38,425 nucleotides of DNA, taken from positions 1 through 38,425 of the forward strand of contig NZ_PYLQ01000024.1 of NCBI RefSeq assembly GCF_003024685.1, in the 5' to 3' direction. This document shows, in pieces, positions 1-38,425 of the stretch. The notes under the pieces were generated by a model, which searched no databases, was not told the origin of the DNA, and saw only the letters and a program-made list of their open reading frames with translations. The DNA comes from Faecalibacillus intestinalis (GTDB taxonomy: Bacteria > Bacillota_I > Bacilli_A > Erysipelotrichales > Coprobacillaceae). The translations under genes and the position numbers were made by a program. Position 1 is the stretch's first letter. Every line of letters starts with the position of its first letter.

Positions 1-611
1 TTCAATAATCTGTATTCTCTGGATTTTTTATTTTTAGCATATTTACGCATAATTCTTTTTCGAGTATGATTGAGTTGATCATTTATTAGTCTGGTAACGT
101 GAAAATGGTCAACAAGCAAGGTCGAATTTGGAAAATATGTCTTTAGTAAGGGTTTGAATATAAAGCTCATATCAGTGCATATGTATTCGACCTTTTTTCT
201 TTCTTCCAAATCAATCTTAAATAGATAGTCGGACATGATATCATGAGTTCTGGATTCAACGATATCAATAATCAAATTGTTTTCAAAGTTCATAAGGATT
301 TTATATTTGGAGTTTCTAGAGAAATGAAATTCATCAATCAATAGAACTCTAGGAAGGCTATGTCTTTTAATTCTGACAAAAGTATCAAATATTTCCATGA
401 TTCTGGTAGAAGAAACACCAAACATTCTAGCAATGGAAGCATAAGTAGCATTATAAGGTTTTAACCTGTTTAGAATAGAAAAGATAGCTGTTCTAGTAAA
501 AGACCAATCACCATAAGCAATAGGATTTACATCAGAAAAAGAAGCATTACAGTCAATGCATTTATATCTTTTAACATAAGTAATCATCTTTACAGGTGGA
601 TAGGTTACACT
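1..611 (-). pseudogene. ISL3-family transposase, interrupted gene (downstream part)
   Basis: On the minus strand the sequence is open from position 611 to the window edge. It encodes the middle of an ISL3-type DDE transposase: a zinc-finger half (KCIDCNASF), a helix-turn-helix-like stretch around YASIARMFGVSSTRIMEIF, then LIDEFHFS and CTDMSFIF, which are the acidic core blocks of this family, and VDHFHVTRLIN. There is no proper start; an in-frame stop (612-614) immediately precedes the open stretch, where foreign IS3 sequence begins. The N-terminal codons of the same gene lie beyond the IS3 element at 1812-1893. The C-terminus runs off the window. The gene must be inactive as a continuous ORF. 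The family call is by motif recognition. Confidence 0.85.
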
Positions 612-672
612 TTATTGTACAATTCTAAAGAGAACTGTTTATAATAAATAAAAATGAAATGAGGTAACCAAA

Positions 673-954
673 ATGGCAAGAGAAAGAAGAAATTACACTG
701 ATGAATTTAAAAAGAAAATTGTTGAATTGTATAATAGTGGAAAACCAAGGGCTGAACTTGTAAGAGAGTATGAGTTAACACCATCAGCTTTATCATCATG
801 GATCAATAAATACAATAATTCAGGTTCATTTAAAGCAGAAGATAACAGAACTCCTGAAGAAAATGAATTAATCAAGCTTCGTAAAGAAAATCAACGATTA
901 AAAAAGGAAAATGATATTTTAAAGCAAGCAGCGCTGATTATGGGACGAAAATAA
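673..954 (+). CDS. IS3 transposase OrfA (HTH protein)
   Basis: A 93-aa basic protein with the IS3 OrfA pattern. The N-terminal helix-turn-helix spans roughly residues 8-45 (YTDEFKKKIVELYNSGKP, then VREYELTPSALSSWI). It is followed by a leucine-zipper coiled coil, roughly residues 60-85 (ENELIKLRKENQRLKKENDILK). OrfA binds the terminal repeats and, when fused to OrfB by frameshifting, forms the active transposase. The start ATG has GAGG 9 to 12 bases upstream. The gene ends 41 bases before the first ATG of orfB, but the orfB frame is already open within it, as expected for -1 frameshifting. Confidence 0.92.
   Translation: MARERRNYTDEFKKKIVELYNSGKPRAELVREYELTPSALSSWINKYNNSGSFKAEDNRTPEENELIKLRKENQRLKKENDILKQAALIMGRK
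918..924 (+). promoter_or_regulatory. Candidate -1 ribosomal frameshift site (T TTA AAG)
   Basis: The heptamer TTTAAAG is aligned with the orfA frame as T_TTA_AAG, matching the X_XXY_YYZ rule. The orfB frame is open from 915 onward, so slippage here would give a continuous OrfAB fusion. The more conspicuous A_AAA_AAG at 900-906 is also in phase but leads to a TGA at 912-914 in the -1 frame, so it cannot produce the fusion. Confidence 0.5.
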
Positions 955-995
955 ATGTTATTTTATCCAATTCGTATAAATATCCAATCAGCGCG

Positions 996-1784
996 ATGTG
1001 TAAATTACTCAATATTTCAAGATCATCTTTATATTACGCTAAAAATAAACCTGCAAAAAAATATAACGCAGAAGAAGAAAAACTAACACAACATATTAAA
1101 GAAATATTTAAAAATAGTCGTAATAACTATGGATTTAGAAAAATCAAAGTTGAATTAAAGAAAAAAGGTATTATAGCCAGTAAGCGACGAATTAGACGTA
1201 TCATGAAGGAAAATACGTACACAGTCAAACAATATAAAGTGCATAAACAGACATGCAATAACGATAAAATAGATAACAAGTTAAAACGAAATTTCAATCA
1301 AGAAGAAAGAATGAAAGTAATTGTAAGTGATTTAACTTATGTCAATGTTGCAGGAAAATGGAACTACATATGTTTAATGTTAGATCTATATAACAGGGAA
1401 ATTGTAGGCTATGCAGCAGGAAAACATAAGGATGCTGATTTGGTTAGAAAAGCAATAACTACAATAAAATATGATTTAAATAAAATTGAAATATTTCATA
1501 CAGACAGAGGAAATGAATTTAAAAATAATATTATAGATGAAGTACTAGATACTTTTAAAATAGATAGGTCACTTAGCGCTAAAGGATGTCCATATGATCA
1601 TGCAGTAGCAGAAGCAACCTATAAGATAATAAAAACAGAATTTGCATTTAATAGAATATTTAATGATTTTGAAGAATTAGAAAGAGAATTGTTTGATTAT
1701 GTAAATTGGTATAACAATATTAGAATTCATGGTTCACTAGAATATAAGACACCTATTGAATATCGTTCAAATGATCAGAAATAG
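996..1784 (+). CDS. IS3 transposase OrfB (rve/DDE integrase domain)
   Basis: The catalytic half of the IS3 transposase, 262 aa from its own ATG. The N-terminus carries the HTH_21-like segment (ISRSSLYYAKNK, then NYGFRKIKVELKKKG). The integrase-core acidic triad is visible: Asp in SDLTYVNVAGKW, Asp in FHTDRGNEF and Glu in VAEATYKIIKTEF. The C-terminal RIHGSLEYKTPIEYR is the usual family ending. The reading frame is open upstream of this ATG into orfA, so the natural product is probably an OrfAB fusion made by -1 frameshifting. No disruption is visible, so the element could be active. Confidence 0.92.
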   Translation: MCKLLNISRSSLYYAKNKPAKKYNAEEEKLTQHIKEIFKNSRNNYGFRKIKVELKKKGIIASKRRIRRIMKENTYTVKQYKVHKQTCNNDKIDNKLKRNFNQEERMKVIVSDLTYVNVAGKWNYICLMLDLYNREIVGYAAGKHKDADLVRKAITTIKYDLNKIEIFHTDRGNEFKNNIIDEVLDTFKIDRSLSAKGCPYDHAVAEATYKIIKTEFAFNRIFNDFEELERELFDYVNWYNNIRIHGSLEYKTPIEYRSNDQK

Positions 1785-1811
1785 AGTCAGGGATCCTGTT
1801 TAAGAGGTTCA

Positions 1812-1893
1812 AAGGTTGAAAATATTGAGAGAATTTAAAATTTTGTTTAGAAAAAGATTCAATAGAATCAATTAAATGTGTTATACTTTGCAT
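1812..1893 (-). pseudogene. ISL3-family transposase, N-terminal fragment
   Basis: Reading leftward from ATG at 1893, with AAAGGA about 11 bases upstream, an open frame encodes MQSITHLIDSIESFSKQNF and continues to the IS3 right end. This matches the short helical N-terminus typical of ISL3 transposases, and it lies on the same strand as the transposase body at 1-611. The first half of the zinc finger, which should lie between the two parts, was not found on either side. Either some codons were lost on insertion or the IS ends are slightly different from those given. Confidence 0.6.
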
Positions 1894-2044
1894 GATGAAA
1901 TATCCTTTCGTTAGATTTTGGTTGACGCTTAAAAGTATATCTTAGTAATCATTTTATTGTTTATGTAGATAAATTGGAAGGTAGTGTATTTACGCTATTT
2001 AATATAGATTTTTGACACTATCAAAATAAAAAGGAAAGTGTTAT

Positions 2045-2440
2045 ATGAAAAATCATGTAAAAGTGAAGATTGATGTAATCTTAAATAATAGTTTATTTAA
2101 GATTACAATGATTGTTCTATGTTGTTTGATATTGTCTACTTCTATTATTAGAACGGATAATTTTATAAATTGTATGTTTAATGGGTTAGTCATTTTTGCT
2201 TTATTAATAAATATCTATCATTTACCAATAGTAAATGATTATATAAAGAAGTACAAAAAGAAATGTGGATTTATAATATTATTAATAGCATGCATTGTTT
2301 TTGGTTTTTGGTATTATTTTCAAATTGGTGGATTAGTAGGTTTTACGATCATTTGTATTTCCTTTTATTTGATTATATGGGGTATATTAAATACTTATAA
2401 AATTAAAGAATTGTTTTACATGTTGTTAAATCTTATATAG
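2045..2440 (+). CDS. Small multi-pass membrane protein, unknown function
   Basis: A 131-aa protein not recognised as any family. It is strongly hydrophobic, with about four predicted transmembrane segments (around residues 18-36, 43-60, 75-92 and 95-115) separated by short basic loops (YIKKYKKKC). A good ribosome site (AAGGAAAG) precedes the ATG by about 6 bases. It lies between IS remnants and a housekeeping-type block, so it may be cargo of the mobile region or simply an orphan. There is no neighbour within an operon distance on the same strand upstream. Confidence 0.6.
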   Translation: MKNHVKVKIDVILNNSLFKITMIVLCCLILSTSIIRTDNFINCMFNGLVIFALLINIYHLPIVNDYIKKYKKKCGFIILLIACIVFGFWYYFQIGGLVGFTIICISFYLIIWGILNTYKIKELFYMLLNLI

Positions 2441-2501
2441 ATCTAACAATTTTTTTATATGTTGGTGTACATAATTTTCTATGTGCAACTCATTTATGTT
2501 T

Positions 2502-2510
2502 TGTTATAAT
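2502..2510 (+). promoter_or_regulatory. Extended -10 promoter for DUF554 gene
   Basis: TGtTATAAT lies 22 bases before the start codon. No good -35 is visible at 17 bp (TGTGCA), as is usual for extended -10 promoters. Confidence 0.5.
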
Positions 2511-2531
2511 AGAAGCTAAGGTGGTGATTTT

Positions 2532-3230
2532 ATGCCAGTTGGCGTTTTAACAAATGTATGTGCTGTTTTTATAGGCACTTTTATTGGAGGGCTTATTAAA
2601 AAAGTTTTACCTAAACATTTAATGGAAGAACTACCAAAGGTTTTTGGGATTTGTTCAGTAACAATTGGATTAATGTCAGTCATTCAAGTAAAGACATTAC
2701 CAATGGTTATTATGGCTATTATTTTAGGTTTTGTTATTGGTGAACTATGTCATTTATATGATCATGTTCATGATATCTTTGCGTTTTTATTAGATAAACT
2801 ACCTTTTCATATGGAAGGTAATCAAGAAGAATATATGCATCTTTATTTATTAGTTGTTTTGATGTTTTCAATGTCTGGAATGGGATTATTTGGAGCTCTT
2901 ACAGAAGGAATGTCAGGTGATGCATCTGTTTTAATTTCTAAATCGGTTTTAGATTTTTTTACAGCTGTTTTATTTGGAGCTGCTTTAGGTTACGCACAAA
3001 GTTTAATATGTGTTCCACAATTACTTATTTTACTTGCATGTTTCTTTCTAGCAAAAGCAATCTTACCATTTGTAAGTGCAACAATGATTGCTGATTTTAA
3101 GGCTTGTGGTGGTGTCATTACAATGATTACAGGGTTAACTGTTTCTAAAATATTAGATGTAAGAGCGATGAATCTTGTTCCTGCACTTATTTTAGTCATG
3201 CCTTTTGTTGGTCTTTATGCCATGATTTAG
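2532..3230 (+). CDS. DUF554 family membrane protein (YdfK/YqgA-like)
   Basis: A 232-aa polytopic membrane protein with the full DUF554 layout. It opens with PVGVLTNVCAVFIGTFIGG, has a GLMSVIQVKTLPMVIMAIIL segment, a cytoplasmic loop near residues 75-100, then FSMSGMGLFGALTEG and a glycine-rich C-terminal helix set (ACGGVITMITGL). The family's biochemical role is unknown, and transport has only been suggested. Length is normal for the family. AAGGTGGTG precedes the ATG. The GNAT gene follows after 9 bases, so the two are probably co-transcribed. Confidence 0.88.
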   Translation: MPVGVLTNVCAVFIGTFIGGLIKKVLPKHLMEELPKVFGICSVTIGLMSVIQVKTLPMVIMAIILGFVIGELCHLYDHVHDIFAFLLDKLPFHMEGNQEEYMHLYLLVVLMFSMSGMGLFGALTEGMSGDASVLISKSVLDFFTAVLFGAALGYAQSLICVPQLLILLACFFLAKAILPFVSATMIADFKACGGVITMITGLTVSKILDVRAMNLVPALILVMPFVGLYAMI

Positions 3231-3239
3231 GAGAAAATC

Positions 3240-3728
3240 ATGTTAAAACAAGTAACGATACAAGATTTAGAATTACTTTATCATATAGAAACAACCTGTT
3301 TTCCTATACAAGAGGCAGCAAGTTACCAATCATTAAAAGAAAGATTAACAGTTTATCATGAAGGATTTGAAATTTTTTATATTGATCATCAAGCAATCGG
3401 TTATATTGGTGGTCTAAGAAATAATGAATGTAATCTACCAGATAGTATGTACGAAAATGCTTTTTTACATCAAGAAAATGGAAAATATCAAATGATTTTT
3501 TCAGTCTGCATTTTACCTGAATATAGAGGACATGGTTATGCTAGAGAAATGGTAAAGGAATATGTAGAGAAAAGAAAAAATGATGTAGACGGATTTATTT
3601 TGACATGTAAAGATCATCTTATTCCTTTTTATGAAAGTTGTGGTTTTAAATTTGTAAAAGTTTCAGCATCTACTCATGGAAATGCTAAATGGAATGATAT
3701 GGTAATTGATTGTCGTGGAGAAATATAA
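3240..3728 (+). CDS. GNAT family N-acetyltransferase
   Basis: A 162-aa single-domain GNAT protein. The acetyl-CoA binding block is clear: strand 4 MIFSVCILPEYRG, then the pyrophosphate loop YRGHGYAREMV (Q/RxxGxG/A). The C-terminal strand LTCKDHLIPFYESCGF carries the usual tyrosine. The substrate cannot be read from sequence. The short ribosome site GGAGAAA overlaps the end of the DUF554 gene region, and a rho-independent terminator starts at its last codons, so these two genes form one transcript. Confidence 0.87.
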   Translation: MLKQVTIQDLELLYHIETTCFPIQEAASYQSLKERLTVYHEGFEIFYIDHQAIGYIGGLRNNECNLPDSMYENAFLHQENGKYQMIFSVCILPEYRGHGYAREMVKEYVEKRKNDVDGFILTCKDHLIPFYESCGFKFVKVSASTHGNAKWNDMVIDCRGEI

Positions 3729-3743
3729 TATTTCTCTTTTTTT
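3718..3743 (+). terminator. Rho-independent terminator
   Basis: GAGAAATA pairs with TATTTCTC around a tiny loop, followed by seven T. It overlaps the last codons of the GNAT gene. Confidence 0.8.
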
Positions 3744-3813
3744 GTACTATTTGTCCAATGACGAAAAGGTTATTTAGGAATAGAATAAGAATATAGAATA
3801 AAGGGGAATGAAT

Positions 3814-4962
3814 ATGGATCAAATATATAGAGAATATAGTGAAAAATATAAACATATATTGCATTATGCAGGAATCATGAAAAAAGAAAATGTTCTTTTT
3901 GAAAATCAAGAAATAATTGTTTTAAAGGATGTTAAAGATTATCAAGATTTTGATTATAGTTATTTTGAAAATTGTGAAATAGAAAAGAGTTGTATTTATC
4001 ATAAAATTACATATGCTTTAGCTGTTTTAAAAAAAGTAGAAAATGGGATAATTGTTGATCAAATGAAAACTGTAGGTTGGTTAAATACGGTCTTGGATCA
4101 ACATTATTCCGCATATAAAACAGACCTTTGGTATTTACATAAAGGTAATTGGGATAAGTGCTATTTAGAAGAACATTATGATTTTTTATCAGCGATAGAG
4201 GTCTATTTTTATTTATTTGGCAAAGAGGAAACATTTCGATTATTAGAAGATAAAAATCAAGAGATGGAACATTCTTTAAAAATAATAGAAGAATTAATTA
4301 AACAATATCAAAAGGAATGTCAAGACGATCAATATGCTTTATTAAAACACTTTTTAGTATTGATTTTTAGTCAACAGTTAGAAAAAATAGAAGTAGAACA
4401 TAAGGAAATTGTTTTCCAATTATTAAAAGAAATCATCGAATTAAAATCAATTGTATTACCTTTATTATTATTGTGTGATTTTTATCAAAAAGATTTTGAT
4501 GAAGAATGGGCTACTATCTCTAAAGAAGTTGATCGTAATTATTTAAAAGAACAAATAGCCTATATACCTTTTACTGAAAGTGAAGATTATTTAGATTTAA
4601 ATATTACAGATGTTTTAGTTTATAAAGATAAAATAGAAAAAATACCAGTGGGGTTAATGAAATATTTCAATAATTTGAAAGAAGTATATGATGATTTAAA
4701 AGAAAAACTATCATTTAATCAATCTCTTTTAGAAGTAGAAAGAATAATTTTATTAATGGAAAAAGACTACCAACTTTATCCTTTTGAATCATTCGTTAGT
4801 GAATTAAAGATTCATTATTCAAAAGAATATTTTATTTTAATGAAATTATTAGAAATAGTTATGAAGGATTGTCAAGAAGCAAAATTAGGAAGAGAAACAG
4901 TTAAATTAACTTTATCATTGATGATGAATCAAAAACTAAGATTAAAAATATTTGGTTTTTAA
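3814..4962 (+). CDS. Hypothetical protein, unrecognised
   Basis: A 382-aa protein with no recognised domain. It is charged, mostly helical, with no signal peptide or membrane segment. It has an aromatic-rich N-terminal half (DFDYSYFENCEIE, GWLNTVLDQHYSAYKTD) and a C-terminal half of repeated Leu/Ile-Glu-Lys helices. Two ATGs are close together (3808 and 3814). The second is preferred because AAGGGG at 3801-3806 is 7 bases from it and only one base from the first. It stands alone between a terminator and the promoter of the esterase gene. A cytoplasmic helical-repeat protein is the most that can be said. Confidence 0.75.
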   Translation: MDQIYREYSEKYKHILHYAGIMKKENVLFENQEIIVLKDVKDYQDFDYSYFENCEIEKSCIYHKITYALAVLKKVENGIIVDQMKTVGWLNTVLDQHYSAYKTDLWYLHKGNWDKCYLEEHYDFLSAIEVYFYLFGKEETFRLLEDKNQEMEHSLKIIEELIKQYQKECQDDQYALLKHFLVLIFSQQLEKIEVEHKEIVFQLLKEIIELKSIVLPLLLLCDFYQKDFDEEWATISKEVDRNYLKEQIAYIPFTESEDYLDLNITDVLVYKDKIEKIPVGLMKYFNNLKEVYDDLKEKLSFNQSLLEVERIILLMEKDYQLYPFESFVSELKIHYSKEYFILMKLLEIVMKDCQEAKLGRETVKLTLSLMMNQKLRLKIFGF

Positions 4963-4977
4963 ATAGGGAATACTTTG

Positions 4978-4986
4978 TGCTACAAT
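4978..4986 (+). promoter_or_regulatory. Extended -10 promoter for esterase/ATP-grasp pair
   Basis: TGcTACAAT is followed 9 bases later by a strong AGGAGG (4996-5001) and the ATG at 5009. Confidence 0.5.
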
Positions 4987-5008
4987 AAAAGTAGTAGGAG
5001 GTATTTTT

Positions 5009-5746
5009 ATGGAAAAAAGATACTATAGTGAATACAGTCAATGTTTAGATAGAAATATGGATTTTATCGTTTATGGACATAGTGGTGTGCCACTTCTTGT
5101 ATTTCCATCACAAGATGGTCATCCTCAAGATTATGAAAATTTTGGAATGGTCGATGTGATCAAAGATAAAATAGAAAATGGTTATGTACAATTGTTTTGT
5201 GTCGGAAGCATTGATGAAGAAAGTTATTCTGATGAAATGGGAGACAAAGCACGTCGTAGTTATTTATTAGAACAATTTTATTACTATATTTGTGATGAAA
5301 TAGTGCCTAGAATAAAAGAAATTAATGGTACAGGAAAGATGATTTATACGACAGGATGTTCTTTAGGAGCAACACATGCAACAAATATGATGCTTCGAAG
5401 ACCTGATTTATTTATGGGTTGTGTTGCTTTAAGTGGATATTATGATACTGATCTTTTCTTTGGACAATATGTTGATGAAAATATTTATAATAATAGTCCT
5501 TTAAAGTACTTAAATGGGATGTCAAGAAATCATCCTTATGTTGATTTATACAATCAAAGACATATTATTCTTTGTTGTGGACAAGGTGCATGGGAAGATG
5601 AAATGGTTAAATCAACAGGATTAATGAAAGAAACATTTGATCGTTTAAGTGTCAATGCATGGTGTGACTTTTGGGGAAGCGATGTCAACCATGATTGGCC
5701 TTGGTGGCGTAAACAATTACCCTATTTTTTAGGACATATTTTATAA
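5009..5746 (+). CDS. Alpha/beta-hydrolase, COG4947-like putative esterase
   Basis: A 245-aa cytoplasmic alpha/beta-hydrolase. The N-terminal block VYGHSGVPLLVFPSQDG is the first strand with oxyanion-side loop. The nucleophile elbow is GCSLGA with Ser118 as the likely catalytic serine (GxSxG). The C-terminal VNHDWPWWRKQLPYF supplies the likely catalytic His near residue 229. The family contains putative esterases of unknown substrate. It is followed after 16 bases by an ATP-grasp ligase with its own AAGGGGG site, so the two form an operon. The pairing suggests a shared small-molecule or peptide-ester substrate, but that is inference. Confidence 0.82.
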   Translation: MEKRYYSEYSQCLDRNMDFIVYGHSGVPLLVFPSQDGHPQDYENFGMVDVIKDKIENGYVQLFCVGSIDEESYSDEMGDKARRSYLLEQFYYYICDEIVPRIKEINGTGKMIYTTGCSLGATHATNMMLRRPDLFMGCVALSGYYDTDLFFGQYVDENIYNNSPLKYLNGMSRNHPYVDLYNQRHIILCCGQGAWEDEMVKSTGLMKETFDRLSVNAWCDFWGSDVNHDWPWWRKQLPYFLGHIL

Positions 5747-5762
5747 AGGGGGAAATCGAAAT

Positions 5763-6962
5763 ATGAATTTAGTCTTTATTTCACCAAATTTTCCAACATA
5801 TTATTGGAATTTTTGTAAATCACTTAGAGAAAGAGGTGTTACAGTTTTAGGGGTTGGAGATGCACCTTATGATGATTTAGTAAATGAAACAAAGGAAAGC
5901 TTAGTAGAATATTATCGTGTAAATAATCTTCAAAATTATGATGAAGTTTATCGTGCAATGGGATTTTTTATTGGGAAATATGGACGCATTGATTATATTG
6001 AATCACAAAATGAATTTTGGCTTGAATTAGAAGCTCAGTTAAGAGAAGATTTTAATATTCATCATGGGTTGAGACCAAAAAAATTAGAAGTGATGAAATT
6101 TAAATCAAAAATGAAAGATGTTTATAAGAAAGCAAATGTTCCAACAGCAAGATATAAAGTATTTAAAGATGATCAAGAACTTTTAGATTTTTGTAAAGAA
6201 GTTGGTTTTCCAATTGTTGTAAAACCAGATAATGGTGTGGGTGCTTCTTTTACATATAAATTAAAAAATAACAAACAAGTTAAGGAATTTTTAAAGAATT
6301 GGGATCGAAATATTAGCTTTATTGCAGAAGAATATATTGATGGTCTTGTAGAAACTTTTGATGGTATTACTGATAGTCAAGGAAATATTTTGATTTGTAC
6401 AAGTCATGTGATGATGGAATCTATTATGGATACGGTCAATGAAGGTGGAGATACTGCTTTTTATGGACAAATTGTTGAAGGTAGTGATATTAAAGAAGTA
6501 GGAAGTCGTGTTGTTAAAGCATTTGACGCTAAACAAAAATTCTTCCATTTTGAATTCTTTAGATTAGGTAAAGATAAAGCGGGTTTAGGAAAAAAAGGAG
6601 ATCTTGTTGGTTTAGAAGTCAATATGAGAGCACCTGGAGCCTATATTCCAGATATGATGAATTATTCATATAACGCAAATGTCTATGATATCTTTGCGGA
6701 TATGTTGATTTATGATCGTTGTTTTATTGAACCTAAACAACAATATTGTATTGGATATGCTGGAAGAAGAGATGGTTTAAAATATAAACATCATAGTCAA
6801 CAAATACGTATGAAATTTAAAGATCAACTTATTTCTCATGAAATTGTACCTGATGCATTAGCAGCGGCAATGGGAAATCAGGTTTATTTATTAAGAGCAA
6901 AAAATGAAAAAGAAATTCAAGAAATGATTAAATATGTATTAGAAAAAAAGGATTCGTTTTGA
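5763..6962 (+). CDS. ATP-grasp domain ligase-like protein
   Basis: A 399-aa protein of the carbamoyl-phosphate-synthase-like ATP-grasp class. The N-terminal Rossmann-like domain starts MNLVFISPNFPTYYWNF. The central domain has VGFPIVVKPDNGVGASFTY (nucleotide-binding lysine and glycine-rich loop, about residues 147-165). AEEYIDGLVETFDGI and GLEVNMRAPGAY supply the metal/ATP-binding acidic residues and Asn. Such enzymes join a carboxylate to an amine or thiol through an acyl-phosphate. The substrate cannot be deduced. It is the last gene of the pair, and its stop codon lies inside a strong terminator. Confidence 0.85.
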   Translation: MNLVFISPNFPTYYWNFCKSLRERGVTVLGVGDAPYDDLVNETKESLVEYYRVNNLQNYDEVYRAMGFFIGKYGRIDYIESQNEFWLELEAQLREDFNIHHGLRPKKLEVMKFKSKMKDVYKKANVPTARYKVFKDDQELLDFCKEVGFPIVVKPDNGVGASFTYKLKNNKQVKEFLKNWDRNISFIAEEYIDGLVETFDGITDSQGNILICTSHVMMESIMDTVNEGGDTAFYGQIVEGSDIKEVGSRVVKAFDAKQKFFHFEFFRLGKDKAGLGKKGDLVGLEVNMRAPGAYIPDMMNYSYNANVYDIFADMLIYDRCFIEPKQQYCIGYAGRRDGLKYKHHSQQIRMKFKDQLISHEIVPDALAAAMGNQVYLLRAKNEKEIQEMIKYVLEKKDSF

Positions 6963-6973
6963 ATCCTTTTTTA
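6943..6973 (+). terminator. Rho-independent terminator
   Basis: AAAAAAGGATTC pairs with GAATCCTTTTTT around a short loop. It includes the last codons of the ATP-grasp gene. Confidence 0.85.
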
Positions 6974-7016
6974 TAGTTCATGAACAATTAATAAATATTT
7001 CATAAACTCATTATTA

Positions 7017-7025
7017 TGTTATAAT
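7017..7025 (+). promoter_or_regulatory. Extended -10 promoter for lipoprotein gene
   Basis: TGtTATAAT lies 24 bases before the ATG, which is preceded by AAGGAGGTC. The -35 position is weak. Confidence 0.5.
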
Positions 7026-7049
7026 AAACATACCAAGGAGGTCATCGTT

Positions 7050-8489
7050 ATGAAAAAAAAGTTTCTAGCATGCATGCTTATCATGATGCTTACAATAACA
7101 GGTTGTTCAAGTAAATCAATAACACAAACATTATTTGTTGAAAAAAATAATAAATATGCTTTATGTACATTAGAAGGAGATTTAAAAACAAAGTTTATTT
7201 ATTCTTCTTATAAAAAGGTAGAAAATGAAGGATACGTGGTTGTTCATGATAAAAAATATGAATACATTTCAACAGATGGTAAAAAATTAATTAAATATAA
7301 AAAAGGAACAACATTATCCGTTGTTGAAAATATGATTGTTGCTAAAGATGCTAAAGGCAAGTATACAATTTATGATCAACAAGGGAAGGAATTATATAAA
7401 GATAGTAAAAAGGTAAAAATTTATATGTATGATTTACCTGTTATCTATAAGAATAAAAAATATTCTGTTTTAAATAGTGAAGGTGAAGTTGTAACTACTT
7501 CTAAAAAAGCAATCAATTATGCTGGAATTTATCATGATTCATTTATTACAGTAGCATATAAAGATAAAACTGTACTTTTTGATACTTCTTCAAATAGTCA
7601 AATTGATGAAGAAGGATTAACTATTAAATTAAAAGGGCAATATAAAATTGTCGCTAATGATTATAAAAAAGGTTTTGTTTTATATGATCAACAACAAATA
7701 AACTTAGCGTATGTTTCTTTAAAAGGAAAGGTTAAATTTGAAAAGAATATAGAAGTTGATTCTGTAAAATTCAAAGATTCATCACTTATTTTAAAAAATG
7801 AGGATGGTATAAGATTGTTATCTTTAGATGGTAAAAAGGATGTTGTAGCGACAAGTTATTATAAAGATGTAAATAATTATTTATCTAAAAATGCAAGTTA
7901 TATTTATGGTCCACATAAATTTACTAAAGATGGTAAAGAAAAAGATGTTAAAGGTATCCAGTTAAATCCTAATGTTGCTTCGGTACACGGTCATATTTTC
8001 CCAGTATATGTTCAAAATAAAGGATATCAATATTATGGTTTTAATGGTAAAGAAGCAATTAAAACAATTTATAAAGATGCTCAAGATTTTGATCAATATG
8101 GAGTGGCGGTTGTTTCTAAAGATGGTGAAAAGTATTATTTAATGAATTCTAAAGGAGAAAAACAATCTAAAAATTATGTAAAGATTGAATCTATTGGAGA
8201 AGGATATTATGCAGCCTATGAAACAAATAGTAAGTATGAAATTATTAATACTGAAGGAAAAATAGATATTCATGATTATTTCATGGGTGAAAGTCAAGCT
8301 TTTGAATTTGATGGTAAAGTTTATGCTTTATTAAATAAAAGTGGAACAACATATTTATATGATATGGAAAAAGGTGAATCTGTATTTTCTCTTGAAGGAG
8401 AATATCAATTATATAATGGTAAGTATTTAAGAAAGAAAAATCATAAAGCATATTATGATTTGGAAGGAAATTTAATTTATAAGGGGTAA
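7050..8489 (+). CDS. Secreted lipoprotein with WG-like/beta-propeller repeats
   Basis: A 479-aa protein with a type II signal peptide: MKKKF, a hydrophobic core and the lipobox LTITGC, so Cys19 is the likely lipidated residue. The mature part consists of repeated short beta-units of the pattern Y-x-hydrophobic-x-D/N-x-x-G-K/E (for example YEYISTDGKKLIKYKKG, YTIYDQQGKELYKDSKK, YKVIN-like YEIINTEGKI). This resembles WG-repeat or quinoprotein-type propellers. It is probably tethered to the outer face of the membrane as a binding scaffold. The next gene starts 3 bases after its stop, so expression and function are probably linked to that membrane methyltransferase-like protein. Confidence 0.78.
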   Translation: MKKKFLACMLIMMLTITGCSSKSITQTLFVEKNNKYALCTLEGDLKTKFIYSSYKKVENEGYVVVHDKKYEYISTDGKKLIKYKKGTTLSVVENMIVAKDAKGKYTIYDQQGKELYKDSKKVKIYMYDLPVIYKNKKYSVLNSEGEVVTTSKKAINYAGIYHDSFITVAYKDKTVLFDTSSNSQIDEEGLTIKLKGQYKIVANDYKKGFVLYDQQQINLAYVSLKGKVKFEKNIEVDSVKFKDSSLILKNEDGIRLLSLDGKKDVVATSYYKDVNNYLSKNASYIYGPHKFTKDGKEKDVKGIQLNPNVASVHGHIFPVYVQNKGYQYYGFNGKEAIKTIYKDAQDFDQYGVAVVSKDGEKYYLMNSKGEKQSKNYVKIESIGEGYYAAYETNSKYEIINTEGKIDIHDYFMGESQAFEFDGKVYALLNKSGTTYLYDMEKGESVFSLEGEYQLYNGKYLRKKNHKAYYDLEGNLIYKG

Positions 8490-8492
8490 TCT

Positions 8493-9551
8493 ATGGAATA
8501 TTATATTGTATTATTAGTTTTCTATGCAATTACACTTATCTTTTTAAGATTAGTGTTTGCTGAAATTGAAGGTAGACAAGCAAGAAAGATGTCAAATGTA
8601 CGTTATTTTTTAAGATACCATTCAAAGTTTGTTTATCGTAATCAGTTTTCAATTATTTTTGTAGCATTTCTTTGTTATATGATTGTTTCTGTGGAAAAAG
8701 CATTTTCTACAATGTGGTTTTTACAATTGTTAGGTTTTATTGCGGTAGGAGTTATTAGTGATGCTCTTTCACAAATTGTTTATTATTATTATATTAATTT
8801 TCGTTTTAAAAAGGATATTGTTGAAAGTGAAGAATTAAAAAATGAAATAGAACAAGCTGTTTTAAATCAAGGCGAAGAGCTCATGCAACAAACAATTCCT
8901 AGTTATGAACCACATAGAATAATTGAAGATTATTTAAATGAAGAAAATCATTTAGCTGTTATATCAGTAGATGGTGGAAATTTTACTTCACAATTTGAAA
9001 AATTACCACCAATTACGTATTCTGTAGAATTAAATCCAACAAAAGCAAGAGAAACCTTAGAAGAAAAAGGTGTCAAAGTAACAACTTTTACTTCACAAGG
9101 GAAAATGCCTTTTAAAGATGAAAAATTAGATGTTGTTGTTAATGAGTTATCTAATTATGATAAATTTGAAATGTATCGTATTTTAAAACCAGGTGGTTAT
9201 TTAGTTGTTGATCAATTAGGAAGTGACAATTATAAAGAAATTATTAATATGTTTATTCCGTTTAAATTAAAAGGACAATGGAATAAAGAAGCTTGTCAGT
9301 TAACTCTTACAGAGATAGGATTTGATATTGTTGATAGTTATGAAGATGTAGGACATATTCGTTTTCATTCTTTATCAGCAGTTCTTGCTTTTATGAAGAG
9401 TATTTCTCCTGAAAGAGTGGAAAAATATGAGCAATTTATGAACTTCTATGCCGATGTATTAAAGAAAATCAAAAAGAACCAATTTTATGAAATTACTACT
9501 CATAAATTTATGGTAATAGCAAGAAAAAATGATATGAAACAGGAAAATTAA
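8493..9551 (+). CDS. Membrane-anchored SAM-methyltransferase-like protein
   Basis: A 352-aa protein with two parts. Residues 1-105 hold about three transmembrane segments (VLLVFYAITLIFLRLVF, SIIFVAFLCYMIVSV, MWFLQLLGFIAVGVISDAL). Residues about 130-345 look like a class I methyltransferase core: EPHRIIEDYL, a strand AVISVDGGNF, GKMPFKDEKLDVVVNELS and the characteristic RILKPGGYLVVDQLG (post-motif of Methyltransf_11). The glycine-rich motif I is degenerate (no clear DxGxG; VDGGNF instead), so activity is uncertain. It is translated directly after the lipoprotein gene and ends inside a terminator. Confidence 0.75.
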   Translation: MEYYIVLLVFYAITLIFLRLVFAEIEGRQARKMSNVRYFLRYHSKFVYRNQFSIIFVAFLCYMIVSVEKAFSTMWFLQLLGFIAVGVISDALSQIVYYYYINFRFKKDIVESEELKNEIEQAVLNQGEELMQQTIPSYEPHRIIEDYLNEENHLAVISVDGGNFTSQFEKLPPITYSVELNPTKARETLEEKGVKVTTFTSQGKMPFKDEKLDVVVNELSNYDKFEMYRILKPGGYLVVDQLGSDNYKEIINMFIPFKLKGQWNKEACQLTLTEIGFDIVDSYEDVGHIRFHSLSAVLAFMKSISPERVEKYEQFMNFYADVLKKIKKNQFYEITTHKFMVIARKNDMKQEN

Positions 9552-9573
9552 AAAAATTTCCTGTTTTTTTAAT
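9538..9573 (+). terminator. Rho-independent terminator
   Basis: AACAGGAAA pairs with TTTCCTGTT, followed by a run of T. It spans the stop codon of the methyltransferase-like gene. Confidence 0.85.
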
Positions 9574-9622
9574 TTATAAATTAAAAAAATGTAGTATATA
9601 TCGACTAAATTTGATTTGAATA

Positions 9623-9636
9623 TGTAAACGCTTTAT
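9623..9636 (+). promoter_or_regulatory. Candidate cre (CcpA) site upstream of ptsH
   Basis: TGTAAACGCTTTAT matches the cre core TGNNANCGNTNNCA except at the final CA. It lies about 17 bp upstream of the proposed -35. Expected for phosphotransferase genes in Bacillota; moderate support. Confidence 0.5.
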
Positions 9637-9652
9637 TTTTTTAGAAAATCTC

Positions 9653-9681
9653 TAGAAATTCTAAAAATATGATGCTATAAT
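9653..9681 (+). promoter_or_regulatory. ptsH promoter
   Basis: -35 TAGAAA, 17-bp spacer, -10 TATAAT with an extended TGc. The -35 overlaps a perfect palindrome, TAGAAATTCTA (9653-9663). Confidence 0.6.
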
Positions 9682-9715
9682 TGTATCATAGAAATTTTTA
9701 AGGAGGAGTCATATA

Positions 9716-9985
9716 ATGGCAAAAGAATTATCTTTCGTAGTATCTGATCCAGTTGGATTACATGCTAGACCAGCTACTATCTTAGTAAACCAAGCTAGCA
9801 AATTCACTAGCAATATTAAATTAGTTTATAATGATAAAGAAGTAAACTTAAAATCTATCATGGGAGTTATGTCTTTAGGTGTTCCTACTAAAGCTACAGT
9901 TACTATCGTAGCTGAAGGTGATGACGAAGAAGATGTAATTGCTTCAATTGCTAAAGTAATCAAAGAACAAAAAGTTGCTGAATAA
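9716..9985 (+). CDS. ptsH: Phosphocarrier protein HPr of the PTS
   Basis: An 89-aa HPr. It transfers phosphate from enzyme I to sugar-specific EIIA proteins in the cytoplasm. The active-site histidine is His16 in GLHARPAT. The regulatory serine is Ser47 in LKSIMGVMSLG, the HPr kinase target in Bacillota, so this protein should also act as CcpA co-regulator. It has a very strong AAGGAGGAG site and codon usage of a highly expressed gene. The gene is monocistronic here, with its own promoter, cre-like box and terminator. Enzyme I (ptsI), often adjacent in other Bacillota, is not next to it. Confidence 0.97.
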   Translation: MAKELSFVVSDPVGLHARPATILVNQASKFTSNIKLVYNDKEVNLKSIMGVMSLGVPTKATVTIVAEGDDEEDVIASIAKVIKEQKVAE

Positions 9986-9996
9986 TAGCATTAATG

Positions 9997-10026
9997 AAAA
10001 GGGAATCAACATGATTCCCTTTTTTT
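9997..10026 (+). terminator. ptsH terminator
   Basis: AAAAGGGAATC pairs with GATTCCCTTTT around AACAT, followed by further T. Confidence 0.9.
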
Positions 10027-10027
10027 A

Positions 10028-10036
10028 TGCTATAAT
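10028..10036 (+). promoter_or_regulatory. Extended -10 promoter for YbaK-family gene
   Basis: TGcTATAAT begins immediately after the ptsH terminator T-run. The ATG is 19 bases downstream with AGAGGTG before it. Confidence 0.5.
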
Positions 10037-10055
10037 GAATTCAGAGGTGTAAATC

Positions 10056-10538
10056 ATGGCTAAGAAGTTTAAAACAAATGCGCTTAGAATGTTGGATAAA
10101 GCAAAGATTGCTTATTCGATAAAGGAATATGAATATGATGAAGATCATTTAGATGGAAGACATGTAGCAAGTCAGGTAGATATGGTGCCAGAAGCTATTT
10201 TTAAAACACTTGTTTTACATGATAACCATAATGAATATCTTGTATGTTGTGTTCCTGTTTTAGAAGAAATTGATTTAAAAAAGCTTGCTAAATTAGCAGG
10301 TAGAAAAAACGTAGAAATGATCCATCAAAAGGACTTATTACCTGTAACAGGTTATATGCGAGGAGGATGTTCTCCAGTAGGAATGAAAAAACAATTTCCA
10401 ACGTATATGGATGAAAGTATTTTAAATGTCGATGAAGTTGCTTTTTCAGCAGGAAAGCGTGGTTTTCAAATGATTGTTAGGGTTCAAGATATTTTGGCAT
10501 ACTTAAATGTCGAAATGGGAGATATTATACGAAAATAA
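10056..10538 (+). CDS. ybaK: YbaK/EbsC-type aminoacyl-tRNA deacylase (Cys-tRNA(Pro))
   Basis: A 160-aa protein of normal YbaK length. The family hydrolyses mischarged tRNA, classically Cys-tRNA(Pro), in trans. Visible family blocks are N-terminal TNALRMLDKAKIAYSI, the AIFKTLVLHD strand with the conserved catalytic lysine (Lys in FKTL, about residue 50) and the GYMRGGCSPVGMKK loop that shapes the substrate pocket, near residues 105-118. The C-terminal FSAGKRGFQMIV is also typical. It sits between ptsH and the phosphohexomutase gene with a separate promoter. Confidence 0.92.
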   Translation: MAKKFKTNALRMLDKAKIAYSIKEYEYDEDHLDGRHVASQVDMVPEAIFKTLVLHDNHNEYLVCCVPVLEEIDLKKLAKLAGRKNVEMIHQKDLLPVTGYMRGGCSPVGMKKQFPTYMDESILNVDEVAFSAGKRGFQMIVRVQDILAYLNVEMGDIIRK

Positions 10539-10540
10539 TT

Positions 10541-10554
10541 TGAAAACGGTTACA
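10541..10554 (+). promoter_or_regulatory. cre (CcpA) site upstream of phosphohexomutase gene
   Basis: TGAAAACGGTTACA, flanked by T and TT, fits the cre consensus TGNNARCGNWWWCA at every constrained position. It lies 14 bp upstream of the -35, centred near -57 from the predicted transcription start. In B. subtilis such upstream positions can mediate CcpA activation (ackA, pta), so activation rather than repression is plausible here. Confidence 0.75.
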
Positions 10555-10568
10555 TTTTTCTATGGTTT

Positions 10569-10597
10569 TTGACAAAGAGCTTTGATATACTTATATT
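10569..10597 (+). promoter_or_regulatory. Promoter of phosphohexomutase gene
   Basis: Perfect -35 TTGACA, 17-bp spacer, -10 TATATT. The ATG follows 14 bases after the -10. Confidence 0.85.
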
Positions 10598-10611
10598 AAG
10601 AGGTGGTAAAA

Positions 10612-12297
10612 ATGAATTATAACGAAAAGTATCAAAAATGGGTTAGTAAAGAAGATTTGGATCCTGCTTTAAAAGCAGAATTATTATCAATGGATGAAAC
10701 TGCAAAGGAAGATGCATTTTATACAGATGTTGAATTCGGAACAGCAGGGATGAGAGGTATCTTAGGTGCAGGTACAAATAGATTAAATATCTATGTTATT
10801 CAAAAAGCAAATGTTGGTTTTGCTAAATACATTGCATCTTTACCAGAAGGTAAAGAAAGAGGTGTAGCTATTGGATATGATAATAGACATATGTCTTATA
10901 AATTTGCGATTGAATCAGCAAAAGTATTAGCAACATATGGTATTAAATCATATATCTTTGAATCATTACGTCCAACACCAGAATTATCATTTGCAGTGCG
11001 TTATTTAAAATGTGCTGGTGGTATCATGATTACAGCAAGTCATAATCCAAAAGAACATAATGGATATAAAGTATATGATGATACAGGATGCCAATTATTA
11101 CCAGAAGCAGCTGATCAAGTTGTACAATATGTAAATGAAGTAGAAGATGAATTAAATATTAAAGTGTTCTCTGATGAAGAAGCTTATCCATATATGACAT
11201 GGATTGGTGAAGAAGTAGATGAAGCTTATTATAAAGAAGTTATGGCAATTGAAGTTAATCCAGGAATGGATAAAAGTGATTTTAAAATTGTTTTCTCTCC
11301 ACAACATGGAACATCAAATATTGCAGTTAGAACATGTCTAACAAGACTTGGATATGATCTTGTACCAGTTTTAGCTCAATGTGCACCAGATCCAGATTTC
11401 TCTAATACAAAATCTCCAAATCCTGAAGTACCAGCTTCTTATGAATTAGCGATTAAAAAAGCAAAAGAAGTTGATGCTGATGTAGTAGTTATTACTGATC
11501 CAGATGGTGATAGATTAGGTGTTGTTGCTAAACATAATGGTGAATATGTTTTAATGTCAGGTAACCAATCTGCAGCTGTTTATTTGGAATATATTTTAAG
11601 CCAAATGAAAGAAAAAGGAACATTACCTGATAATGCAGTTATGTATAATACAATCGTAACTTCTGATTTAGGTGAATTAGTAGCTAGAAGTTATGGTGTT
11701 GATGTAGAAAAAACATTAACTGGATTTAAATTTATTGGTGATAAGATTCGTAAATATGAACAAACTCATGAAAAAACATTTGTATTTGGTTATGAAGAAT
11801 CTTATGGATGTGTTATTAAAGATTTCGTTAGAGATAAAGATGCAGTGCAAGCTGTTTTAACTGCTGCAGAAGCAGGTAACTTCTATAAAAAACAAGGTAA
11901 AGATTTAGTTGATGTTTTAAATGAATTATATGCTAAACATGGTACATTTAAAGAAACTCAAATTGCTTTATCTAAAGCAGGAGCTGCAGGAGCTGCACGT
12001 ATTAAAGAAATCATGGATAATTTAAGAAAAGATGCACCTCAAGAAATTGGTGGTGTTAAAGTTGTAAAAGTTGAAGACTATGGAAATAGTACTTGTTCTG
12101 ATGGAACAACTATTCAATTACCAAAATCTAACGTATTAAAATATTACTTAGAAGATGGCTCATGGATTGCAGCAAGACCATCAGGTACAGAACCTAAATG
12201 TAAATTCTATTTCTCAATCAAAGGCAGCGATGCTGATGATGCCGCTAGTAAAACGGAAGTATTCCATAAAGCAATGATGGAAATTATTGGTGAATAG
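10612..12297 (+). CDS. pgcA: Phosphoglucomutase/phosphomannomutase (alpha-D-phosphohexomutase)
   Basis: A 561-aa cytoplasmic enzyme interconverting hexose 1- and 6-phosphates. All four family signatures are present: the catalytic phosphoserine loop ITASHNPKEHNG (Ser near 143), the Mg-binding loop DPDGDRLG (near 296), the sugar-binding GYEESYG (near 393) and the phosphate-binding RPSGTEPK (near 522). An in-frame GTG at 10603 lies inside the AGAGGTGG ribosome site, so ATG 10612 is the start. It is monocistronic, with a strong promoter, an upstream cre box and a strong terminator. The pgcA symbol is by family similarity to the Bacillus enzyme; glucose versus mannose preference is not readable. 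Confidence 0.93.
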   Translation: MNYNEKYQKWVSKEDLDPALKAELLSMDETAKEDAFYTDVEFGTAGMRGILGAGTNRLNIYVIQKANVGFAKYIASLPEGKERGVAIGYDNRHMSYKFAIESAKVLATYGIKSYIFESLRPTPELSFAVRYLKCAGGIMITASHNPKEHNGYKVYDDTGCQLLPEAADQVVQYVNEVEDELNIKVFSDEEAYPYMTWIGEEVDEAYYKEVMAIEVNPGMDKSDFKIVFSPQHGTSNIAVRTCLTRLGYDLVPVLAQCAPDPDFSNTKSPNPEVPASYELAIKKAKEVDADVVVITDPDGDRLGVVAKHNGEYVLMSGNQSAAVYLEYILSQMKEKGTLPDNAVMYNTIVTSDLGELVARSYGVDVEKTLTGFKFIGDKIRKYEQTHEKTFVFGYEESYGCVIKDFVRDKDAVQAVLTAAEAGNFYKKQGKDLVDVLNELYAKHGTFKETQIALSKAGAAGAARIKEIMDNLRKDAPQEIGGVKVVKVEDYGNSTCSDGTTIQLPKSNVLKYYLEDGSWIAARPSGTEPKCKFYFSIKGSDADDAASKTEVFHKAMMEIIGE

Positions 12298-12307
12298 AAA
12301 ATGAAAG

Positions 12308-12341
12308 AAAAGCAATTCATAAAAAATGAATTGCTTTTTTT
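12308..12341 (+). terminator. Rho-independent terminator
   Basis: AAAAGCAATTCAT pairs with ATGAATTGCTTTT, followed by T. A 13-bp perfect stem. Confidence 0.92.
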
Positions 12342-12347
12342 ATAAAA

Positions 12348-13502
12348 ATGCTAATTAAGTTTATAATTAATTTAGTAGAAGCACTTATTGTTTCTTATTC
12401 TTTAAGTCGATTATGTCATGTTAAAAAACAAAAACTCTATTTTGTTTTGAATACATTAATGACTTTTTCTATAGAAATAATAAGTGACTATTTTGATGCG
12501 AATTATGCACCATTAGCCATTGCTTATATTATATGTTGGAATATTTTATTATTATTTTTTACTCGAAAAGAATATATATATAATTTATTTATGTGTATAT
12601 TTAATGAACTCTTAATTACCTTGAGTGCATTGTTACCCTTGATGTTTATAAGTCATTATTATCTATTATTAGCGGCCGTAGAAGCTAAAATCTATCATTT
12701 ATTATTATCTGTTCTTTTTATAAGATATCAAAAAAGATATCGTTATTTTATTAATAAATATTGGGTTTTAGTGATGATGAATTTGACAGCTTGTTTATTG
12801 ATTTTAAATTTACAGGGTAGAATAATCATGGAAGGCAGTTATACATTTAAAACAATTATGACTATTTTCTTGTGTATATTTGTTGTTTTTTTATCATTAA
12901 CATTTTTTGCTTTTTTAGAAGAATCTAATAATGAAAAAGAAAAAGTTACAAAACAGTTAGAAGAACGTAAATATCAAAATATTACATATGATATGATGAA
13001 AAGGACAAAAGAAGAACTCTATCGTTTAGAACATTCATTAACTTATTATATGTTATCTATAAAAAAATATTTAGAGACACAAAATCAAGATGAAGTATAT
13101 AAAATCATTGATTCGTATATTGAACGCGTATCTAATGTGAATATTGTCATTTATACAGGAAATGATTTATTTGATTTATCACTTACAACGCATTTGAGTC
13201 AAATGTCATCTAAAGTCAATATGTGTATTATGATTAGTAAAGATGAATTTTATAATCATATTCAATTTATTGAATTTGTTTTATCATTGTTAGATTTGAT
13301 TGAATCAAAAGATGTAAGTTTATTAATAAAAGAAGATGGTTTTGTTAAACTTATACAAATAAGTGCAGAATATGATTTTATTGATGAAAATCAAGTAAAA
13401 GAGATTGTGAACCGTGATTATGAATTTGATTGTCATTATCAAATGATAACGGATCAAAATCTGCATCTATTAAAAATAAAAATAATTGAACATTTTGAAT
13501 AA
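12348..13502 (+). CDS. AgrC/GHKL-type sensor with degenerate kinase domain
   Basis: A 384-aa membrane protein. About six transmembrane helices fill residues 1-200, starting directly at the N-terminus as in AgrC-type sensors. Then comes a dimerisation-helix region, ELYRLEHSLTYYMLSIKKYL, with a His at the place of the phospho-acceptor but without the usual H-D-x-x-N-H context. The later block TGNDLFDLSLTTHLSQ aligns with the AgrC segment before the N-box. The N-box itself reads FVLSLLDLIES where functional proteins have GNLLDNAIEA, and no G-boxes follow, so ATP binding is probably lost. There is no recognisable ribosome site, and the gene begins 7 bases after a terminator. No response regulator is adjacent. 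Confidence 0.68.
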   Translation: MLIKFIINLVEALIVSYSLSRLCHVKKQKLYFVLNTLMTFSIEIISDYFDANYAPLAIAYIICWNILLLFFTRKEYIYNLFMCIFNELLITLSALLPLMFISHYYLLLAAVEAKIYHLLLSVLFIRYQKRYRYFINKYWVLVMMNLTACLLILNLQGRIIMEGSYTFKTIMTIFLCIFVVFLSLTFFAFLEESNNEKEKVTKQLEERKYQNITYDMMKRTKEELYRLEHSLTYYMLSIKKYLETQNQDEVYKIIDSYIERVSNVNIVIYTGNDLFDLSLTTHLSQMSSKVNMCIMISKDEFYNHIQFIEFVLSLLDLIESKDVSLLIKEDGFVKLIQISAEYDFIDENQVKEIVNRDYEFDCHYQMITDQNLHLLKIKIIEHFE

Positions 13503-13516
13503 ATAAGTGTTATAAT
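13486..13516 (+). promoter_or_regulatory. Promoter of M18 aminopeptidase gene
   Basis: TGtTATAAT at 13508-13516 is an extended -10. TTGAAC lies 19 bp upstream, inside the end of the preceding gene. Confidence 0.5.
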
Positions 13517-13545
13517 TTTTGAGTATTAAAGAGAGGATGGAGATT

Positions 13546-14910
13546 ATGTACGCTAAAAATACTTGGGAAAAGTATAAAGATCAATTAAATGAAGTATTTG
13601 ATTATAATGAAGGTTATAAACATTATATTTCAAAAAATAAAACTGAACGTGCCTGTGTTAAAGATTCTATTAAATTAGCTGAAGAAAAAGGTTTTAAACC
13701 ATTAGAATCATTTGATACCTTAAAATCAGGGGACAAGGTTTATGTAACAAATAGAGGAAAAAATATTGCTTTATTTATTATTGGTAAAAAACCTCTTACT
13801 GAAGGTATGAGAATTTTAGGGGCTCATATTGATTCACCAAGAATGGATTTAAAACAAAATCCTTTATATGAATCAGAAGGTTTTACTTTAGCTGATACAC
13901 ATTATTATGGTGGAATTAAAAAATACCAATGGGTAACAATTCCTTTATCTTTATATGGTGTTGTTTGTAAAAAAGATGGAACTGTTGTTGATGTTGTCAT
14001 TGGTGAAGATGAAAATGATCCAGTTGTAGGAATTAGTGATTTATTAATTCATTTATCTGCAGATCAATTAGATAAAAAAGCAGCTAAAGTTATTGAAGGA
14101 GAAAACTTAGATGTTACTTTAGGAAATATGCCATTATTTGGTGAAGAAAAAGATGCTGTTAAAGCGAATGTTTTAAAATTATTAAAAGAAAAATATGATA
14201 TTGAAGAAGAAGATTTCGTATCTGCTGAAATTGAAGTTGTACCAAGTGGTAAAGCAAGAGACTATGGTTTGGATCGTTCAATGGTTGCAGGATATGGTCA
14301 TGATGATCGTGTTTGTGCTTATACTTCACTTACAGCTATTTTAGATAGTAATGTCAGTGAATATACAAGTTGTGCTATTTTAGTAGATAAAGAAGAAATT
14401 GGTTCAGTAGGAGCTACTGGAGCGCATTCATTATTCTTTGAAAATACAGTTGCAGAATTATTATTAAAAATGGGAATTGATAGTTTTGTACAAACAAGAC
14501 TTACAATGTCTCGTTCAAAAATGTTATCAAGTGATGTTTCAGCTGGTGTTGATCCATTATTTGTAAATGTTAATGATAAAAAAAATGCAGCATATCTTGG
14601 AAATGGTATTGTTTTTAATAAATATACTGGTTCAAGAGGTAAAAGTGGAAGTAACGATGCTTCTGCAGAATATGTAGCACAAGTGCGTGCAGTGATGGAT
14701 AATGCTAATATTCACTATCAAACCGCTGAACTTGGACGTGTTGACCAAGGTGGAGGCGGAACAATCGCTTATATCTTAGGTAATTATAATATGGATGTTA
14801 TTGATGCTGGAATTGCTGTTTTAAATATGCATGCACCAATGGAAATTGTAAGTAAAGTAGATGTTTATGAAACATATCAAGCTTACAAAGTTTTCTTAAA
14901 AGATGCTTAA
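13546..14910 (+). CDS. M18 family aminopeptidase (aspartyl aminopeptidase-like)
   Basis: A 454-aa zinc exopeptidase of the cytoplasmic M18 family, removing N-terminal residues from peptides. The metal and catalytic blocks are AHIDSPRMDLK (metal-binding His near 94), GYGHDDRVCAYTSL (bridging Asp near 253), DKEEIGSVGATGAHS (Glu-Glu near 282-283) and NMHAPMEIVSKVD (C-terminal metal His). The internal HYYGGIKKYQW is a typical M18 dimer/active-site element. ATG 13546 is preceded by AGAGGATGGAG; an upstream ATG at 13519 sits directly on the -10 region and is not credible. It ends in its own terminator. Confidence 0.92.
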   Translation: MYAKNTWEKYKDQLNEVFDYNEGYKHYISKNKTERACVKDSIKLAEEKGFKPLESFDTLKSGDKVYVTNRGKNIALFIIGKKPLTEGMRILGAHIDSPRMDLKQNPLYESEGFTLADTHYYGGIKKYQWVTIPLSLYGVVCKKDGTVVDVVIGEDENDPVVGISDLLIHLSADQLDKKAAKVIEGENLDVTLGNMPLFGEEKDAVKANVLKLLKEKYDIEEEDFVSAEIEVVPSGKARDYGLDRSMVAGYGHDDRVCAYTSLTAILDSNVSEYTSCAILVDKEEIGSVGATGAHSLFFENTVAELLLKMGIDSFVQTRLTMSRSKMLSSDVSAGVDPLFVNVNDKKNAAYLGNGIVFNKYTGSRGKSGSNDASAEYVAQVRAVMDNANIHYQTAELGRVDQGGGGTIAYILGNYNMDVIDAGIAVLNMHAPMEIVSKVDVYETYQAYKVFLKDA

Positions 14911-14939
14911 AAAATACTTCATTTTGAAGTATTTTTTAT
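14909..14939 (+). terminator. Rho-independent terminator
   Basis: AAAATACTTCA pairs with TGAAGTATTTT, followed by a T-run. It overlaps the stop codon of the aminopeptidase gene. Confidence 0.88.
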
Positions 14940-14997
14940 TATCTATTTTTTCGTCAATATGATATGATGATTGTATTGTTAGAAAAGGTAGGTTTTT

Positions 14998-16356
14998 ATG
15001 AAAGAAAGAGAACAATTTAAATCAAGAATTGGATTTATTCTGCTTTCTGCAGGATGTGCAATAGGTATAGGAAATGTTTGGAGATTTCCTTATGTTGTAG
15101 GAGAAAATGGTGGAGGAATATTTGTTTTATTTTATCTTATTTTTCTTCTTTTAATTGGAGTACCTATTTTAAGTATGGAATTTTCTGTTGGAAGGGCAAG
15201 TAAAAAAAGTCCTGTAAAATCTTTTAAAGTATTAGAAAAAACAAATCAAAAATGGCATTTACATGGTTATATGTCTTTACTAGGAAATATTTGTTTAATG
15301 ATTTTTTATACGACAGTTTCAGGATGGATGTTAAAATATTTTTATAATTTTTTAACAGGTCAATTTAATGGATTATCAACAGCAGATGTTCAAAATGTTT
15401 TTTCACAAGTTTTAGCTAGTCCTTCAACAAATGTTTTTTGGATGATTGTTGTAGTTGCTTTAGGTATGTTTATTTGTTCTAAGGGACTTCAAAATGGAGT
15501 AGAACGTATTACTAAAGTTATGATGATAGGTTTATTAGGATTAATTGTTGTATTAGCAATTCATGGTGTTTTATTAGATGGTGGTATGGCAGGTGTTAAG
15601 TTTTATTTATATCCTGATTTTCAAAAGATTTCTGAAATTGGTTTAATGAATGTCATTGTTTCAGCAATGAATCAAGCATTTTTTACACTAAGTATTGGAA
15701 TTGGATCAATGGCTATTTTTGGAAGTTATTTAAATAAAGAACAAACGCTTTTAAAAGAAGCAACGAATGTTGCAGTACTAGATACTTTTGTAGCTATTAT
15801 GGCTGGATTAATTATTTTTCCTGCATGTTTTTCATTTGGTATTAATCCAGATAGTGGGCCTAGTTTAATTTTTATTACTTTACCTAATGTATTTGTTTCG
15901 ATGGCTGGAGGACAAATATGGGGTGCTTTATTTTTCTTATTTATGTCTTTTGCTTCACTCTCTACTGTAATAGCAGTATTTGAAAATATTATTGCATGTA
16001 CAATGGAATTATTAAATATAGAAAGAAAAAAAGCGGTTGTTATTAATTTTATAGTGATTAGTATTTTATCATTACCTTGTGCATTAGGATTTAATGTTTT
16101 AAGTGGTATTCAACCATTAGGAACAGGTTCTACAATTTTAGATTTAGAAGACCTTATTGTTAGTCAGTTCTTATTACCGTTAGGATCACTTGTTTATTTA
16201 TTATTCTGTACTTCTAAATATGGTTGGGGATTTGAAAACTATCAAAAAGAAGCAAACATAGGTAAAGGATTAAAAGTTCCACATTGGGTTAAATTTTATG
16301 TTACAATAATCTTACCAATCATTGTTATTTTTGTTTTTATAAATGGAATTATATAG
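14998..16356 (+). CDS. Neurotransmitter:sodium symporter (NSS) family transporter
   Basis: A 452-aa membrane protein with about eleven to twelve transmembrane helices and the LeuT-fold NSS signatures. TM1 is GFILLSAGCAIGIGNVWRFPYVVGENGGG, which unwinds to bind Na+ and substrate. Later blocks include VGRASKKSPV, AMNQAFFTLSIGIGSMAIFGSYL (TM6 region) and MSFASLSTVIAVFENIIA (TM8 with conserved small/Ser residues for Na+). Bacterial NSS proteins usually import amino acids (tyrosine, tryptophan, leucine, branched chain) with sodium; the substrate is not readable. The downstream acetyltransferase gene starts 9 bases after the stop, so they form an operon. Confidence 0.93.
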   Translation: MKEREQFKSRIGFILLSAGCAIGIGNVWRFPYVVGENGGGIFVLFYLIFLLLIGVPILSMEFSVGRASKKSPVKSFKVLEKTNQKWHLHGYMSLLGNICLMIFYTTVSGWMLKYFYNFLTGQFNGLSTADVQNVFSQVLASPSTNVFWMIVVVALGMFICSKGLQNGVERITKVMMIGLLGLIVVLAIHGVLLDGGMAGVKFYLYPDFQKISEIGLMNVIVSAMNQAFFTLSIGIGSMAIFGSYLNKEQTLLKEATNVAVLDTFVAIMAGLIIFPACFSFGINPDSGPSLIFITLPNVFVSMAGGQIWGALFFLFMSFASLSTVIAVFENIIACTMELLNIERKKAVVINFIVISILSLPCALGFNVLSGIQPLGTGSTILDLEDLIVSQFLLPLGSLVYLLFCTSKYGWGFENYQKEANIGKGLKVPHWVKFYVTIILPIIVIFVFINGII

Positions 16357-16365
16357 GAGTTTAAA

Positions 16366-16875
16366 ATGAAAGTAAGACTTGCATGTGTTGATGACTTAAA
16401 TGAAATTATGGAATTATATCATCTTGTTAGTGATATGATGGAAGATAGTGCATATGATATAGGCTGGCGTAAAGAAGTTTATCCAACCAAAGAAATTGTT
16501 CTTTTAGATATAGAACAACAAACACTTTACGTTTTAGAAAAAAATGAAAAAATTATTGGTGCAATTGTTTTAAATCATGAATATGAAGAATGTTATCAAA
16601 ATATTTATTGGCAAATTTATGCTGAAGATGAAGAAGTAACAATTATACATCGCTTTTGTATTCATCCAGATTATAGAGGATGTGGAAAATATTTATTAAA
16701 ACAAATTATAAAAATAGCAAAAAAAGATGGACAAAAATCCATCCGTTTAGATGTATTATCATCTAATAAGCCAGCTATTTGTCTTTATGAAAAATGTAGT
16801 TTTTTATTACAAGGTCATCAAATAATGGATTATGGAAAACCAGTTATTGCAAGTTTATATGAAAAGATCATTTAA
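16366..16875 (+). CDS. GNAT family N-acetyltransferase
   Basis: A 169-aa GNAT protein. The acetyl-CoA site is visible as IHRFCIHPDYRGCGKYLLKQI (strand 4 plus pyrophosphate loop, residues about 98-118). It is followed by SIRLDVLSSNKPAICLYEKCSF, where the Asn and Tyr are standard for the fold. The N-terminal half has WRKEVYPTKE, common in a Bacillota subgroup of unknown substrate. TAGGAG precedes the ATG. Co-transcription with the NSS transporter is likely, but this may be only convenience. Confidence 0.87.
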   Translation: MKVRLACVDDLNEIMELYHLVSDMMEDSAYDIGWRKEVYPTKEIVLLDIEQQTLYVLEKNEKIIGAIVLNHEYEECYQNIYWQIYAEDEEVTIIHRFCIHPDYRGCGKYLLKQIIKIAKKDGQKSIRLDVLSSNKPAICLYEKCSFLLQGHQIMDYGKPVIASLYEKII

Positions 16876-16907
16876 AAAGGTTGTCAATTGACAACCTGTT
16901 TTTTTAT
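16874..16907. terminator. Bidirectional terminator between GNAT and cysE
   Basis: AGGTTGTCAA/TTGACAACCT is a perfect 20-base palindrome, followed by a T-run on the plus strand and preceded by an A-run that serves the minus strand. It separates two convergent genes. Confidence 0.85.
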
Positions 16908-17809
16908 TCGAATTCATTTTGATTAAAATCTTCAGATGTTTTTGAATACTTAAATCTCATAACTGCTTTATTATTGACAATTGTACCACTTGGTATAGAT
17001 TTAATAATAAAAGTATTTCCTCCAATAACAGATCCTTCACCCACAACAGTATCTCCGCCTAATACACTAGCATTAGAATAAATTGTAACATTATCTTCAA
17101 TTGTAGGATGTCTTTTTACATTCTTTAAACTTTGTCCACCATGAGTAGAAAGAGCTCCTAAAGTAACCCCTTGATAAATTTGAACATGTTCACCAATAAC
17201 AGTAGTTTCACCGATAACAATACCAGTTCCATGATCAATCATTAAATATTTACCAAGTGTTGCTCCTGGATGTATATCAATTCCTGTTAAACTATGCGCA
17301 TGTTCTGTCATAATACGAGGGATTAGTGGAATATTCAATTTATATAATTCATGAGCAATACGATTGACCATAATTGCATAATATCCTGGATAAGAAAGTA
17401 CGATTTCTGAAATAGAAATAGCGGCTGGATCGCCATCAAATGTTGCTTGTGCATCTGTAGCAAGGTATTCTCTTATTTGGGGAATTGTCTTCAAAAAAGC
17501 TAATGTTTTATCTCTTGCTTCCTCTTCTTTACAAGCATCTTTACAGTTTTCACAATAGTCAAAGGCAAGTAAGATTTGATTTTTTAAATCATTATAAATG
17601 ATTTGAATTTGATCACCTAAATAATATTTAACATAATCACTTTTAAGACCTTTTCTTCCAAAGAAGCCAGGGAAAATAATATCTTGTAAACGTTCAAGAA
17701 TATCAATGATAATTGTTTTATCAGGCTGTCTAATTGTATCGACCTTAGAAATATCATTGTGTTTTTGATAACTTTCAACAATATCATCAATAACAGTATC
17801 TAACTTCAT
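16904..17809 (-). CDS. cysE: Serine O-acetyltransferase
   Basis: A 301-aa protein of the long EpsC-like CysE class. It makes O-acetylserine from serine and acetyl-CoA, the first step of cysteine synthesis. The N-terminal helical part (residues 1-150) includes [11 protein letters not shown] and two Cys pairs (CENCKDAC). The C-terminal left-handed beta-helix contains [18 protein letters not shown] (catalytic His block), [21 protein letters not shown] and a Gly-rich tail ending in a flexible segment. The gene is transcribed divergently from cysK, which uses its product. A candidate operator motif lies between the -35 and -10 of its promoter. Confidence 0.93.
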
Positions 17810-17835
17810 AATTAACCTCCATTTTTATTATAAAT

Positions 17836-17864
17836 ATAGTATCAAAAAATAGGATTATGTTCAA
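17836..17864 (-). promoter_or_regulatory. cysE promoter with candidate operator
   Basis: On the minus strand -35 TTGAAC, 17-bp spacer, -10 TACTAT with extended TGa. The spacer includes ATAATCCTAT, whose complement ATAGGATTAT (17849-17858) resembles motifs upstream of cysK and the Rrf2 gene. Confidence 0.6.
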
Positions 17865-17904
17865 ATTATTGAATAATAAAATATAAAAATGTATACAATC
17901 TTTA

Positions 17905-17933
17905 TTGACAAAGAAGAAATGATAGTATATAGT
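17905..17933 (+). promoter_or_regulatory. cysK promoter
   Basis: -35 TTGACA, 17-bp spacer, -10 TATAGT. Downstream, between the predicted start of transcription and the ribosome site, ATAGGAATAAGG (17951-17962) is a candidate repressor site. Confidence 0.75.
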
Positions 17934-17972
17934 TAAATCATACTAAATCCATAGGAATAAGGAGAAGTAAAT

Positions 17973-18905
17973 ATGAGCAAAGTAAAAAACAGTTTTTTAG
18001 ACCTAGTAGGGAATACACCAATAGTAAGAGTAAACAACTTAATCAAGAAAGATGATTTGAAAGCGGATGTTCTAGCAAAGCTAGAATACTTTAATCCCGC
18101 AGGATCAGTCAAAGACAGAATCGCCAAAGAAATGATCCTAGAAGCACTAGAAAAAGGATTGATCAATGAAAATACAACATTGATTGAACCAACAAGTGGA
18201 AATACAGGAATTGGACTATCAGCCGTAGCAACAGCATTGAATCTAAAGATCATTATTACAATGCCAGAAACAATGTCAGTAGAAAGAAGAAATCTTATGA
18301 AAGCTTATGGAGCTGAATTAGTCTTAACACCAGGAAGTGAAGGAATGAAAGGAGCAATCGCCAAAGCAAAAGAATTGGCATCACAAATCGAAAACAGCTT
18401 CATTCCAGGACAGTTTGAAAATCCAGCGAATCCAACAGCACACTATAAAACAACAGGACCAGAAATCTATGAACAAACAGAAGGAAAAGTAGATATCTTT
18501 GTAGCCGGAGTAGGAACAGGAGGAACAATTTCAGGGATTGGGAAATACTTGAAAGAAAAGAATCCAGAAGTAAAAGTAGTGGCAGTAGAACCAGCAAGCT
18601 CACCAGTATTATCAACAGGGAAAGGTGGAGCACATAAGATCCAAGGGATCGGGGCAGGATTTGTACCAGAGACATTGGATACAAAGATCTATGATGAAAT
18701 CATTACAGTAGAAAATGAAGATGCATTTGCGACAGGGAAAGAAATGACAAAGACAGAAGGAATCTTAGTAGGGATATCATCAGGAGCAGCATTATATGCA
18801 GCTAAAGAACTAGCCAAGAGAGAAGAAAATGCAGGGAAGACAATTGTCGTCTTATTACCAGATGGTGGAGATCGTTATTTATCAACACCTTTAATTCAAG
18901 ATTAG
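17973..18905 (+). CDS. cysK: Cysteine synthase A (O-acetylserine sulfhydrylase)
   Basis: A 310-aa PLP enzyme joining sulfide and O-acetylserine to cysteine. Visible signatures: PLP lysine in [10 protein letters not shown] (Lys near 45), the substrate loop [10 protein letters not shown], the phosphate-binding [10 protein letters not shown] near 177-186 and the C-terminal GISSGAAL. The ribosome site is AAGGAGAAG. Codon usage is unlike its neighbours: CTA, ATC, GGA, AAG and GCC are frequent, whereas surrounding genes use TTA, ATT and AAA. The last 20 or so codons return to the local style. This suggests acquisition or gene conversion of most of the gene. Confidence 0.96.
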
Positions 18906-18919
18906 ATAGGGGAATTTGA

Positions 18920-18970
18920 ATGATTGAAGAATTAAGACATAATTTCCGTAATGGACGAATGTGTAAATAG
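18920..18970 (+). CDS. Possible 16-codon leader peptide upstream of metY
   Basis: A short ORF, MIEELRHNFRNGRMCK, has a good ribosome site (AGGGGA, 7 bases upstream) and starts 15 bases after cysK. Its next-to-last codons are Met-Cys-Lys before the stop. The metY -10 element and start follow within 61 bases. A role as a cysteine- or methionine-sensing leader is speculative. It could also be a remnant of a longer gene, since no further homologous frame continues after the stop. Confidence 0.35.
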   Translation: MIEELRHNFRNGRMCK

Positions 18971-18993
18971 TTTTATTTATTCATAAAACAATA

Positions 18994-18999
18994 TATAAT
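18994..18999 (+). promoter_or_regulatory. Candidate metY -10 element
   Basis: TATAAT, 31 bases before the metY ATG. The -35 region is poor (TTTTAT at 17 bp), consistent with activation or with read-through from cysK. Confidence 0.4.
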
Positions 19000-19030
19000 A
19001 TTTATACAAAAGAAAGATGAGGAAATTAAA

Positions 19031-20332
19031 ATGGCAGTAACTAAAAGAGAAGATAGAAAATTTAAATTTGAAACATTACAATTACATGTAGGACAAGAAC
19101 AACCAGATCCAGCAACAGATGCAAGAGCAGTACCTATTTACCAAACTACTTCATATGTGTTTAAAAATAGTGCACATGCTGCAGCTCGTTTTGAATTAGC
19201 AGATGCTGGAAATATCTATGGACGTTTAACAAACTCTACACAAGGTGTATTTGAAGATCGTATTGCCGCTTTAGAAGGTGGGGTAGCAGGTTTAGCTGTT
19301 GCTTCTGGAGCAGCTGCAATCGCTTATACTATTCAAGCTTTAGCAGGACAAGGTGAACATATCGTTGCTCAAAAAACTATTTATGGGGGAACTTCTAACT
19401 TATTAGCACATACATTTACTCAATATGGAATTACAACTACTTTCGTAGATGCTCATAATTTACAAGAAGTTGAAGATGCAATTCAAAAAAACACAAAAGC
19501 AATTTATTTAGAAACTTTAGGAAATCCTAATAGTGATATTCCTGATATCGATGCAATTAGTGCAATCGCTAAAAAACATGGATTACCAGTTGTTGTTGAT
19601 AATACATTTGGTACACCATATCTATTTAGACCAATTGAACATGGTGCTGATATCGTTGTTCATAGTGCTACTAAATTTATTGGTGGTCATGGTACAAGCT
19701 TAGGTGGTGTCATCGTTGATGGTGGTACTTATGATTGGGCTAAAAGTGGACATTATCCATGGATCAGTGAACCTAACCCAAGTTATCATGGAGTGAAATT
19801 TACTGAAGCTGCAGGACCAGCTGCTTTCGTTACTTATATTAGAGCAATCTTATTAAGAGATACAGGAGCTACAATTTCTCCATTCAATGCATTCTTATTA
19901 TTACAAGGTACAGAAACATTATCTTTAAGAATTGATCGTCATAATGAAAATACTAAAAAAGTTGTTGAGTTCTTACAACAACATCCAGCAGTAGAAAAAG
20001 TAAATCATCCTTCATTACCAGATCATCCAGATCATGCTTTATATGAAAAATATTTCCCAAATGGTGGAGGATCAATCTTTACTTTCAATATTAAAGGTGG
20101 CGTAGAAGAAGCTCATAAATTTATTGATAATTTACAAGTATTCTCTTTACTTGCTAATGTCGCTGATGTTAAATCATTAGTTATCCATCCAGCAACAACT
20201 ACACATTCACAATTAACAGAAGAAGAATTAGCTGATGTTGGAATTCAACCTAATACAATTCGTTTATCAATTGGTACAGAACATATTGATGATATCTTAT
20301 TTGATTTAAAAGAAGCTTTAGATCAAATTTAA
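19031..20332 (+). CDS. metY: O-acetylhomoserine sulfhydrylase (MetY-type)
   Basis: A 433-aa PLP enzyme of the Cys/Met metabolism family, fixing sulfide onto O-acetylhomoserine to give homocysteine. The length and the insertion-rich C-terminal half are MetY-like rather than MetB-like. Signatures are TLQLHVGQEQPDPATDARAV at the N-terminus, SGAAAIAYTIQAL, VVDNTFGTPYLFRP and the PLP lysine in VVHSATKFIGGHGT near 210. The C-terminus has SLVIHPATTTHSQL and IRLSIGTEH. The ribosome site is GAGGAAA. The upstream gene is cysK, and a strong terminator follows. Together with CysE, CysK and aspartate kinase it covers both trans-sulfuration precursors. Confidence 0.95.
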   Translation: MAVTKREDRKFKFETLQLHVGQEQPDPATDARAVPIYQTTSYVFKNSAHAAARFELADAGNIYGRLTNSTQGVFEDRIAALEGGVAGLAVASGAAAIAYTIQALAGQGEHIVAQKTIYGGTSNLLAHTFTQYGITTTFVDAHNLQEVEDAIQKNTKAIYLETLGNPNSDIPDIDAISAIAKKHGLPVVVDNTFGTPYLFRPIEHGADIVVHSATKFIGGHGTSLGGVIVDGGTYDWAKSGHYPWISEPNPSYHGVKFTEAAGPAAFVTYIRAILLRDTGATISPFNAFLLLQGTETLSLRIDRHNENTKKVVEFLQQHPAVEKVNHPSLPDHPDHALYEKYFPNGGGSIFTFNIKGGVEEAHKFIDNLQVFSLLANVADVKSLVIHPATTTHSQLTEEELADVGIQPNTIRLSIGTEHIDDILFDLKEALDQI

Positions 20333-20360
20333 AAACTTGGCAAATGCCAAGTTTTTTTTA
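20331..20360. terminator. metY terminator (may serve both strands)
   Basis: AAACTTGGCA pairs with TGCCAAGTTT, followed by a long T-run. The stop codon of the convergent gene lies at the end of the T-run. Confidence 0.85.
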
Positions 20361-20894
20361 TTCTGTTTCAGTTGTTGAATCTGAATTTGTATTTTCATTT
20401 GATGAAGAATCATCGGTTGTATTTTGTGATGAATCATTTTCATCGCTGTTTGTTGTATTATCACTTGATGTACTTTCTTCATTTTTAGATGAAGAAGATT
20501 CTTTTTGTTGGATTTCCTTTTTTGTAGATGTTGACTTGTCTGATTTTATTCTATTTTGTTGATCTACTTGTTTTTCTAATTGATTAATTTGTTTTTGTTG
20601 ATCTTGATAATGTTCATATGCAAAATACCCACCAACTCCTGCACCAATAATTAAAAGTAAAATAAGTAACGTGATAAAGAAAGTAGAAACTTTAGAACGT
20701 CCATTTTTTTTCTTTTTCACTTTTGTTTTTGTCTTCTTTCTTGTTACCTTTTTTGTTTTAGGTCTTTTTTTATTTTTACTTTTTGTATAGGAATAATCAG
20801 TATTATCATAATATTCTTTTTCTAAATCATCCTGTTGATTATCGTTTTCATCTATATTTTCTTCTTCATCGTTGAATTTAAATCTTTCAGCCAT
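20358..20894 (-). CDS. Hypothetical single-pass membrane protein with charged and Ser/Asn/Asp-rich tails
   Basis: A 178-aa protein not assigned to a family. The N-terminal 45 residues are acidic (DEEENIDENDNQQDD), followed by a very basic stretch (KKRPKTKKVTRKKTKTKVKKKK), one transmembrane helix (FFITLLILLLIIGAGVGGYF, near 75-95), a short coiled coil (QKQINQLEKQVDQQN), then a low-complexity Ser/Thr/Asn/Asp/Glu tail, probably outside the cell. ATG 20894 is preceded by GCGAGGTGA; a GTG at 20903 lies inside that ribosome site. The layout resembles small cell-wall-facing or division-associated membrane proteins, but no function can be named. Confidence 0.7.
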   Translation of the reverse strand: MAERFKFNDEEENIDENDNQQDDLEKEYYDNTDYSYTKSKNKKRPKTKKVTRKKTKTKVKKKKNGRSKVSTFFITLLILLLIIGAGVGGYFAYEHYQDQQKQINQLEKQVDQQNRIKSDKSTSTKKEIQQKESSSSKNEESTSSDNTTNSDENDSSQNTTDDSSSNENTNSDSTTETE

Positions 20895-21023
20895 AATTAT
20901 CACCTCGCTATCATTTTATATATCAATATGAATTGAATTTGAACTTTTTATGTGAATTATTTGAAAATATTTGACTTTAGATATGAATTTTGTTTTTATA
21001 AATAGAGAAAGTGAGGATAAAAG

Positions 21024-21863
21024 ATGGATAATTTGGAGTATTTAAAAGAAGTAGAGAAGAGTATTCAAAAAAAATATAAGAAAAAATTATGGAGACCTTT
21101 TTGTAAGGCTATTAATCAATATGAATTAGTAAAACCTGGAGATAAAATTGCTGTATGTATTTCTGGTGGAAAAGATTCTATGTTGATGGCTAAACTCTTT
21201 CAAGAATTAAAAAGACATAATAAATTTGAATTTGAACTTGTTTTTATGGTGATGGATCCTGGGTATAATCAATTAAACAGACAAATGATTATTGATAATT
21301 CGAAAAAATTAAATATTCCAATTCAAATATTTGATTCACAAATATTTGATTCTGTTTTTAATATAGAAAAATCTCCTTGTTATTTATGTGCGAGAATGAG
21401 AAGGGGACATTTATATGCGAAGGCAAAGGAATTAGGATGTAATAAGATTGCTTTGGGACATCACTATGATGATGTTATTGAAACTATTTTAATGGGTATG
21501 CTTTATGGAGCACAAATTCAAACAATGATGCCTAAACTTCATAGTTTGAATTTTGAAGAAATGGAACTTATTAGACCGATGTATCTTATTCGTGAAGATG
21601 ATATTAAGGCATGGAGAGATGAACATGAATTAACATTTTTACAATGTGCATGTAAATTTACTGAAGAAAATCAAGATGCTCATGATGAAGAAAATGCTTC
21701 TAAACGTTTAGAAATTAAACAATTAATTAAGGATTTAAAGAAAGTAAATCCTTTTGTTGAAGGAAATATTTTTAAAAGTGTAGAAAATGTCAATTTAAAA
21801 ACAATTATGGCTTATAAAGATGATGAGGGAAAACATCTGTTTTTAGAACATTATGATGATTAA
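21024..21863 (+). CDS. TtcA-like PP-loop ATPase (tRNA thiolation-type)
   Basis: A 279-aa member of the TtcA/TilS N-type PP-loop superfamily. The ATP-binding PP-loop is AVCISGGKDSML near residues 41-52. A CxxC pair (PCYLCARMRRG, near 125-135) and another Cys region (LQCACKF) fit the Fe-S-binding cysteines of TtcA, which inserts sulfur at C32 of tRNA. ALGHHYDDVIETILMGMLYG is the conserved second block. The placement next to cysteine biosynthesis genes is compatible with sulfur use. Bacterial homologues outside proteobacteria are often untested, so the tRNA target is uncertain. Confidence 0.83.
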   Translation: MDNLEYLKEVEKSIQKKYKKKLWRPFCKAINQYELVKPGDKIAVCISGGKDSMLMAKLFQELKRHNKFEFELVFMVMDPGYNQLNRQMIIDNSKKLNIPIQIFDSQIFDSVFNIEKSPCYLCARMRRGHLYAKAKELGCNKIALGHHYDDVIETILMGMLYGAQIQTMMPKLHSLNFEEMELIRPMYLIREDDIKAWRDEHELTFLQCACKFTEENQDAHDEENASKRLEIKQLIKDLKKVNPFVEGNIFKSVENVNLKTIMAYKDDEGKHLFLEHYDD

Positions 21864-21886
21864 TCGTGTAGAAATACACGATTTTT
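21862..21886 (+). terminator. Terminator of TtcA-like gene
   Basis: AATCGTGTA pairs with TACACGATT, followed by TTT. Confidence 0.7.
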
Positions 21887-21888
21887 AA

Positions 21889-21915
21889 ATAAAAAAACAT
21901 ATCAATGATATGTTT
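21889..21915 (-). terminator. Terminator of Rrf2 gene
   Basis: AAACATATCA pairs with TGATATGTTT. On the minus strand a seven-base U-run follows the stem. Confidence 0.75.
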
Positions 21916-21916
21916 A

Positions 21917-22348
21917 TTAGATAATATATTCAATTTGATATCCATGTAAATCAGCAAGATCTTCTAAAGTATAGGATTCTAAATAATCAGTAATAACTTT
22001 ATTTAGTCCTTTATAAAAAGGAAGAGTTAAACATTCACTATAACGAGGACATTGATTAGGTTCAGTTTCTAAACAGGCAACACAAGCGATTGGACCTTCA
22101 ACAGCGACTAAAATATCTTTTGCTGTATATTTATTAATATCTCTTGTAAGAGAATATCCACCTTGGGCACCTCTAACGCTTTTAATAAGTCCTGCACGAA
22201 TTAAAGGAGTAGCTATTTGTTCAAGATATTTGATAGAAATTTCTTGTCTTTTAGCAACATCTTTAAGCGATATATTCCCCTGTTCTTTATTTTGGGCTAA
22301 ATCAATCATTAATCTTAGAGCATAACGCCCTCTTGTTGATATTTTCAT
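21917..22348 (-). CDS. Rrf2-family regulator, CymR/IscR-like
   Basis: A 143-aa dimeric winged-helix repressor. The N-terminus MKISTRGRYALRLMIDLAQ and the recognition part ISIKYLEQIATPLIRAGLIKS and VRGAQGGYSL closely follow CymR, the cysteine-metabolism repressor of Bacillota. Unlike CymR of Bacillus it has a cysteine cluster (ACVACLETEPNQCPRYSEC: Cys89, Cys92, Cys100, Cys106) positioned like the Fe-S ligands of IscR. It may therefore sense Fe-S or redox state, or bind CysK. It lies between sulfur genes and aspartate kinase, with a candidate self-binding site over its -35. Confidence 0.88.
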   Translation of the reverse strand: MKISTRGRYALRLMIDLAQNKEQGNISLKDVAKRQEISIKYLEQIATPLIRAGLIKSVRGAQGGYSLTRDINKYTAKDILVAVEGPIACVACLETEPNQCPRYSECLTLPFYKGLNKVITDYLESYTLEDLADLHGYQIEYII

Positions 22349-22365
22349 ATGACCACCTCTTGTCT

Positions 22366-22396
22366 ATTATAACATCTTTTTTAGATAATTCCTAGA
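22366..22396 (-). promoter_or_regulatory. Rrf2-gene promoter with overlapping operator candidate
   Basis: On the minus strand the -10 is TGtTATAAT (22366-22374). The -35 slot at 17 bp reads TAGGAA and is part of TCTAGGAATTATC, the same motif seen at cysE and cysK. Autoregulation is plausible. Confidence 0.55.
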
Positions 22397-22413
22397 GAAA
22401 TTATATGAATTAA

Positions 22414-22439
22414 ATAAAAAGAAAAAGACCAAAGTCTTT
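22414..22439 (-). terminator. Terminator of aspartate kinase gene
   Basis: On the minus strand AAAGAC pairs with GTCTTT, followed by a T-rich run (TTTTC then TTTTT). The stem is short. Confidence 0.6.
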
Positions 22440-23757
22440 ATTCTTGTTCGATAAATGTATTATAGATAGCACGAATTGCTTCATTAAAGTGAATGTTTTT
22501 AACACCAACAATGATATTTAATTCTGAAGAACCTTGATCAATCATTTTAACATTGATTTTTTTATTAGCTAAAGCTGTAAAAACTTTTGCTGCAACTCCA
22601 CGACCATCTTTCATACCACGACCAACGATAGCAATTAAAGCAAGGTCAGATTCAAGTTCAATTGAATCAGGTTCAACGGCACGATGTAAGTTAGCTAAAA
22701 TTTCTTGTTCATGTTCAATGAATGAATTTAATTCAACAATTACGTTCATTGTATCAATACCAGAAGGTGTATGTTCATAAGATAGACCAGCTTCTTCAAT
22801 AACTTGTAAAACTTTTCTACCAAAACCAATTTCATCATTCATCATATCTTTTTCAATCATGATTGTCGCAAAACCTTGTTTACCAGAAATACCAGTAATA
22901 ATATGATCTGGTTTATGCACAGTACTTTCAACGATTAAAGTTCCAGCATCTTCAGGTTTATTAGTATTTTTGATTACAATAGGAATTCCTTGAGAGCGAA
23001 TAGGGAAAACAGCATTTTCATGCAAAACACTTGCTCCCATGTAAGAAAGTTCACGTAATTCTTTATAAGTGATTGTTCCAATCACTTCTGGATTTTTAAC
23101 AATACGTGGATCAGCAACTAAGAAACCTGAAACATCTGTCCAGTTTTCATAAAGTTTAACTTGACCACATTTAGCGACGATTGAACCAGTAACATCACTT
23201 CCCCCACGAGAGAAAGTTCTAATTTTTGTAGGATCTTCACTACATGAACCATAGAATCCAGGAATAACACAATTTTCTACTTCACTTAATTTTTTAGATA
23301 AAACAGGATCTGTTTTTTTATCATCATAATTTCCATGTTCATCGATAAAGATACATGTTGCAGGATCAACAAATTCAAATCCTAAATAATTCGCAAGTAA
23401 GATACCATTTAAATATTCCCCACGACTTGCTGCATATTCTTCACTGATTTGATCTTGGAAGTTTTTCTTAATAACTTCAAATTCTTCAGTAAGATCAACT
23501 GTTAAATTAAGTTCATCGATAATACTTTGATAACGATCTTTGATTGTATCAAAAGTACATTCAAATTCTTGTTCACTTTCTGCGTTATATGCTTTATATA
23601 ATAAATCAGTAACTTTAATATCATCTTTAAAACGTTTACCAGGCGCTGAAGGTACTACAAAACGACGATCTGGGTCACTTTTGATAATGTCACCAACTTT
23701 TTTAAATTGATGGGCATCTGCAAGAGACGAACCACCAAATTTGACGATTTTCACCAT
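22438..23757 (-). CDS. lysC: Aspartate kinase
   Basis: A 439-aa aspartokinase, first enzyme of the aspartate pathway to lysine, threonine and methionine. The N-terminal kinase domain shows KFGGSSLAD, FSRGGSDVTGS and the ASVLHENAVFPIR block. The C-terminal ACT regulatory domains carry HIITGISGKQGFATIMIEKD and VGRGMKDGRGVAAKVFTALA with KMIDQGSSELNI. It is not fused to homoserine dehydrogenase. In this setting it would supply homoserine for MetY. No lysine riboswitch is visible in the roughly 120-base upstream gap. The ribosome site is GAGGGGAG. Confidence 0.94.
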   Translation of the reverse strand: MVKIVKFGGSSLADAHQFKKVGDIIKSDPDRRFVVPSAPGKRFKDDIKVTDLLYKAYNAESEQEFECTFDTIKDRYQSIIDELNLTVDLTEEFEVIKKNFQDQISEEYAASRGEYLNGILLANYLGFEFVDPATCIFIDEHGNYDDKKTDPVLSKKLSEVENCVIPGFYGSCSEDPTKIRTFSRGGSDVTGSIVAKCGQVKLYENWTDVSGFLVADPRIVKNPEVIGTITYKELRELSYMGASVLHENAVFPIRSQGIPIVIKNTNKPEDAGTLIVESTVHKPDHIITGISGKQGFATIMIEKDMMNDEIGFGRKVLQVIEEAGLSYEHTPSGIDTMNVIVELNSFIEHEQEILANLHRAVEPDSIELESDLALIAIVGRGMKDGRGVAAKVFTALANKKINVKMIDQGSSELNIIVGVKNIHFNEAIRAIYNTFIEQE

Positions 23758-23884
23758 AATAATTCTCCCCTCATATTAATGATATTAAAATATCACTTTT
23801 TTCAAGTATATTCAATCTTTTTTCTAATTGAAAAAAGAAAACAATAAAAATATAATAATATTATATAGAAAAGAGGTCGACATT

Positions 23885-24535
23885 ATGAGAGAAAATATGA
23901 CATTTCTTACAAATTATTATCAAATAAGAGAAATGACAATTGATCGTATGAAAGAAATCATTGATCAAAATAAAAGGTCAAAGGAAGGAGGAACCGTCTT
24001 TTTTGGTGATTCTATTACTCAGTTTATGGATATAGAAAAATATTTTCCAGAAATAAAGAATAAATATAATTGTGGGATTGGCGGAATTACTTCCACAATG
24101 CTGCTTCATTTTATAGATGAAGGTGTTTTAAAATTTAAACCGAGACAACTTGTTTATATGATAGGTACTAACGATTTAGGAAAAACAGTGATGCAATCAC
24201 CTAAAGATATTGCTATTAATGTTAAAGAACTGGTAGAAACAGTTCATTATAACTTACCTGAATGTGAAATCTATGTAGTGAGTCCATTACCTTGCCTTCC
24301 AATGCATGATTATAAACATACACCAGGGGTTTTAAGAAGTAATGATCTTTTAAAAATGATTTATAAAGAATTTAAAAAGACAATCCCTTATGAATATGTA
24401 ACTTTTATTAATGCTTATCCAACGTTATGTAATAAAAAAGGAGAACCGATTGAAGCATACTTTGAAGATGGTCTCCATATCAATCATGATGGATATGTAC
24501 GCTATACAAATTGTTTAAAAGAATACATTTTATAA
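23885..24535 (+). CDS. SGNH/GDSL-family hydrolase
   Basis: A 216-aa lipase/esterase of the SGNH fold, probably cytoplasmic (no signal peptide). The four blocks are present: VFFGDSITQFM (nucleophile Ser, near 42), NCGIGGITS (Gly of oxyanion hole), YMIGTNDLGK (Asn) and EDGLHINHDGY (catalytic Asp and His). ATG 23885 has AAGAGGTCG upstream; an in-frame ATG at 23828 has no ribosome site. It is followed after 19 bases by the YHYH-domain surface protein, so the two may be co-transcribed. The substrate could be an acyl or acetyl group on a sugar, but this is not shown. Confidence 0.88.
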   Translation: MRENMTFLTNYYQIREMTIDRMKEIIDQNKRSKEGGTVFFGDSITQFMDIEKYFPEIKNKYNCGIGGITSTMLLHFIDEGVLKFKPRQLVYMIGTNDLGKTVMQSPKDIAINVKELVETVHYNLPECEIYVVSPLPCLPMHDYKHTPGVLRSNDLLKMIYKEFKKTIPYEYVTFINAYPTLCNKKGEPIEAYFEDGLHINHDGYVRYTNCLKEYIL

Positions 24536-24554
24536 TAAAAAAGGAAACGGGAAT

Positions 24555-25523
24555 ATGAAAAAAAGAATATTAAAAATAGCATCAATGATTATCGTTTTAC
24601 TGATGATGATTACACCTATAAGTGCTCATCCAGGAAGAACAGATGCAAATGGAGGACATTATTGTCGTACAAATTGTGCCAAATGGGGACTTAGAGATGG
24701 TGAATATCATTATCATAATGGTGGAGGTTCGAGCAGTTCTTCAAGCTCAGATAGCTCCTCATCAAGCTCAAGTACAGATAGTGGATCTTCTTCAACAAGT
24801 CAAACACAAAGTACACCTCAAGTAGTTGATTATACAAAACAAGGAGAAACGGCAGGTTATAATTATAAAAAGGCAAATCCTGATGCAGGTAAGGAAGATC
24901 TTACGGGGAAGGATCAAACCTATATAAATGGTTATGATACAGGGTTTACGAATGCTGAAAATGAATTAACGACACTTTCTAAAGATCAAGGAACAGCCAA
25001 GGGAACAGAAGATGGAACGACAACAGAATCATATAATTTAGAAGTTCCAGTTGGTTTAATAAGTAGTGTTTATTTAGATTCTTATAAAGATGCTTATAAT
25101 CAAAGTGAAGCAAGTGATTTTTCTAAAATAAGACAAGATGCAAATAAAAAAGCAATTGATAATGCAAGAAATTTAGAAGATGAAGATACAAATAGTGAGT
25201 ACACTTTAGAAAAACAAAAGAAAGTCTATAAAGAAAGTTATCAAAGTACTTATGATCAAGAAGAAAAAGAGATAAATTCTTTAAAAAAGAAGCTTTCTAA
25301 ATATGCGCAGGATGATTTTGATAATGAGAAGCAAAGTGATGAATCTTATCGTAAATATAAAAATTATAAAGTCTATGATGTTTTAGACAAAAAATATAAA
25401 AAGGAATATAACAAGTATAAAAAACAAAAAGAACAAGAAGATGAAAATGGTGTTGCTGGTGGAGCTGGTGTTGTAGCACTAGGTATTATTGGATATGTCC
25501 TTTATAAAAGAAAAAGGAAATAG
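24555..25523 (+). CDS. YHYH-domain surface protein, membrane-anchored
   Basis: A 322-aa exported protein. The signal peptide ends after PISA (near residue 24). The mature N-terminus is the YHYH-type motif HPGRTDANGGHYC, then NCAKWGLRDGEYHYHNGG, a small His/Cys domain of unknown role found on Gram-positive surface proteins. A Ser-rich linker (about residues 58-90) leads to a long charged helical stretch with repeated YK/DxxYN-type units (DTGFTNAENEL, SYKDAYNQSEAS, SYQSTYDQEEKE). The C-terminus has a hydrophobic helix, GVAGGAGVVALGIIGYVLY, followed by KRKRK. No LPxTG is seen, so the tail is likely membrane-embedded rather than sortase-linked. Confidence 0.82.
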   Translation: MKKRILKIASMIIVLLMMITPISAHPGRTDANGGHYCRTNCAKWGLRDGEYHYHNGGGSSSSSSSDSSSSSSSTDSGSSSTSQTQSTPQVVDYTKQGETAGYNYKKANPDAGKEDLTGKDQTYINGYDTGFTNAENELTTLSKDQGTAKGTEDGTTTESYNLEVPVGLISSVYLDSYKDAYNQSEASDFSKIRQDANKKAIDNARNLEDEDTNSEYTLEKQKKVYKESYQSTYDQEEKEINSLKKKLSKYAQDDFDNEKQSDESYRKYKNYKVYDVLDKKYKKEYNKYKKQKEQEDENGVAGGAGVVALGIIGYVLYKRKRK

Positions 25524-25529
25524 AAAAAA

Positions 25530-26120
25530 ATGAATACATATGAAAGTATATTGACTAGAAGAAGTACAAGAAAATATTTAAATAAGCCAGTAAGCAAAGA
25601 ATTACTAGAAAAAATCATAGAAACTGGAAGATATGCACCAAGTGGTGGCAATAGTCAAAGTAATCATTTTATAGTTATTCAAAATAAACAAATAATTGAT
25701 CGTTTAGTAAAAATGGTTGAAAAAGCATTTTCTAAAATGGAGATTACTGAAAATATGTATAGAAGTTTACAAAATTCAATCAATCTTTCTAAAAAAGGTG
25801 GATATGTATTTTCTTATAATGCACCTGTTTTGATTATTGTCGCCAATAAAAGAGATTATGGAAATAATCAAGCGGATTGTGCGATTGCCTTAGAAAATAT
25901 GATGCTTGAAGCTAATGAATTAGATTTGGGAAGTTGTTATATTAATCAATTAAAATGGCTCAATGAAGGTCGAAAAATTCTCTCTTACTTACAAAGTTTA
26001 GTTATGAAAGAAGATGAAAGGGTCTATGGCTCTTTAATTATCGGCTATCCTGATACAAATGATGGAAAACCACTAAGAAAAGTATTACCTAGAAAAGGTA
26101 ATGTAGTGACATGGCTTTAA
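25530..26120 (+). CDS. Nitroreductase-family flavoprotein
   Basis: A 196-aa FMN-dependent oxidoreductase of the nitroreductase fold. SILTRRSTRKYLNKPVS is the N-terminal FMN phosphate-binding block, and ETGRYAPSGGNSQSNHFIVI is the next conserved one. DCAIALENMMLEANELDLGSCYI contributes the interface helix, and YGSLIIGYPD is the terminal signature. Substrates range from nitro compounds to quinones or flavins, and none can be assigned. It starts 6 bases after the surface-protein gene with its ribosome site AAGGAAA inside that gene's end. A strong bidirectional terminator follows. Confidence 0.9.
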   Translation: MNTYESILTRRSTRKYLNKPVSKELLEKIIETGRYAPSGGNSQSNHFIVIQNKQIIDRLVKMVEKAFSKMEITENMYRSLQNSINLSKKGGYVFSYNAPVLIIVANKRDYGNNQADCAIALENMMLEANELDLGSCYINQLKWLNEGRKILSYLQSLVMKEDERVYGSLIIGYPDTNDGKPLRKVLPRKGNVVTWL

Positions 26121-26127
26121 AAAAAAT

Positions 26128-26168
26128 AAAAAGATGATAACTTATGTTTGATGTTATCATCTTTTTAA
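26128..26168. terminator. Bidirectional terminator
   Basis: AAAAAGATGATAAC pairs with GTTATCATCTTTTT, a 14-bp perfect stem with A-run and T-run on its two sides. It separates convergent genes. Confidence 0.88.
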
Positions 26169-26175
26169 ATACATT

Positions 26176-26808
26176 TTATTTATAAATCAAATTATAAAGA
26201 TTTTGTTTATATTTATTTCCAATAGGAAGTGTTACTTCATTTTTTAACTCAATGGTATTTTCTTTTATGCAAATGACATTATTTAAATTAACTAGATAAG
26301 ATTTATGGCATTGAACAAATTCATTGCCTAATTTTTTATGAATTTTCTTTAAAGTATATCTTAAGGTATAATCTGAGATAGATGTATGAATAACAATATA
26401 ATTTCTAAATGATTCTATGTAAAGAATGTTATTTTTGATTATATGATAATTTATTTTTCCGCTTTTTAAAGAAATTGTATTTATCTTTTTTAATAAAAAA
26501 TCTTTACTTTTAAGAAATGCTTGATATAAGTCTTCATATAAGGATACATTACGAATATAGTAATTAACATATATATTTTGATGATCAAAAATATTATTTT
26601 TTTCATCTAAAACATAAATAAGAATGGAATTTTTTTGAATTTCACTTAAATGAGATATGATTGCTAAATTTTCAAGTATGATAACATCATAAATTGTTTC
26701 TTTTTCAAATGAAGAAGATATTTGTATTTTTAATTCAAGTTCGTCAGAAATTTCATTTATGAAATCTGAATTTATTTTACTTTCCAATAACCATAGAATT
26801 TTAATCAT
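26176..26808 (-). CDS. LytTR-type regulator with degenerate receiver domain
   Basis: A 210-aa protein. The C-terminal half (about residues 115-208) is a LytTR DNA-binding domain: KINYHIIKNNILYIESFRNYIVIHT, then KKLGNEFVQCHKSYLVNLNNV and VTLPIGNKYKQNL. The N-terminal half has the size of a receiver domain but lacks the expected residues: the phospho-acceptor position reads YDVIILEN (no Asp), the acidic pair is LLES, and the switch lysine is absent. Phosphorylation is therefore unlikely. Its start overlaps the preceding membrane-protein gene by 8 bases, implying translational coupling. Confidence 0.8.
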   Translation of the reverse strand: MIKILWLLESKINSDFINEISDELELKIQISSSFEKETIYDVIILENLAIISHLSEIQKNSILIYVLDEKNNIFDHQNIYVNYYIRNVSLYEDLYQAFLKSKDFLLKKINTISLKSGKINYHIIKNNILYIESFRNYIVIHTSISDYTLRYTLKKIHKKLGNEFVQCHKSYLVNLNNVICIKENTIELKNEVTLPIGNKYKQNLYNLIYK

Positions 26809-27400
26809 CTAAAATACCTTCTTCCACTTTTTTTAAATGTTCCCATAGATTAATATTATCATTTTCTAAAACAGATAATATGTGATATTTATCTATAAAA
26901 ATAATACCTTTTTTTTTCATTATTTCTATTCCACGAAGATAATTAGATTTATCAATTCCTAATAATGAATCGAATATAATTTCATCACCTGATTTTAAAC
27001 ATACTTTAAAAAGAATATTATACCCCTCATTATAAATATATTGAGTTGATATTTTTTCATAAGTAATCGTAATATTCTCAATTATTGAATATTTAATTTC
27101 TTGTATACCTTTTTTTAAAATGAAATACTCCCAAGTTTCTATTAAACCTGATGGTTGTACTATTAAAATAGAATTGTTACTTAAATACCATTTAGGTGTA
27201 AATACCATTGGTAAAATAATAAATAGATAAACAAGAACACCAACGACAATTATAAGTTCCTTATTTATAAATGGAAAATAGGTCATGAATAATCGTATAC
27301 TGACTGCATAAAAAGAAAAGTAAATCATTACAAGTAATATTTTCCAAATGATAGATCTGTTTTCTTTTTTTATTTCAAATTTATATTTCATATAAATCAC
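26801..27400 (-). CDS. Hypothetical two-TM protein with PH-like soluble domain
   Basis: A 199-aa protein not assigned to a named family. Two transmembrane helices lie near residues 17-40 and 47-68 (IWKILLVMIYFSFYAVSI; LIIVVGVLVYLFIILPMVF). They are followed by a beta-rich soluble part (WYLSNNSILIVQPSGLIETWEYF, IIENITITYEKIST, LFKVCLKSGDEIIFDSLLGI). This resembles bacterial PH-like domains behind a pair of helices. In the window it is the sole upstream partner of the LytTR gene and overlaps it, so it may sequester or sense for that regulator. The ATG region has AAGAGTG as ribosome site; a second ATG (27391) is a possible start. Confidence 0.6.
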   Translation of the reverse strand: MIYMKYKFEIKKENRSIIWKILLVMIYFSFYAVSIRLFMTYFPFINKELIIVVGVLVYLFIILPMVFTPKWYLSNNSILIVQPSGLIETWEYFILKKGIQEIKYSIIENITITYEKISTQYIYNEGYNILFKVCLKSGDEIIFDSLLGIDKSNYLRGIEIMKKKGIIFIDKYHILSVLENDNINLWEHLKKVEEGILDD

Positions 27401-27480
27401 TCTTCTTTCTATTTATAATATAATCTAAAAAATACATAATGCCTATATTTTAGGGACAAATAGATTTTTTTAGGGATGAA

Positions 27481-27507
27481 ATAAAAAATGGTGCAAATTA
27501 GCACCAT
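27481..27507 (-). terminator. Terminator of queuosine operon
   Basis: On the minus strand ATGGTGC pairs with GCACCAT, followed by a six-base U-run. Confidence 0.82.
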
Positions 27508-27520
27508 CTTGAAATTATTT

Positions 27521-28156
27521 TTATAACTCCTTGTTTTTTTCTCTTTCTAACATATCTTGATAAGAATAAACACAACCACAATAATTTTGTCGATAAAGAT
27601 TATATAATGCTGCAAATTTAACTGATTTTAAATAACCATTGTTCTTTTTAAAATCACTGAAAAGAAATTGTGTTTTTTCTTGAGGAAAGCTTGCGCCAAT
27701 TTCATTGATCCATTGACTATTTTTATGTGGAGAAACACTTAAAACAGTTGTCCAATAATCAAAGTGATGTAAAGATGCATAATCATAAGCATCTTTCATT
27801 CTCTTTGAATAACAAAGATAACAGCGTTTTCCACCTTCAGGTTCATCTTTATATTGAGAAATATCTTTTAGATATTCTTTTGGTTGATATTCTTTTTCAA
27901 CAACTTGAATATTTTGATTAAAATCTTGATTAAAGCGTTGAATGAAATCTTCTAATTCATGAAATCGTCGAAAATACTCGGTATCTGGATAAATGTTTGA
28001 ATTAGAGTAATAAATAGTTATATCGAAAAATTCAGATATTTCTTTTAAAACGTTTCCGCTACATGGCCCACAACAAACATGGAGAAGTAGGGTGGGTTTT
28101 GTACCTTTAATTTTTTCTAATTCTTCTTTGAGTTTTAAGTCGTAATTGATTTTCAT
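27521..28156 (-). CDS. queH: Epoxyqueuosine reductase QueH
   Basis: A 211-aa member of the QueH (formerly DUF208) family, which reduces epoxyqueuosine to queuosine in tRNA and replaces QueG. The Fe-S/metal cysteines are visible: LLHVCCGPCSGNV near residues 25-37, GKRCYLCYSKRM near 108-119 and NYCGCVYS near the end. Normal length. Its ATG overlaps the queA stop by one base (TAATG), so it is translationally coupled as the last gene of tgt-queA-queH. Confidence 0.95.
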   Translation of the reverse strand: MKINYDLKLKEELEKIKGTKPTLLLHVCCGPCSGNVLKEISEFFDITIYYSNSNIYPDTEYFRRFHELEDFIQRFNQDFNQNIQVVEKEYQPKEYLKDISQYKDEPEGGKRCYLCYSKRMKDAYDYASLHHFDYWTTVLSVSPHKNSQWINEIGASFPQEKTQFLFSDFKKNNGYLKSVKFAALYNLYRQNYCGCVYSYQDMLEREKNKEL

Positions 28157-29181
28157 TATAAAATCATCATGCTATCACCAAAGCTAAAGAAACGATATTT
28201 TTCTTTGACAGCTTCTTTATAAGCTTTGAAAATAAGTTCTTTTGAAGCAAAGGCACTAATCAACATTAATAATGTTGATTTAGGTAAATGGAAGTTTGTA
28301 ATCAAACAATCAATAGCTTCAAATTTATATCCAGGATAAATAAAGATATCAGTATTTTCACTTGTTGCTGTAAATTTACCATATTTTTTCATATTAGCTT
28401 CTAGAGTACGTGTTGATGTTGTTCCTACAGCGATGATTCTTTGACCATTTGCTTTTGCTTTGTTTAATTTATCAGCGACTTCTTCACTGATCATATAGAA
28501 TTCACTATGCATATGATGATCTAAAACATTTTCTTCTTTAACAGGTCTAAATGTTCCAAGACCAACATGTAAACAAACATCTAAGATTTCAATACCTTTA
28601 TCTTTTATTTTATGATTGATTTCTTCAGTAAAATGTAAACCAGCTGTAGGAGCTGCTGCACTTCCTTCAATTTTAGCGTAAACTGTTTGATATCTATTTT
28701 TATCTTCAAGTTTTTCTTTAATATAAGGAGGTAAAGGCATTGTTCCTAATTGATCTAAGATTTCATAGAAAATCCCATCATACATCATTTCAAAAACACG
28801 AATACCTTCATCTTTGATTTCAATACATTTTGCTTTTAATAACCCTTCACCAAAAGTAATCACCGTATTCATTTTAACAATACGAGCATTTCCACATAAG
28901 CATTCCCAAGTATCTTTCTTTAATTCTTTTAACAAAAGAACTTCTACATGTCCATTTGTTTCTTCTTTAATTCCAAATAAACGTGCAGGAATAACTTTTG
29001 TATTATTTCTTACTAAAACATCGCCTGGTTTTAAATAATCAAGAATATCATAAAAATGTCTGTGTTCAATATTTCCGTTTTCTCTATTTACTACCATTAA
29101 TCTAGAAGTATCTCTTTTTTCAACAGGATGTTGAGCAATGAGTTCTTCAGGTAGTTCAAAATCAAATTCACTTAGTTTCAT
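28156..29181 (-). CDS. queA: S-adenosylmethionine:tRNA ribosyltransferase-isomerase QueA
   Basis: A 341-aa enzyme that transfers and isomerises the ribosyl part of SAM onto preQ1 in tRNA. The N-terminal [25 protein letters not shown] and [12 protein letters not shown] are signature blocks. [12 protein letters not shown] and [10 protein letters not shown] near the C-terminal half and [19 protein letters not shown] close the active site. The start follows the tgt stop codon directly (TAA ATG), and the gene ends in the one-base overlap with queH, so expression is one operon. Length is normal. Confidence 0.96.
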
Positions 29182-30333
<1,152 letters not shown>

Positions 30334-30339
30334 CTATTC

Positions 30340-30345
30340 ATTATA
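30340..30345 (-). promoter_or_regulatory. -10 element of tgt operon
   Basis: TATAAT on the minus strand, 24 bases upstream of the tgt ATG. The -35 is not clear. Confidence 0.5.
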
Positions 30346-30374
30346 CATGAAAGTATTTATAAATAAAATAGAAA

Positions 30375-30391
30375 AAGAGCTAAAAGCTCTT
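30375..30391 (-). terminator. Short terminator after G3E GTPase gene
   Basis: On the minus strand AAGAGC pairs with GCTCTT, followed by TTTCTA. The stem is only six pairs, and read-through into tgt is possible. Confidence 0.55.
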
Positions 30392-31334
30392 AATCAAATG
30401 TAACATATTCATTTTTTAAAGGTTTAGCACCTTCTAAATGATCAACATGTAAAATAGGAATATTACTTTGAATAGATTCATCATATTCTAAACTAATGGT
30501 TCCATCAACCACTAACCATTCATCTTTAATTAAATCTTTAGCGTATTTACTAATACATACTAAACCTAAAAGTTGCATATCATCACTACAACATACCATG
30601 GCTTGTCTACCTAAAACAAAACCATTTTCAATTAATTTATCACGGCCAATCACTTTACCTTTGATCTTAATTGTTTTATTTTCATAGATTTGAGGATTTT
30701 CCATAATATGCATACAGAAAATACCATAATCCATATCATTTACTTCAATATAATCATCATTTAAGTTATATGGTAAATCATTAACAGTTAAATCTTCAAT
30801 TTGTCTATTTTTATTTTCATAAACAATTTGACACATTGGATTTAAAGATTTGATACTTCCTCTAATAGGATATTTCTTTGTATTTTCATCACAACGATTT
30901 ACAATAACTAAATCACTACCTGTTATATGATAAACAAATTGTCCACGCATATTGTTGTAATAAAGATCAAAGGTTTCAGCAGAAATAGTTGTAAGAATTT
31001 GAACAACTTGCCATTGGTCAATACAAATTTCATCAACAAATTTTGTATTATCCCACATACCATTATATTCAATCATAACTTGTGTTGGTTGGTATTTTTG
31101 ATGTAAATGAAGAAGAGTTTCATAATTTAAATCTTCTTCGTTTTCAATAAATTCAACAGAAGCATTTTCTTTTTCTAAAGCAGGAATATCATATTCTACT
31201 TCACCTTCTTCACAGGCAATGATTAAAGTTTTTTCATCTTCACCAAAACCTTGTTCAAGAAGAGTATCTTGGATAAATGAAGATTTTCCACTTTCTAAAA
31301 ATCCAGTAAACAAATAAACTCTTGTTTTATTCAT
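30390..31334 (-). CDS. G3E (CobW/COG0523) GTPase fused to a YcgQ-like C-terminal domain
   Basis: A 314-aa protein with two parts. Residues 1-165 are a G3E GTPase: P-loop LFTGFLESGKSSF (the usual GFLGAGKT is altered), a CEEGEVEYD-type region in place of the usual switch I, and VNRCDENTK as the base-recognition NKxD-like motif. The CxCC metal motif is missing. Residues about 200-314 resemble the TIGR03943/YcgQ (DUF1980) domain: DYGIFCMHIMENPQIYENKTIKIKG and FVLGRQAMVCCSDDMQLLGLVC. YcgQ-type proteins are tied to zinc or other metal homeostasis in Bacillota. It starts 4 bases after the next G3E gene, so they are in one operon. Confidence 0.75.
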   Translation of the reverse strand: MNKTRVYLFTGFLESGKSSFIQDTLLEQGFGEDEKTLIIACEEGEVEYDIPALEKENASVEFIENEEDLNYETLLHLHQKYQPTQVMIEYNGMWDNTKFVDEICIDQWQVVQILTTISAETFDLYYNNMRGQFVYHITGSDLVIVNRCDENTKKYPIRGSIKSLNPMCQIVYENKNRQIEDLTVNDLPYNLNDDYIEVNDMDYGIFCMHIMENPQIYENKTIKIKGKVIGRDKLIENGFVLGRQAMVCCSDDMQLLGLVCISKYAKDLIKDEWLVVDGTISLEYDESIQSNIPILHVDHLEGAKPLKNEYVTFD

Positions 31335-31338
31335 ACGC

Positions 31339-32448
31339 TTATCCTAAAAATAACTCCTTAATTGTATTTTCATCTAAGTCTTTACCAATTACACAAACTT
31401 GACCTGTATAAATAGGTTTACCTAAACGAATTTCAAATTCACCTGGTACTAAATCAAAATACCACCAATCTTCATTTCCACTATCTACAAAACCTTTAGC
31501 TCTTAAAACATTATCATCATTACATAATTTATTTAAGATTTCACTTAATTCAACTTCATTATATTTTTTAACAGTATCAAATCCGATACTATTGAAAACT
31601 TCATCTGCATGATGGTGATGATGTCCACAACCACATTCATGATCATGGTCATGGTGATGATGTCCACAACATTCATGTTCGTGATCGTGTTCATGATGGT
31701 CATGTCCGCAACATCCATGTTCATGATCATGTTCGTGATGATCGTGTCCGCAACATTCATGGTCATGATCGTGTTCATGATGATGGTCATGTCCGCATTC
31801 ACATTCGTGATCATGATGGTGATGATGTTCATGTTCATGTAATAATTCTTCTTGAATGTTCACTTCACAAGCATTAATGATATCTAAACCATTTAATTTA
31901 TCCCAAGCAGTTGTAATGATTGGTGAATGATCGTTTAATCCTTTTAAGATATCTAAGCATTCTTTTAATTGGAATTCAGTTAAGTCTTGACTACGACTTA
32001 AAACAATTAATGATGCATGTTCAACTTGGTTATTATAGAATTCACCAAAGTTTTTAGTATACATACGACATTTTTTAGCATCTACAACTGTAATAAAATT
32101 ATCTAATTCCATTTCATCACTATTGATTGTAGAAACAGCTTTAATAACATCAGATAATTTTCCAACACCAGAAGGTTCGATGATGACACGATCAGGATGA
32201 TAAGTATCTAATACTTCTTTTAACGATGTTTCGAAATCTCCTACTAAACTACAACAAATACATCCAGAGTTCATTTCGTTGATTGTAACACCAGAATCTT
32301 TTAAGAATGTTCCATCAATTCCAATTTCTCCAAATTCATTTTCTATTAATACGATTTTTTCATTTTGATATGCTTCAGCAATTAATTTTTTAATTAATGT
32401 TGTTTTTCCAGCACCTAAAAAGCCAGAAATAATATCTATTTTACTCAT
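31339..32448 (-). CDS. G3E (COG0523) metallochaperone GTPase with His/Cys-rich insert
   Basis: A 369-aa COG0523 GTPase. P-loop GFLGAGKTT near residue 9, ENEFGEIGID switch region, the metal motif GCICC (Cys63, Cys65, Cys66) and the C-terminal CobW_C domain (EVFNSIGFDTVKKYN onward). Between roughly residues 204 and 281 lies a repetitive tract of His, Asp, Glu and paired Cys (units such as HDHEHECCGHDHHE), an obvious metal store. Family members deliver Zn or other metals to targets. ATG 32448 follows GGAGGTGA; the frame extends upstream to another ATG at 32487 but the promoter -10 lies there. The divergent gene shares the control region. Confidence 0.92.
   Translation of the reverse strand: MSKIDIISGFLGAGKTTLIKKLIAEAYQNEKIVLIENEFGEIGIDGTFLKDSGVTINEMNSGCICCSLVGDFETSLKEVLDTYHPDRVIIEPSGVGKLSDVIKAVSTINSDEMELDNFITVVDAKKCRMYTKNFGEFYNNQVEHASLIVLSRSQDLTEFQLKECLDILKGLNDHSPIITTAWDKLNGLDIINACEVNIQEELLHEHEHHHHHDHECECGHDHHHEHDHDHECCGHDHHEHDHEHGCCGHDHHEHDHEHECCGHHHHDHDHECGCGHHHHHADEVFNSIGFDTVKKYNEVELSEILNKLCNDDNVLRAKGFVDSGNEDWWYFDLVPGEFEIRLGKPIYTGQVCVIGKDLDENTIKELFLG
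31600..31840 (-). repeat. In-frame tandem His/Cys repeat coding region
   Basis: About 240 bases of near-repeats encoding HDHEH-CCGHDH-type units inside the GTPase gene. The repeats make spurious methionine-rich frames on the other strand. Copy number is likely to vary between strains by slippage or recombination. Confidence 0.75.
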
Positions 32449-32466
32449 ATATTTCACCTCCGCTAG

Positions 32467-32495
32467 ATTATAACACTCATAAATCATTTCATCAA
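32467..32495 (-). promoter_or_regulatory. Promoter of G3E GTPase operon
   Basis: On the minus strand -35 TTGATG, 17-bp spacer, -10 TATAAT with extended TGt. The 7-4-7 inverted repeat at 32483-32500 covers the -35. Confidence 0.7.
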
Positions 32496-32500
32496 ATGAT
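32483..32500. promoter_or_regulatory. Candidate operator, ATCATTT-N4-AAATGAT
   Basis: A perfect 7-4-7 inverted repeat lies between two divergent promoters, spanning the -35 of the GTPase promoter. It resembles a dyad operator. A metalloregulator (Zur-type) is a natural guess from the gene it controls, but the spacing differs from the Bacillus Zur box. Confidence 0.55.
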
Positions 32501-32508
32501 AATACCTA

Positions 32509-32517
32509 TGTTATAAT
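32509..32517 (+). promoter_or_regulatory. Extended -10 promoter of 23S rRNA methyltransferase gene
   Basis: TGtTATAAT lies 26 bases before the ATG. The -35 position at 17 bp (TCATCA) is poor and lies inside the inverted repeat. Confidence 0.5.
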
Positions 32518-32543
32518 GATTGACAAGTAAAGGGTGATAAAAA

Positions 32544-33680
32544 ATGAAATGTCCAATAATTAAAAGATGTGGAGGATGCTTTTATCCACAAGATCAATAT
32601 CAAGAAGAATTAAAAGAAAAGACATTATTTATAGAAAAAGAAATAAAGAAAACAAAATTAAAAATAGATGTAAAACCAACAGTAGCTTCACCATTAGTTA
32701 ATGGTTATCGAAATAAAGCAATTGTTGCTTTTAATCAAAAATATGAATACGGTCTCTACGAAGAACATAGCCAAGATATTATTCCTTATAAACACTGTTT
32801 ATTACACGAAGATATTATGGATGAAATTTTACAATATATACAAAGCTATTTAAGAAAGTATCGTGTTTCTATTTATGATCGTAAAAGACATAAAGGATTA
32901 TTAAGACATATTTTAATTCGTCGAGGTGTTAAAACAGATCAAACGATGGTTGTTTTAGTATGTAATGAAAATATGTGGCGTGGTTCTAAGCAATTTTGCA
33001 ACCAATTAGTTAAGAAGTTTCCAAGTATTAAAACAATTGTCTTAAATGTCAATACACGTAGAACACCAATTGTTTTAGGAAATGAAGATAAAGTTCTTTA
33101 TGGAAAAGGGTTTATTGTTGATGAATTATGCGGTTTGAAATTTAAGATTTCTCCACAATCTTTTTATCAAATCAATCATGACCAATGTGTGAACCTTTAT
33201 ACCAAAGCTTTATCCTTATTGAATATTAAAGGAAATGAAACAGCAATTGATGCTTATTGTGGTATTGGAACAATAGGAATGATTCTCTCACAAAATGTAA
33301 AACAAGTTATTGGAGTAGAAAGTAATAGAGACGCAATCAAAGATGCAAAAAACAATGCACGAATGAATCAACTTTCTAATATTCAATTTGTATGTGATGA
33401 TGCGACTGAATTTATGAAAAAACTTGCGAAAGAGAAACATAAAGTAGATGTTGTCATTATGGATCCACCTAGAAGTGGTTCTACAAAACAATTTATGGAT
33501 TCAGTTAAGATACTAAATCCTAAACAAGTTGTTTATATTTCTTGTGATCCTACAACTCAAATTAGAGATATCCAATATTTTAAAAAGATTGGATATCATA
33601 CAGATACGATGTATCTGTATGATATGTTTCCTCATACAAAACATGTGGAAAGTATTGTGTTGTTGACAAAGGTAGTTTAG
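32544..33680 (+). CDS. RNA 5-methyluridine methyltransferase, RlmD/RlmCD/TrmA type
   Basis: A 378-aa SAM-dependent methyltransferase making m5U in rRNA or tRNA. A CxxxxxCxxC iron-sulfur signature sits at the extreme N-terminus (CPIIKRCGGC), with a further Cys near residue 85 (YKHCLL). The usual N-terminal TRAM domain is absent. The SAM motifs are DAYCGIGTIGM and VESNRDAIKDA, the catalytic block VVIMDPPRSGS, the nucleophile in YISCDPTTQIRD, and C-terminal DMFPHTKHVESI. The RlmCD family in Bacillota modifies U747 and U1939 of 23S rRNA. The ribosome site is AAAGGGTG. Confidence 0.92.
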   Translation: MKCPIIKRCGGCFYPQDQYQEELKEKTLFIEKEIKKTKLKIDVKPTVASPLVNGYRNKAIVAFNQKYEYGLYEEHSQDIIPYKHCLLHEDIMDEILQYIQSYLRKYRVSIYDRKRHKGLLRHILIRRGVKTDQTMVVLVCNENMWRGSKQFCNQLVKKFPSIKTIVLNVNTRRTPIVLGNEDKVLYGKGFIVDELCGLKFKISPQSFYQINHDQCVNLYTKALSLLNIKGNETAIDAYCGIGTIGMILSQNVKQVIGVESNRDAIKDAKNNARMNQLSNIQFVCDDATEFMKKLAKEKHKVDVVIMDPPRSGSTKQFMDSVKILNPKQVVYISCDPTTQIRDIQYFKKIGYHTDTMYLYDMFPHTKHVESIVLLTKVV

Positions 33681-33986
33681 GAAAATAAAAAAAGATTTTA
33701 ATATAAAAGGTTTATTTTAGGGTCGAAAAAACGCCTTTAATAAACCTTTTCTTTAGCAAAATACTAGAATTAATGATAAAAATAAAAGGGTAATAAATAA
33801 ATTAAAGTAAATAAAAATTTTTAGCAAAAATCTTAGGTGTTTACGTAAAGATTTAAATGATGATAGATGTTATATTTTATTTTCTTATATAATTTATTTT
33901 GCGAACTTTTCTGATGAGTATTGAAATAAAGTATATTTTATCATTAGTATTAAAGCTTGATGTTAAACAAAAGACCGTCTGATTTT
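33681..33986. other. Noncoding gap with terminator between core genes and accessory island
   Basis: About 300 AT-rich bases without a credible gene. The hairpin AAAAGGTTTATT/AATAAACCTTTT (33706-33751) follows the methyltransferase gene. The remaining part shows no tRNA or repeated end that would mark an integration site. Confidence 0.6.
33706..33754 (+). terminator. Probable terminator of methyltransferase gene
   Basis: A 12-bp stem, AAAAGGTTTATT with AATAAACCTTTT, with a 22-base loop that can pair further (AGG/CCT). The T-run after it is short (TTTTCTTT). Confidence 0.55.
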
Positions 33987-34661
33987 TTATTTGAATTCGT
34001 CCTGATACAATTTTTTTAAATATCTTTGCATTTTTTTAATGCGTTCATATGATTGAGTTTTACTGCATTTAAAATTAACAAGTTTTATAATGTCTTTTTT
34101 TGAAATATCATTTATTAAGAGATCAAACACTTCTTCAGCTTCTGGGTATATATCAGATACTTTTTTTATTAGTTTAGATAACTCATATGTTAATAAATTA
34201 ACATTATATTCATCGGTTATTCCTGTTGGATCTAATCCGTATGAAGAATCATCGTTCATATCTTCTAACATTTTATCTAATGAAATAGTTCTAGAATTAA
34301 ACATATTAGAATCATTTTGTCTTGTACAGGATTTACAATTATTACATTTAGGACAACGAATAAGATTTCCTTTTTTATTTGTAATCAAACAGCGTTGTCT
34401 TCTTGTTGATTCAAGATATTGATTTACATCATAATTAAATGATTTTAATGCACTTTTTTCTTGTTCTTTTGGAACAATGACGAATCCTACACGTACTCGT
34501 CTTTGTTGATATTTAAAAGTAGTAAGATTTTCTTGATTTTTTTTCCATACAGGATTCCATTTTATAAGTTCTTCAGCAAGAACTGGTACAAGTACTTCTC
34601 CTTCGTTTGGTTTATTTCCTTCAATGTTTTTAAATTTTGAATAATTAACATTCTTTGACAT
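33987..34661 (-). CDS. Sigma-70-like protein of mobile-element type
   Basis: A 224-aa protein from the ATG at 34661, or 248 aa if the in-frame ATG at 34733 is used; both have strong ribosome sites. The pattern FKNIEGNKPNEGEVLVPV followed by a Cys cluster RCPKCNNCKSC and a C-terminal helical region ending KTQSYERIKKMQRYLKKLY is shared with the sigma-factor-like regulators of Bacillota integrative elements. The central part (SLDKMLEDM) matches the acidic linker. The helix-turn-helix is less clear than in better members. It lies at the start of an accessory block including type I restriction-modification genes. The family call is a judgement from memory of patterns. Confidence 0.6.
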   Translation of the reverse strand: MSKNVNYSKFKNIEGNKPNEGEVLVPVLAEELIKWNPVWKKNQENLTTFKYQQRRVRVGFVIVPKEQEKSALKSFNYDVNQYLESTRRQRCLITNKKGNLIRCPKCNNCKSCTRQNDSNMFNSRTISLDKMLEDMNDDSSYGLDPTGITDEYNVNLLTYELSKLIKKVSDIYPEAEEVFDLLINDISKKDIIKLVNFKCSKTQSYERIKKMQRYLKKLYQDEFK

Positions 34662-34816
34662 TTGATTTCCTCCTGAAATTTGTGGAGGAAAATCCACATC
34701 AAAAACGCTCTGAATAAAGTTGGCCAATACCATAGTGAGTTTTCCTCCTATTTTGGCCAGCTTGTCCTATTCAGCTGGTATATTTATTTAGTTGTTCACT
34801 AGAAACAGATAGGACC
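34661..34816 (-). promoter_or_regulatory. Structured leader with competing anti-Shine-Dalgarno pairings
   Basis: On the minus strand this 5' region contains two AGGAGGAAA ribosome sites, one before ATG 34733 and one before ATG 34661. TTTTCCTCC lies between them (complement at 34684-34692) and can pair with either. Farther upstream CCAGCT pairs with AGCTGG (34757-34778), while its loop sequence ATAGGAC can pair with GTCCTAT upstream (complement 34809-34815), giving a possible pseudoknot. These pairings partly exclude each other, as in regulatory leaders. Function is inferred from sequence only. Confidence 0.5.
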
Positions 34817-34817
34817 A

Positions 34818-34831
34818 TTCTTGATCAAGAA
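34818..34831. promoter_or_regulatory. Perfect palindrome TTCTTGATCAAGAA, candidate operator
   Basis: A 14-bp perfect dyad at the predicted start of the minus-strand transcript, 5 bp downstream of its -10. It is a candidate site for one of the adjacent XRE proteins. Confidence 0.5.
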
Positions 34832-34835
34832 ATGC

Positions 34836-34864
34836 TATTAAAAGTGAAAGCTTTTTAATGTCAT
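34836..34864 (-). promoter_or_regulatory. Candidate promoter of sigma-like gene
   Basis: On the minus strand -35 ATGACA, 17-bp spacer, -10 TTAATA. Moderate match. Confidence 0.45.
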
Positions 34865-35147
34865 GCTTAGGACATAATTTTGAAAAAAAGATGTAGGATA
34901 AAAGTTTCTACAACATTTATTTTTCATACTTAAATTCTAGCCTTATTGTTAGGAATAGAGAAACGAGCGGTTTGAATTTTGATATTCTAGTTTACATAGG
35001 TATATGTGTAGAAAAATATAGTTATTTATGTTAGAATGAAATTATTCCAAGAAGAATAAAATATGCGCCCAAAGAATTAGACACATAAGTACATAAGTGA
35101 GATATTTTAATGTTTGAATAGTTATTGTTAGCTGGAGGTGATAAATT

Positions 35148-35756
35148 ATGGCATTAGACACAGACATTTTAAAAAATAGACTTAAAGCAACATTTGGATC
35201 AGACTCACAAAAAACTACTGCTAATAAGTTAAACATGACACAAGGTAATGTTAGTAAGTTATTATCTGGTTTGCAGCAGCCAACAGTAGACACTCTTTAT
35301 CGTATCAACGAAGTGTATGGAGTTTCTATTGATTGGTTAATGGGAATTTCAGATAGAAAGAATGTTACAAAAATAGAATCTGAGCTTTCTTATTCACTTG
35401 CAACAGAGATTGTTACTGAACTTGTCCGTAATGGTTTAATATCGTTGAATAAAAAGAATAATTTACTTTCATTAGGAATTCATGATCCTATATTAAAGAA
35501 GCTTTTAGAAAAAAGTAATACAATTTCTAAAGTAGATGAAGATCTATATAGAGATTGGAAAAATGCAAAGCTTTCTTTATTTAATGATAAGCCAATACTA
35601 TGTTCAATGGCGTTTCGAGAAAATGATTTAGATAATAGAATTGATGAAGCAACTACAGAAAATTATTTATTAGAATTATATGAAGAAGCAAAACAAGAAC
35701 AAGACATCTACATATATATGATGTCCGGCATTGAAAGCGATCTTGGGGGTCAATAA
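35148..35756 (+). CDS. XRE-family HTH regulator, first of a tandem pair
   Basis: A 202-aa protein with an N-terminal Cro/C1-type helix-turn-helix, about residues 8-66: LKATFGSDSQKTTANKLNMTQGNVSKLLSG, then PTVDTLYRINEVYGVSIDWLMG. The C-terminal 130 residues are helical, acidic and unassigned. The ribosome site GGAGGTGATAAATT is strong. The next gene, 3 bases after the stop, encodes a paralogue with the same DNA-binding design and then hsdM, so this is a likely controller of the restriction-modification operon. Confidence 0.85.
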   Translation: MALDTDILKNRLKATFGSDSQKTTANKLNMTQGNVSKLLSGLQQPTVDTLYRINEVYGVSIDWLMGISDRKNVTKIESELSYSLATEIVTELVRNGLISLNKKNNLLSLGIHDPILKKLLEKSNTISKVDEDLYRDWKNAKLSLFNDKPILCSMAFRENDLDNRIDEATTENYLLELYEEAKQEQDIYIYMMSGIESDLGGQ

Positions 35757-35759
35757 AAA

Positions 35760-36425
35760 ATGGCGGAACTAAATAAGATTTTAAAGGAACGCCTATCAAA
35801 AATTTTTGAAGGAGAAACACAAGGGATAACAGCTAAAAAGCTAAATATGACACAGGGTAATGTTAGTAAATGGATGAGCGGCCAGCAACTACCGACAACT
35901 GATATGCTTTACACTATTTCTAAAACATATAAAGTGTCTGTAGATTGGCTTCTTGGCATTAGTGATGAACCTGAAGTAGATGGTCTTGTATTAGAAAAGT
36001 TGACATATGAACAAGTAGCAAAGATTTTTGATAATTTAATTGAGAATAACACAATAGAGATTCCAAATAAGAATGGAATATATTCATCGACGAAAAAGGG
36101 AGATGATGATGAACATACTCTGCCCATTTACATTTGGGAACACATAAAATTAAAAGATCGTTTATTGTCAGAAATTATGCGCCGAAGATATAAGTTAATT
36201 GATCCAGAATTAAATATGCATGATGTTTGGTATGATAAATTAGCATCATTTCACGGTCTACATTTACTGAATTACAATGAAAAACTTGAAAAAGTAATAG
36301 ATGCAAATAGTCCGGCTCAATTTAATGAAGGTGATTGGGCAGAATTAATTGAAAAATTATCAAAATTAAACGAGGATGAATTAGAAAAAATGGTAAGTAA
36401 AATAAATGAAAAGGAAGGTAAATGA
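35760..36425 (+). CDS. XRE-family HTH regulator, second of a tandem pair
   Basis: A 221-aa paralogue of the preceding protein. The helix-turn-helix region GITAKKLNMTQGNVSKWMSG plus LPTTDMLYTISKTYKVSVDWLLG repeats that of its neighbour almost residue for residue, while the C-terminal part is quite different (LEKLTYEQVAKIFDNLIENN onward). This suggests duplication of the DNA-binding domain with a new sensor or partner-binding domain. The preceding stop is 3 bases away. Its TGA overlaps an ATG of hsdM (ATGA), so the two XRE genes and hsdM form one operon. Control like that of C-proteins is plausible, but the helical tails are much longer. Confidence 0.85.
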   Translation: MAELNKILKERLSKIFEGETQGITAKKLNMTQGNVSKWMSGQQLPTTDMLYTISKTYKVSVDWLLGISDEPEVDGLVLEKLTYEQVAKIFDNLIENNTIEIPNKNGIYSSTKKGDDDEHTLPIYIWEHIKLKDRLLSEIMRRRYKLIDPELNMHDVWYDKLASFHGLHLLNYNEKLEKVIDANSPAQFNEGDWAELIEKLSKLNEDELEKMVSKINEKEGK

Positions 36426-36427
36426 TA

Positions 36428-37951
36428 ATGGCAAGTAATAACACAGCTGATATAGGATTTGAAAAAGAAATATGGGATGCAGCTTGTGTCTTAAGAGGAA
36501 ACATGGATGCATCAGAATACAAAAATGTTATCCTTGGATTGATTTTTCTAAAATATATTTCAGATAGTTTTAATGAAAAATATCAAGAACTGGTTGAAGA
36601 AGGAGAAGGTTTTGAAGAAGATCGAGATGAATATACATCTGAGAATATTTTCTTCGTACCATCAGGAGCACGATGGGAAGACATTGCATCACAATCAAAT
36701 AAACCAGAAATCGGTAAGGTTATCGATAATGCAATGACTGCGATAGAAAATGAAAATAAAAAATTAAAAGGAATTCTTCCTAAAAATTTTGCTCGTCCTG
36801 AATTGGATAAGCGAAGATTAGGAGAAGTTGTTGATCTATTTACTAATATAAAAATGAAAGAAGGTACTGACGAAAAAGATCTTCTTGGACGTACATATGA
36901 ATATTGTCTCCGCAATTTTGCGGAACAGGAAGGAAGAAATGCTGGTCAATTCTATACACCATCTTGTGTAGTAAGAACAATTGTAGAAATTTTGCAACCT
37001 TATAATGGCCGAGTATACGATCCATGCTGTGGTGCAGGTGGTATGTTTGTTCAATCAGCTGGGTTTATAAAAAATCATCAAGGAAACATAAACAATATTT
37101 CAGTTTATGGACAAGAATCAAATCCTACTACTTGGAAAATGGCTAAAATGAATCTTGCAATTAGGGGTATCGATTGTAATCTTGGTGAAATTCCAGAAGA
37201 CACTTTTTTAAATGATCAGCATCCAACTATGCGTGCTGACTATATTATGGCAAATCCTCCATTTAATCTAACACCTTGGGGAGCTGATAAATTAAAAGAA
37301 GATAAAAGATGGAAATTTGGAATGCCGCCAGCAGGTAATGCAAACTATGCTTGGATTCAACATATGATATGGCATTTATCTCCTAATGGGCGAATGGGTA
37401 TGGTACTTGCAAATGGCTCTCTTTCTTCTCAAAATGGAGGAGAAGGTGAAATTCGTAAGAATATTATTGAAGCAGATTTAGTTGAGGGAATTATTTCTTT
37501 GCCAGAAAAACTTTTTTACACGACTGGTATTCCTGTTTGCTTGTGGTTTATTAATAAGAATAAAAAACAAAAGGGAAAAACATTGTTTATTGATGCTCGT
37601 AAAATGGGAACAATGGCTACAAGGGCTTTACGCGAGCTTACTGATGGAACAAAAGATCCAAAAGATAATGATATAAAAAAATTGGCTGATACTTTTAGAA
37701 ATTTTCAAGAGGGTACATTAGAAGAAGAAAAAGGATTCTGTGCTATTGCTGATTTGAAAGAAATTGAAAAACAAGACTTTATTCTTACTCCTGGTCGATA
37801 TGTTGGTATTGAAGAACAGGAAGATGATGGAGAACCATTTGAAGAGAAAATGACAAGATTAACATCTGAATTATCACAAATGTTTGAAAAATCTCATGAA
37901 TTAGAGAATGAAATTCGTGAAAAGCTTGGAGCGATAGGATATGAAATTTAA
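36428..37951 (+). CDS. hsdM: Type I restriction-modification methyltransferase subunit HsdM
   Basis: A 507-aa N6-adenine methyltransferase subunit of a type I system. The N-terminal HsdM_N domain is FEKEIWDAACVLRGNMDASEYK. The SAM site is DPCCGAGGMFVQS (motif I) near residue 201. The catalytic NPPF motif lies in ADYIMANPPFNLTPWG. The C-terminal helical arm ends in QMFEKSHELENEIREKL. ATG 36428 is 9 bases from GGAAGG; an alternative ATG at 36422 overlaps the previous stop but is too close to the site. hsdS overlaps its end by 11 bases. Confidence 0.95.
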   Translation: MASNNTADIGFEKEIWDAACVLRGNMDASEYKNVILGLIFLKYISDSFNEKYQELVEEGEGFEEDRDEYTSENIFFVPSGARWEDIASQSNKPEIGKVIDNAMTAIENENKKLKGILPKNFARPELDKRRLGEVVDLFTNIKMKEGTDEKDLLGRTYEYCLRNFAEQEGRNAGQFYTPSCVVRTIVEILQPYNGRVYDPCCGAGGMFVQSAGFIKNHQGNINNISVYGQESNPTTWKMAKMNLAIRGIDCNLGEIPEDTFLNDQHPTMRADYIMANPPFNLTPWGADKLKEDKRWKFGMPPAGNANYAWIQHMIWHLSPNGRMGMVLANGSLSSQNGGEGEIRKNIIEADLVEGIISLPEKLFYTTGIPVCLWFINKNKKQKGKTLFIDARKMGTMATRALRELTDGTKDPKDNDIKKLADTFRNFQEGTLEEEKGFCAIADLKEIEKQDFILTPGRYVGIEEQEDDGEPFEEKMTRLTSELSQMFEKSHELENEIREKLGAIGYEI

Positions 37952-38411
37952 AAAATATTGCTTAGGTGAATTAGTAGAAATTAAATATGGGAAAAATCAA
38001 AAAAAGGTTATAGATAAAAATGGTAAATTTCCTATTTATGGTACAGGGGGGTTAATAGGATATGCAAATGAATTTTTGTATGATAAACCGTCTGTTCTTA
38101 TTGGAAGAAAAGGGACTATCGATAAAATTAGATATGTTGAACATCCTTTTTGGACTGTAGATACTCTGTTTTATACAAAAATTAATGAGAACTTAGTTGC
38201 TCCGAAATATCTTTATTATAAAATGTTAACCTTTGATTTAATGAATTATAATGAAGGAACTACAATTCCTAGTCTAAGAACGCAAACCCTAAATAGTTTA
38301 GAATTAGAAATTCCAAGTATTAATACTCAAAAAAAAATTGTTTCAATTTTGAATTCATTGGATAGTAAGATTACATTAAATAGTATGATAAACAATAATT
38401 TAGCGGCTTAA
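37941..38411 (+). CDS. hsdS: Type I restriction specificity subunit HsdS, single target-recognition domain
   Basis: A 156-aa protein corresponding to one half of a normal HsdS, which has two target-recognition domains. The TRD is residues 1-115: KYCLGELVEIKYGKN, PIYGTGGLIGYANEF, VLIGRKGTIDK, FWTVDTLFYTK. The conserved helix that spaces TRDs follows: EIPSINTQKKIVSILNSLDSKITLNS and MINNNLAA, where a stop occurs. A complete subunit would continue into a second TRD. This could be a true half-subunit that dimerises, a truncated copy or one partner of an inverting hsdS cassette. The window ends 14 bases later, so this cannot be settled. Confidence 0.85.
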   Translation: MKFKKYCLGELVEIKYGKNQKKVIDKNGKFPIYGTGGLIGYANEFLYDKPSVLIGRKGTIDKIRYVEHPFWTVDTLFYTKINENLVAPKYLYYKMLTFDLMNYNEGTTIPSLRTQTLNSLELEIPSINTQKKIVSILNSLDSKITLNSMINNNLAA

Positions 38412-38425
38412 AGGTCAATGGCAGA

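What the first reader, a model, noticed from the sequence alone, without database searches (positions are those of the whole stretch)
34661..34816. Two in-frame starts with competing anti-Shine-Dalgarno elements and a possible pseudoknot
On the minus strand, identical AGGAGGAAA sites precede two in-frame ATGs 72 bases apart. TTTTCCTCC between them can mask either site (9 pairs with the first, 8 with the second). Upstream, hairpin CCAGCT/AGCTGG has the loop sequence ATAGGAC, complementary to GTCCTAT upstream. TCCTAT can instead pair with ATAGGA at the first ribosome site. TGGCCAA near that site can pair with TTGGCCA in the early codons. Such mutually exclusive pairings are a hallmark of translational switches or coupling. 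I know of no described element with this layout.
Basis: partly seen in the sequence, partly recalled or inferred. Interest (0 to 1): 0.6.

Follow-up and report, generated by a model that had tools for sequence, protein, structure and literature searches.

The report
Phage RNA switch gating sigma-like gene
The stretch is a conserved folded RNA leader, a diverged relative of the unexplained 'DUF2800 RNA' of gut phages, that by default hides the start signal of a phage sigma-like regulator and has an upstream start site whose use could open it.

Summary
On the minus strand, two in-frame ATGs 72 nt apart follow identical AGGAGGAAA sites. The anti-SD, the hairpin, the pseudoknot arms and the TGGCCAA helix all lie where described. 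The leader folds more stably than shuffles (z -3.7).

Relatives from Clostridia, Streptococcus phages and 'Heliusvirales' phages carry the same layout with different letters. The loop pseudoknot pairs in nine sequence versions (0 of 200,000 permutations pair as well), as does the helix around the first start (0 of 200,000).

The layout is not undescribed. It matches Rfam RF02960 (DUF2800 RNA, no assigned function) over its full length, E 2e-8, but at 52 bits it is below the 60.2 cut-off. I call it a diverged relative, not a formal member.

New here: the switch extends past the Rfam model into a hairpin hiding the gene's own SD. In clostridial phages that hairpin is usually followed by a T-run (possible terminator). 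In this window and in Streptococcus phages an upstream ORF crosses it instead. The in-frame 24-residue extension is not conserved.

Most likely mechanism, inferred: default OFF, opened by upstream translation or a fold change. The trigger is unknown.

The parts
34858..34875 (-). P0: small hairpin ATGTC-CTAAGCAT-GACAT upstream of the Rfam-matching part
   Evidence: Found in window, L141, L146 and most RF02960-type leaders with compensatory stem changes (ACGTC/GACGT, CCGTC/GACGG) and loop CTGAGCAW
34690..34847 (-). Stretch matching the whole of Rfam RF02960 (DUF2800 RNA), model positions 1-158
   Evidence: 52.0 bits, E 2.3e-8 to 4.5e-8, below gathering 60.2
34795..34848 (-). P1: long 5' stem UUCACU/AGUGAA with the TGATCA-bearing inner hairpin; followed by ACAACTAAATA
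   Evidence: MFE; same place as RF02960 P1, which covaries in 9 of 10 outer pairs in 20 leaders; TGATCA...ACAANTAAATA occurs once in window, 0.01 expected
34809..34815 (-). Pseudoknot 5' arm GTCCTAT
   Evidence: Pairs ATAGGAC; homologues pair with other letters: GTTGTAC/GTACAAC, GTCTCAA/TTGAGAC, GCTCAA/TTGAGC, TAACCAT/ATGGTTA, GGCTTTA/TAAAGCC, AATTTCA/TGAAATT
34757..34778 (-). P2 hairpin CCAGCT/AGCTGG whose loop (34770-34764) is the pseudoknot 3' arm
   Evidence: Conserved with covariation CAGCT/AGCTG, CAGTT/AACTG, CGGCT/AGCCG, TCAAC/GTTGA
34710..34774 (-). P2': long-range helix CTGAATA (34774-34768) / TATTCAG (34716-34710), exclusive with P2 and pseudoknot
   Evidence: In the MFE of the window; a similar helix in the MFE of L176; RF02960 has a long-range helix at the corresponding place
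34721..34759 (-). P3: TGGCCAA/TTGGCCA enclosing SD1 and start 1; its 5' arm overlaps the P2 3' arm
   Evidence: Covaries across lineages, 0 of 200,000 permutations pair as well
34734..34751 (-). P4: local hairpin around SD1 (ATAGGAG/CTC-A-CTAT)
   Evidence: MFE; same place as the GGAG hairpin of RF02960
34744..34749 (-). SD1 AGGAGG (site 1; decoy and/or ribosome site)
   Evidence: Sequence; retained in every leader aligned, with or without a start codon behind it
34731..34733 (-). Start 1 (ATG) of the upstream reading frame, in frame with the gene in this window
   Evidence: Start conserved 72-79 nt upstream in 11 leaders, all three frames
34664..34694 (-). P5: hairpin GATTTTCCTCC (34694-34684) / AGGAGGAAATC (34674-34664) hiding SD2
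   Evidence: Pairing favoured in every leader tested; 100% paired in 20 RF02960-type leaders
34684..34748 (-). Alternative helix: site 1 GGAGGAAAA (34748-34740) with anti-SD TTTTCCTCC (34692-34684)
   Evidence: 9 bp here; matching helix 100% of 180 cells in RF02960-type leaders; 6-12 bp elsewhere; not covariation-proven separately from P5
33987..34661 (-). Sigma-like regulator gene proper (224 aa from the conserved start)
   Evidence: Homologues start here; profile match to sigma-like proteins behind RF02960 RNAs, hhalign 95%

Best explanation
The element is a structured 5' leader of a phage-type sigma-like regulator gene, homologous to but diverged from the DUF2800 RNA (RF02960). It works as an expression switch. 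In the default fold, P3/P4 enclose the upstream SD1/start and P5 hides the gene's SD2, so the regulator is not made. The 5' domain (P1, pseudoknot, P2) competes with P3 for the same letters. When that domain is formed, P3 is shortened and site 1 is freed. Site 1 can then capture the anti-SD directly, or be used by a ribosome whose upstream reading frame runs through P5 and past the gene start. Either route opens SD2. Shown: the elements, their conservation and covariation, the predicted default fold, and the upstream start and its passage across the gene start in the window and relatives. Inferred: which fold is ON, that the upstream start is used, and that an unknown signal shifts the balance.
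For: RF02960 full-length match. Pseudoknot in nine sequence versions and P3 in ten, 0 of 200,000 permutations pair as well; P2 486 of 200,000; loop-partner Fisher p 1.5e-7. P1 covariation 9 of 10 outer pairs; P2 AU to GC in four sequences; P5 100% and alternative helix 100% paired in 20 leaders. The default fold masks SD2 in all 12 leaders, with the alternative 9-28 kcal/mol weaker. The upstream start is present at the same distance in 11 of 11 leaders of the window, clostridial and Streptococcus types, and every upstream frame crosses the gene start. Downstream genes are homologous across types and several hit Sigma70 region 4. Coupling by unfolding of an SD hairpin is an established mechanism (PMC12548453).
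Against: The RF02960 score is below the curated cut-off, and other close relatives score lower still (L176 17 bits; L146 and Streptococcus leaders none). The alternative site 1:anti-SD helix is 9-28 kcal/mol less stable, and its conservation is partly explained by both sites being SD-like. Upstream peptides are not conserved between groups. RF02960-type leaders mostly lack a start codon at site 1, so ribosome coupling cannot be the mechanism there. Helix arms for the distant groups were registered by hand. No expression data exist.
Confidence: 0.6

Rival explanations
1. Transcription attenuator: P5 acts (or acted) as an intrinsic terminator and the site 1:anti-SD helix as the antiterminator; SD masking is a by-product.
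For: In nearly all RF02960-type leaders P5 is followed by four to six T right before the ATG, and the alternative helix is 9-11 bp and always paired.
Against: In the window and in its clostridial and Streptococcus relatives no T-run follows P5, and the terminator scan finds none there.
Confidence: 0.3
2. Leader-peptide translational attenuation of the erm/cat kind: ribosome stalling in the upstream reading frame exposes SD2.
For: Same order of parts: SD1, upstream frame, segment pairing with either SD, hidden SD2.
Against: Upstream peptides differ in sequence and frame between groups and run through the gene start instead of stopping before it; the RF02960 type mostly has no such frame.
Confidence: 0.1
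3. The RNA acts mainly as a cis-acting element on RNA polymerase or as a protein-binding site (antitermination or autoregulation by the sigma-like protein), with the SD hairpin only setting low basal translation.
For: A large conserved 5' domain plus hairpin P0 with conserved loop at the head of a regulator gene; some relatives keep an SD hairpin without an RF02960 match.
Against: Conserved overlap of P2 and P3 arms and the conserved decoy point to control at the SD.
Confidence: 0.2
4. A plain gene with two usable starts giving long and short protein forms; the pairings are incidental.
For: Both sites are good SDs and the frame is open.
Against: Covariation of the pairings; most relatives' upstream frames are out of frame, so no long form is possible there; homologues start at the second ATG.
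Confidence: 0.06

Closest known systems
Rfam RF02960, DUF2800 RNA (candidate cis-regulatory RNA; described by Weinberg et al. 2017 from my own knowledge, that paper not held)
   Same: Full-length alignment 1-158, P1 with TGATCA, ACAANTAAATA, GCTCAA/TTGAGC pseudoknot position, P3 and the GGAG hairpin; followed by homologous sigma-like genes
   Different: 52 bits against a cut-off of 60.2; the pseudoknot letters are replaced; the window has a start codon after site 1 and no T-run after the SD2 hairpin; the SD2 hairpin and alternative helix lie largely outside the Rfam model
erm/cat translational attenuators (own knowledge)
   Same: SD1 plus upstream frame plus hidden SD2 with alternative pairing
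   Different: The upstream frame crosses the gene start, its peptide is not conserved between groups, and there is a 5' pseudoknot domain
Translational coupling by unfolding of an SD hairpin, e.g. MS2 coat/lysis, rpmI-rplT (PMC12548453)
   Same: A downstream SD is hidden in structure that an upstream ribosome would open; overlap of tens of nt
   Different: The upstream frame here is a short non-conserved ORF inside a structured leader, not a gene
SD-sequestering riboswitches with anti-anti-SD, e.g. thiM or preQ1-II (own knowledge)
   Same: Anti-SD with two alternative partners, 5' pseudoknotted domain
   Different: No ligand known, and no Rfam riboswitch family matched

Membership tests
RF02960 DUF2800 RNA | Score at or above the curated gathering threshold (60.2 bits) | tested here: not met
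   52.0 bits, although E 2.3e-8
RF02960 DUF2800 RNA | Full-length match to the 158-position model | tested here: met
   Positions 1-158, not truncated
RF02960 DUF2800 RNA | Conserved 5' domain: P1 with TGATCA, ACAANTAAATA, pseudoknot at the same place | tested here: met
   pseudoknot by compensatory letters, not the consensus letters
RF02960 DUF2800 RNA | Same kind of downstream gene | tested here: met
   L130, L150, L153, L154, L155, L159, L161, L162, L164 read downstream; profiles homologous, hhalign 95%
erm/cat translational attenuator | Conserved stalling leader peptide ending before SD2 | tested here: not met
   Peptides not conserved between groups; frames cross the gene start
Riboswitch | Ligand bound by the 5' domain | not testable with these tools
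   No known riboswitch family matched
Intrinsic-terminator attenuator | T-run directly after the 3' hairpin | tested here: not met
   Window reads GGAGGAAATCAAATG (scan); met in nearly all RF02960-type leaders
Sigma-70 family (downstream protein) | Region 4 domain match | tested here: inconclusive
   The window protein has no Pfam hit above cut-off; homologous proteins of the RF02960-associated family hit Sigma70_r4_2, 8.9e-8; predicted C-terminal helices with low overall confidence and no PDB match

The most novel reading that the evidence does not exclude
DUF2800-type RNAs are a single class of two-state switch that gates a sigma-like regulator of Heliusvirales-type phages, in which the pseudoknot domain controls a decoy SD. 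The output stage has been exchanged in evolution: terminator plus antiterminator in clostridial phages, ribosome transit through an upstream frame in this element and in Streptococcus phages.
Probability: 0.35. Interest if true: 0.7.

Novelty: new variant of a known kind. Interest (0 to 1): 0.52.

Why it matters
RF02960 is an orphan RNA family, for which I found no text in the open library. Here it gains a target (a sigma-like regulator in phages of a lineage reported in most human guts, PMC9226167), a missing 3' half (the hidden SD or terminator), distant relatives in Streptococcus phages, and a concrete testable mechanism. If right, it is a decision point for phage gene expression that can be assayed with simple reporters.

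Tried and rejected
DNA search in 98 related genomes gave only short low-complexity matches. Protein search in the family and class found no relative besides the window's own gene, and plasmids had none. RF02960 in 395 class and 392 phylum genomes matched only the window's genome; those samples do not appear to cover the clostridial hosts. The loose IMG/VR pattern gave mostly chance hits. RF02960 finds no match in the Streptococcus leaders or in L146/L141, so their kinship rests on layout and gene homology. The DUF2800 gene was not found in the window's genome, but the control rang nowhere. The structure of the protein is low confidence (pLDDT 67) with no PDB match. An idea that RF02960 itself contains an upstream ORF was rejected: 16 of 20 leaders have no start codon at site 1, three that do stop after four codons, and one reaches the gene. 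MAFFT misregisters the pseudoknot between the window and L176, so arms for distant groups were registered by hand; permutation and shuffle controls are. The paper describing the 224 RNA motifs was not held.

Full report
Observation. The leader folds at -53 kcal/mol against a shuffled mean of -38 (z -3.68, none of 200 shuffles as stable).

Known relatives. A scan against all Rfam families gives one convincing match: RF02960, DUF2800 RNA, 34847-34690 minus, model 1-158, 52.0 bits, E 2.3e-8 for the 351-base scan and 4.5e-8 for the 701-base scan. The curated cut-off is 60.2, so formal membership is not met. The pair of conserved strings TGATCA ... ACAANTAAATA occurs once in the window against 0.01 expected. 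Four leaders pulled from viral contigs by a consensus pattern score 120-148 bits, and five more were found upstream of homologous genes in public phage records, four of them labelled Ca. Heliusvirales. Every one of these nine precedes a short protein with a Cys cluster; in the aligned family several members match Sigma-70 region 4. The window's protein and its clostridial and Streptococcus phage homologues are homologous to that family by profile comparison, E 3.7e-8. Ca. Heliusviridae were described as a widespread gut phage lineage whose core genes include DUF2800, DUF2815 and a DNA polymerase I, with a Streptococcus-phage subfamily (PMC9226167).

Conservation. Twenty RF02960-type leaders were aligned up to the gene start. 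P1: nine of ten outer pairs show changes on both sides; P2 local hairpin: 97% paired with one pair changing AU to GC in four sequences; pseudoknot: 98% paired, almost invariant; P5, the hairpin that hides the gene's SD: 100% paired. The helix of site 1 with the anti-SD: 100% of 180 cells, one compensatory pair in two related sequences. Comparing across lineages, the pseudoknot exists as GTCCTAT/ATAGGAC (window), GTTGTAC/GTACAAC (L176), GTCTCAA/TTGAGAC (L146), GTCTCAA/TTGAGGC (L179), GCTCAA/TTGAGC (RF02960), TAACCAT/ATGGTTA, GCCATT/AATGGC, GGCTTTA/TAAAGCC and AATTTCA/TGAAATT (Streptococcus phages); own arms pair 6.8 of 7 against 3.7 of 7 for exchanged arms, 0 of 200,000 permutations as good. 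P3, which encloses SD1 and start 1, gives 6.4 against 3.7 of 7, again 0 of 200,000. P2 gives 486 of 200,000. A second test, the longest complement of the P2 loop in the 75 nt upstream against dinucleotide shuffles, combines to p 1.5e-7 over nine leaders (all; arms of distant leaders registered by hand, and the lineages are related, so the combined value is indicative). The 3' arm of P2 overlaps the 5' arm of P3 in the leaders compared, so the two cannot both form fully.

The start sites. In 11 of 11 leaders of the window, clostridial and Streptococcus types an SD and a start codon (ATG or TTG) lie 72-79 nt upstream of the gene start, and the reading frame from it crosses the gene start; the frame relative to the gene takes all three values (for L142 the printed gene codon is off by one nucleotide because of the boundary I gave, its gene starts at ATGACAACACAAG). 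The window's in-frame N-terminal extension is therefore probably incidental. In RF02960-type leaders site 1 keeps the core ACGGAG but 16 of 20 lack a start codon there, so in that group it is better read as a decoy for the anti-SD.

Energetics and output. In all 12 leaders examined the anti-SD pairs SD2 by default; forcing the alternative costs 9-18 kcal/mol (27.6 in L179, where few pairs could be enforced). When only the RNA up to the anti-SD is folded, the alternative forms completely in two Streptococcus leaders and nearly so in two RF02960-type leaders, but hardly in the window (0.4 pairs). In nearly all RF02960-type leaders the P5 hairpin is followed by four to six T before the ATG, so it may also be an intrinsic terminator; in the window and its near relatives no such run exists and the terminator scan finds none there.

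Mechanism. Shown by sequence comparison: the folded 5' domain, the hidden SD2, the decoy or upstream SD1 and their mutual exclusion. Inferred: default OFF; formation of P2 and pseudoknot weakens P3, frees site 1, and either site 1 takes the anti-SD or a ribosome starts there and unfolds P5, the accepted unfolding route of translational coupling (PMC12548453). What shifts the balance is unknown.

Limits. No expression data. The alternative helix is conserved but its covariation cannot be separated from P5 and from both sites being SD-like. The Streptococcus and L146/L141 leaders are not recognised by RF02960.

Noticed in passing
window 32544-33987: The gene downstream on the plus strand (32544-33680) is a tRNA/rRNA uracil-5-methyltransferase (rum-like), and the sigma-like gene ends 306 bp from it. 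Two of the homologous Streptococcus phages carry 'rum' in their names, apparently after their integration site, so the element may be inserted at the 3' end of this gene.
   Followed up: partly
window 34858-34875: Hairpin P0 (NYGTC-CTGAGCAW-GACRN) upstream of the Rfam model is shared with most RF02960-type leaders with compensatory stem changes and a conserved loop; the Rfam model may be too short at the 5' end too.
   Followed up: partly
window 33987-34661: The window protein has a Cys cluster (RCPKCNNCKSC) like proteins behind RF02960 RNAs, while its closer homologues (L146, L176, Streptococcus) lack it; it looks intermediate.
   Followed up: no
L156, L157, L158, L163: Homologous sigma-like genes without RF02960 match have another leader: a terminator-like hairpin followed by an SD-hiding hairpin just before the ATG.
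   Followed up: no
L161 1375-1503: Public annotation of this phage gene starts inside the RNA leader, giving a likely false N-terminal extension; the same risk applies to the window's 248-aa ORF call.
   Followed up: partly
window 35148-38411: Two XRE-type regulators in tandem followed by type I restriction hsdM and hsdS genes up to the contig end, divergent from the sigma-like gene.
   Followed up: no
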